From Pseudogemmobacter hezensis (GTDB lineage Bacteria > Pseudomonadota > Alphaproteobacteria > Rhodobacterales > Rhodobacteraceae), in the NCBI RefSeq assembly GCF_013155295.1, contig NZ_JABJXT010000003.1, forward strand, positions 62,001-126,000: 64,000 bases of DNA. The letters are read 5' to 3'. Below the pieces are notes generated by a model. That model was not told the origin of the DNA, made no database searches, and saw only the letters and a program-made list of their open reading frames with translations. A program made the position numbers and the translations under genes. Shown one piece after another: positions 1 to 64,000 of this stretch; the first letter of the stretch is position 1; each line of letters starts with the position of its first letter.

Positions 1-1
1 A

Positions 2-958
2 TTCCCGGATCCATGCCGAGAAATCCGCATCCGGTGGCATGGCGCGCGCGCGGGGCGAGATCAGCGACCGCTCGCGCTTTTGTGGCAGCGTTCCGGGGCC
101 TGTCAGAACCCCCAGCCGGTTCAGGTAGTCGGGCAGATAGCCGGGCAGGATCAGGCTTTTGTCCAAAGGCAGGCCGGGGGTCAGCTCGCGGGCCAGCCGC
201 CAGACCACGGTAACGCAATTCGACAGAGCGGTGTTATACCAGGCGGGCGCGGCGTTCAGCTCATTCCCCAGCTCTACATAGCTGAGGAACACCGCCCGCA
301 GCTGCGCGGGCGTCAGATCCAGCGGGTAAAGATGCACCTCTTCGCCCCGCGCCACCGCCCGCCATTGCACGATATCAGCCTCATCCGCTGCAATCAGCGA
401 CAGCTCGAACTGGCGGAAAAAGCCACCAAGCGCCGAGAACTTCTCGCCCTTTTCGCGGCGGATCTCGACCGAGAAGGTCAGCGGATCGGCATCGGCAAAG
501 CGAAAGCTGACCAGCAGATGCGCGATCATCGGGTTGCCCCAGGATGAGGTGATCATATCTGCGCCGGTGAGTTTCGTCAGATCGACCACGCGGCTGGTCC
601 AGGCCTCTTCAGCCTCGGTCGCGCTTTGCCAGCGAAAGCTGCGGATATTGTCGAGCCGGACAATATCGCCCTCGACCTGGCCCTTTACGATGCGGGAAAC
701 ATCGCGGGCCCAGTCGCGGTCCTGGCGCGGCTGCATGCTGAAAAACCACAGCAAAAGCACAGCCGTCAGGGTGAAAAGCGCGATCCAGCCAAAGCCCGAC
801 CCCCAATTCGTGCCCAGCCGCGCCCAGGCAACCAGCGCGACCGCAACCGCCAGCCCGGCCAGCGCATAGGGCCGCGCCTGCGCGAACTGCACCCAAAGCG
901 CAGCTGCGCCCCAGGCAGAGATCAGGGCCAGGATCAGCCAGAACAGCACTGCTTTCAC
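2..958 (-). CDS. DUF4105 (Lnb N-terminal-like) membrane protein, C-terminus outside window
   Basis: 319 codons are visible and the frame runs off the left edge. Translation opens with GTG at 958-956, which overlaps the ubiG stop by four bases (GTGA), so the two are probably translationally coupled. The N-terminus has three hydrophobic segments (about residues 3-24, 29-46 and 54-72). A soluble domain follows, with an invariant-looking N-C-V-T stretch around Cys248 preceded by a Tyr-Asn. This matches the DUF4105 family, in which a similar NCTT cysteine is conserved; one member is the Bacteroides lipoprotein N-acyl transacylase Lnb. By inference it is an inner-membrane enzyme with a periplasmic catalytic domain; the substrate is unknown here. 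Confidence 0.72.
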
Positions 959-1707
959 CGCTTAACGCTCGTCGTTACGTAATTCACCGAAAGGTCGCGC
1001 GAAGACAGGCTCCAGCGCCAGGAGATGGGGTTGAATACCATCCCCTTGCGGTCCACCGGGTCAAGGCCTGCGCGGCGGATCAGGTCATAAAGCTCATCGG
1101 GCGTGATGAATTTCGCCCAGTCATGGGTGCCTTTGGGCAGCCAGCGCATGATCCACTCGGCACCGATAATCGCCATGGCAAAGCTTTTGGCGTTGCGGTT
1201 CATGGTCGAGCAGATCATCAGCCCGCCCGGTTTCAGAAGCTGCTGGCAGGCGGTCAGATAGGCCAGCGGATCGGCGACATGCTCGACCACTTCCATATTC
1301 AGCACCACGTCATAGCGCTCGCCGGCCTCGGCCAGCGCCTCGGCGGTGGTGTGGCGATAGTCGATCTTCAGCCCCGAGGCCTCGGCATGCACCCGCGCCA
1401 CCGGGATATTGCGCTCGGCGGCATCGGCCCCGGTCACATCGGCCCCCAGCCGCGCCATCGGCTCTGACAAAAGCCCGCCACCGCAGCCGATATCCAGGAT
1501 GCGCAGCCCCTCAAAGGCCTGCGGTGCGGTCAGATCCCGGCCGAACTCGCCCGCGATCTGGGTGGTGATATAGTCCAGGCGGCAGGGGTTCATCAGGTGC
1601 AGGGGGCGGAATTTGCCCTTTGGATCCCACCATTCCTCGGCCATGGCCTGGAATTTTGCCACCTCGGCGGGATCGACGGTTCCGGTGGTGGCGGCAGCGG
1701 CTGACAT
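955..1707 (-). CDS. ubiG: 3-demethylubiquinol 3-O-methyltransferase (UbiG)
   Basis: 250 aa, the usual UbiG length. SAM-dependent O-methyltransferase for the two O-methylation steps of ubiquinone synthesis, acting on the cytoplasmic face of the membrane. The UbiG-type N-terminus reads [19 protein letters not shown], with SAM motif I ([12 protein letters not shown]) at residues 69-80, a post-I acidic motif ([11 protein letters not shown]) and [14 protein letters not shown] as the motif II region. The ATG at 1707 is preceded by GAGGA. It is divergent from the iminopeptidase gene across a 49-base gap and overlaps the downstream DUF4105 gene by 4 bases. A UbiH-family hydroxylase for the same pathway lies at 32136-33374. 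Confidence 0.95.
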
Positions 1708-1756
1708 CTGATGTCCTCGTTCGACTTTGCGTTTCTTCCACGTTATATAGACCGCA

Positions 1757-2725
1757 ATGGATCAGAGATCAGGACAAAAACGCGCAAGCGACTTCCTTTA
1801 CCCGCCGATCGAGCCTTTCGATCAGCGCATGATGGATATGGGCGACGGCCATCAGGTCTATGTCGAGCAATGCGGCAACCCCGCAGGCATGCCGGTTTTT
1901 GTCTTTCACGGCGGGCCGGGCGGCGGCTGCAGCCCGCTGATGCGGCGCTATTTCGATCCGGCGTTCTTTCGCGTTGTGCTGTTTGATCAGCGCGGCTGCG
2001 GGCGATCAGTGCCGCGGGCGACGGTGATCCGCAACACGACCTGGGATCTGGTCTCCGACGCCGAGCGGATCCGTGAGGCGCTTGGCATCTCGCAATATGT
2101 GGCCTTTGGCGGCAGCTGGGGGGCGACGCTGGCGCTGATCACCGCGATCACCCATCCGACCCGCGTCTCGCATATGGTGCTGCGCGGCGTCTTTCTGATG
2201 ACCCGGGCCGAGCTGGACTGGTTCTATGGCGGCGGCGCGGGGAGGTTCTTCCCCGATCTGTGGCGCAATTTCATCGGCCCGATCCCCGAGGGTGAGCGAG
2301 GCGATCTGATCCAGGCCTATCATCGGCGGCTGTTTTCGGGGGATCGCGCTGAAGAGGTGCGCTTTGCCCGGCTGTGGTCGGGGTGGGAGAATGCGCTTGC
2401 CTCTATCCACAATGACGGCTGGTTCGGTGAAAGTCCCGCCGATTATGCCCATGCCTTTGCCCGGCTGGAAAACCACTATTTCATCAATGGCGGTTTCCTG
2501 GATCATGACGGCTGGATCCTGGCCAATCGCTCGCGCATTGCCCATATCCCGGCCGAGATCGTTCAGGGCCGCTATGACATGGTCTGCCCGCCGCAATCGG
2601 CCTGGAGCCTGGCCGAGGGCTGGGACCGTGCCCGCATCAATATGGTGCCGATGGCCGGGCATGCCCTGTCCGAACCCGCGATTTCCGAGGCGCTGGTGCG
2701 CTCGATGGACCGTTTGCGCGGCTGA
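1757..2725 (+). CDS. pip: Proline iminopeptidase
   Basis: 322 aa alpha/beta hydrolase of peptidase family S33, which releases N-terminal proline from small peptides in the cytoplasm. Visible motifs are the oxyanion-hole HGGPGGG at 51-57, FDQRGCGRS at 76-84 and the nucleophile elbow GGSWG with Ser120. A late GRYDMVCPP segment carries the Asp and MAGHALSEP the His of the triad. The length is close to the usual 310-325. The ATG at 1757 lies within the short divergent spacer from ubiG, so the promoters must be close or overlapping. Substrate preference is inferred from the family. Confidence 0.93.
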
Positions 2726-2818
2726 TTTCTTACCTTCCGGTTGCTGGAGCCCACTGGCCCCCCTTCGCATCAGGCACTAGCGTCGCGCGAAATTCCTGAA
2801 CGCGGGGGCGCGCGCGGC

Positions 2819-4225
2819 ATGCAAAAGACTGAAAAATCCGGGACGGGCCTTGGCCTGCCGCAGGCGGTGGCCGGGCTGGTTTTCATGCTGGCGGGATTTG
2901 TGGCGCTGGTTCAGCCCTGGGGGCTGTCGAGCCTGCAGGCGCAGATGCTGGCGGTGATCCTGGTGACGCTGGTTCTCTGGGCGACGGCACTGGTGCCGGG
3001 CTATCTGGCCAGCCTTGGGTTCTTTGCCTTCGTGCTGGTGCTGGGGCTGACGACGCCGGATCTGGTGTTCAGCGGTTTTTCCTCGGCGGCGGTCTGGCTG
3101 ATCGTGTCGGGCTTTGTGATCGGGGCGGCGATCGGGCTGACCGGCCTTGGGGCGCGGCTGGCAGCGGTGCTGGCGCCTTTGCTGGGCGGCAGCTATCCGC
3201 GGCTGATTGGCGGGCTGATGGTGACGGCTGCGCTGATGGCCTTTGTGATGCCCTCATCGGTGGGGCGGGCGGCGGTGCTGGCGCCTTTGGGGATCGCGCT
3301 GGCGGATCGGCTGGGGCTGGTGCCTGGCTCGCAGGGGCGGATCGGTGTGGCGGTTGCGGTGGCGATTGGCTGCAATATCCCGGGCTTTGCGATCCTGCCC
3401 GCGAATATCCCGAATATGGTGCTTTCGGGCGCGGCGGATACCATCCTTGGGATACATCTGGGCTATATGCAGTATCTGATCCTGCATTATCCCATCATGG
3501 GGCTTTTGAAATCGGCCCTGGCCGTGGTGCTGATCCTGCGTCTTTTCCCGGCCTCGACCACTGAGGCGAGCGCGCCGCCCGTTGTTGCGCCTGCCGCTGG
3601 CGACACCGGGGCGCAGCTGCGGGTGGGCCTGGTTTTGCTGGTGACGCTGGGCTTTTGGATGACCGACAGCCTGCATGGGATTAACGCCGCCTGGATCGGC
3701 CTGGTCGCCGCCTGTGCGCTTTTGCTGCCGCGTTTTGGCGTGGTGCCGCCGCAGGCCTTTCGGCAGGCGATGGATTTCGGGCTGCTTTTGTTTGTCGCGG
3801 GGGCATTGGCGCTTGGGGCGCTGGTCAATAGCTCTGGCCTTGGCGCGATGCTGGGCACGGCCCTTGCTGATCTGCTGCCGATCCGCGAGGGCGCGGCCTT
3901 TCTGAACTTCATGTCGCTGTCGCTGATGGCCACGGTGACCGGGCTTTTCACCACGGTGCCCGGCGTGCCTGCGGTGCTGACGCCGCTCGCGCCCGATCTG
4001 GCGCAATCCAGCGGTTTTGGCCTTGAGACGGTGCTGATGACGCAGGTCCTGGGCTTTTCGACGCCGCTTTTCCCCTATCAGGTGGCGCCGCTGATCGTTG
4101 CCATGCAGCTAAGCGGAGAGCGCCCGTCGCATCTTTTGCGCATCATCCTGCCGCTGGCGGGGCTGACGGTGGTGATGCTGCTGCCGCTGGAGTTTCTGTG
4201 GTGGCGGCTGCTGGGCCAGATCTGA
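2819..4225 (+). CDS. SLC13/CitT-family anion permease
   Basis: 468 aa from the ATG at 2819 (MQKTEKSG). An in-frame ATG at 2741 would add 26 residues with no transporter character, so I prefer 2819. The protein is almost entirely hydrophobic, about 11-12 membrane segments, and looks like two halves of a DASS fold. Pro-Ser-rich loops after a helix (MPSSVGRAA at about 143-151 and a TTVPGVPAV loop in the second half) occupy the place of the SNT motifs of Na+/dicarboxylate symporters. The likely role is uptake of a di- or tricarboxylate or another anion across the inner membrane. The canonical SNT is not present, so substrate and coupling ion are open. Confidence 0.75.
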   Translation: MQKTEKSGTGLGLPQAVAGLVFMLAGFVALVQPWGLSSLQAQMLAVILVTLVLWATALVPGYLASLGFFAFVLVLGLTTPDLVFSGFSSAAVWLIVSGFVIGAAIGLTGLGARLAAVLAPLLGGSYPRLIGGLMVTAALMAFVMPSSVGRAAVLAPLGIALADRLGLVPGSQGRIGVAVAVAIGCNIPGFAILPANIPNMVLSGAADTILGIHLGYMQYLILHYPIMGLLKSALAVVLILRLFPASTTEASAPPVVAPAAGDTGAQLRVGLVLLVTLGFWMTDSLHGINAAWIGLVAACALLLPRFGVVPPQAFRQAMDFGLLLFVAGALALGALVNSSGLGAMLGTALADLLPIREGAAFLNFMSLSLMATVTGLFTTVPGVPAVLTPLAPDLAQSSGFGLETVLMTQVLGFSTPLFPYQVAPLIVAMQLSGERPSHLLRIILPLAGLTVVMLLPLEFLWWRLLGQI

Positions 4226-4255
4226 TCACCAGACCCGGCCCAGCCGTGGTTAAGT

Positions 4256-5347
4256 TCAGACCGAAACGCTGCGGATCCAGCCATGCGGATCAGCGATGCT
4301 GCCGCGCTGGATGCCCACCAGGGTTTCGCGCAGTTTGGTGGTGACGGGGCCGGTCTGGCCGTCGCCCATGGTAAAGCTGCCGCCCTCATATTTGACCTGG
4401 CCGATCCCGGCCACCACGGCGGCGGTGCCGCAGGCGAAGGCCTCTTTCAGCTTGCCGCTGGCGGCGTCTGCCTTCCAGGTCTCAAAGGAATAGGGGCGCT
4501 CGGTCACGGTGATGCCCGCATCTTTCGCCAGCTGGATCAGTGACTTGCGGGTGATGCCCGGAAGGATCGTGCCCAGAGGCGGCGTCGAGATCGAGCCATC
4601 CTCAAACACGAAGAACACGTTCATGCCGCCCAGCTCTTCGATCCAGTTGTGCTCTTTGGCGTCCAGGAACACCACCTGATCGCAGCCATTCTGCGCGGCC
4701 TCGGCCTGGGCCTGCAGGCTGGCGGCATAGTTGCCACCGCATTTCGCAGCCCCGGTGCCGCCGATTGCCGCGCGGGTAAAGCTTTGGGTGGCCCAGATGC
4801 TGACCGGCTTTGCGCCGCCCTTGAAATAGGGGCCAACGGGCGAGGCGATGACGCAGAAGATGAACTCTTTCGAGGGGCGCACGCCCAGAAACGCCTCATT
4901 GGCGAACATGAAGGGGCGCAGGTACAGGCTGGCGCCATCGGCCTCGGGCACCCATTTCGCGTCTGCGGCCAGCAGCGCCTCGACCGCGTTGATGAAATCG
5001 GCCTCGGGGATCTCCGGCATCGCCATGCGGCGGGCGGATTCGTTGAAACGGCGGGCGTTTTCTTCGGGGCGGAACAGGGTGATGGTGCCGTCTTTGCCGC
5101 GATAGGCCTTCATGCCCTCAAAGATTTCCTGCGCGTAATGCAGCACGCTTGAGGCCGGATCCAGCTCAAAGGGCTTGCGCGCCGAGACGGTGGCGTCGTG
5201 CCAGCCCTTTTCGACCGTCCAGTGAATGACCGCCATGTGATCGGAAAACAGGGTGCCAAAGCCCAGATTGCCAAAGGCGGCCTGGCGGTCAGCCTCGGGC
5301 ATGGGGGCGGGGTTTTGGGTCGTGGTGAAGGAAAGCGGTGTGGTCAT
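4256..5347 (-). CDS. ilvE: Branched-chain amino acid aminotransferase, group II (IlvE)
   Basis: 363 aa from the ATG at 5347 (MTTPLSF). The frame stays open upstream to 5476, but that part is low-complexity and lacks family character. PLP enzyme of fold type IV that interconverts Leu/Ile/Val and their 2-keto acids, using glutamate. The length and the sequence KCGGNYAASL with PLP lysine K202 are those of the eukaryote-like group II BCATs, not the ~310 aa group I form. Other matches are FEGMKAYRG near 77-84, YLRPFMFAN near 142-150 and the GTAAVVAGIG loop near 320. It is convergent with the permease gene, with a 30-base gap. Confidence 0.93.
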   Translation of the reverse strand: MTTPLSFTTTQNPAPMPEADRQAAFGNLGFGTLFSDHMAVIHWTVEKGWHDATVSARKPFELDPASSVLHYAQEIFEGMKAYRGKDGTITLFRPEENARRFNESARRMAMPEIPEADFINAVEALLAADAKWVPEADGASLYLRPFMFANEAFLGVRPSKEFIFCVIASPVGPYFKGGAKPVSIWATQSFTRAAIGGTGAAKCGGNYAASLQAQAEAAQNGCDQVVFLDAKEHNWIEELGGMNVFFVFEDGSISTPPLGTILPGITRKSLIQLAKDAGITVTERPYSFETWKADAASGKLKEAFACGTAAVVAGIGQVKYEGGSFTMGDGQTGPVTTKLRETLVGIQRGSIADPHGWIRSVSV

Positions 5348-5976
5348 CTGCCTGGCCTTTGCGGAAGCGCCCTTTTGGGGTGCCTGAAACTGTCGTGGCG
5401 CCTGAAAACAGCGTTGCGCGAAATTAGACCCATCGGGCGCCGTGACGCCAGCCCCAGCTGTGCCGGATCTGCGCAATTTTTGCTGATTTGACGGCGCAGA
5501 TCGGGGCGGCGCTGTTATCAGACTGCCAGTTCCTGCGCCGCAGGCCCCTGTATCTGCCCGCAGATAAGGCGTTGTGCAAAAACAGGGCGGATCAGGGCAA
5601 TCAGATGCTTGCCGATGGGGGTGGTGTCACGCATTTGCATATCAGGAATGTAATTCCACTGTCAGGCATATGTGCAACCTGCAATCCTGCCGACAGTCGC
5701 CAACCGAAGGAGACAGACCGAATGGCCGCCGAGATGGACAGCCCCGCCGTGACTGACCGCGCCATTCGGGGCGTCCCCCTAAGGTCTACCGGGTATGCCC
5801 CGGACATCGCCTTGCCGGTGCAGGGCTTGACAGCGATGCGCATTCCAAGTCACGCCGCAGTTGCACAATCACGCCAGACTTGCGCAGCCGTCTGAACCGG
5901 ATCCTGCCCAGAACTCAGGTTTCTTCCCATCACTGGCCCGCCAATCTGCCGCCAGGACCATCGCCCGGAGATCAAT
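5348..5976. other. Intergenic region between ilvE and purU, possible small ORF
   Basis: This 629-base divergent spacer holds no gene I can identify. One short frame stands out: ATG at 5722 to stop at 5895 (57 codons) with a good Shine-Dalgarno (AAGGAG, 5707-5712) nine bases upstream. The encoded peptide has no recognisable domain and could be a purU leader peptide, a degraded gene or chance. A TTGACA hexamer at 5827-5832 has no convincing -10 partner. Promoters for ilvE (leftward) and purU (rightward) must lie here, but I cannot place them with confidence. Confidence 0.4.
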
Positions 5977-6861
5977 ATGACCAAATATTGCCTGACTGTC
6001 ACCTGTGAGAGCAAGCGCGGCATCGTCGCCGCCATCGCCGGCTATCTGGCTGAAAACGGTTGCAATATCACCGACTCTTCGCAATTCGATGACAGCCAGA
6101 CCGGGCGCTTTTTCATGCGCGTCAGCTTCCGTTCCGAGGCTGGGACGGGGCTGGAAAAACTGCAGGCGGGTTTTGCCGATACCGCGAAGGCCCTGGGCAT
6201 GCAGGCGCAATTCCATGATGAGGCGACCAAGCTGAAGGTCGTGATCATGGTCTCGCGCTTTGGCCATTGCCTGAACGACCTGCTTTATCGCTGGCGTATT
6301 GGCGCGCTGCCGATCGATATCGTGGCGGTGATCTCAAACCATATGGAATATCAGAAGGTTGTCGTGAACCACGACATCCCGTTCCACTACATCAAGGTTA
6401 CCAAAGAGAACAAACCCCAGGCCGAGGCCGAGCAGATGCGGGTCGTGCGCGACTCGGGTGCCGAGCTGATCGTGCTGGCGCGCTACATGCAGGTTCTCTC
6501 GGATGAGATGTGCCAGGCGATGTCGGGGCGGATCATCAACATCCACCATTCCTTCCTGCCGTCCTTCAAGGGCGCAAACCCCTATAAGCAGGCGTTCGAG
6601 CGCGGGGTAAAGCTGATCGGCGCGACCTCGCATTACGTGACGGCCGACCTCGACGAGGGCCCGATCATCGAGCAGGACATCATCCGCGTCACCCACGCGC
6701 AATCGGCGGATGATTATGTCTCGCTGGGGCGTGATGTGGAAAGCCAGGTGCTGGCGCGGGCGGTGCATGCCCATATCCACCGCCGCGTGTTCCTGAATGG
6801 CGACAAGACGGTGGTATTCCCGGCCTCGCCCGGCTCTTACGCCTCCGAACGGATGGGCTGA
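5977..6861 (+). CDS. purU: Formyltetrahydrofolate deformylase (PurU)
   Basis: 294 aa, typical for PurU. Hydrolyses 10-formyl-THF to formate and THF, balancing one-carbon pools and feeding formate to purine synthesis. The N-terminal ACT domain (about residues 1-80, KYCLTVTCESKRGIVAAI) is followed by a formyltransferase fold. That fold carries the catalytic signature region with NIHHSFLPSFKGANPY (about 188-203), GATSHYV and the DEGPIIEQD loop. An AGAT stretch precedes the ATG. It is probably monocistronic, because two hairpins with T-rich tails follow the stop. Confidence 0.95.
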   Translation: MTKYCLTVTCESKRGIVAAIAGYLAENGCNITDSSQFDDSQTGRFFMRVSFRSEAGTGLEKLQAGFADTAKALGMQAQFHDEATKLKVVIMVSRFGHCLNDLLYRWRIGALPIDIVAVISNHMEYQKVVVNHDIPFHYIKVTKENKPQAEAEQMRVVRDSGAELIVLARYMQVLSDEMCQAMSGRIINIHHSFLPSFKGANPYKQAFERGVKLIGATSHYVTADLDEGPIIEQDIIRVTHAQSADDYVSLGRDVESQVLARAVHAHIHRRVFLNGDKTVVFPASPGSYASERMG

Positions 6862-6875
6862 CAGATTTTTTGAGA

Positions 6876-6968
6876 GGGCCCTGATTTGAGGGGGCCCCGT
6901 TTTATGGTCCCCCGTTTTATAGCCCCCGGAAAGCCGCGCTTTGCGTCAGGCCTTTCGGGGGCTTTTCT
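6876..6968 (+). terminator. Tandem intrinsic terminator candidates after purU
   Basis: First hairpin: GGGCCC (6876-6881) pairs with GGGCCC (6892-6897), followed by GTTTTAT. Second, stronger hairpin: GCCCCC plus GAAAG (6922-6933, one bulged G) pairs with CTTTC plus GGGGGC (6952-6962), followed by TTTTCTG. Between them the 15-base unit CCCCGTTTTATggtc is duplicated (6895-6909 and 6910-6924), so the T-tract of the first hairpin is repeated. Confidence 0.7.
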
Positions 6969-7028
6969 GTTTGAAATACGGCAGTTCTGCGCGGCAATCT
7001 TGCGGCGTCATATGGCCCAAAAGAACAT

Positions 7029-7056
7029 CGCCCGCTGGACCGGGGTCCAACGGGCG
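7029..7056 (-). terminator. Long hairpin downstream of tRNA-Leu, probable terminator
   Basis: CGCCCG (7029-7034) pairs with CGGGCG (7051-7056), and GGACC (7037-7041) with GGTCC (7044-7048). Read on the minus strand the hairpin lies about 50 bases past the tRNA 3' end and is followed by the T-rich stretch TGTTCTTTT. A smaller UUCG-capped stem lies nearer the tRNA (GACAC 7083-7087 with GTGTC 7092-7096). Confidence 0.55.
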
Positions 7057-7104
7057 TTGATGTCTTGGTAGAAATATCTTCTGACACCGAAGTGTCTGAG
7101 GATA

Positions 7105-7189
7105 TGGTGCCCAGAAGAGGACTCGAACCTCCACGCCTTGCGGCACTGGTACCTGAAACCAGCGCGTCTACCAATTCCGCCATCTGGGC
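7105..7189 (-). tRNA. tRNA-Leu (anticodon CAG)
   Basis: 85 nt, reading 5' to 3' on the minus strand from 7189 to 7105. The acceptor stem GCCCAGA pairs with TCTGGGC, followed by discriminator A and an encoded CCA (7107-7105). The anticodon stem CTGGT/ACCAG encloses the loop TTCAGGT with anticodon CAG, reading CTG, the dominant Leu codon in the neighbouring genes. The long class II variable arm and the GTTCGAGTC T-loop are visible. It is a single isolated tRNA gene. Confidence 0.96.
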
Positions 7190-7381
7190 GATGTCGTAGC
7201 GGCGATGTACCCCTGGCATCAGGGGTTGTCAACAAGCCATCTGACAGAAAATGCGAGATTTTTTTCTGACCCCGCGAAAGCCCTGCAATCAGCCCATAGA
7301 AATATGGCTTTTACCTTGCTGGCACCGACTGGCGGGGCTAAGGAAAAGAAAAGCACGTGAGCCCGCAGGGGAGTTTTCCGC

Positions 7382-8368
7382 ATGAGCAAGCTGGTCACCA
7401 TCTATGGCGGTTCGGGCTTTGTCGGCCGCTACATCGCACGCCGATTTGCCCGTCTGGGCTGGCGGGTGCGGGTGGCGGTGCGTCGCCCGAATGAAGCGCT
7501 TTTCGTCAAACCCTATGGCGCCCCGGGCCAGGTCGAGCCGATTCTGTGCAATATCCGCAATCTGGCCAGCGTGAAGCGGGCCGCGATGGGCGCGGATGCA
7601 GTTATCAACTGCGTTGGCACCTTCCGCCGTGGCGGCAAGAACAATTTCGACGCCGTTCATGTGGCGGGTGCGGCCAATATCGCCCAGGCCGCAAAAGAGG
7701 CGGGCGTCGCAAAGCTGATCCATCTCTCGGCGATTGGCGCAGATGCGGCCAGCGCCTCGCTTTACGGCAAGTCGAAAGCGGCAGGCGAGGCGGCCGTTCT
7801 GGCGGCATTCGAAGATGCGATCATCCTGCGCCCTTCGGTGATCTTTGGCACCGAGGATCAGTTCTTCAACAAATTCGCGGCCATGGCGCAATTCGCCCCG
7901 CTCTTGCCGATTGCAGGCGGCGCGACCCGATTCCAGCCGGTTTTCGTGGATGATGTGGCCCAGGCCGCCGTTCAGGCGATCACCAACCCGGCCGCGCCCG
8001 GCGTTTACGAGCTGGGCGGCCCCGAGGCTGCCCCCCTGTCCGAGCTGCTGAACCGCATGCTGCCGGTCATTCAGCGCCGCCGTATCGTGCTGAACCTGCC
8101 CGTTGGGCTGATGGCGCTGCCGGCTTTCGGCTTTGACCTGGTCGAGACGCTGACCGGCGGGCTGATCGTGAACAAAATCGTCACCCGCGATCATCTGAAG
8201 ATGCTGGCGGCTGACAATGTGGTCGCCGAAGGGGCGCGTGGCTTTGCCGATCTGGGCGTGACGCCGCTGGCCTTTGAGGCGGTGATTGCAGATTATCTGT
8301 GGCGCTTCCGCCCCTCGGGCCAGTTTGCTGCCATTAAGGATTCGGCAAAGAACCTGAAGAAGGTCTGA
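7382..8368 (+). CDS. Complex I NDUFA9-subunit-family NAD(P)-binding protein
   Basis: 328 aa atypical short-chain dehydrogenase (NmrA/epimerase type). The Rossmann motif [13 protein letters not shown] lies at residues 9-21, followed by HLSAIGADA and a Y-K dyad (YGKSKAAGE, about 128-136). The C-terminal third ([17 protein letters not shown]) matches the family of bacterial homologues of the mitochondrial NDUFA9 accessory subunit. Whether the bacterial protein binds complex I or acts in lipid or quinone metabolism is not settled by sequence. The stop is followed within 5 bases by the TTG start of uppP, so the two form an operon. A second accessory-subunit homologue is at 39614-39925. Confidence 0.86.
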
Positions 8369-8372
8369 GATT

Positions 8373-9173
8373 TTGGACAATACACTGATCGCCGCCTTTC
8401 TGGGTCTCCTGGAAGGGCTGACCGAGTTTATTCCTGTCTCATCTACCGGCCATTTGTTGCTGGCCGGGCATTTCCTGGGCTTCGAATCGGACAGCCGCAC
8501 CTTTGAGGTGGTGATCCAGCTGGGGGCGATTCTGGCGCTGACCTCGGTTTTTGCCGCCAAAGTGACCCAGCTTTTCATCGCGGCCCGTCACAGCGATGCG
8601 GCGCGGCGCTCGATCGTTTCGGTGGCGCTGGCGTTTTTGCCCGCCGTGTTCATCGGCCTGCTGGCACATGGTTTCATCAAGAATGTGCTGTTTGAAACGC
8701 CGATGCTGATTGCGGTGATGCTGATCCTTGGCGGGGTGATCTTGCTGGTCGTTGACCGAATCTCGCCAAAACCGCAGCATTTCGACGCCCTGGCGCTGCC
8801 CTTTGGCAAGTCGCTGGCGATTGGCTTTTGCCAGTGCCTGGCGATGGTGCCGGGCGTCTCGCGCTCGGGGGCGACGATTGTTGGCGCGCTGATGATGGGG
8901 GTCGAAAAGCGGGCGGCGGCCGAGTTTTCCTTCCTGCTCAGCCTGCCGACCATGGTGGCGGCGGTTGGGTATGACCTGTTCAAGACCCGCCATGAGCTGG
9001 ATTTCAGCGCGGTCTGGGATATCGCGGTCGGCTTCGCGGTGGCCTTTGTGGCAGCGCTGCTGGTGGTGAAATGGGTGCTCTCTTACATCAGCCGTCACGG
9101 CTATGCGGTCTTTGGCTGGTGGCGAATCATTGTCGGCTCGGCGGCCATGGTGGCGCTTTTGGCGGGTTACTGA
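8373..9173 (+). CDS. uppP: Undecaprenyl-diphosphatase (UppP/BacA)
   Basis: 266 aa integral membrane enzyme that dephosphorylates undecaprenyl diphosphate to recycle the lipid carrier for peptidoglycan and surface polysaccharides. Catalytic motif 1, [14 protein letters not shown], is at residues 14-27. Motif 2, PGVSRSG, is at 160-166 with Arg164. About 7-8 hydrophobic helices fill the rest. The start is TTG at 8373, preceded by AAGGTCTGAGA; no upstream ATG is in frame before the previous gene. The 4-base gap to the NDUFA9-like gene implies co-transcription. Confidence 0.95.
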
Positions 9174-9189
9174 GTGGATTTGGAACTTA

Positions 9190-9269
9190 TGCTGACCTAT
9201 ATTTCGGATTGTCGTGCGTGTTTTTCGCGCCAATCCGGAAAAATCCACATATAGGTAAACTGTGCTGAC
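9190..9269. promoter_or_regulatory. Nested inverted repeat between uppP and gltD
   Basis: ACCTATAT (9195-9202) pairs with ATATAGGT (9249-9256). Inside it, CGGATTG (9205-9211) pairs with CAATCCG (9231-9237). A direct repeat TGCTGAC flanks the structure (9190-9196 and 9263-9269). No T-tract follows, so it does not look like an intrinsic terminator. It lies 66 bases before gltD and could be an operator dyad or a leader structure controlling glutamate synthase. Confidence 0.5.
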
Positions 9270-9334
9270 TTTTATTTGAAATGCCGCAAGGCTAGTAAGG
9301 CGCACCCGGAACCTGCCTTGAGGGACGCGCAGCC

Positions 9335-10771
9335 ATGGCCACGCAGAAAATGCTGAAATTCGTTTCACTGGGCAAAGAGACGCCCCAGAAACGCGAAGCA
9401 ACCGAGCGCAACCGGGATTTCGATGAAATCTACCGCGAATTCGCCACCGAAAAGGCGGCAGAGCAGGCCAGCCGCTGCAGCCAATGCGGCGTGCCCTATT
9501 GCCAGGCGCATTGCCCGCTGCACAACAATATCCCCGACTGGCTGCGCCTGACCGCCGAAGGCCGCCTGAAAGAGGCCTGGGAAATCAGCCAGGCCACCAA
9601 TTCCTTCCCTGAGATCTGCGGCCGCATCTGCCCGCAAGACCGCCTTTGCGAGGGGAACTGCGTTATCGAGCAATCCGGCCATGGCACGGTCACCATCGGC
9701 TCGGTCGAGAAATACATCACCGATACCGCATGGGAGGAAGGCTGGGTCCAGCCTGTCCGCCCCCATGCCGAGCGCCTGGAATCGGTCGGCATCATCGGCG
9801 CAGGCCCTGGTGGCCTGGCTGCAGCCGAGCGTCTGCGCCGCGCCGGAATTCAGGTCACCATCTATGACCGATATGACCGTGCGGGCGGGTTGCTGACCTA
9901 TGGCATCCCCGGGTTCAAGCTGGAAAAGCCGGTCGTCATGCGCCGGGTCGAACAGCTTGAGGCCTCTGGCGTCAAATTCGTGCTGAACTGCACGGTCGGC
10001 GTTGATCAGTCGTTTGAGGAAATCCGCGCGCGCCACAATGCCGTGCTGATCGCCACCGGCGTCTATAAAATCCGCGAGATCGAGGCCCCCGGCGCGGGTG
10101 CCACCGGGATCGTCCGGGCGCTGGACTACCTGACCGTCTCGAACCGCCTGTCCTTTGGCGACACTGTCGCCGCCTATGAGGATGGCAGCCTGAATGCCAA
10201 AGGCAAACGGGTGGTGGTGATCGGCGGCGGTGATACCGCGATGGACTGCGTGCGCACGGCGATCCGCCAGGGCGCAACCTCGGTCAAATGTCTCTACCGC
10301 CGCGACCGCGCCAATATGCCGGGCTCGCAGCGCGAGGTGCAGAATGCCGAGGAAGAGGGCGTCGAATTCGTCTGGCTGGCCGCGCCGAAGGGCTTTTCGG
10401 GCGGCACGCAGGTTGAGGGCGTAATGGTGCAAAAGATGCGCCTTGGCGCGCCCGATGCCTCTGGCCGCCAGTCGCCCGAGGTGATCGAGGGCGCGGATTA
10501 CGTCGAGCCCGCCGATCTGGTCGTCCAGGCGCTTGGGTTTGAGCCAGAGGCGATCCCGACGCTCTGGGGCGTCGACGCGCTGGCGGTCACCCGCTGGGGC
10601 ACGATCAAGGCCGATTTCCGCACCCATGCAACCAGCCTGCCCGGCGTCTATGCGGTGGGCGATATCGTGCGCGGTGCCAGCCTTGTGGTCTGGGCGATCC
10701 GCGACGGCCGCGAGGCTGCCGACGCTATCGTTGCGCAATTCACATCGGCCGGGGCCGTCGCGGCCGAGTGA
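9335..10771 (+). CDS. gltD: Glutamate synthase (NADPH) small subunit
   Basis: 478 aa. Beta subunit of NADPH-GOGAT, passing electrons from NADPH through FAD and Fe-S clusters to the large subunit for glutamate synthesis. The N-terminal Fe-S region has Cys48, 51, 56 and 60 and then Cys95, 99, 105 and 109. The FAD motif GAGPGG is at 155-160. A second Rossmann motif (VVVIGGGDTAMDCVRTA, about 291-307) binds NADPH. A C-terminal PGVYAVGDIVRGASLVVWAI segment completes the FAD site. Start is the ATG at 9335. gltB is not adjacent: two unrelated genes intervene, though all four genes run the same way. Confidence 0.95.
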   Translation: MATQKMLKFVSLGKETPQKREATERNRDFDEIYREFATEKAAEQASRCSQCGVPYCQAHCPLHNNIPDWLRLTAEGRLKEAWEISQATNSFPEICGRICPQDRLCEGNCVIEQSGHGTVTIGSVEKYITDTAWEEGWVQPVRPHAERLESVGIIGAGPGGLAAAERLRRAGIQVTIYDRYDRAGGLLTYGIPGFKLEKPVVMRRVEQLEASGVKFVLNCTVGVDQSFEEIRARHNAVLIATGVYKIREIEAPGAGATGIVRALDYLTVSNRLSFGDTVAAYEDGSLNAKGKRVVVIGGGDTAMDCVRTAIRQGATSVKCLYRRDRANMPGSQREVQNAEEEGVEFVWLAAPKGFSGGTQVEGVMVQKMRLGAPDASGRQSPEVIEGADYVEPADLVVQALGFEPEAIPTLWGVDALAVTRWGTIKADFRTHATSLPGVYAVGDIVRGASLVVWAIRDGREAADAIVAQFTSAGAVAAE

Positions 10772-10933
10772 GTTTTCCGCAGGCTGTCGTTGCGGCGGGG
10801 TGGCGGCATCAAAGCCCGCCAGCTTTTGGCCCTGATACCAGCACTCTGCCCGACGCCGAAGTGAACAGCATCATCGTCCGATCCGGGTTAGACTCGGGCG
10901 TGATGTCGAAACGAAACAAAGGTTGACCGTTCC

Positions 10934-11683
10934 ATGAAACGCCCTCTGACCCTTGCCCTTCTTCCCGTCCTGGCTGCTTTCGCAGGCCCGTCTGCGGCGC
11001 GCACCTGGAGCGCGCCCGAGGGCTGCGAGATCAATATGACCGTTCAGGCCAAGGGCTGCCGGGTCTCGAACCATTACATCTGCAGCAATGACGCCAAAGG
11101 CGATCAGTGGCGGGCCGATTTCGACCAGGAAGGCCTGTTCTTCCAGTCCCGGATCAATTTCGAAACCCAATGGGTGGAAAGCATTTCGCTGGGCGATGGC
11201 GAGGTGCAGTATCTGGGTGATGTGGCCGAGGATCCCGCCTCTTTCTCAGAGCTGCTGGATACCGGGCTGGACACTTTCGATTTCACCCTGACACGCAATT
11301 TCGGGCCGGACAGCCGGGTGATCGGCTTTGACCGTCTGACCGGGCGCAGCATCACCATCGACGGTGTCGTGCTTGAGGAAACCGAGTTTGAGGCCACCGA
11401 GGCCGATCTTGACGGCAATCCGCTGCGGGCCTCGCGCGGGCATGAGTATATCTCACGTGACAAGCGGATGTTCTTTGCAGGCCCCGGCCAGACCGATCTG
11501 GGCGACGGGCAATGGGTGCCGATTGACGGCAGCCCCATCGACTTCATCTTCCCGGGCGAGCCTGGCTTTGCCGCGACCCGCCCGCTTTATGACTGCGATC
11601 CGCTGCTGACCAATGCGCCCGCACCTCAGGGCCCGGCGCAGCAGGGTCTCGAACGGCTCTGGAGGGCGCGTTATGGCGAATGA
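10934..11683 (+). CDS. Secreted hypothetical protein
   Basis: 249 aa with a clear Sec signal peptide (KRPLTLALLPVLAAFAGPSAA, cleavage near residue 22) and no further membrane segment, so probably periplasmic. The N-terminal mature part has closely spaced cysteines (CEINMTVQAKGC, then HYIC) that could form a disulfide, with another Cys in the C-terminal YDCDPLL. The acidic beta-rich middle resembles no family I can name. It sits between gltD and gltB. Its last 11 bases overlap the start of the GFA-family gene, so the two are translated together. Confidence 0.72.
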   Translation: MKRPLTLALLPVLAAFAGPSAARTWSAPEGCEINMTVQAKGCRVSNHYICSNDAKGDQWRADFDQEGLFFQSRINFETQWVESISLGDGEVQYLGDVAEDPASFSELLDTGLDTFDFTLTRNFGPDSRVIGFDRLTGRSITIDGVVLEETEFEATEADLDGNPLRASRGHEYISRDKRMFFAGPGQTDLGDGQWVPIDGSPIDFIFPGEPGFAATRPLYDCDPLLTNAPAPQGPAQQGLERLWRARYGE

Positions 11684-12113
11684 CAGTCACGGCCAATGCC
11701 TGTGCGGCGCGGTGCAGATCACGGTCTCGCATCCGCCGCATGAGGTGAATGCCTGCCATTGCGGCATGTGTCGGCGCTGGACCGGGGTGGCGCTGGTCAC
11801 GCTCGATGTGCCCGAGGCGAATATCCGCATCGAGGGCCTTGATACCGTGCGCCGCTATACCTCGTCTGACTGGGCCGAGCGGGCCTTTTGCGGCACCTGC
11901 GGCAGCTCGCTTTGGTATCGGCTGACGGCGCCGGGTGCGCCCGACGATTACTACCTGGCGGCGGGTCTGATGGATGATCCCTCAGACCTGACCCTTGCCA
12001 ATGAGATTTACATCGACCACCGGCCCCCGGCTTTCGCCTTTGCCGGACCCGCCAAACAGATCACGGAAGCCGCGTTTCTTGCCATGCTTCCAGCGCCAGC
12101 CCAGGAGGAGTGA
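11673..12113 (+). CDS. GFA-fold (Gfa/CENP-V) zinc protein
   Basis: 146 aa from the ATG at 11673, with GGAGG at 11661-11665. Upstream in-frame codons overlap the previous gene and lack family character. The zinc-binding layout of the GFA family is complete: CLCGAV, then CHCGMCRRWTG and CGTCGSS. The founding member was described as glutathione-dependent formaldehyde-activating enzyme; most members have no proven activity, so the function here is open. The stop is 3 bases before gltB and the shared AGGAGGAGTGAG stretch gives gltB its ribosome site, so it is part of the gltD-gltB transcription unit. Confidence 0.87.
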   Translation: MANDSHGQCLCGAVQITVSHPPHEVNACHCGMCRRWTGVALVTLDVPEANIRIEGLDTVRRYTSSDWAERAFCGTCGSSLWYRLTAPGAPDDYYLAAGLMDDPSDLTLANEIYIDHRPPAFAFAGPAKQITEAAFLAMLPAPAQEE

Positions 12114-12116
12114 GCC

Positions 12117-15100
12117 ATGACCACCTATGATGAAGCCTGGGTGAAAGCCGAAGAAGCCAAGCGTGCCTTCATGGCCGAGCACAGCCTCTACCGTGATGAG
12201 GATGAGCATTCCTCCTGCGGCGTCGGCCTGGTGGTTGCAACCTCTGGCAAGCCCTCGCGCAAAGTCGTCCAGGCCGGGATCGACGCGCTGAAGGCGATCT
12301 GGCACCGCGGCGCGGTTGATGCCGATGGCAAAACCGGCGACGGCGCAGGCATCCATGTGCAAATCCCGGTCGAGTTCTTCTATGACGTGGTGCGCCGCAC
12401 CGGGCATGAGCCGGATCAGAAAAAATGGATCGCGGTCGGCCAGGTCTTCCTGCCGCGCACGGATTTCGCCGCGCAAGAGCGTTGCCGCACGATCGTGGAA
12501 ACCGAAGTGCTGCGCATGGGCCATTACATCTATGGCTGGCGTCACGTTCCCGTGGACATCTCGGTCCTGGGTGAGAAGGCCAATGCCACCCGCCCTGAGA
12601 TCGAGCAGATCCTGATCCGCTGCGAAAAGGAAATCGACCGCGAGCAGTTCGAGCGCGAGCTTTACATCATCCGCCGCCGGATCGAGAAAGCCGTTACCGC
12701 CGCCGGGATCCATGGCTGCTATCTGTGCTCGCTGTCCTGCCGCTCGGTGATCTACAAGGGCATGATGCTGGCCGAACAGGTCTCGGTCTTTTACCCCGAC
12801 CTGCAGGATGAGCGTTTCGTCTCGGCCTTTGCGATCTATCACCAGCGCTATTCCACCAATACCTTCCCGCAATGGTGGCTGGCGCAGCCCTTCCGCATGC
12901 TGGCCCATAACGGCGAGATCAACACGCTGAAGGGCAACGTCAACTGGATGAAATCGCACGAGATCCGCATGGCATCCTCTGCGTTTGGCGAGATGGCAGA
13001 GGACATCAAGCCGATCATCCCCGGCGGCACCTCGGATTCGGGTGCGCTGGATGCGGTGTTTGAGGTGATGGTGCGCTCGGGCCGTTCGGCGCCCATGGCG
13101 AAAACCATGCTGGTGCCGGAGGCCTGGTCGAAACAGACCGACACCATGCCCCAGGCCTGGGCGGATATGTATTCCTATTGCAACTCGGTGATCGAGCCAT
13201 GGGATGGCCCGGCTGCGCTGGCGATGACCGATGGCCGCTGGGTCTGCGGCGGGCTGGATCGCAATGGTCTGCGCCCGATGCGCTATGTGGTCACCGGCGA
13301 CGGGCTGCTGATCGCGGGCTCTGAGGCTGGGATGGTGCCGGTGGATGAGCTGACCATCCGCGAAAAAGGCGCGCTTGGGCCGGGGCAGATGATCGCCGTC
13401 GATATGGTTGAAGGCAAACTTTACCACGATACCGAGATGAAGAACAAACTGGCCAGCGCCCAGCCTTACAGCGAATGGGTCGGCAAGATCACCCATCTCT
13501 CGCCCGATCTCGACGCGCTGCCCGAGCACCCCGTTTTCAAAGGCGGCGAGCTGCGCAAGCGCCAGATCGCGGCGGGCTATTCGGTCGAGGATCTGGAACA
13601 GGTTCTCGCGCCCATGGCCGAGGACGGCAAGGAAATGATCGCCTCGATGGGCGATGACACGCCGCCTGCGGTCTTGTCGAAGATCTACCGGCCGCTGTCG
13701 CATTACTTCCGCCAGAACTTCAGCCAGGTCACGAACCCGCCGATCGATAGCCTTCGTGAAGGCCGGGTGATGTCGCTGAAAACCCGCTTCGGCAATCTGC
13801 GCAATGTGCTGGATGAAAACTCCAGCCAGACCGAGATCCTGGTGCTGGAAAGCCCCTTCGTTGCCAATGCCGAATTTGAGGCGATGGTGAAGCAGTTCGG
13901 CGATCATGTCGCCTATATCGACTGCACCTTCCCGGTCGGCCCGACGCTGAACGATCTGCAAGGTGCGCTGGAGCGGATCCGGGCCGAGGCCGAGGACGCC
14001 GTGCGCTCGGGCGCGGGGCAGCTGGTGCTGACCGATGAACATCAGGGCACCGAAAAGGTCGGCATGCCGATGATCCTGGCGACTTCGGCCGTGCACAGCT
14101 GGCTGACCCGCAAGGGGCTGCGGACCTTCTGCTCGATCAACGTCCGTTCCGCCGAATGTATCGACCCGCATTATTTCGCGGTGCTGATCGGCTGCGGTGC
14201 GACCACGGTGAACCCCTACCTTGCGCAGGACAGCATCGCTGACCGGATCGAGCGCAACCTGCTGGATGGCAGCCTGCTGGACGCGATGCGCCGCTACCGC
14301 GATGCGATTGATGCGGGGCTGTTGAAGATCATGGCGAAGATGGGGATCTCGGTGATCTCGTCCTATCGCGGTGGTCTGAACTTTGAGGCGGTGGGCCTGT
14401 CGCGTGCCATGGTGGCCGAGTATTTCCCCGGCATGAACAGCCGCATCTCGGGCATCGGTCTGCACGGGATCGAGCAAAAGCTGGAAGAGGTTCACGCCCG
14501 CGGCTGGCTGGGCGGCGCCGAAGTGCTGCCGATTGGCGGCTTCTACAAGGCGCGGCGCTCGGGCGAAAAGCACGGCTGGGAAGCGCAGACCATGCATATG
14601 CTGCAGGCGGCCTGCGACCGCGCCAGCTATGATCTGTGGAAGACCTATTCGGCGGCGATGCGCTCAAACCCGCCGATCCATCTGCGCGATCTGCTGGACA
14701 TCAAAACGCTGGGCAAGCCGGTGCCGATTGAGGAAGTCGAATCGATTACCTCGATCCGCAAGCGGTTTGTGACGCCGGGCATGTCGCTGGGGGCGCTGTC
14801 GCCCGAGGCGCATATGACGCTGAACATCGCCATGAACCGCATCGGCGCGAAATCCGACAGCGGCGAGGGCGGCGAGGATCCGGCACACCAGCACCCCTTC
14901 CCGAATGGCGACAACCCCTGCGCCAAGATCAAGCAGGTGGCCTCGGGGCGCTTTGGTGTCACCGCAGAATACCTGAACGCCTGCGAAGAGCTGGAGATCA
15001 AGGTCGCCCAGGGCGCAAAGCCCGGCGAGGGCGGCCAGCTGCCGGGGATGAAGGTCACCGATCTGATCGCGCGGCTGCGCCACTCGACCAAGGGTGTGAC

Positions 15101-16655
15101 GCTGATCAGCCCACCGCCGCATCACGATATCTATTCCATCGAGGATCTGGCGCAGCTGATCTATGACCTGAAGCAGATCAACCCGCGCTGCAAGGTGACG
15201 GTCAAGCTGGTGTCAGCCAGCGGGGTCGGCACGATTGCGGCGGGCGTGGCCAAGGCCAAGGCCGATGTGATCCTGGTCTCGGGCCATAACGGCGGCACGG
15301 GCGCCAGCCCCGGCACCTCGATCAAATTCGCGGGGCTTCCGTGGGAGATGGGCCTGACCGAGGCGCATCAGGTGCTGTCGATGAACAACCTGCGTGAGCG
15401 GGTGACGCTGCGCACCGATGGGGGCCTTCGCACGGGCCGCGATGTGGTGATGGCGGCGATGATGGGGGCCGAGGAATTCGGCATCGGCACCGCCGCGCTG
15501 ATCGCCATGGGCTGCATCATGGTGCGTCAGTGCCAGTCGAACACCTGCCCGGTGGGCGTCTGCACCCAGGACAAGGCGCTGCGTGACAAGTTCACCGGCA
15601 ATGCCGATAAAGTGGTGAACCTGATCACCTTCTACGCCCAGGAAGTGCGTGAGATCCTGGCGTCGATTGGGGCGCGCAGCCTGGATGAGATCATCGGTCG
15701 CCCGGATCTGCTGGTCCAGGTCTCGCGCGGTGCGGCAAGCCTGGATGATCTGGATCTCAACCCGCTGCTGATCACCGTCGATGGCACGCAGAAGATCACC
15801 TATGACCGCTCGAAGCCCCGCAATGCGGTGCCCGACACGCTGGATGCCGAGATCATCAAGGATGGCCACCGCTTCTTCGAAGACGGCGAAAAGATGCAGC
15901 TGTCCTACGCGGTCAGGAACACCTCGCGCACCATCGGCACCCGCGCCTCGTCGCATATCGTGCGCAAGTTTGGCATGCGCAATAACCTGCAGCACGACCA
16001 TCTGACGGTGAAGCTGACCGGGAACGCCGGGCAAAGCCTTGGCGCCTTCGCGGTCAACGGCATCAAGATTGAGGTCCAGGGCGACGCCAATGACTATGTC
16101 GGCAAGGGCCTGTCAGGCGGTGTGATCGTGGTGCGCCCGCAGATGGCCTCGCCGCTGAAGGCCGAGGAGAACACCATCATCGGCAATACCGTGCTTTATG
16201 GCGCGACCGACGGGTTCCTCTTTGCCTCTGGCAAGGCGGGCGAGCGCTTCGCGGTCCGGAATTCGGGCGCAAGCGTGGTGATCGAGGGCTGCGGTTCGAA
16301 CGGTTGTGAATATATGACCGGGGGCGTCGCGGTAATCCTGGGCGAGATCGGCGCGAATTTCGGGGCGGGGATGACGGGCGGCATGGCCTATCTCTACGAC
16401 CCGGAAGGCAAGGCCGCTGAGATGGTCAATCCCGAGGGCCTGCTGACCAATGGCATCGGCCATCCGCATTGGGAAGCGCAGCTGAAAACCCTGGTCGAGC
16501 GCCATCTGGCCGAGACCGGCTCGCGCAAAGCGGCCCGCATCCTTGCCGACTGGGAGGTCGAGCGCGGCAATTTCCTGCAGGTCTGCCCGAAGGAAATGCT
16601 GCCGCATCTGGCCCATCCGCTGGTCGAGGCCGCCGGAAAAATCCCCGCTGAATAA
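12117..16655 (+). CDS. gltB: Glutamate synthase (NADPH) large subunit
   Basis: 1512 aa, the full length of the alpha subunit of bacterial GOGAT, which makes two glutamates from glutamine and 2-oxoglutarate. A 33-residue propeptide precedes the class II amidotransferase nucleophile Cys34 (SSCGVGLV), so autocatalytic cleavage is expected. The FMN-binding synthase domain contains HNGGTGASPGTSIKFAGLPW (about 1055-1074). The 3Fe-4S cysteines occur in CIMVRQCQSNTCPVGVC (about 1136-1152). A GXGXG beta-helix domain ends the protein. AGGAGGAG lies just upstream of the ATG. Confidence 0.97.
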   Translation: MTTYDEAWVKAEEAKRAFMAEHSLYRDEDEHSSCGVGLVVATSGKPSRKVVQAGIDALKAIWHRGAVDADGKTGDGAGIHVQIPVEFFYDVVRRTGHEPDQKKWIAVGQVFLPRTDFAAQERCRTIVETEVLRMGHYIYGWRHVPVDISVLGEKANATRPEIEQILIRCEKEIDREQFERELYIIRRRIEKAVTAAGIHGCYLCSLSCRSVIYKGMMLAEQVSVFYPDLQDERFVSAFAIYHQRYSTNTFPQWWLAQPFRMLAHNGEINTLKGNVNWMKSHEIRMASSAFGEMAEDIKPIIPGGTSDSGALDAVFEVMVRSGRSAPMAKTMLVPEAWSKQTDTMPQAWADMYSYCNSVIEPWDGPAALAMTDGRWVCGGLDRNGLRPMRYVVTGDGLLIAGSEAGMVPVDELTIREKGALGPGQMIAVDMVEGKLYHDTEMKNKLASAQPYSEWVGKITHLSPDLDALPEHPVFKGGELRKRQIAAGYSVEDLEQVLAPMAEDGKEMIASMGDDTPPAVLSKIYRPLSHYFRQNFSQVTNPPIDSLREGRVMSLKTRFGNLRNVLDENSSQTEILVLESPFVANAEFEAMVKQFGDHVAYIDCTFPVGPTLNDLQGALERIRAEAEDAVRSGAGQLVLTDEHQGTEKVGMPMILATSAVHSWLTRKGLRTFCSINVRSAECIDPHYFAVLIGCGATTVNPYLAQDSIADRIERNLLDGSLLDAMRRYRDAIDAGLLKIMAKMGISVISSYRGGLNFEAVGLSRAMVAEYFPGMNSRISGIGLHGIEQKLEEVHARGWLGGAEVLPIGGFYKARRSGEKHGWEAQTMHMLQAACDRASYDLWKTYSAAMRSNPPIHLRDLLDIKTLGKPVPIEEVESITSIRKRFVTPGMSLGALSPEAHMTLNIAMNRIGAKSDSGEGGEDPAHQHPFPNGDNPCAKIKQVASGRFGVTAEYLNACEELEIKVAQGAKPGEGGQLPGMKVTDLIARLRHSTKGVTLISPPPHHDIYSIEDLAQLIYDLKQINPRCKVTVKLVSASGVGTIAAGVAKAKADVILVSGHNGGTGASPGTSIKFAGLPWEMGLTEAHQVLSMNNLRERVTLRTDGGLRTGRDVVMAAMMGAEEFGIGTAALIAMGCIMVRQCQSNTCPVGVCTQDKALRDKFTGNADKVVNLITFYAQEVREILASIGARSLDEIIGRPDLLVQVSRGAASLDDLDLNPLLITVDGTQKITYDRSKPRNAVPDTLDAEIIKDGHRFFEDGEKMQLSYAVRNTSRTIGTRASSHIVRKFGMRNNLQHDHLTVKLTGNAGQSLGAFAVNGIKIEVQGDANDYVGKGLSGGVIVVRPQMASPLKAEENTIIGNTVLYGATDGFLFASGKAGERFAVRNSGASVVIEGCGSNGCEYMTGGVAVILGEIGANFGAGMTGGMAYLYDPEGKAAEMVNPEGLLTNGIGHPHWEAQLKTLVERHLAETGSRKAARILADWEVERGNFLQVCPKEMLPHLAHPLVEAAGKIPAE

Positions 16656-16668
16656 GCGGTGACAGACA

Positions 16669-16703
16669 GCATCGCCCCCGGCCTGCGTGTGCGGGGGCGA
16701 TGC
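16669..16703 (+). terminator. Perfect hairpin after gltB, no T-tract
   Basis: GCATCGCCCCCG (16669-16680) pairs perfectly with CGGGGGCGATGC (16692-16703) around an 11-base loop, beginning 13 bases after the gltB stop. No T-run follows, so it may act as an mRNA 3'-end stabiliser or a Rho-assisted terminator and not as an intrinsic one. Confidence 0.5.
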
Positions 16704-16778
16704 GCCACAGATCCCCTGCACCAGCGGCATTTCTTTGCTATACCCGGCTTGCGGGCCGTATCGGTACAGGAGCGGATG

Positions 16779-17867
16779 ATGGATCTTTGCCTGAACATGA
16801 TTGTGCGTGATGAGGCCGGAATCATCGCGCAAACGCTGTCGAACCTGCTGGATCATGTGCAGATCTCGACCTGGGTGATCCATGACACCGGATCGCGTGA
16901 CGGCACGCCGGAGGTGATCCGCGCGTTTTTTGCGGCGCGGCAGATTCCGGGCGAGTTGATCCACCGCGAATGGGAAAACTTCGGCGCAAATCGCCAATAT
17001 GCGCTGGAAGATGCAAAGGGCCGCGCCGCGTTCGCGCTGTTTTTCGATGCCGATGACGGGTTTGAGGGCCAGCTGCCCGCGCTACCCGTGGATTGCGACT
17101 CGCTGACGCTGAATATGACGCGCGGCGCGGTGACCTATCCGACCAAACTGATCGTGCGCAACGATGGCCGCTATCGCTGGCGCGGCGTGGTGCATGAGGG
17201 GCTTTATTTCAATCCTGGCCCCGATCACCCGCATGAAAAGGTCGCGCATGTGGCGGGGGATTACAGGGTGATCAGCCGCTGTGCGGGCGCGCGTTCGCGC
17301 GACAATACCACCTTTTTGCGCGATGCGAATACGCTGGCGCGTGCTGTGGCCTCGCTGCCCGCCGAAGATGCTGATCTCTTGCCAAGATATTGCTTTTACT
17401 GCGCAAACTCATGGCGCGATGCAGGCGCCCCGCATGAGGCCGCGCATTGGTATCGCAAGCGCATTGGGCTTGGCGGCTGGAAGGATGAGGTGTTCCTGTC
17501 CTGGCTGGGCCTTGGGATAGAGCTGCGCAAGACAGGCGATACCGAGGGCGCGATCCGGGCCTTTATGCAGGGTCATGAGGTCTGCCCGGATCGCAATGAA
17601 TGCCTGTTCCATCTGGTGCAGGCGCTGCGTCTGGCCGGACAGGTCGAGATGGCTCTGCTGCTTGCGCGTGAGGGGCTTCGCATCCCAAAACCCGGTGGCA
17701 TGCGGTTGTTCCTCTGGCATGATGTCTATGCCTGGTGGATGGATTTTGAGTTCCTGATGTGCCTGAAAACCCTGAACCACCAGGCCGGGACTGAAAGCGA
17801 AGAGGCGCTGGCACGGATGCGGGCCGCCGGGGCGCCCGCGCATCTGTTCCCCCTGGTTGGTGCCTGA
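16779..17867 (+). CDS. Family-2-like glycosyltransferase with C-terminal helical (TPR-like) half
   Basis: 362 aa from the second of two tandem ATGs (16779), six bases after AGGAG; the first, at 16776, is too close. The frame extends back to 16659 without conserved character. The GT-A start LCLNMIVRDEAG is typical of GT2 proteins, with D-T-G-S at 36-39 and the metal-binding DAD at 90-92. The C-terminal half (YRKRIGL, ELRKTGDTEGAIRAFMQGHEVCP) looks like TPR helices. It probably transfers a sugar to a surface glycan; donor and acceptor are unknown. It follows gltB but is separated from it by a hairpin. Confidence 0.75.
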   Translation: MDLCLNMIVRDEAGIIAQTLSNLLDHVQISTWVIHDTGSRDGTPEVIRAFFAARQIPGELIHREWENFGANRQYALEDAKGRAAFALFFDADDGFEGQLPALPVDCDSLTLNMTRGAVTYPTKLIVRNDGRYRWRGVVHEGLYFNPGPDHPHEKVAHVAGDYRVISRCAGARSRDNTTFLRDANTLARAVASLPAEDADLLPRYCFYCANSWRDAGAPHEAAHWYRKRIGLGGWKDEVFLSWLGLGIELRKTGDTEGAIRAFMQGHEVCPDRNECLFHLVQALRLAGQVEMALLLAREGLRIPKPGGMRLFLWHDVYAWWMDFEFLMCLKTLNHQAGTESEEALARMRAAGAPAHLFPLVGA

Positions 17868-17891
17868 AGGGGGCCGGCGACTATTCCCGCA

Positions 17892-19739
17892 TCAATCGCC
17901 GCGCATCAGCCCATGGCGGCGGATCTGGCGGTGAATGGTGCTGCGATCCACCCCCAGCTCTCGTGCTACGGCTGAGACATTCCAGCCGTGGCGGTCCAGC
18001 AGATGCGCCAGCATGGCGGGGCCGTCGCTAATGCCTTCTGGCTGGTGAAACTGCGCAGGCAGATGCGTCAGGCCCAGGGTCACCATACGGGCGGTGCCCC
18101 TGTCCCAGGCCAAAGCCAGTGCCCCCGCCAGGGCGGTCAGTTCCTGCAGATTGCCGGGCCAGGGATGGCGGGTCAGCGCCCGCGCCGCCTCGCGCTCAAA
18201 GGTGACGGGGGTGGCGAAGGCATGCGAGAAGATGCGGCTGGCCAGCGCGATCAGGTCGCGCCGCTGCGCGAGGCCGGGCAGGCGAAGCCGCCCCGCCGCG
18301 ATCCGGTGCAAGAGATCCTCGCGCAGCCCGTTTGGGGCTGCCGTGTCGCAGGTCAGGATCAGCCGCGCCGCCGAAGGCCTTTCGCGCAACCCGCCGACGG
18401 GGCGAAAGCTGTGCTCGCTTACCAGCGGCAAAAGCCTGGCCTGCAGGCGCGGCGGCAGAGCACCGGGGTTTTCCAGCACCAGGGTTCCGCCCTCGGCCTG
18501 GTCGATCAGCCCTGGCACATAGGCCCGCGCATCGCCGCGCCCGAACAACAGCGCCGCCTCGTCCTCGGCCAGGGTGTCGCAGGCGAGCGTTACAAAAGGG
18601 CCGCGCCGCGCCGCATCATGGATCGCCCGCGCCAGCGTCGATTTTCCGCAGCCCACAGCGCCCTCGATCAGCAGGGGCAGCCTGCCCGGGGCCATTATCG
18701 CCGCGCGGGCCGCAATCTCGCGCATCTGGGGGTCATCGCCCGCCACCTCGCGCAGTGCGGCGGGAATGACCTGTGGGCGCGGGGGCAGGGGCGCGGGCCT
18801 CGGGCGCGGCTCGATCGCATGGGCGAAAAGGCGATAGCCGTCGCGGGTTTCCAGCAGACGGTCACGGGCGGCGTGCTGGCGCGTCAGCCCCTCCAGCCCG
18901 GCCAGATCCAGGTTGAACATATCCGAGATATGGCGGCCAATCAGGCCCGCCCCCTGCCGCCAGTCCTGACCCAGGCTGCGCGCCATCAGCCGCGCGGCCC
19001 CATTGGTCATGCCGATCACCCGGCCCGCCTGATCCAGCCGGATCGCCGCCTGCGGATCGACATCCAGGAAGTCCGGGCTGCCCGCCAGCCGCAGCACCCA
19101 ATCGGCCCGTGCCTCGGCCATGATATTGGCCATTTCGATGCGCCTTGCGGTCTGGCGCACCAGGTTCAGCGCCAGAAACTGGCTGGCCCTGGCCCGGGGC
19201 GATGAAAGCAACGAGATATCCAGCACCGCCGCCAGCCGCCCGCCCGTGTCATAGATCGGCGCGGCGGTGCAGGACAGCCCGCCATGCGTGACATCGAAAT
19301 GATCGCTTTGGTGGATGATCAGCGGCTCGCCCGTCTCGATACAGGCGCCAAGCGCGCAGGTGCCCGCCCGCGCCTCGGACCATTCCGCACCCATATAGAG
19401 GCCCGAGCGGCGCAGCTCTGCCTTTTGGCTGTCTTCGCCCAGATATTCGACCGTCACCCCCGCATCATCGGACAAAAGCAGCACGTAGTTCTGCCCGGCG
19501 ACCAGCTTGTAGAGATCGTCGATCCCGGAACGCGCGATGCGGATCAGATCCTCTGAACGCTGCCGATGCTGGCGAAGCGCCGCCTCGGGCAGGATATAGG
19601 CCTCGGCCCGGTTCGCCGGATCCAGCCCGTGTTTTTGCAAGCAGCGCAGCCAGCTTTCCACCACAACCGGGTCGCGGGTCTCGCTGCCCTGATGCGAGAC
19701 GCCCTCGATCTCGCGGATATGGTCGATATCTGCCTGCAT
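17892..19739 (-). CDS. AcoR-like Fis-family regulator with degenerate AAA+ domain
   Basis: 615 aa. The N-terminal sensor region (about 1-210) has the layout of AcoR-type activators, including a GAF-like domain (GTCALGACIETGEP, SCTAAPIYDTGGRLAAVLDIS). It is followed by a short PAS-like segment and an AAA+ domain. Walker A is present (GAVGCGKST, about 360-368). The GAFTGA sigma54-contact loop is missing: the spot reads LLFGRGDARAYVPG (398-410). Walker B reads GGTLVLENPG in place of the usual GGTLFLDE. A Fis-type helix-turn-helix closes the protein (NVSAVARELGVDRSTIHRQI, 587-606). It is divergent from the butanediol dehydrogenase gene and by inference controls it, probably without sigma54. Confidence 0.86.
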   Translation of the reverse strand: MQADIDHIREIEGVSHQGSETRDPVVVESWLRCLQKHGLDPANRAEAYILPEAALRQHRQRSEDLIRIARSGIDDLYKLVAGQNYVLLLSDDAGVTVEYLGEDSQKAELRRSGLYMGAEWSEARAGTCALGACIETGEPLIIHQSDHFDVTHGGLSCTAAPIYDTGGRLAAVLDISLLSSPRARASQFLALNLVRQTARRIEMANIMAEARADWVLRLAGSPDFLDVDPQAAIRLDQAGRVIGMTNGAARLMARSLGQDWRQGAGLIGRHISDMFNLDLAGLEGLTRQHAARDRLLETRDGYRLFAHAIEPRPRPAPLPPRPQVIPAALREVAGDDPQMREIAARAAIMAPGRLPLLIEGAVGCGKSTLARAIHDAARRGPFVTLACDTLAEDEAALLFGRGDARAYVPGLIDQAEGGTLVLENPGALPPRLQARLLPLVSEHSFRPVGGLRERPSAARLILTCDTAAPNGLREDLLHRIAAGRLRLPGLAQRRDLIALASRIFSHAFATPVTFEREAARALTRHPWPGNLQELTALAGALALAWDRGTARMVTLGLTHLPAQFHQPEGISDGPAMLAHLLDRHGWNVSAVARELGVDRSTIHRQIRRHGLMRGD

Positions 19740-20076
19740 CTCTCCCCCGTCACAGATCGTATTCCATGGGCATCACAGCATGGCGCGTCTTCTGTGCTTC
19801 CCTGTGTGCTGCCCTTTGGCTTCCCTGTCCGAGGCCCCCTCCCGGGCCGGAACAGGGCGATAGTGGCACATAATCTGCGGTTGCAGAACCAGGGCGTCTG
19901 CGTGGTGCAGCATCACGCTGCACTGCCGCGAACCTGTTGCAGGGAAATGCAACAGGTGGGGCAGGGGATGCCACAGTCCTGTTGCGTAACTGTCTGAAAA
20001 GATTGAGGGCGATTTTCCCGCTTCGCCTTTTGCCGGGACTGCGGCCAGCATTGTTCAACACCTGACAGGAGATGAT
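19740..20076. promoter_or_regulatory. Divergent control region with perfect dyad operator
   Basis: This 337-base spacer lies between the regulator and the dehydrogenase gene. It contains a perfect 10-base inverted repeat, ACCTGTTGCA (19932-19941) and TGCAACAGGT (19948-19957), with a 6-base spacer. A further half-site CCTGTTGCG lies at 19979-19987, and a smaller dyad is GTGCAG (19905-19910) with CTGCAC (19918-19923). I infer that the large dyad is the binding site of the AcoR-like regulator. A GG-N10-GC match overlaps it but is weak in such GC-rich DNA, so no sigma54 promoter is claimed. Confidence 0.6.
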
Positions 20077-21147
20077 ATGAAAGCCCTGCGTTTTCACGCT
20101 GCCAAGGATCTGCGGATCGAAAACATTGATGCGATTCCCGCGCCAGGCCCCGGCCAGGTGGCGATTTCGAACCGCTTTGTCGGGATCTGCGGCACCGATC
20201 TGCACGAATATGCCTATGGTCCGATCTTTATCCCGACTGCCCCGCATCCTTTCACCGGGGCCTCGGGTCCGCAGGTGCTGGGCCATGAGTTCGGCGGCGT
20301 GGTGACGGCTGTCGGCCAGGGCGTCAGCCATGTTGCGGTGGGCGACCGGGTCTCGGTTCAGCCGCTGATCATGCCGCGCTCTGGCGATTATTTCGCAGAT
20401 CGCGGGCTTTTTCACCTGAGTGAGAACCTGGCGCTGGCGGGCTTAAGCTGGGTCTCCGGCGGCATGGCCGAGGCGGCGCTGCTGAATGATTACAACGTCG
20501 TTAAGATCCCCGACAGCATGAGCGACGAAGAGGCCGCCCTGGTCGAGCCAACTGCCGTCGCCGTCTATGCCTGCGACCGGGGGCAGGTGACGGCGGGCCA
20601 TTCGGTGCTGGTCACCGGGGCGGGGCCGATCGGCATTCTGACCGTGATGACGGCGCTGGCCTTTGGGGCGACGAAGCTGTTCCTCTCGGATCTGAACGAC
20701 ACGCGGCTGCAGTTGGCGCGTCAGATCCTGCCGGGTGTCATAACGCTGAACCCGAAGCGCGACGATATCGGCGCGGCGATCCGGGCCCAGACCGAGGGCG
20801 GCGTGGGCGTCGATGTGGCGCTGGAATGTGTGGGCAATGAGAAGGCGCTGCAAAGCTGCCTTGATGCGGTTCGCAAACAGGGCACCATCGTCCAGGTCGG
20901 GCTGCATCCGGGCAACTCGGGGCTGAACTGGCACAATGTCACCTTCAAGGATGTCGATGTGCGGGGGTCATGGGCCTATCCGACGCATCTGTGGCCGCGT
21001 GTGATCGACCTGATCGCCTCTGGCGCGATCCCGGCCAGCAAGGTGGTGACGAAGAAAATCCGCCTCGATGAGGCGGTGGCCGAGGGGTTCGATGCCCTGC
21101 TCGACCCGGCCGGAACCCAGCTGAAGATCCTGATTGATCTGACCTGA
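20077..21147 (+). CDS. (R,R)-2,3-butanediol dehydrogenase-type zinc alcohol dehydrogenase
   Basis: 356 aa MDR-family enzyme interconverting 2,3-butanediol and acetoin with NAD+. The catalytic zinc ligands are Cys38 (GICGTDLHEY) and His70-Glu71 (LGHEFGG). The four-cysteine structural zinc lobe is absent, replaced by MPRSGDYFADRGLFHLSEN, as in Bacillus BdhA. The coenzyme motif is TGAGPIGILTV, and the C-terminal KVVTKKIRLDEAVAEGFDALL strongly resembles BdhA. ACAGGAG precedes the ATG. The flavoprotein gene follows after 78 bases, probably on the same transcript, with the AcoR-like regulator divergent. The substrate is inferred from similarity and the regulator's family. Confidence 0.82.
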   Translation: MKALRFHAAKDLRIENIDAIPAPGPGQVAISNRFVGICGTDLHEYAYGPIFIPTAPHPFTGASGPQVLGHEFGGVVTAVGQGVSHVAVGDRVSVQPLIMPRSGDYFADRGLFHLSENLALAGLSWVSGGMAEAALLNDYNVVKIPDSMSDEEAALVEPTAVAVYACDRGQVTAGHSVLVTGAGPIGILTVMTALAFGATKLFLSDLNDTRLQLARQILPGVITLNPKRDDIGAAIRAQTEGGVGVDVALECVGNEKALQSCLDAVRKQGTIVQVGLHPGNSGLNWHNVTFKDVDVRGSWAYPTHLWPRVIDLIASGAIPASKVVTKKIRLDEAVAEGFDALLDPAGTQLKILIDLT

Positions 21148-21225
21148 GACCATCCGATCCGGGCGGCGTTTCGGGGTTGGGAGGCCCCGCTGCCCGGATC
21201 CTTCACAGCATAGGGAGGAGAAACC

Positions 21226-23028
21226 ATGCTTGATTCCACGAAAGAAACCGCGCTTGCTGCATTGGTCGCCGATCTGGAACGCGCCCTGGTGGCGCAGGAT
21301 GCAGATGCGGTGGCCGGGCTGTTCCTGGAAACCGGCTTCTGGCGCGATCTGGCGGCCTTTACCTGGAACCTGAAAACCTGTGAGGGCCGGGCGCAGATCG
21401 CGGAAATGGCCCGGGCGCAGCTGCCGAAAGTTGCGCCCAAAGCGCTGGCGCTGGATCCGGCAGAGACGGTTTCCGAGGCGGGCGGCGTCACCGAGGGTTG
21501 GGTGACGCTGGAAACCGCTACTGGCCGCGGCCAGGGCTATATCCGCATGAAAGACGGTAAGATCTGGACGCTTCTGACCACGCTGCATGAGCTGAAAGGC
21601 CATGAAGAGCCGCGAAAGCTGCGCCGCCCGATGGGGGCAGAGCATGGCCATGACCCGAACCGCAAGACCTGGAAGGAAAAGCAGCTGGATGAGGCCGCGC
21701 GGCTGGGGTTCGAGGAACAGCCCTATGTGCTGGTGATCGGCGGCGGCCAGGGCGGCATCGCGCTTGGCGCGCGGCTGCGGCAGCTTTCCGTGCCGACCAT
21801 CGTCATCGACAAACACCCGCGCCCGGGCGATCAGTGGCGCAACCGCTATAAATCGCTCTGCCTGCATGACCCGGTCTGGTATGATCACCTGCCCTATATC
21901 CCCTTCCCCGACAACTGGCCGGTCTTCGCGCCGAAGGACAAGGTCGGCGACTGGCTGGAGATGTATACGAAGGTGATGGAGCTGAACTACTGGTCCTCGA
22001 CCACCGCGAAATCGGCGAAATATGATGAGGCGAAGGGCGAATGGGAGGTGGTGGTCCATCGGGACGGGCGTGACATCACGCTGCGCCCGAAACAGCTGGT
22101 GCTGGCGACCGGGATGTCGGGCAAGGCGAATGTTCCGGTGATCCCGGGCCAGGATGTGTTCAAAGGCGAGCAACAGCATTCCAGCCAGCACCCCGGCCCC
22201 GATGCCTATAAGGGCAGAAAGGTCGTCGTGATCGGTGCCAATAACTCGGCCCATGACATCTGCGCGGCGCTGTGGGAGGGCGGGGCCGATGTGACCATGG
22301 TGCAGCGCTCATCCACCCATATCGTGAAGTCAGACAGCCTGATGGAGGTGTGTCTCGGCGGGCTTTATTCCGAGGCGGCGGTGGCCAAGGGGATCACCCA
22401 TGACAAGGCGGATATGATCTTCGCCTCGGTGCCCTATAAGATCATGGCCGATTTCCACGTGCCGCAATATGACGAGATCAAGGTGCGGGATGCGGCTTTC
22501 TACGCGGCGCTGGAAAAGGCGGGGTTCATGCTCGATTTCGGGGATGATGAATCGGGTCTCTTCATGAAATACCTGCGCCGTGGCTCGGGCTATTACATCG
22601 ATGTGGGCGCCTGCGATCTGATCATCGACGGCTCGATCAAGCTGCAATCCGGCAAGGGGATCAGCCATCTGTCGGAAGGCGCGGTGGTGCTGGATGATGG
22701 CACCGAATTGCCCGCCGATCTGGTGGTCTATGCCACGGGGTACGGGTCAATGAACGGCTGGGCGGCGGATCTGATCAGCCAGGAAGTGGCGGATAAGGTG
22801 GGCAAATGCTGGGGTCTGGGTTCTGAGACCACCAAAGATCCAGGCCCATGGGAGGGTGAGCAACGCAATATGTGGAAGCCCACCATGCAGCCCGGCCTGT
22901 GGTTCCATGGCGGCAACCTGCATCAGTCGCGCCATTACTCGCGCTATCTGTCCTTGCAGCTGAAGGCGCGGCATGTGGGCATCGACACCCCGGTCTGGGG
23001 GCTTGAGGCCCCGCATCATCTGCGCTGA
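21226..23028 (+). CDS. Flavin-containing monooxygenase with N-terminal NTF2-like domain
   Basis: 600 aa. Residues 1-125 form an NTF2/SnoaL-like domain (LVAQDADAVAGLF, GYIRMKDGKIWTL). The rest is a group B flavoprotein monooxygenase: FAD Rossmann motif GGGQGG at 171-176, a second nucleotide motif VVVIGANNSAHDICAAL, a preceding FMO-like stretch (FKGEQQHSSQHPG), and YATGY near the C-terminus. Such enzymes use NADPH and O2 to oxygenate S, N or carbonyl groups. Next to a butanediol dehydrogenase, a Baeyer-Villiger step on acetoin, diacetyl or another ketone is conceivable but unproven. Strong AGGGAGGAG precedes the ATG. Confidence 0.83.
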   Translation: MLDSTKETALAALVADLERALVAQDADAVAGLFLETGFWRDLAAFTWNLKTCEGRAQIAEMARAQLPKVAPKALALDPAETVSEAGGVTEGWVTLETATGRGQGYIRMKDGKIWTLLTTLHELKGHEEPRKLRRPMGAEHGHDPNRKTWKEKQLDEAARLGFEEQPYVLVIGGGQGGIALGARLRQLSVPTIVIDKHPRPGDQWRNRYKSLCLHDPVWYDHLPYIPFPDNWPVFAPKDKVGDWLEMYTKVMELNYWSSTTAKSAKYDEAKGEWEVVVHRDGRDITLRPKQLVLATGMSGKANVPVIPGQDVFKGEQQHSSQHPGPDAYKGRKVVVIGANNSAHDICAALWEGGADVTMVQRSSTHIVKSDSLMEVCLGGLYSEAAVAKGITHDKADMIFASVPYKIMADFHVPQYDEIKVRDAAFYAALEKAGFMLDFGDDESGLFMKYLRRGSGYYIDVGACDLIIDGSIKLQSGKGISHLSEGAVVLDDGTELPADLVVYATGYGSMNGWAADLISQEVADKVGKCWGLGSETTKDPGPWEGEQRNMWKPTMQPGLWFHGGNLHQSRHYSRYLSLQLKARHVGIDTPVWGLEAPHHLR

Positions 23029-23049
23029 GATCGATCTCCGGGCCTGCCG

Positions 23050-23583
23050 CTATGTCTCAATCGGCATAGCTGCGGGTCTTTCTGATGCGGGATCTGCCTT
23101 CGCAGGTTCTGGGCTGCGCGTTGCGGTATCAACCGCTGTTTCCGCTGCCGCCGCCTGACCCCGGATCAGCCCCAGGGTCTGCTGGCAGCCGGGCTGATCC
23201 GAGCGCAGCGGCTCTGCCGCAAGCGCCCAGATTTCAGCCAGGGCGGGGGCTGCAACCGCGTCGCGGGCCTGGCGCAGCGCGATATATCCGCAGGGCTGAT
23301 GCTCGGCCATGAACATCTCAAGCCAGGGGCCAAGATAGTCATCGCCCGCGGCGATATACGGCGCATCCGCCTCTAAGGCGTAGACAAGGATCTGTGCCGC
23401 CTCTGGGTCTTGTGCGGCCGCAAAGGCATAGCGCCCCAAAAGCCAGGCCAGGGTCTGTGCGGGGCAGGCGTTCAGAATACCGGGCAATGCGGCCCTGTCC
23501 GGCACCGCCATCGGCAAAGCCGCACTGTCGAGAAAGCGCCATTGCGCCGCCTTGTCGGAGTGAAAAACGAGGAGAAACCGCAT
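23050..23583 (-). CDS. Conserved-looking hypothetical protein (DUF6931-like at most)
   Basis: 177 aa, with no signal peptide or clear membrane helix. The first 125 residues are helical, Ala/Trp/Tyr-rich, with a stretch (DAPYIAAGDDYLGPWLEMFMAEHQPCGYIALRQARDA) vaguely reminiscent of DUF6931 proteins. The last 35 residues are Ala/Pro-rich and probably disordered. Codon use matches neighbouring genes and this strand has the better third-position GC pattern. It is convergent with the FMO gene across a 21-base gap. No function can be given. Confidence 0.55.
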   Translation of the reverse strand: MRFLLVFHSDKAAQWRFLDSAALPMAVPDRAALPGILNACPAQTLAWLLGRYAFAAAQDPEAAQILVYALEADAPYIAAGDDYLGPWLEMFMAEHQPCGYIALRQARDAVAAPALAEIWALAAEPLRSDQPGCQQTLGLIRGQAAAAETAVDTATRSPEPAKADPASERPAAMPIET

Positions 23584-23936
23584 CGCCGCCCGCCCTGTAA
23601 GATCCTGGTGAGATCGTGATCATGCTACCGGTGGGTTACACCACAGTGATGGTTAAAATTTCCCCAGGATTCAAGCGCCTGCTGCGCTTTTACCGGCCCC
23701 AGCCCAGCGGATTTTTGCCAGCGTATCTGGCTGATAGCGGGGGTGTTCAGACGCAATCCGACAGAAACGCCAGGGCATAAACTCCTGACTAATAGTGTCA
23801 ACCATTTGAAAACATACAATAAATTTTAAAATTCTTCTTGCGTGACCGCCTCTTTGTTGTTTATAACGATTCTAAGAAAGCCAGCCAGCATCCTTGCCAG
23901 CCAGCCATCGAATTTATCATCCGAGAGGAGCCAGCC
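23584..23936. other. AT-rich intergenic region with promoter for small Cys-rich protein
   Basis: 353 bases, unusually AT-rich in its centre (about 23795-23870). The only clear signal is a rightward promoter in its last third, listed separately. Near the end the tetramer-rich string CCAGCCAGC occurs at 23881-23889, again at 23897-23905, and CCAGCC at 23931-23936, a small direct-repeat cluster around the ribosome site. I see no gene in the left half; the minus-strand frame at 23625-23819 has no family character and poor codon use. Confidence 0.5.
23838..23866 (+). promoter_or_regulatory. Candidate housekeeping promoter for the 65-aa protein
   Basis: -35 TTGCGT (23838-23843), 17-base spacer, -10 TTATAA (23861-23866). 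The predicted transcript would start near 23873, leaving a leader of about 64 bases with GAGAGGAG (23923-23930) before the ATG at 23937. Confidence 0.55.
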
Positions 23937-24134
23937 ATGGCCCAAGCCGCCTGCAACACCTGTGCCTTTTACGAAGATCACGTCGCAAATTCCGCGAGCC
24001 AACTGGCTGATGCGGGCCTGTGCCGCGCCAATCCGCCCGTCACCCAGAAAGACGCCGAAACCCGCGGTTTCTGGCCGGTGGTGCAAAAGAATGACTGGTG
24101 CGGCAAGTTCGCAACCGTATTCGCGGCAGAGTGA
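23937..24134 (+). CDS. Small cysteine-rich protein, probable metal binding
   Basis: 65 aa from the ATG at 23937, with GAGAGGAG 6 bases upstream. The longer in-frame start at 23838 would place the promoter inside the gene. Four cysteines in a C-x2-C ... C ... WC-G order ([23 protein letters not shown]) match a widespread class of small bacterial and phage proteins with the pattern CxxCxxw...GxCrxxPP...WP.v...DWCGeF, likely binding zinc or an Fe-S cluster. Function unknown. It has its own promoter and a downstream hairpin, so it is probably a highly transcribed monocistronic gene. Confidence 0.75.
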
Positions 24135-24193
24135 TCTCTGACTGACACTGACTGGCCCGCCGAAAAGGCAGGGCAAAGTCAAAGCGATGCAGC

Positions 24194-24215
24194 AAGGCAG
24201 CCCTCGGGCTGCCTT
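24194..24215 (+). terminator. Hairpin after the small Cys-rich gene
   Basis: AAGGCAGCCC (24194-24203) pairs perfectly with GGGCTGCCTT (24206-24215). The tail ATGCGTTTTG is only moderately T-rich. Confidence 0.6.
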
Positions 24216-24353
24216 ATGCGTTTTGCGGGTTATGCTTGGATCCGGTTGATGCTCTTTGTCAGGACAGCAGGTTTTGCGATAGGGTAGGGCGCGGCTCGTT
24301 CTCTCTGCCCTTGCAGGGAGGCTGCCGATGACGCGTTGAAATGAGGGGATCAC

Positions 24354-24764
24354 GTGCGCCAAATACCTGGTCAGTTCACGCAGGAAATTCGGGTCTATTA
24401 TGCCGATACCGATGCGGGGGGGATTGTTTACCACGCCCGCTATCTGGAGTTCGCCGAAAGGTGCCGGTCAGAGTTTCTCAGGCATATTGGCTGCCCGCTT
24501 GTCTCGGATGAGGGGAACAATTTCGTGGTCAGGCGTGCGCAGATTGAATGGCACGCCCCGGCGCGGCTGGATGATCTGCTGATCTGTCAGACCCTTGTGA
24601 TCTCGGCCAGGGGCGCAAAGGTCAATATGGAGCACCGCTTTTTCGCGGGTGAGGTGATGACCACCCAGATCAGCGTTGAGCTGGCCTATATCACGAAAGC
24701 TCTCAGGCCAGCGCGTCTGCCTGCGAGCCTGATCGCCGCCATGCTGCCGCCCTCAGAAATGTGA
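24354..24764 (+). CDS. ybgC: YbgC-family acyl-CoA thioesterase
   Basis: 136 aa hotdog-fold thioesterase of the 4-hydroxybenzoyl-CoA thioesterase/YbgC family. The active-site segment YYADTDAGGIVYHARYLEFAERCR holds the catalytic Asp and is followed by the family's helix. Start is GTG at 24354, with GAGGGG at 24343-24348. In many proteobacteria ybgC opens the tol-pal operon, but here tolQ is not next; the gene faces rlmN on the other strand. It acts on acyl-CoA in the cytoplasm; substrate chain length cannot be read from the sequence. Confidence 0.87.
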   Translation: MRQIPGQFTQEIRVYYADTDAGGIVYHARYLEFAERCRSEFLRHIGCPLVSDEGNNFVVRRAQIEWHAPARLDDLLICQTLVISARGAKVNMEHRFFAGEVMTTQISVELAYITKALRPARLPASLIAAMLPPSEM

Positions 24765-24786
24765 AAATCTGAGGGGGCGCTGTTTT
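24748..24786 (+). terminator. Terminator candidate overlapping the ybgC 3' end
   Basis: CGCCCTCAGA (24748-24757) pairs with TCTGAGGGGGCG (24768-24779, two unpaired G), followed by CTGTTTTC. The hairpin starts inside the last codons of ybgC. Confidence 0.45.
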
Positions 24787-24814
24787 CGGTTGGCAGCCCG
24801 TTTCAGAGGGCGCC

Positions 24815-26026
<1,212 letters not shown>

Positions 26027-26102
26027 CTGGCAGATCCTTCGGGTTCAGCCTTGTTACAGGCGATCTGGCTGCTGGGTCCCGGGCCTATAGACGATTCCCG
26101 GC

Positions 26103-26134
26103 GAAAAAGAAAGCGCCCCGCCAAAGCGGAGCGC
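26103..26134 (-). terminator. Intrinsic terminator for the IalB-family gene
   Basis: On the minus strand GCGCTCCGC pairs with GCGGGGCGC (one mismatch), followed by TTTCTTTTTC. It lies just past the IalB stop and upstream of rlmN, so rlmN needs its own promoter. Confidence 0.75.
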
Positions 26135-26157
26135 GTGATTTCCGTAAGGTGATGCGC

Positions 26158-26679
26158 TTATTTGCAGCGGGCTGCGGCATCATCCATGGCGGCGGTGAAG
26201 CCGCGCAGGCTGAAGGTGTCTTTGGTCTGGGTGCCACGGCCCGAACGCGCGGTGACCACGGCATCGGCACCGCCGCGAAGGGCGCGGATCAGCGCGGCAT
26301 CATCCTCGGCCGAGCCTGACCAGGCCCATTCGCCATCGCTGAACAGCTCAAACTTGGTGCCGCCGATGGCGACGCCCACGGTCGAGCCCGCCGCGAAGGG
26401 GTAGCCGCCGGTGAAAGAGACCTGCGGGGCCGTGCCCGGGCGGTGGGTAACAAACAGCAAGATGTCGCCACGACGCACCGAGACCGGGGCACCATCCTTG
26501 GTGTTCACGGTTTCACGCGGTTTCGAGACGCCCCAGCATTCCTTGGGGTTGCCGTCCACGAAGACGTTCCAGTCGGTCATGGTTCCGACGCGATTGCTGG
26601 ATTCCTGAGCGCTCGCGCAGAACGGAGCGATGATTGCCAGTGCGGCGGCGCCCATGGCGCGGCGAAGGACGATAGTCAT
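26158..26679 (-). CDS. Invasion-associated locus B (IalB) family periplasmic protein
   Basis: 173 aa from the ATG at 26679; upstream in-frame codons are not family-like. The Sec signal peptide (TIVLRRAMGAAALAIIAPFCASA) is cleaved near residue 25. The mature domain carries the IalB pattern: WNVFVD, the KECWGVSKP cysteine, a VSFTGGYPF beta-strand and a final Cys (AARCK) that probably pairs with the first. IalB was named in Bartonella, but homologues are common in free-living Alphaproteobacteria with no established biochemical role. GGAGG lies 13 bases before the ATG, rather far. Confidence 0.85.
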   Translation of the reverse strand: MTIVLRRAMGAAALAIIAPFCASAQESSNRVGTMTDWNVFVDGNPKECWGVSKPRETVNTKDGAPVSVRRGDILLFVTHRPGTAPQVSFTGGYPFAAGSTVGVAIGGTKFELFSDGEWAWSGSAEDDAALIRALRGGADAVVTARSGRGTQTKDTFSLRGFTAAMDDAAARCK

Positions 26680-26863
26680 ATGTCTGACGCAGCCTCCAAG
26701 CTGTATCTTGCCTCTGTCAACGCGCCACTTCAGCCTTGCGATCATTGGATCTGATCATTCTGATCTGGCAGGCGCTTTCTTAACCCGATATTGCAGAAAT
26801 ACTTAAAAAGGGCAGGGGGCGAAAGCCCTTTGGGCAGAAAATCGCACATCTGTGAGGGACGGC

Positions 26864-27892
26864 ATGGCGCGAGCAAGCGGAAAAGACGGTCGCAAGGTCG
26901 ATATTGGCGCGGCCCCACTGGCCGAATTGTGGCGCGGGGGCGTGCTGGAAAGCACCCATCTGGGCCATGTGGTCATCTGTGACAGCAAGGGAATTATCGA
27001 GGCCTGGGGCAATCCCTCGGCGGTGATCTTCCCGCGATCATCGTGCAAGATGATCCAGGCGCTGCCGCTGATCGAAAGCGGCGCGGCGGCGTCCCATGGG
27101 CTTGGAAGCCAGCATCTGGCGCTGGCCTGTGCCAGCCATGAAGGGGCGCATCTGCATGTCGAAAAGACCGGGCGCTGGCTGGCCGATCTGGGGCTGAATG
27201 AGGCCGATCTGCGCTGCGGCGCCCATGAGCCTGCCGATAAGATTGAGCGTAACAGGCTGATCAAAAACGACGAATCCCCATGCCAGCTGCATAACAACTG
27301 CTCTGGCAAGCATTGCGGTTTTCTGACCGTGGTCCGGCATCAGGGCTGGGGGCCAGAGTATCACGAGATCGACCATCCCCTGCAGCAGGCCATCCGCCAG
27401 GCCACCGAAGAGCTGGCGGGTGAAGAGATTTCCGGCTGGGGGATCGACGGCTGCTCGGCCCCGAATTTCGCCATCAGCCTTGAGGGGCTGGGCCGTGCGA
27501 TGGCGGCTTTCGCCACCGCGCATGAGGGGCAGGGCCTGCGGGCCGAGGCGATGGTCGCCCTGCGCCAGGCGATGATGGCGCATCCCGATCTGGTTGCGGG
27601 CGAGGGCCGTGCCTGCACCGGGCTGATGCGGGCTGCGGGCGGGCGGGCTGCGGTGAAAACCGGGGCCGAGGGCGTCTTTATCGGCATCCTGCCCGAGCGT
27701 GGCATTGGCGTGGCGCTGAAGGCGGTTGATGGCAACCACCGCGCCTCTGAGGCGGCGATTGCTGCGATCCTGGTGCGTCTGGGTATAGTTGAGGCCGGAG
27801 ATCCGCAGGTGATGCGCTGGCTTAATCCGGTGCAGAAGAACTGGCGCGGCCTGGTCACCGGCGAGGTGCGGGCGGCCCCCGGCCTGATGTGA
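26864..27892 (+). CDS. Asparaginase (Asparaginase_II / Rhizobium-type)
   Basis: 342 aa from the ATG at 26864; a GTG at 26852 would add only four residues. It belongs to the Rhizobium etli-type asparaginases, unrelated to E. coli AnsA/AnsB. Family matches are ESTHLGHVVICDSKG, FPRSSCKMIQALPLIESGAA (a Ser-x-x-Lys pair), NNCSGKHCGFL with conserved cysteines, and DGCSAPNFAISL. It hydrolyses L-asparagine to aspartate and ammonia in the cytoplasm. GAGGGA precedes the ATG. The stop sits within a short TGTRACG repeat cluster (see findings). Confidence 0.9.
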   Translation: MARASGKDGRKVDIGAAPLAELWRGGVLESTHLGHVVICDSKGIIEAWGNPSAVIFPRSSCKMIQALPLIESGAAASHGLGSQHLALACASHEGAHLHVEKTGRWLADLGLNEADLRCGAHEPADKIERNRLIKNDESPCQLHNNCSGKHCGFLTVVRHQGWGPEYHEIDHPLQQAIRQATEELAGEEISGWGIDGCSAPNFAISLEGLGRAMAAFATAHEGQGLRAEAMVALRQAMMAHPDLVAGEGRACTGLMRAAGGRAAVKTGAEGVFIGILPERGIGVALKAVDGNHRASEAAIAAILVRLGIVEAGDPQVMRWLNPVQKNWRGLVTGEVRAAPGLM

Positions 27893-27960
27893 CGGCAGAT
27901 GTAACGCAGGTGTGACGCGTAACGCTTGATTTGGGGGCGCTGCGGGGGCAGACTGAATCC

Positions 27961-28305
27961 ATGAACATGGAAGCCCCCCTTCCCTTTCCGCCGCATCAGG
28001 GTGATGGCGGGATGGTCGCCTTTCAGCGGCAGGAATTGTCAGTGATCCTGCGCCTTTACGGGATGATGGTCGCTGCAGGTGAGTGGCGCGATTATGGCAT
28101 CTCACATGGGCGAGAGGTTGCGGTTTTCTCGATCTTCCGGCGCAGCGCTGAGAACCCGCTTTACCGGATTGAAAAGCGCCCGAAGCTGCGGATGAAGCAG
28201 GGGATCTATGCCGTGCTTGGCGAAAATGGCCAGGTGCTGCGCCGTGGCCATGAGCTGGCGCCGGTGCTGCGGGTGCTGGAGCGCAAGCTGATCCGCCCCG
28301 TCTGA
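27961..28305 (+). CDS. DUF2794 protein
   Basis: 114 aa from the ATG at 27961 (MNMEAPLPF). The compact domain has the pattern FQRQELSVILRLYGMMVAAGEWRDYGI, EVAVFSIFRRSAENPLYRIEKRP, then QGIYAVLGENGQVLRRGHEL. This is the DUF2794 family, almost restricted to Alphaproteobacteria and of unknown function. It is soluble, without a signal peptide. The last codons (Ile-Arg-Pro-Val-stop) form the first unit of a 14-base tandem array that extends to 28360. Confidence 0.88.
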   Translation: MNMEAPLPFPPHQGDGGMVAFQRQELSVILRLYGMMVAAGEWRDYGISHGREVAVFSIFRRSAENPLYRIEKRPKLRMKQGIYAVLGENGQVLRRGHELAPVLRVLERKLIRPV

Positions 28306-28366
28306 TCCGCCCCGTCTGATCCGCCCCGTCTGATCCACCCCGTCTGATCCACCCCGTCTGATCCGC
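28291..28366. repeat. 14-base tandem array at the 3' end of the DUF2794 gene
   Basis: Five contiguous 14-base units, ATCCGCCCCGTCTG (28291, 28305, 28319) then ATCCACCCCGTCTG (28333, 28347), plus a partial ATCCGC at 28361-28366. Unit 1 is coding and contains the start of the TGA stop. The array nearly fills the 74-base spacer between the convergent DUF2794 and NlpC/P60 genes. Confidence 0.95.
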
Positions 28367-28379
28367 TTACCCTGTGGCG

Positions 28380-29219
28380 TTATAAAGCCAGCGAAACCGC
28401 GTCAGGGCGTCGTCTTGCGATGATCTCGCCGCCATAATGGGTGCTGATGCGCTGCGTTGCGGCAGCGAGCGGCTCATAGGCGACGGACATCGTATAGCCA
28501 TTCGCATGGATCAGCCGCTCTGGGCTGGTCATCAGGGCGACATGGCCGCGCCAGAACAAAAGATCGCCGCGTTGGGGGGCGGTGCCCGGCGCAAGCTCGG
28601 TGCCTAAGCTTTGTTGCAGGTCACTGTCGCCCGGGCAGGCCAGCCCCGCTGCATGAAAAGCCAGCTGGACGAGGCCAGAGCAATCGACCCCTGCGGCCGA
28701 GTTCCCGCCCCAGAGATAGGGCGCGTGCAACAGGCTTTCGGCGACGGCGACCGGGTCGGGCGCATGGTCCCCGCAGGCCGCCAGATGCGATTTGGGGATG
28801 AAACCCTCAGGCGTTTCCGCCCATGAGCCACTTTCGCCAATCACCCGAACCCGGGCATTCAGGAAAAGGGCCATTTTGGGCGGGGCCTGGACGCGCGGCT
28901 CTGGGTAAAGATGGGTGGCCGGGCTGATCACGCGATGGTCTGGCTGTTCTGATGCGCCCAGATCGGTTGCGCTGACCCAGCCGCAATAGCCATCTTTTTC
29001 AGCCATGACAAAGGTATAGCCGTCGCGCCGGTCGATGATGGTGACCGCATCACCATAGATTAGCTGGCGGTCGATCGCGCCCTGGGGCGCTGACAGCAGC
29101 GCGGTCAGGGATGCGGTGACCCGCGCGGGCTCGCCCTCGGTCAGGGGGGTATCTGCCAGAATGCTGCGCAGCGAAATATGGCCGATGCGGCCGGAAAACG
29201 GGGTCAGGCGGCGGTCCAA
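28380..29219 (-). CDS. NlpC/P60 (C40) cell-wall hydrolase with SH3-like N-terminus
   Basis: 279 aa. Residues about 40-145 contain SH3-like repeats (GDAVTIIDRRDGYTFVMAEKDGYCGWV; ARVRVIGESGSWAETPEGFIP). The catalytic NlpC/P60 domain follows with Cys180 (GVDCSGLVQ), His226 (RGHVALM) and His238. It cleaves D-glutamyl-diamino acid bonds in murein peptides. No signal peptide is visible, so it may act on recycled muropeptides in the cytoplasm, which fits its coupling to an M17 aminopeptidase. Start is TTG at 29219, one base after the aminopeptidase stop, implying translational coupling. Confidence 0.88.
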   Translation of the reverse strand: MDRRLTPFSGRIGHISLRSILADTPLTEGEPARVTASLTALLSAPQGAIDRQLIYGDAVTIIDRRDGYTFVMAEKDGYCGWVSATDLGASEQPDHRVISPATHLYPEPRVQAPPKMALFLNARVRVIGESGSWAETPEGFIPKSHLAACGDHAPDPVAVAESLLHAPYLWGGNSAAGVDCSGLVQLAFHAAGLACPGDSDLQQSLGTELAPGTAPQRGDLLFWRGHVALMTSPERLIHANGYTMSVAYEPLAAATQRISTHYGGEIIARRRPDAVSLAL

Positions 29220-29220
29220 T

Positions 29221-30633
29221 TCACAGCCCCAGCATATCTGGCAGCGCGTTCAGGATCGCCCGCGCCCCCTGGCCTGCGCCGCCTTTGGGGCGGGCCGGGG
29301 CGTCGGTGGGCGTGTGACCGTAAATGTCGAAATGCATATAGCGCGGGTGATCGGCGAAGCGGCGCAGGAAAAGGGCTGCGGTAATCGCGCCCGCAAAGCC
29401 AAAGCCGGGCGCATTGTCGAGATCGGCGATGCCCGGCTCGATCACTGGCTCATAGGGGGTGTGGAAGGGCATACGCCAGACCGGATCGAAGCCGGATTTC
29501 GCGCCCCGCTCCAGCGCAAGGGCGGTGGCGTCGTCCTGGGCCCAATAGGGCGCAAGGTCGGGGCCGACCGCGATTCGGGCCGCGCCCGTCAGCGTGGCCA
29601 TAGAGATCAGCAGGTCGGTCTCTTCCTCGGTTGCCAGGGCCAGCGCATCGGCCAGCACAAGGCGGCCCTCAGCGTCGGTATCATTGATTTCGACCGTCAG
29701 CCCCTTGCGGCTGGTGACGATATCCTTTGGCTTCTGGGCATTGCCTGCGATCACATTCTCAACCGCCGGAACCAGCAGGCGCAGCCGGATCGGCAGGTTC
29801 AGCGCCATGATCATCTTGGCAAGGCCCATGGTCGTGGCGGCCCCGCCCATGTCTTTCTTCATCAAAAGCATGCCGTTGGCGGGTTTGATGTCCAGCCCGC
29901 CGGTGTCGAAACAGACGCCCTTTCCCACCAGTGTCAGACGCGGGCCCTGATTGCCCCAGTGCAGATCCAGCAGGCGCGGAGCGCGGGGGCTGGCCTGGCC
30001 AACCGCATGAATCAGCGGAAAATTCTGGCTGATCAGATCCTCGCCGGTGATGACCTTCACATGGGCGCCATGGGCTGCGGCCAGCTCGCGGAAGGCGGCT
30101 TCCAGCTGATCGGGCCCCATGTCGCGGGCGGGCGTGTTGATCAGGTCGCGGGTCAGACATTCGCCAGCAACCATCGCCTCGATCCGGGGGGCGTCGATAT
30201 TCGCCGGGGCCTTCAGCCGGGCCGGATCGGCGGGCTTTTTGCCCGGGCGATAGCGGTCAAACCGATAGGCGGCCAGCAGCCAGGCCAGGGCGGCCTCTGC
30301 CGCCAGATCATCGGGCAGTTCGGTTGCGAAATGCCAGACCGTGCCCTCGGGCAGGGCGCTGGCCGCGCGGGCGAGGCCAAAGCGCTGGCGCTGGCGCGAT
30401 TTTGCGCTGCCAAGCCCGGCCACCGCGCCAGAAATGCCGCCCGGCCCGGGCAGCAGCCGCAAAGCGCCAAGGCTGGCGTCGAAACCGCTGGCCTGCAGCC
30501 AGGCGCTGTGGCTGGCTCCGGCCCCTTGCAGGAAAGCGGCCAGCTCATCCTCGGCGATGATGTAAAGCGGAAGCGAGGCGGCATCAGCCCCCGCAAAGCG
30601 CGGCGGGATGGCAGAGGTCTGGGCAACTGGCAT
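29221..30633 (-). CDS. Leucyl aminopeptidase family (M17) metallopeptidase
   Basis: 470 aa from the ATG at 30633 (MPVAQTS). A TTG start at 30693 is possible but would add an unlike N-terminus. The catalytic M17 domain has NTPARDMGP, VGKGVCFDTGGLDIKP, the KKDMGGAA segment and the metal-binding NDTDAEGRLVLADAL. The DTGGLDIKP and NDTDAEGR forms mark the PepB-like subgroup. It removes N-terminal residues from peptides using two divalent metals in the cytoplasm. It is transcribed ahead of the NlpC/P60 gene with a single base between them, suggesting joint murein-peptide recycling. Confidence 0.92.
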   Translation of the reverse strand: MPVAQTSAIPPRFAGADAASLPLYIIAEDELAAFLQGAGASHSAWLQASGFDASLGALRLLPGPGGISGAVAGLGSAKSRQRQRFGLARAASALPEGTVWHFATELPDDLAAEAALAWLLAAYRFDRYRPGKKPADPARLKAPANIDAPRIEAMVAGECLTRDLINTPARDMGPDQLEAAFRELAAAHGAHVKVITGEDLISQNFPLIHAVGQASPRAPRLLDLHWGNQGPRLTLVGKGVCFDTGGLDIKPANGMLLMKKDMGGAATTMGLAKMIMALNLPIRLRLLVPAVENVIAGNAQKPKDIVTSRKGLTVEINDTDAEGRLVLADALALATEEETDLLISMATLTGAARIAVGPDLAPYWAQDDATALALERGAKSGFDPVWRMPFHTPYEPVIEPGIADLDNAPGFGFAGAITAALFLRRFADHPRYMHFDIYGHTPTDAPARPKGGAGQGARAILNALPDMLGL

Positions 30634-30770
30634 TTTGGCATCCGGTCTTGCCGCCCGCTTTGACAGCATTGGCGCGGCGGTGATTTTCGCCAAGACTGGC
30701 GCAGCCAGCCCGCCGCCGCAAGCGGGCTTTGCCGCCCGTTGCCAGATGTGACCGGGCCGCCAGCGGCGGC

Positions 30771-31151
30771 TCAGATACTTTGATCGGCGAAATCGCTTTG
30801 CGCGTTCAGCGCCCGCCCCGCGATCCGCAAAATCCTGGCCCAGATCGCCGCAAAAGCGGTGCCGTCACCGCGCTGCAGGCAGCACCGCGCATCTGCCGCC
30901 GCATCGGCCAGGCTGGTCAGGCCCAGATTGCTGGCCATCGAGCGCAGCTTGTGCAGCTGACGCTCGGCCGAGGCCAGATCATGCAGCCGGATCCGCCCCG
31001 CCAGACTGGCCAGCGCCAGGGACAGCTCGCCCAGGGCGCGGCTGACCATCTGATCCGCCGCCGCCGTTCCCAGATTGCGATAGATCGAGGCGATCACCTC
31101 TCCATCGTGCAAAAGCCGCTCTTGCGGTTGCAGCGTAACAACTATTCCCAT
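30771..31151 (-). CDS. Stand-alone histidine phosphotransfer (Hpt) domain protein
   Basis: 126 aa from the ATG at 31151, seven bases after AGGGG; an ATG at 31157 is too close to it. It is an all-helical protein with the Hpt signature at His67 (LHKLRSMASNLG), matching the HxLKG(S/A)x(x)xG pattern, and a second helix (LTSLADAAADARCCLQRGD). Such proteins relay phosphate between a receiver domain and another regulator. No kinase or response regulator is adjacent, so the partners are elsewhere. It is divergent from carbonic anhydrase. Confidence 0.72.
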   Translation of the reverse strand: MGIVVTLQPQERLLHDGEVIASIYRNLGTAAADQMVSRALGELSLALASLAGRIRLHDLASAERQLHKLRSMASNLGLTSLADAAADARCCLQRGDGTAFAAIWARILRIAGRALNAQSDFADQSI

Positions 31152-31394
31152 CTTCATACCCCTGGCCCCACCAGGCCAAGCCCCACAATCCGCCGCAAGA
31201 GCTGCAGGTGCCCCCGGGGGTTCCCCCTTCCGGATGGCAAAAGCCCTGCAAATCCCACGACGTATTCCCATTACCCGGGGGTGATCATGGGGCCGCATCC
31301 TTTCGATTTTACTAAGCCGGATCGGGGCAGGTCGATTTTGCCACTCGCAATTTCTGCAAATGCTAAGTAACCAGAGCCAACAAGGAGCAAGCCC

Positions 31395-32042
31395 ATGATC
31401 AAGGCCCGCATATTGCCGCAATACCTTGTCCAGCGCTTTCACGGCTGGCGTGCGACGAGCTATCAGAACAACCGTGCATGGTATCGCCGTCTGGCAGAAA
31501 GCGGTCAGCATCCGCGTGCCATGGTGATTTCCTGCTGCGATTCGCGCGTGCATGTGACCTCGATCTTCGGGGCTGACGAGGGCGAGTTCTTCATTCACCG
31601 CAATATCGCGGGTCTTGTGCCGCCCTATACCAGTGATGGCGGTACGCATGGCACCTCGGCGGCGCTGGAATATGCGGTGACCGCGCTGAAAGTGGCCCAT
31701 ATCCTGGTGGTCGGCCATTCGAACTGCGGTGGCGTCAAGGGCTGCCATGACATGTGCACCGGCCATGCGCCCGAGCTGGAAGAGAAAACGAGCTTTGTTG
31801 GCCGCTGGATGGATATTCTGCGCCCGGGCTTTGAAAAGGTCTCGCATCTGCCGAAGGATGTGATCCTGCCTGCGCTGGAAAAAGAGGCGGTTCTGACCAG
31901 CCTTGAAAACCTGATGACCTTTCCCTTCGTGCGCGATGCGGTCGAAAATGACCTGCTGACGCTGCACGGGATGTGGAACAATACCGGCGAGGGCGAGCTG
32001 GAGCAGTATGACCCCGATCGCGGGGCGTTCATTCCGGTCTGA
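31395..32042 (+). CDS. Beta-carbonic anhydrase
   Basis: 215 aa zinc enzyme interconverting CO2 and bicarbonate. Zinc ligands are Cys48 (CDSR, with the Asp49-Arg51 dyad), His108 and Cys111 (HSNCGG). ADEGEFFIHRNIAGLVPPY and HGTSAALEYAV match the bacterial beta-class. No signal peptide, so cytoplasmic. AAGGAGCAAGCCC precedes the ATG. It is convergent with the UbiH-family gene, and the 93-base spacer between them is a 15-base-period array. Confidence 0.95.
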   Translation: MIKARILPQYLVQRFHGWRATSYQNNRAWYRRLAESGQHPRAMVISCCDSRVHVTSIFGADEGEFFIHRNIAGLVPPYTSDGGTHGTSAALEYAVTALKVAHILVVGHSNCGGVKGCHDMCTGHAPELEEKTSFVGRWMDILRPGFEKVSHLPKDVILPALEKEAVLTSLENLMTFPFVRDAVENDLLTLHGMWNNTGEGELEQYDPDRGAFIPV

Positions 32043-32048
32043 TCTGTG

Positions 32049-32138
32049 GGCAGGCGGCTGTCATGCTGCCTGCTGCCAGGCAGTATGTCGTCGGGCAGTA
32101 TGTCGTCAGACGGCGGCCTGTCAGACGGCAGGCTGTCA
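32049..32138. repeat. 15-base-period degenerate array filling the spacer between carbonic anhydrase and the UbiH-family gene
   Basis: Six consecutive 15-base units begin at 32049, 32064, 32079, 32094, 32109 and 32124. The units at 32079 and 32094 are identical over 14 bases (GGCAGTATGTCGTC). Those at 32109 and 32124 share GACGGC and CTGTCA. Four of the six end in TCA, which is TGA on the minus strand. The last unit (32124-32138) contains the actual stop codon of the minus-strand gene. Confidence 0.85.
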
Positions 32139-33374
32139 GACGGGCCGCCCGCTCAGCAATTTCGGCAGCTCTCCGGTCAGGCCTGCGGCCTGGCGGATAA
32201 AGCGGCGGCGCAGGCCGGGGGTGGCATTGACCAGCCCCATGCCCAGATCGCGCCCCAGACGCAGCAGCGGATTGTCGTTTGAGAACAGGCGGGTAACCCC
32301 GTCCATCCCAAGCGCAAGCAGCGTTGAATCAAACCGCCGCCAGCGCTGATATTCCTCAAGCGGCACGCCGCTGCCGATATCCTCGCCACGCCTGCGGGCA
32401 AGGATCAGCACCTCGGCCAGTGCCGCCACATCGCGCAGCCCAAGGTTCAGCCCCTGGCCCGCCACCGGATGCACGCCATGCGCGGCATCGCCCACCAGGG
32501 CCACCCGGTCAGAGACGAAATGCTCGGCCAGCGACAGCGACAGCGGATAGGTGAAACGCGCCCCCGCCAGCTGAATCTCGCCCAGGAAATCGCCAAAGCG
32601 CGGGCGCAAAGCGGTCAGGAAATCATCGTCGCTCAGCGCGGCAATCTTCGCGGCAAGGCTGCTTTCCTCGCTCCAGACGATTGAGGAATGGTATCCGCCC
32701 GCCAGCGGCAGGATCGCAAGCGGCCCGCCTGGCATGAAAAACTGCTGGGCGCAGCCCTCGTGGTGGATTTGGTGATGGACGGCGGTGACCAGCGCGGTCT
32801 GCCCATAGCCCGCCGCCTGCCGCCGGATGCCCGCCCGCAAAGCCACGCCCGAGCCGCGCCCGTCACAGCCAACCAGCAGGCTGGCCGTCAGCGCTTCGCC
32901 GGAGGCAAGCGTAACCGAGGCCCCGGCTGGCCCGATCTGCTGATCGGTGACCGCCTGGCCGGAAATCAGCGTGATGCCGGGGGTCTCATTCATGGCCTGC
33001 AGGAAGGCGGCGTAAAGATAGCGGTCCTCGAGCATAAAGCCCATCGGACCCTCTTCGATCTCATCGGCGTCAAAGGTCAGGAAGAAAGGGGCAGGGCCCT
33101 GGCCCGGGCGCCCGTCACTGGCCTTGATCTGGTGGATCGGCTGCGATTTCGCGCCGACCTGATCCCAGATGCCGATGGCCGACAAAAGCCGCTTTGACGC
33201 GATGGAAAGCGCATAGGCGCGGCCGTCAAACCCGGCCTCGGCCCGCGCAGGCGCAGGGCGCTGATCGACCACGGTGACCGACAGCCCGCCCTGGGCCAGC
33301 GCCAGTGCAAGCGCGGGGCCGTTCAGCCCGCCGCCCGCAATCACCACATCGCTTTGATGGTTCCGTTTTGACAT
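32136..33374 (-). CDS. UbiH/UbiF/COQ6-family FAD-dependent hydroxylase
   Basis: 412 aa class A flavoprotein monooxygenase for ring hydroxylation in ubiquinone synthesis. Motifs are GGGLNGPALALALAQGG (FAD Rossmann, about 14-30), the DGRAYALS segment near 50, CDGRGSGV (the DG motif) and the second FAD site GDAAHGVHPVAGQGLNLGLRD (about 292-312). Sequence alone does not tell whether it is the C5, C1 or C6 hydroxylase; alphaproteobacteria often have broad-specificity versions. The minus-strand ATG is at 33374, divergent from the amidase. ubiG of the same pathway is at the left end of the window. Confidence 0.9.
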   Translation of the reverse strand: MSKRNHQSDVVIAGGGLNGPALALALAQGGLSVTVVDQRPAPARAEAGFDGRAYALSIASKRLLSAIGIWDQVGAKSQPIHQIKASDGRPGQGPAPFFLTFDADEIEEGPMGFMLEDRYLYAAFLQAMNETPGITLISGQAVTDQQIGPAGASVTLASGEALTASLLVGCDGRGSGVALRAGIRRQAAGYGQTALVTAVHHQIHHEGCAQQFFMPGGPLAILPLAGGYHSSIVWSEESSLAAKIAALSDDDFLTALRPRFGDFLGEIQLAGARFTYPLSLSLAEHFVSDRVALVGDAAHGVHPVAGQGLNLGLRDVAALAEVLILARRRGEDIGSGVPLEEYQRWRRFDSTLLALGMDGVTRLFSNDNPLLRLGRDLGMGLVNATPGLRRRFIRQAAGLTGELPKLLSGRPV

Positions 33375-33503
33375 ATGCCATGGCTAGTCCTGCGGGGCGG
33401 CTTTGTCCATGTTGCTTTGTTGCCGCTGTGATCTGTCTGCCATTGTCGGCGCATCAACATGCCGCTAGCGTCTGCGCAAATGCGAACAGGAGGCGCGGCG
33501 GGC

Positions 33504-34835
33504 ATGAGCGGTATCTGGTTCAATATGACAGCGGCAGAGCTGGGGCGCGGGATCGGCGAGGGCCGGATCAACCCCGTCAGCCTGGCTGAGGCCTTTCTGG
33601 ATCAGATCGCAAAGCACCCGCAATCGGGCCGCATCTATGCCCGCGCCAGCGAGGCCCGCGCCCGGGCCGAGGCCGCCGCCGCCGCGGAACGCGCCCGCAC
33701 CGGCTTTCGCAAAGGGCCGCTCGATGGGGTGCCGATCAGCTGGAAAGACAATTTCGACAGCGCGGGCATCGCCACCGAGGCCGGCTCGGCGCTGCTGCGC
33801 GGGCGCACCCCGGATCGTGACGCCGAAGCGCTTGAAATGGCGACGCTTTCTGGCCTGGTTTGCCTGGGTAAAACCCATATGTCAGAGCTGGCCTTCTCGG
33901 GCCTTGGGCTGAACCCGGTGACCGCGACGCCGCCCTGTCTGAATGACGAGCGGGCGGTTCCAGGGGGGTCATCCTCGGGGGCGGCGGCCTCGGTGGCCTT
34001 TGGTCTGGCCCCGGCGGCGATTGGATCGGATACCGGGGGATCGGTTCGGATCCCGGCGGCCTGGAATGATCTGGTCGGGCTGAAAACCACGCTGGGGCGG
34101 GTGTCTGCGCGGGGTGTGCTGCCGCTGTGCGAGCGGTTTGACACCGTCGGCCCGCTGGCACGTTCGGTTGAGGATTGTGCGCTGCTGCTGGCCGCGCTTG
34201 AGGGGCGCCGTGCCCCCGATCTGACCGGGTCAACGGTTGCGGGCATGCGCTTTGCGGTGCTGGAAACGGTGGCGCTGGATGATGTGCGCGAGGCCCCGCT
34301 GAAGGGCTTTGAGGACGGGCTGAAATCGCTGACCCGCGCCCGCGCCCGGGTCGAGCGCGTCGCTTTGCCAGAGCTGAAAGAGGCGATGACGCTGTCTGGC
34401 GTGCTTTTCACCGCCGAGGCCTGGGGCATCTGGCGCGACACCATCGAGGCCGCGCCCGATCGGATGTTCGCGCCGATCCTTGAGCGGTTCCGCTCTGGCG
34501 CGGCGATATCGGCGGCGGATTACGTCGCGGCCTGGCGGCGGCTGGAGGAGATCCGCGCGATCTGGCGTGATCGGATGGCGGGCTATGACGCGGTGCTGAC
34601 CCCCACCGCGCCGATCCTGCCGCCTGATGCCGAACGGCTGATGACGGACAACGCCTATTACGTGCAGGAAAACCTGCTGGCGCTGCGCAACACCAGGATC
34701 GGCAATCTGATGGGGCTGCCCGCGCTTAGCCTGCGCAGCTCGCAACCCTCTTGCGGCATTCAGTTTCTGGGTGCGGCAATGGGCGAAGAGCGGCTTTTGC
34801 GGGTGGGGGCTGCGGCTGAACGGGCGCTTGGATAG
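33504..34835 (+). CDS. Amidase signature family enzyme
   Basis: 443 aa from the ATG at 33504, with CAGGAGG at 33488-33493. The frame is open back to 33459 but that part is outside the family. The Ser-cisSer-Lys triad is complete: Lys81 (SWKDNFD), Ser156 (PGGSSSG) and Ser180 (GSDTGGSVRIPA). Relatives include GatA and many aliphatic or aryl amidases. The shorter length, the lack of adjacent gatB/gatC and family divergence make GatA unlikely. Cytoplasmic; substrate unknown. Confidence 0.88.
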   Translation: MSGIWFNMTAAELGRGIGEGRINPVSLAEAFLDQIAKHPQSGRIYARASEARARAEAAAAAERARTGFRKGPLDGVPISWKDNFDSAGIATEAGSALLRGRTPDRDAEALEMATLSGLVCLGKTHMSELAFSGLGLNPVTATPPCLNDERAVPGGSSSGAAASVAFGLAPAAIGSDTGGSVRIPAAWNDLVGLKTTLGRVSARGVLPLCERFDTVGPLARSVEDCALLLAALEGRRAPDLTGSTVAGMRFAVLETVALDDVREAPLKGFEDGLKSLTRARARVERVALPELKEAMTLSGVLFTAEAWGIWRDTIEAAPDRMFAPILERFRSGAAISAADYVAAWRRLEEIRAIWRDRMAGYDAVLTPTAPILPPDAERLMTDNAYYVQENLLALRNTRIGNLMGLPALSLRSSQPSCGIQFLGAAMGEERLLRVGAAAERALG

Positions 34836-34992
34836 GCGCGTTATTGCCCGCCTGTAACAGCGCGGGGCATAAAAGCCACAATCCATGGGCCTAACCCCCT
34901 GGGGATGGGTGATAAATTCTGGACCACCGCAGGATAGGGCGTTATGCTGGTTTCTTAACGGGGCGATCAACGACCCCGGGACTGAGGCAGAT

Positions 34993-36171
34993 ATGGCATT
35001 TCCTGAGCGGTTCTCGAACCTGCCAGATTACGCATTTCCGCGCCTGCGGAAGCTGTTGGACGCGCATGCCCCCGGGGCGGCGCCCATTGCCATGTCGATT
35101 GGTGAGCCAAAGCATCCGATGCCCGATTTCGTGGCCGGGATCCTGGCGGAAAATATCGGCGGCTTTGCGGTCTACCCGCCAAATGACGGCACGCCCGGCC
35201 TGTTGGATGCGATCTCTGGCTGGGTTTCGCGCCGCTATGGCGTGGCGCTGGACCAGGACCGGATCATGGCGCTGAACGGCACCCGCGAGGGGCTTTTCAA
35301 CGCGGCCCTGGCGCTGGCACCTGAGGAAAAATCCGGCAAGCGCCCGGTCATCCTGATGCCCAATCCGTTTTACCAGGTCTATGCGGTGGCGGCGCTCGCG
35401 GTCGGGGCAGAGCCTGTCTATGTGCCGGCCACGGCTGCCACCGGCTATCTGCCTGATTACGCATCGCTTCCGGCGGATATCCTGTCGCGCACCGTGCTGG
35501 CCTGGATCTGCTCGCCCGCAAATCCGCAAGGGGCGGTCGCGTCGCGCGACTATCTTTCCGACCTGCTGGATCTCTCTGAGAAATACGATTTCCGCCTGCT
35601 GGCCGATGAATGCTATTCCGAGATCTGGCGCGAGGCACCGCCCCCCGGTCTGCTGGAAATTGGCGCGGCCAAAGGTGCCGACCCCGAGAAATACGCGGTT
35701 TTCCATTCGCTTTCAAAGCGCTCGAACATGCCGGGGCTGCGCTCTGGCTTTGTGGCGACGGGGCCAGAGTCTATGCAGCGCATCCGTCGTCTGCGTTCGT
35801 TCGCGGGGGCGCCTTTGCCCCTGCCTTTGCAGATGGTGGCCGAAGCCTGCTGGCGTGATGAGGCCCATGTCGCGGCAAGCCTGGCGCTTTATCAGCAAAA
35901 ATACCGCATGGCGGCAGAGATCTTTGCGGGGCATCAGGGGTTCCGGCTGCCCGATGGCGGCATGTTCCTCTGGCTTCCTGTGCAAAATGGCGAGGCGGCG
36001 ACGCTGAAACTGTGGCGCGAAACCGGGGTGCGGGTGCTGCCCGGGGCCTATCTGTCGCGCGATGTGGGCGGGGATAACCCCGGCAAAGACTATATAAGGG
36101 TGGCGCTTGTGGCGCCCGAAGAAGAAACGCGGCGCGGGCTGATCAGGCTGCGCGACTGCCTGTTCGGTTAA
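34993..36171 (+). CDS. Class I/II aminotransferase, probably succinyldiaminopimelate aminotransferase (DapC-like)
   Basis: 392 aa from the ATG at 34993 (MAFPERF), with GAGGCAG just before it. PLP enzyme of fold type [15 protein letters not shown] near 61, NPFYQVY near 124, and PLP Lys242 in [15 protein letters not shown]. The SLSKRSN-PGLRSGF stretch is typical of the DapC group, which aminates N-succinyl-2-amino-6-oxopimelate in lysine/DAP synthesis. It lies 14 bases upstream of ftsK on the same strand, consistent with a cell-envelope operon. Substrate is inferred, not proven. Confidence 0.8.
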
Positions 36172-36185
36172 GGGATGGCGAAGGC

Positions 36186-39100
36186 ATGGCGAGCTTTCAG
36201 ATGAGACAACGTGATCCGCTGCTGGATCAGGGCACCCAGGCAATGCTGGAGCGCCGTGGCCGTGAACTGATCGGTATCGCGCTGGTGATTGCCGCCCTGC
36301 TGCTGGCGCTGATGCTGGGCAGCTATTCCCCGAATGATCCGGGCTGGATGGTCTCTACCCAGGAGCCTGCGCAGAATATCCTGGGCCGGTTCGGCGCGGC
36401 GGTTTCCTCGACGCTGATCATCCTGATCGGGCAGGGGGCCTGGTCGGTGCCGCTGATCCTGGGCGTCTGGGGTGGTCGTTTCATCCTGCATCGCGGGGCC
36501 GAGCGTGTGCTGGGCCGCATCTTCTTTGCCGTGCTTGCGGTGGCGGCGGCTTCGGCCTGGGCCTCTACGCTGAGCGTGCCGCAGGGCTGGCCGCACAGCT
36601 TTGGCTATGGCGGTCTCTTTGGCGATACGGTGGTTGGGGCGCTGATGGGGATCGTGCCCGGCTCTGACGGCTTCTCGTTGCGGGTTGTCTCGGCGCTGGC
36701 CTTCTTCGGGGTGATCGCGGCGATCCTTTTCGTGACCGGCTTCAGCCGGGCAGAGCTGCAGGCGATCCGTGTCGCGCTGTTGCAGGGCTCGGTGCTGTTG
36801 TATTCGATGCTCTTGCAGGTGATGGGCAAAGGGGCCAGCAACGCGATGGAGCGCGCCCGCCACATGGCCGGAGATATGGTCGAGCGCCGTCGCCTGGGCC
36901 GTGAGGTAAATGCCCGCCAGCCCGCCGCACAGCATCCCGACTATGACGCGCCGCAGCCGATGGCCAATCGCACCGCCCTGGTGCGCCGCGCGGCTGCCCC
37001 TGCCGCTGCGCCTGGCATGGCCCGGGCAGAGCCGCAGCTGATCGCTGAATATGAGCCGCAGCCCCTGAATGCGGGTGCCGCCTGGAATGCGCCCTCAACC
37101 CTGCGTGCGCCGCCCCGCCAGCCCGAGCCTGCGCCAGAAATGGTGCGCGAAAAGCCCGGCTTCCTTGCGCGGATGCGCCGGATGGTCGACCCCGAGCCAG
37201 AGCTGATCGAGCCGCCGCTGGCCGCTGGCATTGATGAGACCGAGGCCCCCGGCGATGACCGGATCCGCGCCCGTATCTCTGATGCGATCCGCGCCCGCGC
37301 GCGGGGGGCTGGCGTTGCAGCTGCCGCCCCGGCCGTGGCGATGACGCCCCTGCAGGCCGCGATTGCGGCGCGCCGGGCCGAGCCGCCCGTTCTGCGCCCG
37401 CGCCGCCCGACACCGCTGATTGCCGACACCCGTCCGCTGACCACCGCGCAGATGCGTCAAAGCCTGCATGCAGAGCCGCCGCTGACCGCCGCCCAGGCGC
37501 TGGCCCAGGCCGATCAGATGCAGGACGCCGAGGCGCTGGACTGGGACAGCAATGCCGACCATCTGCTGATGTCGGATCAGGCCATGGCAGAGCACGACAG
37601 CTATACCGACGACCAGGCCTGGAGCCATGACGGCTATGATGACCGCTTCGACGCCGAAGCGGATGATCGGGCGCTGGATCAGCAGGCCGACAGGCCTGCC
37701 GCGCTGCAGCAGCCGCAGGCCCGCGCCCTCTATGGCAGCGAGCCCGCCATCGAAGAAGACTGGTCGCAGGACTGGCAGCCAGGCGATGATTACGAGCCTG
37801 ACTATGACCCGGCCCCGGTGGTTCCCGTGGCGGCGCCGCGCATCGCGCCGGTGCTGGATCGCCGCCCGATTGTGCAGCCTGCGGTGAAAAAGCCCATGCA
37901 GCAATCGGTTCGCGCCCAGGCCGAGGCGCAGCCCTCGCTGCGCTTTGAAGAGGCGCATAGCGATTTTGAACTGCCGCCGCTGAGTTTGTTGTCGGCCCCT
38001 TCGGGATCTGCAGGCCAGCAGCTGTCTGACGAGGCGCTGGAAGAAAACGCCCGGATGCTGGAATCGGTGCTGGATGATTACGGTGTGAAGGGTGAGATCG
38101 TCTCGGTCCGCCCCGGCCCCGTCGTCACCATGTATGAGCTGGAGCCCGCGCCGGGCCTGAAGGCCAGCCGGGTGATCGGGCTTGCCGATGATATCGCCCG
38201 CTCGATGTCGGCCCTGTCTGCGCGGGTTTCCACCGTGCCGGGCCGCTCGGTCATCGGGATCGAACTGCCGAACGCGCATCGTGAGAAAGTCGTGCTGCGC
38301 GAGATCATCGCCAGCCGCGAATTTGGCGACGGGCAACAGCGCCTGCCGCTGGCCTTGGGCAAGGATATTGGTGGCACGCCCGTGGTGGCGAACCTGGCCA
38401 AGATGCCTCACCTTTTGATCGCGGGGACCACGGGTTCGGGTAAGTCGGTGGCGATCAATACCATGATCCTGTCGCTGCTTTACAAGCTGACGCCCGAGGA
38501 ATGCCGGCTGATCATGATTGACCCGAAGATGCTGGAACTGTCGGTCTATGACGGCATTCCACATCTGCTGTCGCCCGTGGTGACCGACCCGAAAAAGGCG
38601 GTTGTCGCCCTGAAATGGGTCGTCGGCGAGATGGAAGAACGCTATCGCAAGATGTCCAAAATGGGCGTGCGCAATATCGAGGGCTATAACGGCCGCGTCC
38701 GCGAGGCGCTGTCCAAGGGCGAGATGTTCAAGCGCACGATCCAGACTGGCTTTGATGATGAAACCGGCGATCCGGTTTTTGAAACCGAAGAATTTGCGCC
38801 GCAGCCCTTCCCCTTCATCGTGGTGATCGTCGACGAGATGGCCGATCTGATGATGGTGGCCGGGAAAGAGATCGAGGCCTGCATCCAGCGCCTGGCGCAG
38901 ATGGCGCGGGCCTCTGGTATCCACCTGATCATGGCAACGCAGCGGCCCTCGGTCGATGTGATCACCGGCACGATCAAGGCGAACTTCCCGACCCGGATCT
39001 CTTTCCAGGTGACCTCAAAAATCGACAGCCGCACGATTCTGGGTGAGATGGGGGCCGAACAGCTGCTGGGCCAGGGCGACATGCTTTATATGGGCAATGG

Positions 39101-39470
39101 CCAGCGTATCGCGCGGATCCACGGGCCGTTTGTCTCGGATGAAGAGGTTGAGGAAATCGTCAACCATCTGAAGAGCTTTGGCCCGCCGTCCTATATGTCG
39201 GGCGTGGTTGAAGGCCCGGATGAGGATAATACCGCCGATATCGACCAGGTGCTGGGTCTGGGCGGCAATACCGACGGCGAGGATGCGCTTTACGACCAGG
39301 CGGTGGCGATTGTCGCACGCGATCGCAAATGCTCGACCTCTTACATCCAGCGCAAACTGGGGATCGGCTATAACAAGGCCGCGCGTCTGGTTGAGCAGAT
39401 GGAAGAAGAGGGCGTGGTGACGCCCGCGAACCATGTCGGCAAGCGTGAGATCCTGATCCCTGAGACCTGA
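36186..39470 (+). CDS. ftsK: DNA translocase FtsK
   Basis: 1094 aa. Hexameric, septum-anchored dsDNA pump that clears chromosome termini and activates XerCD at dif. N-terminal part (about 1-215) with four to five membrane helices. A long Pro/Ala/Gln/Asp-rich linker (about 230-600) follows, then the alpha-beta motor domain. Walker A is GTTGSGKS near 747, Walker B is [12 protein letters not shown], and [23 protein letters not shown] is present. The C-terminal gamma winged helix ([27 protein letters not shown]) reads KOPS. A strong terminator follows 30 bases after the stop. Confidence 0.96.
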
Positions 39471-39500
39471 CTCTCGGCTGCGGCCGAAAAGAGCGTAACA

Positions 39501-39535
39501 AAAGGCCCCTGCCGGATTGCGGCAGGGGCCTTTTT
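39501..39535 (+). terminator. Strong terminator after ftsK
   Basis: Perfect 14-base stem, AAAGGCCCCTGCCG (39501-39514) with CGGCAGGGGCCTTT (39520-39533), loop GATTG, ending in TTTTT. The A-run on the left side makes it usable in both directions. Confidence 0.9.
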
Positions 39536-39613
39536 GACTGAATGAGGCAGCGCGAAGGCCTTCCCTGATCGACATCGATGGCCAGAGCGGCGCTTTGGCG
39601 GTGGATCTGACGC

Positions 39614-39925
39614 TTAATGCGTCCAGGGGCTGCGGCGTTCGGTTGCGAAATTCTCGCCATAGCCGCGCGGGCGGATATTTGCCTTGCGCGGGCTGGGCTC
39701 GATCACAGTATAGGCAATGTTGTTTTGCCGGGCGTAGGCGATCGCCTCTTCGCGGGTCTCAAACCGCAGGCGAACCTGGGTCTGCGTGTCAGAGGACGAG
39801 GTCCAGCCCATCAGCGGATCAACCTCACGCGCCGAGGCCTGGGCAAACTCCAGCACCCATTGATGGGTCTTGCCCATGCCGGATTGCATTGCGTTTCTGC
39901 TGGGTTGATAGATACGGGCTCGCAT
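39614..39925 (-). CDS. NDUFS4-like complex I accessory subunit (ETC_C1_NDUFS4)
   Basis: 103 aa from the ATG at 39925, with CCGGAGG upstream. The family sequence is clear: [66 protein letters not shown] and a C-terminal YGENFA. This is the 18-kDa-subunit family, one of the supernumerary complex I subunits shared by Alphaproteobacteria and mitochondria and biochemically found in Paracoccus denitrificans complex I. It stabilises the peripheral arm near the NADH module. The gene is alone, away from any nuo operon. Confidence 0.93.
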
Positions 39926-40109
39926 CGGGCTGACCTCCGGATTTATGGGGCCTGTTCTGGCCGAAACCGCAGCATAGTGCAAGAGATCCTCGTTCGGCAG
40001 ATGGCAGTCATGGCAAAGGCGCTGTAACTGGGGTTGAAACGGAACAAAAACGGATCAAATTAGCTGCATCCCGGTGTCACGCCGCCCGGGGCTCTTTCTG
40101 AGGCCAGAA

Positions 40110-42302
<2,193 letters not shown>

Positions 42303-42347
42303 TGGGCCTGCTTTGAAACCAGCGGATCGCTGAGCGGCCGAAAACGG

Positions 42348-42379
42348 AAACGGGCCCGCATGTGCTGCGGGCCCGTTTT
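42348..42379. terminator. Bidirectional terminator between uvrB and the GlsB-family gene
   Basis: Perfect 13-base stem AAACGGGCCCGCA (42348-42360) with TGCGGGCCCGTTT (42366-42378), loop TGTGC. T-runs occur on both strands, as expected between convergent genes. Confidence 0.85.
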
Positions 42380-42435
42380 GTCATTCTGGCGGGTGGTTCC
42401 GGTCTGGCAAAGCGCCTCTGGCCCCGCGTCGCCGT

Positions 42436-42690
42436 TCAGGCGCGCTTGATCACCCGGATCAGAAGCAACAGGATAACCGCACCGATGGTTGCGTGAATGA
42501 TCGACGCAAGGATCGCGTTGCCACCTACGGTGAAACCCACATAGGGCAAAAGCAACCCGGCCACCAAAGAGCCGACGATACCGACGACGATATTGCCGCC
42601 AAGGCCAAATCCGTAACCTTTCACCAGCTGCCCTGCGAGCCATCCGGCAATCGCGCCGACAAGAATCAGAATCAACAGGCTTTCAATCAT
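42436..42690 (-). CDS. GlsB/YeaQ/YmgE-family small membrane protein
   Basis: 84 aa, nearly all hydrophobic with three Gly-rich helices. The family pattern GAIAGWLAGQLVKGYGFGLGGNIVVGIVGSLVAG is present, then a C-terminal ATIGAVILLLLIRVIKRA. These 'transglycosylase-associated' proteins are general-stress membrane proteins of unknown activity in many proteobacteria. AGAGGTGACG precedes the ATG. The gene is isolated, with a long upstream spacer (42691-42909) that probably holds a stress promoter; I cannot assign the sigma factor. A 10-base repeat lies in that spacer. Confidence 0.9.
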   Translation of the reverse strand: MIESLLILILVGAIAGWLAGQLVKGYGFGLGGNIVVGIVGSLVAGLLLPYVGFTVGGNAILASIIHATIGAVILLLLIRVIKRA

Positions 42691-42850
42691 TTACGTCACC
42701 TCTTTTGAGGAAACGCTACAGAGACAGCCAATGCAAAGCGCTCTGTGAACGTTTCAGACATCTTCGCTGGTATAGTCCCCCATGCGTAGCGCGATGTGCC
42801 GGCTTTGTTAAGCAAAACTTGGTCTCGCCCGTTTTGTCGGCTTTATACCG

Positions 42851-42880
42851 CAACAGGGGGCAACAGGGGGCAACATGGGG
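42851..42880. repeat. 10-base tandem repeat, three copies
   Basis: CAACAGGGGG at 42851-42860 and 42861-42870, followed by a one-mismatch copy CAACATGGGG at 42871-42880. It lies 30 bases past the stop codon of the minus-strand H-type lectin gene and upstream of the GlsB-family gene. Confidence 0.95.
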
Positions 42881-42909
42881 GGCAGGCGAAGAGAGTGCCG
42901 CAGCCTTCG

Positions 42910-43257
42910 TTATGGAACATCCCAGGTTTCTTCGTCTGGCAGGCTGCCGATTGCTGTCCAGTCTGCTCTGACCCTTGCAATACGGCTGTCGCCCCAGGTG
43001 CGGAACACGATCCAGAAGCCTGCCCCGGTAACGGTATCCGATGAGATATCCACCCGCGAATTGGTGCCCTTGTCCATATCCCACATCGACAGGCTTAGCA
43101 TCACCGCAGGCGGCGCCAGAAAGGGGGTGGCGAATTCGATCCGGTGGCGGGTCTCACGGGGGCCATCGCCGGCCCACATCGGGCCGTCATTCTCAAAATC
43201 CGAAAACAGAAGCTCTGAGCCCTGCTGCATACCAATAGGAGAGGTCAATCGTCTCAT
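42910..43257 (-). CDS. H-type lectin domain protein
   Basis: 115 aa from the ATG at 43257 (MRRLTSP); an internal ATG at 43230 is the alternative. The single H-type lectin domain has GSELLFSDFENDGPMW, then HRIEFATPFLAPPAVMLSLSMWDMD, TGAGFWIVFRTWGDSRIARVRADWTAIG. The domain was defined in snail agglutinin, where it binds GalNAc, and is widespread as a stand-alone protein in Rhodobacterales with unknown role. There is no signal peptide, so secretion would need another route. It follows the atp operon but is separated by a terminator. Confidence 0.88.
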   Translation of the reverse strand: MRRLTSPIGMQQGSELLFSDFENDGPMWAGDGPRETRHRIEFATPFLAPPAVMLSLSMWDMDKGTNSRVDISSDTVTGAGFWIVFRTWGDSRIARVRADWTAIGSLPDEETWDVP

Positions 43258-43305
43258 TTCAGAAAATCGCAATTTTTGGACAGCACTATAGGACGAGGAA
43301 TTTGA

Positions 43306-43340
43306 CAAAAGAAAAGGCCCCATCCGGGGATGAGGCCTTT
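43306..43340 (-). terminator. Terminator of the atp operon
   Basis: Minus-strand hairpin: AAAGGCC plus CATC (43313-43324, one unpaired C) with GATG plus GGCCTTT (43329-43340, one unpaired A), loop CGGG. On the minus strand it is followed by TTTTCTTTTG. Confidence 0.8.
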
Positions 43341-43387
43341 GATCCGGTATCAGCCGTGGCTCGGAACGATGCCCGGGCCAGCTGATC

Positions 43388-43789
43388 TCAGCGTTTTTGC
43401 ACCGTGTCGCGCAGCGCGGTCACATCCGAGACGATCTTCTCGGCATGCGCCTTGTCCTCGGGCAGCGCCGCATCGGCCAGCGAACGGGCCTCAGCGACCA
43501 GCTCGTCGAGGACCGAGTTCGATGCCTCTTCGGTCGGGATCGCGCGTTCCGCCAGAACGGTCACACCCGCAGCAGAGATATCTGCGAAACCGCCGGTGAC
43601 GATATAGGACTTAACGCCCTCTGCCGTCACGGCGCGCAGGATCCCTGGGCGCAGGGTGGTGATGGTGGGGCTGTGCCCCGCCATCGCCGTCATCTCACCC
43701 TCGGCTGCGGGGATCTGCACTTCGGTCGCAGAGACCGATGCCAGTTTCCGCTCGGGGCTGACGAGGTCGAATTGCAGATTGCCTGCCAT
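43388..43789 (-). CDS. atpC: ATP synthase F1 subunit epsilon
   Basis: 133 aa. Central-stalk subunit that couples rotation to catalysis and can inhibit ATP hydrolysis. The N-terminal beta-sandwich (LQFDLVSPERKLASVSATEVQIPAAEGEMTAMAGHSPTITTLRPG) is followed by a short helical hairpin. Last gene of the leftward atpHAGDC operon, 9 bases after atpD, with the operon terminator beyond it. Confidence 0.95.
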   Translation of the reverse strand: MAGNLQFDLVSPERKLASVSATEVQIPAAEGEMTAMAGHSPTITTLRPGILRAVTAEGVKSYIVTGGFADISAAGVTVLAERAIPTEEASNSVLDELVAEARSLADAALPEDKAHAEKIVSDVTALRDTVQKR

Positions 43790-43798
43790 GTCGCCCCC

Positions 43799-45241
<1,443 letters not shown>

Positions 45242-45258
45242 CTAAATCTCCGGGTTCG

Positions 45259-46131
45259 TCAGAGCGCCTCGGCGCCCGAGATGATTTCGATGAGTTCCTT
45301 GGTGATCGCTGCCTGACGGCTCCGGTTGAACTGGATGGTCAGCTTGTTGATCATGTCGCCGGCGTTGCGGGTCGCGTTGTCCATAGCGGACATCCGCGCG
45401 CCCTGCTCGGAGGCGCCATTTTCAAGGAGTGCGGTAAAGATCTGGGTCGCGACGTTGCGCGGCAGCAGGTCGGCGAGGATCGCCTCTTCCGAGGGCTCAT
45501 ATTCGTAAAGCGAAGAGGCTGCGCCTTCCGTTTCATCGAACTGGGCCGGGATGATCTGCTGCGCGGTCGGGGTCTGGCTGATCACCGACTGGAACCGCGA
45601 GAAGAAGATCGTCACCACATCGGCGTCGCCATTGTCGAAATAAGCCGTCGCCTGGCGGGCGATGTCAGCGGCATTGGCGTAACCAATGCGTTTGACGTCC
45701 GACAGATCGATATGGCCGACAAAGGCATGGCCCCAGTCGCGCTTCAGCTGTTCGCGGCCCTTTTTGCCGACGGTGAGGATCTTCACCGTCTTGCCCTGAG
45801 CGGTCAGCTCCTGGGCTTTGGTCCGCGCCAGTTTGGCGATCGACGAGTTGAAGCCACCGCAAAGCCCGCGCTCGGCTGTCATCACCACCAGCAGGTGGGT
45901 CTGATCATTGCCGGAGCCCGAAAGCAGGCGCGGCGCATCGGGCGAACCCGCGACGCCACCGGCGAGCGAGGTCATGACCGCGCTCATCCGTTCTGCATAG
46001 GGGCGGGCAGCCTCCGCTGCCTCTTGCGCACGGCGCAATTTGGCAGCGGCGACCATTTGCATCGCCTTGGTGATCTTCCGCGTGTTCTTAACGCTGTTGA
46101 TCCGGTTTTTTAGGTCCTTAAGGCTGGGCAT
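45259..46131 (-). CDS. atpG: ATP synthase F1 subunit gamma
   Basis: 290 aa central rotor shaft. The N-terminal helix ([34 protein letters not shown]) and the C-terminal helix ([47 protein letters not shown]) form the coiled-coil shaft. The Rossmann-like middle starts at [15 protein letters not shown]. It sits 21 bases after atpA and 20 before atpD in the operon. Confidence 0.97.
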
Positions 46132-46152
46132 TTGCCTTCTCCTTCAGGGCGC

Positions 46153-47690
<1,538 letters not shown>

Positions 47691-47691
<1 letters not shown>

Positions 47692-48251
47692 CACCCAACC
47701 TCTTTCATGGCATTCTGCAAGGAAGCGAGCTTCGCCTTGACCGACGTGTCGATCATGGTCGAGCCCAGCTTGACGACAAGACCGCCGATGAGGCTTTCAT
47801 CGACGGTTGTTTTCAGTTTCACGGTTTTCCCGACCTTCGCCTTCAGCGTCGCGGTCAGCTTGCTGATCTGGATCGGGGTCAGCGCAACGGCGGAAGCCAC
47901 CTCGGCGGTCACTTCGCCTTTTTCTTCGGCAATGCGTGCGCGCAGCAGGTTCAGGAATTGCGGCAGCACGAAAAGGCGGCGCTTGGCGGCCAGCAGACCC
48001 AGCGTATTCGCGGTCAGGCTGTCCAGTTTCAGCGCTTTGGCAAGGGCGGCGATCACGCCTGCCTGCTCTTCGCGCGAAACCACGGGTGAATTGATGGCAG
48101 CGCCGAGGTCCGGCGAGGCAGCCAGGGCGTCAGAAAGAGCGGTGACATCGGCCTCAACCGATTTCAGCGCGTCCCCTTCTTTCGCCAGATCGAAAAGCGC
48201 GGTGGCATATCGCGCCGCAATGCCCTGAGAGATCGAAGCTGATTCCGCCAC
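47691..48251 (-). CDS. atpH: ATP synthase F1 subunit delta
   Basis: 186 aa from a GTG at 48251, placed five bases after GGAAGGA. The ATG at 48266 would add five residues and would put the ribosome site inside the gene. The GTG start gives the N-terminus [24 protein letters not shown] expected for alphaproteobacterial delta subunits. Peripheral stalk (OSCP) subunit joining F1 to the b subunits. First gene of the leftward operon atpH-A-G-D-C; the Fo genes are elsewhere. Confidence 0.95.
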
Positions 48252-48610
48252 GGTCGTCCTTCCCATCTAATGGCCTCACTTCACCTGACCACTGGCGTCG
48301 CCATCGTGCGTGCGCCATGGACAAACGAGGCCCTTTGTATCCTGCTGTCGCGGGCGTCATTAACAGAGCGTGCATAATGCCGCAACCTTATCAGTCGCGG
48401 TTTCGTGAGGGTTTCAGGCAGGATAATGCGTCTGGGTGACATCCGGCGGGGGTCGAAGGGGTGTCCGTGGCCGGGCTGCGACTTTTTGCAGCGCTTTGGT
48501 GCGGCGGAATGACGCAGATCAGAGCCATTTCGCAGGGATTTGGGCAGAATCACATGCGACAGGGCAGGCGGGCTGCAATCCGGCCGCCCGGGTCTGCCTC
48601 AGGCCACAGT
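48252..48610. other. Upstream region of the atp operon
   Basis: 359 bases between atpH and the stop of the methyltransferase gene. Apart from the atp promoter candidate I see no gene: the open frames across it have no family content. The right half (about 48430-48610) is featureless GC-rich DNA that may include the 3' untranslated part of the methyltransferase transcript, with no clear terminator. Confidence 0.5.
48357..48385 (-). promoter_or_regulatory. Candidate promoter of the atpHAGDC operon
   Basis: On the minus strand TTGCGG (48385-48380), a 17-base spacer and TAATGA (48362-48357). Transcription would start near 48350, giving a leader of about 100 bases before the atpH GTG. Confidence 0.45.
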
Positions 48611-49414
48611 TCAGCGTGGGAAATTGCCTTCCGGGGGCGCGGCTCTTTCCCGGCTTTGCCTTGGGTTCAGGGCGGGTTCCGGGGCAGGGGTGCCGCGCAC
48701 CCCTTCCAGCACTTTCAGCGGCCGGGTCACCACCGCCTTCAGCCCGCCGCGCGTCGGCGCATAGACCTGTTTCGTCGCCTCGACCATCAGCACGCCGCCC
48801 GAAAGCCAGGGCAGGCGACGGCCCATCCTCTCCCACAGGTCGGCGGTGCGCAGCCAGAAAGGGGCCTGGCTTGGCGGCGCATGCAGTACCGTCACGCTGC
48901 GCTCGGGCGTGAAACCATGCAGCCGCAGCTGCGCCTCAAGCTGGGTGCCGGAATAGGGGCGGCCATAGCCGAAAGGCGTGCCATCCCTGCGCGCCCAGAG
49001 GCCAGAGCGATTGGGCACCACAAATACCGCCCGCCCGCCAGGCCCCAGCACGCGATGCGCCTCTTCCAGCACCGCAGGCGGCTGGTCGGATGTCTCCAGC
49101 CCATGCATCAGCACCAGACGGTCGACAAATCCGGTCGAGATCGGCCAGGCATGTTCCTCGCACAGGACCGAGACATTGGGCATGCCCGCAGGCCAGGGCA
49201 TCACGCCCTGCTGGCCCGGCATCAGCCCGATCACCCGACGCGCGTCTGCCAGCCAGGGCCGCAAAAGCGGCACCGCAAAGCCAAAGCCCGCCACCGTCAG
49301 CCCGCTTGCTGCAGGCCACATCCTGACCAGCTGATCGCGGATCGCACGCTGCGCCACCCGCCCCAGCTGGGTGCGGTAATAGAAATCGCGCAGATCCTGG
49401 ACATCGAGGTGCAT
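48611..49414 (-). CDS. Class I SAM-dependent methyltransferase (type 11)
   Basis: 267 aa from the ATG at 49414 ([13 protein letters not shown]), with GAGGGAG upstream. The frame continues to 49609 but would run over the gloB start. The SAM site is loosened: motif I reads [11 protein letters not shown] in place of GxGxG, followed by [18 protein letters not shown], then [14 protein letters not shown] and [20 protein letters not shown] as motifs II and III. The substrate is unknown. The C-terminal 30 residues are Pro/Arg-rich. It is divergent from gloB with 112 bases between start codons. Confidence 0.83.
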
Positions 49415-49526
49415 TGTGGTCGCGGGCTCCCTCTGGTGAACTGGCCGGGATGGTCTGTCAGATGCTCTGTCGGTCTGCCCGGTCGCCGCCGGGATTTCCA
49501 TCCTAACCGCACGTGAAGGAAAAGCC

Positions 49527-50294
49527 ATGGCCCTTGAACTGGTAACGATCCCCTGCCTGAAGGACAATTTCGCCTTTCTTCTGCATGATGCGGCCAGCGG
49601 TGAAACCACGCTGATCGACGCGCCAGAGCCCGGGCCCGTGCTGGCGGCGCTGCGCGACAGGGGCTGGAGCCTGACGCAGATCCTGCTGACCCATCACGAC
49701 TGGGACCATATCGACGGCGTGCCGGGCATCGTTGCCGCAACCGGCGCACGGGTGCTGGGGGCTGCGAAAGATACCCACCGCCTGCCGCCGCTTGACCGGG
49801 CGCTGGAAGATGGCGACCGCATCCCCGTTGGTCCTGAAGAGGCCATCGTGATCGCGGTGCCGGGCCATACGCTGGGACATATCGCCTTTCACCTGCCCGC
49901 CTCTGGCTATGCTTTCACCGCCGATACGCTGATGGCGGCGGGCTGCGGGCGCATCTTTGAGGGCACGCCCCCGATGATGTGGGACAGCCTGTCAAAACTG
50001 GCCGCCCTGCCGCCAGAGACGCTGATCGGATCGGGCCATGATTACCTTGACAGCAATCTTCGTTTCGCGCTGACCCTTGAACCGGACAATCCCGCGCTTA
50101 TCTCTCGTGTCGAAACCCTTGCCAGGTTGCGCCGCGAAGGCCGCCTGCCCATGCCGTCCACCCTTTCCGAAGAACTGGCCACCAACCCATTCCTGCGGGC
50201 CCATCTGCCGCAGATGAAGCGGGCTGTCGGCCTGCCAGACGCCTCTGATGTTGCGGTTTTTGCCGAGATCCGGGCGCGTAAGGACAGGTTCTGA
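49527..50294 (+). CDS. gloB: Hydroxyacylglutathione hydrolase (glyoxalase II) with altered metal motif
   Basis: 255 aa metallo-beta-lactamase-fold enzyme that hydrolyses S-lactoylglutathione to lactate and glutathione in methylglyoxal detoxification. The N-terminus ([17 protein letters not shown]) and the domain ends are typical of GloB. The metal motif, usually HxHxDH, reads H56-H57-D58-W59-D60-H61, so the third position is Asp. The remaining ligand segments are present: [26 protein letters not shown] and [21 protein letters not shown] precedes the ATG. It is followed by clpA after 168 bases. Confidence 0.9.
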
Positions 50295-50462
50295 TCTGAG
50301 AGACGCGCGAAACATCACATTCGTGCAATCAAAACAGAGAAATCCGGGTGGGCAACAGATTGCGCTTGAAACGCGCCGAATAAAACCGAACTTTAACCTT
50401 ATGAGGCCATGGTCGACGGGGGAGCGCAAATTCCCCCCGGCCCCGAGGAACAGGAGCAGGCA

Positions 50463-52781
50463 GTGCCGTCATTCTCGTCCACGCTCGAACAAGCCATTCA
50501 TGGTGCGCTGGCCCTGGCCAATGCCCGCCGTCATGAGCTGGCAACCCTTGAACATCTTCTGCTGGCCCTGATCGATGAACCCGACGCTGCGCGGGTGATG
50601 AAAGCCTGCTCGGTCGACCTGGATGAGCTGCGCAAGACGCTGACCGATTTCGTCGATGAGGATCTCTCGACGCTGGTGACATCGGTCGAAGGCTCTGAGG
50701 CGGTTCCGACCGCCGCCTTCCAGCGCGTGATCCAGCGCGCGGCGATCCATGTGCAATCCTCGGGCCGGACTGAGGTCACCGGGGCCAATGTGCTGGTGGC
50801 GATTTTCGCTGAACGCGAATCGAACGCGGCCTATTTCCTGCAGGAACAGGATATGACCCGTTATGATGCGGTGAACTTCATCGCGCATGGCGTGGCCAAG
50901 AACCCCGCCTTCGGCGAGGCCCGCCCGATCCAGGGCGCGGATGAACCGCAGGAGACCCCCAAGGCCGAGGCCGGTGAGGCCAAGGAATCGGCGCTGTCGA
51001 AATATTGCGTCGATCTGAACATCAAGGCGAAGAAAGGCGATGTCGACCCGCTGATCGGCCGCGAGGCCGAGGTGGAACGCGCCATTCAGGTGCTCTGCCG
51101 CCGTCGCAAGAACAACCCGCTGCTGGTGGGTGATCCGGGCGTGGGTAAAACCGCGATTGCCGAGGGCCTGGCCTGGAAAATCGTGCGCGGCGAGGTGCCA
51201 GAGGTGCTGTCAGGCGCCACGATCTTCTCGCTGGATATGGGGGCGCTGCTGGCCGGCACCCGCTATCGCGGTGATTTCGAGGAACGTCTGAAAGCCGTCG
51301 TCAAAGAGATGGAGGACCATCCCGACGGGATCCTCTTCATCGATGAGATTCATACCGTGATCGGCGCCGGTGCCACCTCGGGCGGGGCGATGGATGCGTC
51401 CAACCTGCTGAAACCTGCGCTGCAGGGCGGCAAGCTGCGCACCATGGGCTCGACGACCTACAAAGAGTTCCGTCAGCATTTTGAGAAAGACCGGGCGCTG
51501 AGCCGGCGCTTCCAGAAGATCGACGTGAATGAGCCTTCGGTCCCGGATGCGATCAAGATCCTGATGGGTCTGAAGCCGCATTTCGAAGAGCACCACGATC
51601 TGCGCTATACCAATGACGCGATCAAAACGGCGGTCGAGCTGGCGCATCGTTACATCAACGACCGCAAGCTGCCCGATTCGGCGATTGACGTGATCGACGA
51701 GGCTGGGGCTGCGCAGCATCTGGTCTCGGAATCGAAACGGCGCAAGCAGATCGGCACCCGCGAGATTGAGGCGGTCGTCGCCAAAATCGCCCGCATCCCG
51801 GCGAAAAACGTCTCGAAAGACGATGCCGAAGTGCTGCGCGATCTGGAGAAAACGCTGAAACGGCTGGTCTTTGGTCAGGACAAGGCGATTGAGGCGCTTT
51901 CAGCCTCGATCAAACTGGCCCGGGCTGGCCTGCGCGAACCTGAAAAGCCGATCGGCAATTACCTTTTCACCGGCCCGACCGGGGTGGGCAAAACCGAGGT
52001 GGCAAAGCAGCTGGCGAATACGCTGGGTGTTGAACTGCTGCGGTTCGACATGTCGGAATATATGGAGAAACACGCGGTCTCGCGTCTGATCGGTGCGCCT
52101 CCGGGTTATGTCGGTTTCGACCAGGGCGGCATGCTGACCGATGGCGTCGACCAGCATCCGCATTGCGTGCTGCTGCTTGATGAGATCGAAAAAGCGCATC
52201 CGGATGTGTTCAACATCCTCTTGCAGGTGATGGACCACGGGAAGCTTACCGACCATAACGGCCGGGCGGTCGATTTCCGCAATGTGATCCTGATCATGAC
52301 CTCGAACGCGGGCGCCTCCGACATGGCAAAGGCCGCAATCGGCTTTGGCCGTGAGAAACGCACCGGCGAGGATACGGCGGCGGTCGAGCGCACCTTCACG
52401 CCCGAATTCCGCAACCGTCTTGATGCGGTCGTGGCCTTCGGGGCGCTGCCGAAAGAGGTGATCCTGCAGGTGGTTGAGAAGTTCGTCCTCCAGCTGGAGG
52501 CACAGCTGATCGACCGCGGCGTGCATATCGAACTGACCTCTGAGGCGGCAGCCTGGCTGGCGGATCGGGGCTATGATGAGAAGATGGGGGCGCGTCCGCT
52601 GGGCCGCGTTATCCAGGAACACATCAAGAAGCCTCTCGCCGAAGAGTTGCTTTTCGGTCGTCTGACCAAGGGCGGCGTCGTCAAGGTCGCGGTCAAGGAT
52701 GGTGCCATCGACCTGCAGGTGCAGGAACCTGGCAAGCCGCAGATCGCAAACCAGAAGCCGCCGCTTCTGACGGCCGAATGA
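50463..52781 (+). CDS. clpA: ATP-dependent Clp protease ATP-binding subunit ClpA
   Basis: 772 aa from a GTG at 50463, six bases after AGGAG (50452-50456); an ATG at 50409 lies upstream of that ribosome site and adds unrelated residues. AAA+ unfoldase that feeds ClpP, using ClpS as N-degron adaptor. The N-domain ([34 protein letters not shown]) is followed by two AAA modules: Walker A GDPGVGKT at 223-230 and GPTGVGKT near 504-511. An acidic Ala-rich linker (155-178) joins the N-domain. clpS is not adjacent. Confidence 0.97.
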
Positions 52782-52808
52782 AGGCTGGCGTAACCAGAAA
52801 TACACCTC

Positions 52809-52835
52809 AAAGCCCCGCTTCGGCGGGGCTTTTTT
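52809..52835 (+). terminator. clpA terminator with UUCG loop
   Basis: AAAGCCCCGC (52809-52818) pairs perfectly with GCGGGGCTTT (52823-52832), closed by the extra-stable loop TTCG (52819-52822) and followed by T-residues. The A-run on the left side may also serve the leftward strand. Confidence 0.92.
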
Positions 52836-52892
52836 ACGCTCACATCCTGGAATGGGCACGACCCCTGTCTGCGGCCTGCTGCCCAAACGGCC

Positions 52893-54488
52893 TCAGCGTT
52901 CGGTAAGTTTCAGCTCGATCCGGCGGTTCTGGGCCCGGGCGGCCTCACTGTCACCCGGGGCAACCGGGCGGTATTCGCCAAAACCCGTGGCGGCAAGGCG
53001 ATCCGGCGGAAAGCCCAGATCGTTTTGCATATAGCGCACCACCGACAGCGCCCTTGCCTGGCTCAGCTCCCAGTTGTCGCGGAAGGCCCCGGCCCCTGAC
53101 AGCGGCGTATTGTCGGTGTGGCCGTCGACCCGAATGATCCAATCGATGCCCGGCGGGATCTGCTGGCGGATTTCGTTCAAAAGCACGGTCACCGCGCCGA
53201 TCTGGGCCTGGCCTTCGGGGGAGAGATCGGCCGAGCCCGGGCGGAACAGCACCTCTGACGAGAAAACAAAGCGATCGCCGACCACCCGGACGCCGTCGCG
53301 CCCGGCCAAAAGCGATGACAGCTGGCCGAAAAATTCCGAGCGAAAGCGCTCCAGATCCTGGTTTTCGGCCTCAAGGCGCAGCCGCTCAGCCTCTTCCAGC
53401 GCGGCCCGTGCGCGTTGTTCGGCCGCCACCTGCGCCAGCGCCGCGTTCAGATCACGCCCGAGCGAGTCGAGCTGTACATTCGTTGCCGCCCGCGCCGTCT
53501 CAGCCTCATCAAGCACCGATTGCAATGTGCCCAGCTGGCTGCGCAGCTGGGTAAGCTGTTGGTTCAAAAGCTCCATTTCGCGGGCTGAGGCCAATACCTT
53601 TTCCTGCTCGGCCAGCAGGGCAGTTTGGGCGACAGCCAGGGCTGCGTTTTTTGCACTGGCGGTTCCCGCCGTTTGCGCCGCAGCAGTTCGGGCCGCCGCC
53701 AGCAGGGTCAGCGTCTCTTCGGCGCGTTTGCGTTCAGCCTCCAGCGCCAGCGCCATCGCGGTCAATTCGCTGTCCGACCCTTCCAACTGTTTGCGCAAGG
53801 CCGCGAGGGCGGCCGCATCGGCCAGTGCCGCCACCTCTTTTGCGTCAAGTGCGGTGCGGGTGCTGGCCAGCTCGGCCTCTGCGCTTTCGGATTTGCCGCG
53901 TAACTCTGCGACCAGCGCCTCAAGTGCCTCGCGCCGGGCCGCATCCAGCCGGGCGGCCTCGGTCACCTGATCAACCTCAGTTCGCGCCGAGGCCAGCGCA
54001 AGGCGCAGCGCCTCGGCATCGCTGATCAGCTGGCGCTGGTTGTCTTGCAGATCACGCAGCTGCGTGCCGATCTGGTCGCGTGCAGTGATCAGCGCGGCGA
54101 CCTGAGCCTCAAAGCTGGTGATCCGCTCATTCGCGGCCGTCAGTTCGGTATTGCGTGTGGCGATGTCGGTTCGCAGCTGCGCGATCACGCCATCCTGTTC
54201 CTGGCCACGTGCCATTGCCGCCGAAAGCGAGGCCTGCAGGCTGCCAACCTCGGTCTGCAGGTCGCCCGCCCGCCGCCGTTCCATTCCGAGGGCCTCGGAC
54301 AGGGCGGAAACCTGTTGATTTAGCGAAGAAAGTTCATCGTCGCGCACGGTGATCTGTTCCTGCAGCACCGATTGCATAACGGTGAAAATGGTCAGCACGA
54401 ACATCAGAACCATCAGCAGCGTCGTGACAGCATCGACGAAACCCGGCCAGATCAGGTTTGAATCGCGGCGGTTGCGCGACAGGGCCAT
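52893..54488 (-). CDS. MotB/OmpA-type stator-like protein with long coiled coil
   Basis: 531 aa. A single N-terminal membrane helix contains an acidic residue at its start (WPGFVDAVTTLLMVLMFVL, Asp19), like the ion-carrying Asp of MotB, ExbD and ZorB. Residues about 50-380 form an uninterrupted Ala/Glu/Leu/Arg-rich coiled coil, with no signal-peptide cleavage. The C-terminal OmpA domain (about 395-531) has VDGHTDNTPL, LSQARALSVVRYM and a final AQNRRIELKL for peptidoglycan binding. The partner is the MotA/ExbB-like gene just upstream, 3 bases away. The pair should use a proton or sodium gradient to do work on the envelope. Confidence 0.85.
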   Translation of the reverse strand: MALSRNRRDSNLIWPGFVDAVTTLLMVLMFVLTIFTVMQSVLQEQITVRDDELSSLNQQVSALSEALGMERRRAGDLQTEVGSLQASLSAAMARGQEQDGVIAQLRTDIATRNTELTAANERITSFEAQVAALITARDQIGTQLRDLQDNQRQLISDAEALRLALASARTEVDQVTEAARLDAARREALEALVAELRGKSESAEAELASTRTALDAKEVAALADAAALAALRKQLEGSDSELTAMALALEAERKRAEETLTLLAAARTAAAQTAGTASAKNAALAVAQTALLAEQEKVLASAREMELLNQQLTQLRSQLGTLQSVLDEAETARAATNVQLDSLGRDLNAALAQVAAEQRARAALEEAERLRLEAENQDLERFRSEFFGQLSSLLAGRDGVRVVGDRFVFSSEVLFRPGSADLSPEGQAQIGAVTVLLNEIRQQIPPGIDWIIRVDGHTDNTPLSGAGAFRDNWELSQARALSVVRYMQNDLGFPPDRLAATGFGEYRPVAPGDSEAARAQNRRIELKLTER

Positions 54489-54491
54489 GGG

Positions 54492-55799
54492 TCAGCGCCC
54501 CGGCGGCGTGCCAGCCGATGGCTGGCGTGTCAGCTGGCGCACGGCAAGGGTCAGCTGCGCAAGGTCGTGGCGCAGATCGGCCAGGGTTTCCTGCCGCCCG
54601 GCGCTGATCTCTTCAAGGATCCGCAGCATCTGCACATCAATCGAGCGCAGCCGCATCCGGCTTTCGGGATCTTCTGCGGCGGGCTGGCCGGGCTTCTGGG
54701 CTTTGGCCAGAAAGGCCAGCAGCTGCTCCTGGCTGTCGGCCAGGCGGCTGAGGGTGGCGGCGCTGTGCTGGCTGGCCTGTTCACCTGCGGCGAGCCGCGC
54801 ATCGAGGCCGGTGGCGATACGGTCCACCGCCGTTGTCAGGCCGATCAGATGCGCAGCCAGTGCGCCCTGTGCTTCGGTGTTTTGCGCCTGCATTTGTGCA
54901 AGCGCTGTCTGAAATTCCCGGTTTTGCCGGGCGCTGAGATCGGCCATCTGCCCGGTCATCTGATCCAGTGCCTGCAGCAGAAGCGACTGGTCCTGGCCAG
55001 TTTCGCCATCGGCAAGGCCGATGCGGGTGATCGAGGACAGCCATTCCTCAAGCTCGCGGTAAAAGCGGTTCTGGCCGTGTCCGGCGAACAGCTCCAGCAG
55101 GCCCAGCACCAGCGAGCCGCCAAGGCCCAGCAGCGAGGATGAGAAGGCCGTGCCCATCCCGCCCAACTGCCCCTCAAGCCCCTGCATCAGCTTGCCAAAG
55201 ACGGCCAGGCCGCTTTCGCCCTCGGCGGGTTCCAGGCTGCGGATGGTCTCAACCACGGCGGGAACGGTGGTGGCCAGCCCCCAGAATGTGCCCAAAAGAC
55301 CTAAGAAAACCAGCAGGTTGATCAGGTAGCGGGTGATGTCGCGGGCCTCATCAACCCTTTGCGCGACGGAGTCCAGGATCGAGCGCCCCGAGGCCGATGA
55401 GATTGCCAGCCCCCGCCCGCTGCGCGATTTCAAAAGCGTCGCAAGAGGGGCCAGCAGCAGCGGGGCCTCGGCCTCATCGGGGGGCGATTGCCGGTCAATT
55501 TCCGGATTTTGATCGCGGCTTTGGCGGACATAGCGCTCGATCCAGCTGACCGATTGCGCAAGGATCCACAGTTGCCAGAAACAGGTGACCACGCCCAGCC
55601 CGAACACGAAGGCGATCATCCCGTTCAGCCAGGGGTTGATCAGCATGATGTCTTCGAGGCGTTTGTGCATGAACCAAAGGCCCACTGCCACAAGCACGCA
55701 GACGATCAACATGGTTACAATCGCGCGGATCGGCTGGCTGAATGTGGTGCCATTGGCGGCACCATTTGCTGCGCCCGTCGCGGCCTCGGGTCTTTGCAT
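54492..55799 (-). CDS. MotA/ExbB-type proton-channel protein with C-terminal helical tail
   Basis: 435 aa from the ATG at 55799 (MQRPEAAT). Two N-terminal helices (about 24-46 and 58-80). After a cytoplasmic loop, two more follow, containing YLINLLVFLGLLGTFWGLATTV and GMGTAFSSSLLGLGGSLVLGLLEL, the MotA/TolQ/ExbB core. A 170-residue Gln/Ala/Leu-rich helical tail extends into the cytoplasm. The gene is 3 bases from the OmpA-like partner. The layout resembles ZorA of Zorya systems, but no zorC/D/E genes are near, so a housekeeping envelope function is more likely. Confidence 0.82.
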   Translation of the reverse strand: MQRPEAATGAANGAANGTTFSQPIRAIVTMLIVCVLVAVGLWFMHKRLEDIMLINPWLNGMIAFVFGLGVVTCFWQLWILAQSVSWIERYVRQSRDQNPEIDRQSPPDEAEAPLLLAPLATLLKSRSGRGLAISSASGRSILDSVAQRVDEARDITRYLINLLVFLGLLGTFWGLATTVPAVVETIRSLEPAEGESGLAVFGKLMQGLEGQLGGMGTAFSSSLLGLGGSLVLGLLELFAGHGQNRFYRELEEWLSSITRIGLADGETGQDQSLLLQALDQMTGQMADLSARQNREFQTALAQMQAQNTEAQGALAAHLIGLTTAVDRIATGLDARLAAGEQASQHSAATLSRLADSQEQLLAFLAKAQKPGQPAAEDPESRMRLRSIDVQMLRILEEISAGRQETLADLRHDLAQLTLAVRQLTRQPSAGTPPGR

Positions 55800-56022
55800 G
55801 GACGACTGCCTGCCCTTTGACTGCTTTGGCAGGACTCTAGCAGGTTGTGCTGCGCTGCCAATTAAAAACCTGCGGATGGCCGAAGTCACTGTGACGGCCA
55901 GGCCCGTTTCGCGGCGGCTGCCTCTGGCAGAGTGGCAACAGAGGCCAAGTCATGCCAGGCAGGGCGTTGCCGATGGCGACAGTGGCGATTAATCGGACGG
56001 TAATGCTGCTGCTGTCAGATCT
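55800..56022. other. Divergent spacer between ExbB-like and NhaA-like genes
   Basis: 223 bases with the palindrome GTCACTGTGAC near 55885-55895 and an inverted repeat GCCTCTG (55920-55926) with CAGAGGC (55939-55945). Either could be an operator, but neither has a known consensus. No gene is seen. Confidence 0.35.
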
Positions 56023-57249
56023 GTGAAAATGTATCGAATCTCTCCCCATATCCGCACTTTCGCGCTGGCGCTTTTGGCCGGGGCCGGGCTTGCCACGCTT
56101 TGGGTCAATCTGGATCCGGCAAGCTATTATGATTTCATCGAATGGCGGATTGCCGATCTTATTCTGCCCGGCTGGGTCTGGGCGGGTTCGGTCAGTCTGA
56201 CGCCGTTCATGATTGTTACCGATATCCTGATGGCGCTGTTTTTCTTTGTCATCGGCAAAGAGCTGTGGGAGGCGCTGACGCTTGAGCGTGGCTCGCTTTC
56301 CGGGCGTCGCGCGATTTTGCCGCTGGGGATGACGCTGGGCGGTCTGGTGGGGGTCGGTGCGGGCTGGCTGATCCTGTCGGCCCTGCTTGAGACAGCGCAA
56401 GAGGCTGTGCCCGGTGGCGGCTGGCAGGCCCCGCTGGGCAGCGATACGCTGTTGGTTTGTCTGTTCGGGCGGATGGTTTTCGGGCGGCGGCGGGCCCTGC
56501 ATCTGGTGATGCTGCTGGCGATTGGCACCGATATCCTGGCGCTGCTGATCCTGGGGCTAAGCAATATGACGCTGTCGCCGCGCCTTCTGTGGCTGGGGCT
56601 GACGGTTGTGGCGGCGGTTGTCGTGCACCGCCAGTTCGGCCGCCCCGCCCAGCATACCAGCGAGCGCGAGCGGCGTGCAGCCGGTGCCCTCTGGCCCTAT
56701 GTTATTGGCGGGGCGCTGTGCTGGTTCGGCGTGGCGGCGGCGGGGCTGCCTGCGACGCTGGGGCTTTTGCCTTTGCTGCCTGCGATTGCCCATTCCGATC
56801 GCAGCTTCGGGCTGTTTGCCGAGGCCGAGAATTTTCTGCCGGATGCGCTGAACCGTATGATCCGCATGCTGGTCTGGCCGGTTGTGGTGATCCTTTTCCT
56901 GTTCGGGCTGATCCGGGGCGGTGTGGATCTGGCCGCTTTTGCGCCGACGACGCTGGTTATGCTGGGGGCGCTGTGGATCGGGCGGCCGCTGGGTATGGCG
57001 GTGGTGGTGCTGGCGCTGGCGGCGGTCTTTGGCACCAGGATGCCACGCGGGCTGCGGGTGCGTGATCTGGTGCTGTCGGTTATCCTGCTGTCGCTGGGCT
57101 TTACGGTGCCCGCAGTTGCCATTGAGGCCAGCCTGCCAGGCGGCGCGATGCGCGAAGCGGCCCGGATGGGGATGGCGATCAGCCTGTTGGCCGGACCACT
57201 GGCGATTTTGCTGTCTCGCGCTCTGATGCGGCCATCGCCGCAGGGGTGA
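56023..57249 (+). CDS. Divergent NhaA-family Na+/H+ antiporter homologue
   Basis: 408 aa with about 11-12 membrane helices. The NhaA fold is recognisable from FFFVIGKELWEAL (about 73-85), the TM IV aspartate in GSDTLL (Asp141), the TM V segment LLAIGTDILALLIL (about 164-177), WIGRPLGMAVV and LSLGFTVPAVAIEASL near the C-terminus. Compared with E. coli NhaA, TM V has Thr169-Asp170 where D163-D164 are expected. The TM X lysine of GKPLGI is Arg (GRPLGM). Transport of Na+ or another ion is likely altered, so the substrate is open. Start is the ATG at 56023. Confidence 0.78.
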   Translation: MKMYRISPHIRTFALALLAGAGLATLWVNLDPASYYDFIEWRIADLILPGWVWAGSVSLTPFMIVTDILMALFFFVIGKELWEALTLERGSLSGRRAILPLGMTLGGLVGVGAGWLILSALLETAQEAVPGGGWQAPLGSDTLLVCLFGRMVFGRRRALHLVMLLAIGTDILALLILGLSNMTLSPRLLWLGLTVVAAVVVHRQFGRPAQHTSERERRAAGALWPYVIGGALCWFGVAAAGLPATLGLLPLLPAIAHSDRSFGLFAEAENFLPDALNRMIRMLVWPVVVILFLFGLIRGGVDLAAFAPTTLVMLGALWIGRPLGMAVVVLALAAVFGTRMPRGLRVRDLVLSVILLSLGFTVPAVAIEASLPGGAMREAARMGMAISLLAGPLAILLSRALMRPSPQG

Positions 57250-57573
57250 GGTGCGACCTGAAGTTGCAAAGTTCACAATTGATTGTATGTGGGCGCCATA
57301 ATCCGACATAATGCGGCCAGATTGTCGCGGAATATAACGCGTAAGCCTGCGTTAACATATCAGACGCAGTATAGAGCCAATGGGGCCCTGCACCAGGATC
57401 CTGGACCTGGATTCTGGACGGCGGCTCTGGATGGCGGCCCCGGATGCAGGTCCTGAGCAGGCACGGCCGGATTGCCATGGCTGGATTGGCGCAGGCCGAT
57501 GTTGGGTCAGGCAGTGTTGGGTCAGACGGATTGAAGGTGAAGGCGGCCCCCCGAGCTTGCCACAGGTGACGAA
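57250..57573. other. Spacer before kpsT with two short tandem duplications
   Basis: 324 bases without a gene. It holds a weak rightward promoter-like pair (TTGTAT with CATAAT, 18-base spacing, about 57282-57311). A 13-base tandem duplication (TCTGGACGGCGGC, 57413-57438, one mismatch) and a 15-base duplication (units starting 57501 and 57516, sharing GTTGGGTCAG) follow. The segment in between is rich in CTGGA and GCAGG motifs. Confidence 0.5.
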
Positions 57574-58224
57574 ATGATCGAATTCGACAATGTTTCAAAG
57601 TCATTCTGGACCGGCACCCGTCGCAAGGTGATTCTTGACCGTGCTTCTTTTCGGGTCGAGCTGGGGCGCTCTTTGGGCATCCTTGCGCCAAATGGCACCG
57701 GCAAGACCACGCTGATTCAGATGATGGCAGGACTTGAAAAGCCCGATGAGGGGCGGATCACCAAGACCAGCCGGGTCTCATTTCCGCTGGGCTTTATGGG
57801 CGGGGTCGCCGGCAAGATGTCGGCGCTTGAGAACAGCCGTTATATTGCAAGGCTTTATGGCCTTGATCCTGACTATGTTGAAAGCTTCTGTCGCTGGGTC
57901 TGCGATCTGGGCGATTATTTCCGGATGCCGGTGGCGACCTATTCCTCTGGCATGCGCTCTCGTTTCAATTTCGCGCTGATGCTGGCGCTGGAGTTCGACA
58001 TCTATCTGATTGATGAGGGCATGCCCTCGACCGGGGATGTCGAGTTCAACCGCAAAGCAGGCGGTATCCTGCGAGAGCGGCTGCGCAATGCGACGGTTGT
58101 CATCGTCTCGCATTCGGCGCAAACGCTGGAAAAATTCTGCCGCCAGGCGGCGGTGCTGCGCAATGGGCAGCTTTATATGTTCGACACACTCGAAGAAGCG
58201 AAACGCCTCTATGACTATGCTTAA
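57574..58224 (+). CDS. kpsT: Capsule polysaccharide export ATP-binding protein (KpsT-like)
   Basis: 216 aa ABC ATPase of the KpsT/CtrD family that powers export of capsule-type glycolipid across the inner membrane. Walker A APNGTGKTT is near 38-46, the signature ATYSSGMRSRF near 126-136, Walker B DIYLIDEG near 146-153, and the H-loop IVSHS near 176-180. The short length without C-terminal Wzt extension fits KpsT. Its last 14 bases overlap kpsE. The membrane partner KpsM is missing from this neighbourhood. Confidence 0.88.
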   Translation: MIEFDNVSKSFWTGTRRKVILDRASFRVELGRSLGILAPNGTGKTTLIQMMAGLEKPDEGRITKTSRVSFPLGFMGGVAGKMSALENSRYIARLYGLDPDYVESFCRWVCDLGDYFRMPVATYSSGMRSRFNFALMLALEFDIYLIDEGMPSTGDVEFNRKAGGILRERLRNATVVIVSHSAQTLEKFCRQAAVLRNGQLYMFDTLEEAKRLYDYA

Positions 58225-59965
58225 GGCCGCACGGTTCAACATCCGCCAAACGGAAGCACCACCGGCCGCGCCGCCCAGGCGTCAGGCCCGGCGTGCGGCA
58301 CCTGTGCCTGCGAAGGACGAGATGCTCTTCGACAATCCCGAGGATGGCTTCGGGGATCAGAAATTTGAAACCGCGGGCGGGCCGCTGTCGCAACCGGATC
58401 CTGCGCCCGTCGGGAAACCGGATGAAAACAAGGCTGAGCAGGGCGCTTCCGCGGCGGCAGATCCCGCGGATCCGCTTCAGCTTGAACTGGCGGCGATCCG
58501 CAAAGAGGGGCTGACGGGGCGTCAGCTGCGCACGGCCCGTCGCCTGGCGCAGAGCCATAATCTTCCGGCAACCTCAGATTATGATGCGGTGCGTCTGTTG
58601 CGGGCGGCCGGGATAAACCCGTTTGAGCGGGCCTCGATGCTGGATATGGTCACCGCAGAACCCGCTGCCGCGCAGGCGGGGCAGGGTGGTGGAGCGGGCT
58701 CTCCTCCGGCAGAGCCGGGCCGTGCCCTTACCCCGCTGCCGGGCGATGGGGTGAAACTGCCCCAGACCGTGAAACCCATCCAGGTGCCCTCGACCGAAGC
58801 CAGGGCAGAGGTAAATCACGCCGCTGAGATCCTGCGAATGCAGCAGGATATTGCAAAGCGCCGCCGCCGTAAGCTGGCGTTGCTGTTTACGCGAATGTTC
58901 ATATTCGTGCTGCTTCCGACTGTGATTGCCGGCTGGTACTTCTCTTCGGTCGCCACGCGGCAATATGGCACCAAGTCGGAATTTGCGGTGCATATGGCCG
59001 AAAACCCGCAGGCCACTGGCGGTATGGGGGGGCTTTTGCAGGGCACCTCTATGGCGACCTCGCAGGATTCGATTGCCGTCCAGGGCTATCTGCAATCGCG
59101 TGAGGCCATGCTGCGCCTGGAAAACGATGTCGGCTTCCGTGAGTTTTTCAAGGGCGATCAGATCGATCCCCTGCTGCGACTGGCGCCGGATGCCTCATCC
59201 GAGGATGCCTATAAGCTTTATAAGTCCCATGTTCTGATCTCTTATGATCCGTCTGAGGGCCTTATCCGCATGGAGGTGATCGCCCCCAATCCCGAGATTT
59301 CCGTCGAATGGTCAAAGCAGCTGATCTCTTACGCCGAGGGGCAGATGGATCAGCTGACACAGCGCCTGCGTGAGGACGCGATGCGCGGTGCCGAGGAAAG
59401 CTATCTCGAGGCCGAGGCCGCAGTTGTGACTGCCCAGGAGCGGGTGATCTCTTTGCAGGAGCAGTTCAAGGTTCTGTCCTCTGAAACCGAGGTCTCACTG
59501 CTGACCTCGCAGATTGGCACGCTTGACACCCAGCTGATGCAGGAAAAGCTGGCACTGGCCCAGATGGAGGCCAATCCCAATCCGAACGCAGCCCGGCTGG
59601 AGCCGGTCAAGCGCCGGATCACAACCCTTGAGGCCGAGATCGCCGCTTTGCGCAGCCGCCTGACAGAGGGGGATGCCAGCGGCACTTCGCTGGCGCAGAT
59701 CCAGGGCAAGCTGATGGTGGCCCAGGCCGATGTCGAGACCCGGCAGCTGATGCTGGCGCAATCCCTGCAGGCCAAAGAAAACTCGCGCATCGAGGCGAAC
59801 AGGCAGACCCGCTATCTTTCGACCTCGGTCGCGCCGGTCCCGCCTGATGTGCCGACCTATCCGCGCGTCTTCGAAAATACGCTGGTGACGCTGCTGATCC
59901 TTGTGGGGATTTATCTGATGATCTCGATGACGGTCGCAATCCTGCGCGAACAGGTCTCGTCTTAA
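58211..59965 (+). CDS. kpsE: Capsule export inner-membrane protein (KpsE/Wzz-PCP type) with long N-terminal extension
   Basis: 584 aa from the ATG at 58211 (MTMLKAARF), overlapping kpsT; a start at 58217 is also possible. Residues 1-215 are cytoplasmic, Ala/Pro-rich, with a more ordered part at about 88-145 (LELAAIRKEGLTGRQLRTARRLA, DAVRLLRAAGINPFERASML). Helix 1 is at about 225-245, then a periplasmic domain with coiled coil (about 395-535) and helix 2 near 558-579. The two-helix layout is that of KpsE/Wzz polysaccharide co-polymerases linking the exporter to KpsD. The extension is much longer than in E. coli KpsE (about 380 aa). Confidence 0.87.
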   Translation: MTMLKAARFNIRQTEAPPAAPPRRQARRAAPVPAKDEMLFDNPEDGFGDQKFETAGGPLSQPDPAPVGKPDENKAEQGASAAADPADPLQLELAAIRKEGLTGRQLRTARRLAQSHNLPATSDYDAVRLLRAAGINPFERASMLDMVTAEPAAAQAGQGGGAGSPPAEPGRALTPLPGDGVKLPQTVKPIQVPSTEARAEVNHAAEILRMQQDIAKRRRRKLALLFTRMFIFVLLPTVIAGWYFSSVATRQYGTKSEFAVHMAENPQATGGMGGLLQGTSMATSQDSIAVQGYLQSREAMLRLENDVGFREFFKGDQIDPLLRLAPDASSEDAYKLYKSHVLISYDPSEGLIRMEVIAPNPEISVEWSKQLISYAEGQMDQLTQRLREDAMRGAEESYLEAEAAVVTAQERVISLQEQFKVLSSETEVSLLTSQIGTLDTQLMQEKLALAQMEANPNPNAARLEPVKRRITTLEAEIAALRSRLTEGDASGTSLAQIQGKLMVAQADVETRQLMLAQSLQAKENSRIEANRQTRYLSTSVAPVPPDVPTYPRVFENTLVTLLILVGIYLMISMTVAILREQVSS

Positions 59966-59995
59966 TCGCGTTGCGCCAGGGCGGAGTTTACTGAT

Positions 59996-61057
59996 TTGAC
60001 TGCGGAACAGACCCGTCAGCCCAGCCCGGACACCACAAGGCTGTTTTGCTTCAGGAATGCCGATGCGGGCTGGATGCCGGTCAATCATCTGATCGACATG
60101 ACCGCCCGGTTGCTGGAGGCAGAGATCTGCGATCTTTCGCAGATCCAGCCAGGCGTGTTGCAGCGTGTGGGCGCAACACTTCTGGCACCGCCGCGTGGCG
60201 GCAGCGGCGGCGACATCTTTCTGTTGCGCTCACCGCAAGAGCTGATCCGGGCCCTGGCCCACCCGCTCTGGCGTGACAGAAGGCGCTTCCGGGCGGTCTG
60301 GATCATTGACAGCTTCTGGACGGAAACCTTCCCGCGCCCGGCAAAGCATCTGCTGTCTCGCTTCGATCTGGTCGCCTGCACCCGCGCGGGCGATCTGCCG
60401 GATTATGAGGCGCTGGCACCGGGGCGCGCGATCTGCCTCGGCTGGGGTGCGGATGTGCTGGATATGGGCAGCGCGGCAGCAGAGCGTCCGCTTGATATAT
60501 TGCGGGTCGGTCGTCAGCCGCCGGAGTGGGATGATGATGCGCGTATCGCCGCCGCCTGCGCCGCGCGAGGCTTGCGGTTTCACGGCCGCCCGCCCTTTCC
60601 GGTCTCAGTCCAGACCCAGCAACGCGAGCTGATGCGCGACTGGTATGCGCGGGCGAAATTCATCATTGCCCATTCCAACCTGGCCGCGCCTGCGCCCTAT
60701 ACCCACCGGGGCCGCGCCTATATCACGGCCCGCTGGACCGATGCGCTGGCCTGTGGTGCCTCGGTCGCGGGGCGCCAGCCTGAGGGCGATATGGCGCTGA
60801 TCGATTGGCCCGGCGCGACGCTGGAAACCGGCGTGATTGATCCTGAGAAGAACCTGGACCAGATCGCCGAAGCTGTCAGCGCCTGGACGCCAGAGGTCGC
60901 GCAGCGCAATCATCAGATGGCGCTGGAACGGCTGGACTGGCGCTGGCGCGTGCTGGATCTTGCCACCCGTCTGGATCTGCATCCCGCCGCGCTGGACGTG
61001 GATCTTGATCGGTTGCGGCAGGCGCTTGGGCGCGATCAGGCTTCCCAAAGCGTCTGA
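59996..61057 (+). CDS. Glycosyltransferase-like protein of the capsule cluster
   Basis: 353 aa from TTG at 59996, with GGAG at 59983-59986. The protein looks like a GT-B glycosyltransferase: LFCFRNADAGWMPVNHLID at the N-terminus, RFRAVWIIDSFWTE, LDILRVGRQPPEWDDD and a C-terminal domain with an acceptor or donor site (ALACGASVAGRQPEGDMAL). No membrane helix. It lies 30 bases after kpsE and probably adds a sugar to the exported polysaccharide. The specific sugar cannot be told. Confidence 0.72.
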   Translation: MTAEQTRQPSPDTTRLFCFRNADAGWMPVNHLIDMTARLLEAEICDLSQIQPGVLQRVGATLLAPPRGGSGGDIFLLRSPQELIRALAHPLWRDRRRFRAVWIIDSFWTETFPRPAKHLLSRFDLVACTRAGDLPDYEALAPGRAICLGWGADVLDMGSAAAERPLDILRVGRQPPEWDDDARIAAACAARGLRFHGRPPFPVSVQTQQRELMRDWYARAKFIIAHSNLAAPAPYTHRGRAYITARWTDALACGASVAGRQPEGDMALIDWPGATLETGVIDPEKNLDQIAEAVSAWTPEVAQRNHQMALERLDWRWRVLDLATRLDLHPAALDVDLDRLRQALGRDQASQSV

Positions 61058-61128
61058 TTTATAGTATGTCCGCTGCCATCTGAGACGTGATCGCCCCCGG
61101 CCCCGGGCACATGCGTGAGGATTGGGGC

Positions 61129-61146
61129 GGCGACAATGGGGTCGCC
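61129..61146 (+). promoter_or_regulatory. pnp leader hairpin
   Basis: GGCGAC (61129-61134) pairs with GTCGCC (61141-61146) around AATGGG, 49 bases before the pnp ATG. In E. coli the pnp leader forms an RNase III-cleaved duplex that lets PNPase repress itself; a similar role is possible but the stem here is short. Confidence 0.4.
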
Positions 61147-61194
61147 ACATATCGGGAGACCGGCAGGGGCCGGGGTGCTCCCAGAGGAAAATGA

Positions 61195-63333
61195 ATGTTC
61201 AAAATCTCTAAAAAGTCGATCCAGTGGGGCAATGAAACGCTGACCCTGGAGACTGGGAAAGTTGCGCGTCAGGCCGATGGTTCGGTGATTGCGACCCTGG
61301 GTGAGACCCAGGTCATGGCCAATGTGACCTTTGCCAAAACCGCAAAGGAAGGCCAGGACTTCTTCCCGCTGACCGTGCATTATCAGGAAAAATACTACGC
61401 CGCCGGTAAGATCCCTGGCGGCTTCTTCAAACGTGAGGCGCGTCCTTCGGAAAAGGAAACGCTGGTCTCGCGTCTGATCGACCGTCCCTGCCGCCCGCTT
61501 TTCGTTGAGGGCTTCCGCAACGAAGTTCTGGTCATGGCGACCGTTCTGTCCTGCGACCTGGTGAATGATCCCGACATCGTGGCGATGATCGCGGCTTCGG
61601 CTGCGCTGACCATCTCGGGCGTGCCTTTCATGGGCCCGATCGGTGCGGCGCGCGTTGGCTTCTCGAACGGCCAATATGTGCTGAACCCGGCCATGGACGA
61701 CATGACCCAGCTGCGCAACAACCCGGAGCAGCGCCTGGATCTGGTCATCGCCGGCACCAAAGACGCCGTGATGATGGTGGAATCCGAGGCCTATGAGCTG
61801 ACCGAAGAGGAAATGCTCGGCGCGGTGAAATTCGGCCATGACGCGATGCAGCCGGTGATCGATCTGATCATCGACCTCGCCGAAGATGCCGCGAAAGAGC
61901 CCTTCGACTTCCAGGCCCCGGATTACTCGGCGCTTTATGGTCGCGTTGCTGCCGCCGGTGAGGCCCAGATGCGCGCCGCTTTCGCCATCCGCGACAAGCA
62001 AGAGCGCACCAATGCGATCTCGGCCGCCGTCAAGGCGATCAAAGAGGCGCTTTCGGAAGAGGATCTTGCCGACAAGAACCTTGGCTCGGCGATCAAAAAG
62101 CTGGAATCGGGCATTCTGCGCGGTGACATCATCAATGGTGGCGCCCGGATCGACGGTCGTGACAACAAAACCGTGCGTCCGATCTTCTGCGAAAACGGCA
62201 TCCTGCCGCGTGCGCATGGCTCGGCTCTGTTCACCCGCGGGGAAACCCAGGGCCTCGTGGTCACCACGCTGGGCACCGGCGAGGATGAGCAGATCATCGA
62301 CGCGCTGAACGGCAACTACCGTTCGAACTTCCTGCTGCATTACAACTTCCCGCCCTATTCGGTTGGTGAAGTTGGCCGCGTGGGCTCGCCCGGTCGCCGT
62401 GAAATCGGCCATGGCAAGCTGGCATGGCGCGCGCTGCAGGCGGTTCTGCCGGCTGCGACCGACTTCCCCTATACCGTCCGCGTCGTGTCGGAAATCACCG
62501 AATCGAACGGCTCTTCGTCCATGGCTTCGGTCTGCGGCGGTTCGCTTTCGATGATGGATGCGGGTGTGCCGCTGAAATCGCCGGTGGCTGGTGTGGCTAT
62601 GGGCCTGATCCTGGAAGACGATGGCCGCTGGGCGGTTCTGACCGACATCCTCGGCGATGAGGATCACCTCGGCGACATGGACTTCAAGGTTGCGGGCACC
62701 GCGGCTGGCATCACCACCATGCAGATGGACATCAAGGTCGCAGGCATCACGCCTGAGATCATGGCGCAGGCTCTGGCCCAGGCCAAAGACGGCCGTCTGC
62801 ACATCCTGAACGAGATGAATGCCGCGCTTTCGGCCCCGCAGGGCTTCTCGGCCTATGCACCGAAGATCGAGACCATGTCGATCCCGACCGACAAGATCCG
62901 TGAAGTGATCGGCTCGGGCGGCAAGGTGATCCGCGAGATCGTCGAGACCTCGGGTGCGAAAGTCGACATCAATGATGACGGCATGATCAAGATCGCGTCG
63001 AATGACGCGAATGCGATCAAGAAGGCCTATGACATGATCTGGTCGATCGTGGCAGAGCCGGAAGATGGCAAGATCTACACCGGCAAAGTCGTCAAACTGG
63101 TCGATTTCGGTGCCTTTGTGAACTTCTTCGGTAAGCGTGACGGTCTGGTTCACGTGTCGCAGATCGCCAATAAGCGCCTGCAACACCCGAATGAGATCCT
63201 GAAAGAGGGCCAGGAAGTCAAAGTGAAGCTGCTTGGCTTCGATGATCGCGGCAAGGTCCGTCTGGGCATGAAGATGGTCGACCAGGAAACCGGTGAGGAA
63301 ATCACCGAGAAGAAAGAAGAAGCCGAGGGCTGA
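61195..63333 (+). CDS. pnp: Polyribonucleotide nucleotidyltransferase (PNPase)
   Basis: 712 aa, full length. 3'-5' phosphorolytic exoribonuclease, core of the bacterial degradosome. Two RNase PH domains (first: [21 protein letters not shown]; second: [19 protein letters not shown], and [15 protein letters not shown]) surround an all-helical linker. A KH domain ([20 protein letters not shown], about 568-587) and an S1 domain ([33 protein letters not shown], about 624-655) follow. AGAGGA precedes the ATG by six bases. rpsO is not upstream but downstream on the other strand. Confidence 0.98.
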
Positions 63334-63352
63334 GCCCAGCTTCGGTAATTCG

Positions 63353-63381
63353 AAAGGCCCCGGAGAGATCCGGGGCCTTTT
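63353..63381 (+). terminator. pnp terminator with GAGA loop
   Basis: Perfect 12-base stem AAAGGCCCCGGA (63353-63364) with TCCGGGGCCTTT (63369-63380), GNRA loop GAGA, then TG. It starts 20 bases after the pnp stop. Confidence 0.9.
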
Positions 63382-63392
63382 GCTTTGCCGGT

Positions 63393-63444
63393 GCGCTCCA
63401 TCTGGGCGCTCCATTTGGGTGGCCGATCTGGGTGGCCCATGTGC
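63393..63444. repeat. 13-base-period tandem array between pnp and rpsO
   Basis: Four 13-base units: GCGCTCCATCTGG (63393), GCGCTCCATTTGG (63406), GTGGCCGATCTGG (63419), GTGGCCCATGTGC (63432). The first two differ by one base, the third and fourth by several. It fills the gap between the pnp terminator and the rpsO terminator. Confidence 0.85.
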
Positions 63445-63478
63445 CCGGGCAGGGGGGGCGGGCAGGGGTGCGGAATGC

Positions 63479-63507
63479 AAAACACCCGCGCCTTGCGGCA
63501 CGGGTGT
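63479..63507 (-). terminator. rpsO terminator
   Basis: On the minus strand ACACCCG (63507-63501) pairs with CGGGTGT (63488-63482), with an inner GCC/GGC pair, followed by TTTT. It is 34 bases after the rpsO stop. Confidence 0.8.
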
Positions 63508-63540
63508 CGGAAAACCAGACCGGAAGTTCCGGTCTTTGAC

Positions 63541-63810
63541 TTAGCGGCGCAGGCCGAGGCGCGAAATCAGCGAGCTGTAACGGCCTTCGTCTTTTGCTTT
63601 CAGATAGTCCAGCAGCTTACGGCGCTGCGCGACCAGCATCAGCAGACCACGACGCGAGTGGTTGTCTTTTTTGTGCGATTTGAAGTGCTCGGTCAGGGTG
63701 GCGATGCGCGAGGACAGGATTGCAACCTGTACTTCGGGCGAACCGGTGTCACCGGCTTTGGTCGCGTATTCCTTGATCAGGCGGGCTTTTTCTTCGACAG
63801 TGATCGACAT
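63541..63810 (-). CDS. rpsO: 30S ribosomal protein S15
   Basis: 89 aa from the ATG at 63810, with AAAGGAG upstream, exactly the normal length. Binds 16S rRNA at the 20/21/22 junction and bridges to the 50S subunit. Motifs are the N-terminal [35 protein letters not shown], the [11 protein letters not shown] loop and a C-terminal [24 protein letters not shown]. It runs toward pnp, the opposite of the rpsO-pnp operon of many bacteria. The next gene upstream (often truB) is outside the window. Confidence 0.98.
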
Positions 63811-64000
63811 CGGATGCTCCTTTCGGGGTTGCGAGAGACGGCACAAGCCGGGATGTCGTCCAGCAGGGCCCTTAATATCCTGCCAGGAAGCGTTAAGCCG
63901 CGAGACAGGATATGCGTCCATAGAGGGAATCGCCTGAAAATGAAAGCCCCAATGCCGGGCGCTTTGTAACGATCCCTGGTGTCCCTGGTCGGCCCTTTGA
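63811..64000. other. rpsO leader region at window end
   Basis: 190 bases with no gene visible. An inverted repeat, ATATCCTG (63875-63882) and CAGGATAT (63906-63913), lies about 65-100 bases ahead of the rpsO ATG on the minus strand and could be part of an S15-binding leader or an operator. Confidence 0.45.

Follow-up and report, generated by a model that had tools for sequence, protein, structure and literature searches.

Introduction

Bacterial minisatellites and VNTR loci consist of head-to-tail units of 10-20 bp with degenerate copies, and lie mostly in intergenic sequence; a genome is generally described as having a limited number of such loci. The origin of new minisatellites is poorly understood, since slippage can act only where a repeat already exists. 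Templated duplications that arise from staggered breaks filled in by end joining are of bounded size and involve little homology, and a transposase makes target-site duplications of nearly fixed length. A flap-based route to duplications is described for FEN1/rad27-deficient yeast; loss of the flap nuclease Rad27 is reported to raise both inversions and tandem duplications (PMC13334657).

We analysed an array of 15-bp units between two convergent genes of a bacterial genome, together with the window in which it lies (the whole stretch of DNA that was analysed, 64,000 nucleotides, to which all positions refer unless a contig is named). The array is one of many unrelated intergenic tandem duplications of about 10-18 bases, a class clearly commoner in this genome than in the sampled relatives. 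Members of this class are built like minisatellites, with head-to-tail units of 10-20 bp, degenerate copies and a mostly intergenic location, but they differ from the usual description of such loci in that an array of period 10-18 occupies 92 of 927 spacers, in the hump that they form in the size spectrum and in exceeding the level of the sampled relatives. Specifically, we observe an excess of duplications, a size-spectrum hump, a lower level in the sampled relatives and an in-frame filter within genes. The bounded sizes and scarce homology resemble those of templated duplications from staggered breaks, but the genome lacks Ku; a flap-based route would resemble that of FEN1/rad27-deficient yeast, but no missing flap nuclease was found. 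The interest of the focal array thus lies in its class, a size-limited tandem-duplication signature distinct from short slippage and lower in near relatives, and this genome-wide class is indicative of size-specific errors in copying rather than of a stop signal.

Results and Discussion

A 15-bp periodic array between two convergent genes

The carbonic anhydrase gene ends with a stop at 32040-32042 on the plus strand and the UbiH-family gene with a stop at 32136-32138 on the minus strand, and the spacer between them is 93 nt long (Table 1). Cut from 32049 to the UbiH stop, the sequence divides into six 15-mers with no remainder, exactly as a preliminary description of this DNA had it; in order they are GGCAGGCGGCTGTCA, TGCTGCCTGCTGCCA, GGCAGTATGTCGTCG, GGCAGTATGTCGTCA, GACGGCGGCCTGTCA and GACGGCAGGCTGTCA. 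The neighbouring units that it had called alike over 14 bases are the third and fourth, identical at 14 of 15 positions, and the four of six that it had seen ending in TCA are units 1, 4, 5 and 6. Similarity among the units is uneven: units 5 and 6 agree at 13 of 15 positions, and unit 2 matches the others at 7-10 of 15. The identity at lag 15 is 0.63, a value that none of 2000 dinucleotide shuffles reached at any lag from 5 to 40, so that the periodicity withstands the permutation check which had been proposed for it. The mean pairwise identity of the units is 0.62, compared with a mean of 0.27 and a maximum of 0.38 in 2000 dinucleotide shuffles, and four units ending in TCA appeared in none of 2000 such shuffles. 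In having more head-to-tail copies than chance would give, of a unit within the range of about 10-100 bp, the array is like a bacterial minisatellite.

The preliminary description had proposed that the 3′ end of the hydroxylase gene was amplified and then drifted. This is broadly right, and duplication around the UbiH stop followed by drift is supported. The 15 coding bases past the UbiH stop match the units at only 6-8 of 15 positions, and the gene end and the units therefore have essentially just the TCAGACGG core in common.

A sigma-70-like match, to the consensus only, lies on the minus strand inside the array (32097-32124; 9 of 12 bases, 16-nt spacer). Sites of this kind number 2 in 2.5 kb, and 0.7 are expected in shuffles.

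Table 1. Positions of the genes and tandem arrays discussed, in window coordinates
Feature	Position	Strand	Remarks
Reported array, focal spacer	32049..32138		six 15-bp units, partly drifted; the last ends with the UbiH-family stop (TCA on +)
Best-preserved sub-array	32105..32143		TRF; period 15, 2.6 copies; three TCAGACGG cores; across the UbiH stop
Second sub-array	32079..32107		TRF; period 15, 1.9 copies of GGCAGTATGTCGTCG
Carbonic anhydrase (PF00484)	31395..32042	+	left convergent partner
UbiH/UbiF/VisC/COQ6-family ubiquinone hydroxylase	32136..33374	-	TIGR01988, 397.5 bits (cut-off 224.65)
Sister array	28288..28366		14-bp unit x 5.6; convergent spacer; spans the DUF2794 stop
DUF2794 protein (PF10984)	27931..28305	+	3′ end amplified
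Spacer array of the class	42850..42880		period 10 x 3.1
Spacer array of the class	57387..57446		period 13 x 4.6; TRF splits it into three rows
Array of the class, convergent spacer	63393..63437		period 13 x 3.5; TRF row 63393-63419

A sister array and the same site in relatives

The sister array, 4 kb from the focal one, is a cleaner case of gene-end amplification: it is built from the last codons and the stop of the DUF2794 gene (ATC CGC CCC GTC TGA), with 96% matches by TRF. Both genes were found together in 11 of 12 relatives; there the spacer ranges from 4 to 853 nt, and no such array is seen in it. By eye, this spacer holds an unrelated 17-bp array in relative G010 and a 14-bp duplication across the other gene's stop in G003.

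The focal junction is variable as well. Sixty genomes, the window's own (G000) and 59 related ones, were searched with the carbonic anhydrase and UbiH-family genes, and among the 30 loci returned the two genes are convergent and adjacent in six relatives besides the window's own. The orthologous spacers measure 6 (G001), 28 (G005), 32 (G007), 32 (G012), 44 (G004) and 70 nt (G008), and none of these six other species has a 15-bp array at the junction. In G007 the end of the UbiH-family gene is repeated with a 13-bp period, as an exact CCCGTCTGA-4 nt-CCCGTCTGA; therefore duplication at this site arose more than once. The comparison with relatives that the preliminary description had called for thus gives varying lengths and a second duplication of the hydroxylase end, and the junction is a variable site.

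An exact inverted repeat, CCGTCTGA-6 nt-TCAGACGG, lies at this junction in G001 (locus L063) and G012 (L064). In G001 it consists of both gene ends, with both stop codons inside the stem; in G012 a copied hydroxylase end takes part in it together with the end of the carbonic anhydrase gene.

Arrays of period 10-18 are abundant genome-wide

We read 1.56 Mb of the 4.6 Mb of G000 (about 34%), in which a codon-usage gene caller, less certain for starts than for stops, called 1377 genes. For comparison, samples were taken from five relatives (400 kb of G007 and 100 kb each of G001, G002, G004 and G012) and from 79 of 80 loci of other Rhodobacteraceae genera, locus L197 of the G008 species being left out. 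Arrays were scored as ungapped self-alignments of score at least 13 in spacers of 15-600 nt (927 of 1365 neighbour pairs in G000), and five rounds of first-order Markov resampling supplied the expectation. In the 927 spacers of G000 (188 kb) there are 125 arrays, compared with 2.2 expected, and 104 of the 125 have a period of 10-18. Among convergent spacers, 31 of 183 hold an array of period 10-18, compared with 45 of 565 where the flanking genes are co-directional and 16 of 179 where they diverge; TRF arrays of score at least 40 number, per 100 kb, 25 in genes and 214, 109 and 93 in convergent, co-directional and divergent spacers. By contig, the density runs from 0 (C23a, with 7 kb of spacer, and the small samples of C7-C9) to 0.79 per kb (C1). 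One convergent spacer contains, at G000:C1:384820-384872, about 22 consecutive G and then about 23 consecutive C, possibly an assembly artefact.

The five relatives together have 13 arrays in 493 spacers by the same measure (G007, 2 in 207; G012, 3 in 74; G004, 5 in 71; G002, 2 in 64; G001, 1 in 77), and the other genera have 9 in 491. A laxer measure, exact runs of at least 8 bases at lags 11-18 in excess of dinucleotide shuffles, per 100 kb of spacer, gives 139 for G000 (281 observed, 33.4 in shuffles), 44 for G007 (20 and 5.3), 53 for G004 (8 and 1.8), 50 for G012 (9 and 2.7), 51 for G001 (10 and 3.6), 8 for G002 (4 and 3.1) and 25 for the other genera (35 and 15.1). Old or partial repeats of this size are thus present in near relatives at about a third of the G000 level. 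Because the laxer excess is seen in G007, G004, G012 and G001, the process is not private to G000 but common to near relatives, and raised about threefold in G000. The difference between G000 and the relatives is largest for fresh, perfect duplications: those of 10-17 bp number 47 in 178 kb of G000 spacer vs 2 in 81 kb for the five relatives (ratio 10.7, p 2.6e-6), and vs 3 in 79 kb for the other genera (ratio 6.9, p 2e-5). In a small control of 47 spacers (9.6 kb) from E. coli K-12, no perfect duplication of at least 7 bp was found.

Listed together, the array units of G000 look unrelated to one another, which bears on whether the focal units are copies of a dispersed functional motif, uptake-sequence-like or REP-like, built on CCGTCTGA. 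TCAGACGG occurs 13 times in the window vs 1.9 expected, the focal and sister arrays have this core in common, and it resembles the Neisseria uptake core. However, the 364-kb contig C23 holds 29 copies of the motif vs 20.6 expected, close tandem pairs of CCGTCTGA occur in G000 only at the focal and sister arrays, and the units of the other arrays are unrelated to it. These three results in the main refute CCGTCTGA as a genome-wide element, and a functional motif of this kind seems to us exceedingly improbable.

Reading frame, stop codons and folding

Inside genes, the same class appears filtered by reading frame. Gene interiors of G000 contain 66 arrays of period 10-18 in 1273 kb (52 per Mb), and 65 of them have periods that are multiples of three (26 of 12, 32 of 15 and 7 of 18), the remaining one having a period of 16. 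G007 has none in 334 kb, and the other genera have 13 in 775 kb. The other four relatives come nearer to G000 within genes, with 3 arrays in 76 kb in G012, 3 in 81 kb in G001, 3 in 82 kb in G002 and 2 in 81 kb in G004; these counts of two or three arrays each correspond to 39, 37, 36 and 25 per Mb. Perfect copies in G000 genes (1274 kb) number 4 of 10 bp, 1 of 11, 20 of 12, 7 of 15 and 3 of 18. The four relatives G012, G001, G002 and G004 together (321 kb) have 1 of 11 and 2 of 12 bp, G007 has none of at least 10 bp in 335 kb, and the other genera (775 kb) have 1 of 10, 2 of 12, 1 of 15 and 1 of 18 bp.

At spacer edges, where the preliminary description had suggested a search for arrays near stop codons, the class is again genome-wide: 34 stop-spanning arrays in G000 cover 35 stops, compared with a single start, although 931 stops and 923 starts were available. 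A neutral process would be expected to leave this excess of stops, since a gene is not damaged by a duplication that runs over its stop. Useful copied stops should show as a predominance of periods divisible by three; the 34 arrays fall 9, 14 and 11 into periods that leave 0, 1 and 2 on division by three, so we see no sign of a selected role, and the idea that the repeated stops serve as back-ups does not hold up, in-frame periods (9 of 34) being as frequent as chance would give.

The possibility that the focal array was selected, because it supplies the convergent pair with back-up stops or with a terminator hairpin, has several observations in its favour. The copied stops at the focal locus are in frame, the spacer forms a good fold on its plus strand (-65.4 kcal/mol, z -4.8, matched by none of 200 shuffles), and the junctions of G001 and G012 carry the exact inverted repeat described above. 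Nevertheless, stop-spanning arrays show no enrichment for multiples of three, and among the 218 strands of 109 convergent spacers of 40-160 nt (20 shuffles per strand) the focal fold ranks only 37th. Array-bearing convergent spacers in fact fold less than others (mean z -1.7 for 26 strands vs -2.9 for 192; Mann-Whitney p 0.014), and the sister array lacks a fold (z +0.6 and +2.4). The focal spacer has no terminator-like hairpin with a T run between 32043 and 32135, and stop-spanning arrays have no rut-like bias of C over G (15 of 34 positive). Selection for such a function at this locus is therefore very improbable, and the suggestion of a transcription boundary fails as a general role on the folding of the array-bearing spacers and of the sister array. 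A local effect on transcription at the focal site is possible, but it would not be the reason why the class exists.

Two structural candidates were rejected on these data: an intrinsic terminator, for want of a G+C-rich hairpin followed by a T run in 32043-32135, and hairpin formation as the common role of the arrays, array spacers folding less than other convergent spacers. A search of 31900-32300 against Rfam gave nothing above gathering score; the best match, to a microRNA family, scored 19.7 bits, and the gathering score of that family is 268.

Size spectrum and junctions of perfect duplications

The size spectrum was built from perfect two-copy duplications in 914 spacers of G000, spacers shorter than 25 nt, longer than 1000 nt or with homopolymers of at least 12 being dropped, and it was compared with far-lag and dinucleotide-shuffle backgrounds (given in this order in brackets). 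The counts are 731 at 4 bp (746; 713), 270 at 5 bp (222; 195), 76 at 6 bp (69; 50), 22 at 7 bp (20.5; 15.6), 6 at 8 bp (6.5; 3.9), 4 at 9 bp (2.5; 0.8) and 7 at 10 bp (1.0; 0.3). From 11 to 17 bp there are 8, 9, 7, 3, 9, 2 and 2 duplications on a background near zero; none is of 18-20 bp, and one is of 21 bp. The spectrum is thus two-humped rather than a single window: it is modestly raised at 5-6 bp, shows a gap around 8 bp and rises a second time at 10-17 bp. When drifted copies are scored as exact runs of at least 8 bases, they form a hump that spans 11-18 and peaks at 15; a smaller rise follows near 24-30 and would fit two units.

These data bear directly on ordinary replication slippage between short pre-existing direct repeats, which would require no special process. 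Slippage should give an excess that drops steadily with unit length, and the excess in G000 does not: it has all but vanished at 8 bp yet returns at 10-17 bp, a course that one falling curve does not give. On the other hand, the 5-6 bp excess (270 vs 195-222 and 76 vs 50-69) can be explained by slippage and is in part common to the relatives; slippage is therefore at work too, and once two copies are present it is adequate to add more. The junctions are similarly divided. Among 35 two-copy duplications of a strict set, from which a poly-G/poly-C tract was dropped, the two copies have 0 common junction bases in 16 cases, 1 in 7, 2 in 3 and at least 4 in 9; without homology, 19, 10, 4 and about 2 are expected. 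The 9 junctions with at least 4 bases speak for slippage, and the 26 of 35 with only 0-2 (33 expected without homology) speak against it as the general route; therefore most events need no homology and some may use it. Of the slippage product that the preliminary description had thought simplest, the neutrality is supported, and slippage itself may account for the modest short-unit excess but is doubtful as the sole cause, given the near-background count at 8 bp, the rise beyond it and the junctions. As a complete explanation of the arrays, we regard it as unlikely.

A probable duplication process and its possible molecular basis

Our preferred reading, which we consider probable, is that the focal array derives from a genome-wide process that duplicates about 10-18 bp and is most active in this species and lower in near relatives. 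Such a mutational process would make tandem duplications almost anywhere, and the focal array would be one of its products. A duplication across a stop would be tolerated, since the gene end and its stop would survive unaltered in the first copy; repeated events and point mutations would then yield a degenerate array with copied stops.

For the molecular step, we tentatively suggest that displaced flaps of 10-18 nt are mis-ligated during lagging-strand maturation or gap repair, a choice that falls well short of probable. The polymerase would copy a short stretch, and the displaced old stretch, left untrimmed, would be sealed in as a second copy; the size bounds may reflect flap length, short flaps being trimmed and long ones captured by SSB. 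We favour mis-sealed flaps because they would explain the lower and upper size limits and the frequent lack of microhomology.

No defective gene behind the duplications was found in G000. The PolA 5′ nuclease domain is matched at 186.2 bits, which is not the picture of a lost flap nuclease; in PolA, G000 differs at two columns where the other 12 genomes agree (N105S and D416N of a 671-residue fragment), compared with 0-12 such differences in the others. RNase HI, MutS, the ExoVII large subunit and DHH proteins are matched in G000 as well, so that visible loss of any of these or of the PolA domain was rejected, as was a lack of Y-family polymerases (4 matches in G000, 2-5 in the other 12 genomes). 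A third DHH-family match, at G000:C45:92398-92817, occurs only in G000, the other 12 genomes having two each. In G012, MutS domain V is split over two frames (G012:C1:736367-736929), through sequencing error or real loss, and the match to RNase HI is a short one; G003 lacks a MutS domain V match.

Duplications of bounded size with blunt, homology-free junctions, as often seen here, are also what would be predicted if nicks on opposite strands, staggered by 10-18 nt, were filled in and rejoined so that the stretch between them is duplicated. G012, which has Ku, has 3 arrays of period 10-18 in 74 spacers. However, Ku is absent from G000 (no PF02735 match) and present in only 2 of 13 genomes of the genus, G002 and G012, and the genome richest in arrays thus lacks the usual bacterial end-joining route; moreover, G002, with Ku, has no array of period 10-18 in 64 spacers. 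We consider staggered nicks a rather improbable source, and Ku-based end joining was rejected on the absence of Ku from G000. Target-site footprints of transposons were discounted purely on the argument that a transposase would leave a nearly fixed length.

In each of the two Ku-bearing genomes Ku is encoded twice, by oppositely oriented genes separated by about 3 kb, at G002:C1:470618-474813 and G012:C7:39161-43254; those of G012 are not on its large contig C1.

Returning to a duplication process proper to this lineage, it is quite conceivable, if still short of probable, that the lineage, and this species most of all, carries (or lacks) a distinct copying or repair activity that writes largely homology-independent duplications of 10-17 bp throughout the genome. 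A literature search, mostly of open-licence sources, returned no report of such a duplication signature in bacteria, and we do not claim that it is absent from print. If the proposal is true, it would describe a bacterial mutational signature apart from slippage, giving rise to new minisatellites, stop-codon echoes and in-frame protein repeats of 4-6 residues, and the enzyme responsible could be approached directly in a bacterium that goes on making new 10-17-bp duplications, most of them without homology. It would also caution annotators that a periodicity close to a stop codon may be the echo of a mutation instead of a signal.

Other repeated elements in spacers

By eye, variants of a recurring spacer element are present in the DUF2794/NlpC spacers of relatives (loci L095, L097, L103, L104, L105 and L106), and a further variant lies before the UbiH stop in L013. 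The element often takes the form of a GC hairpin, GGGGGCCAGCCCCC for example, with CCCCCGGRRTATTT and then a purine-rich tail behind it. In addition, the 10-mer TAAATATCCC occurs 9 times in contig C23 of G000, where 0.13 occurrences are expected.
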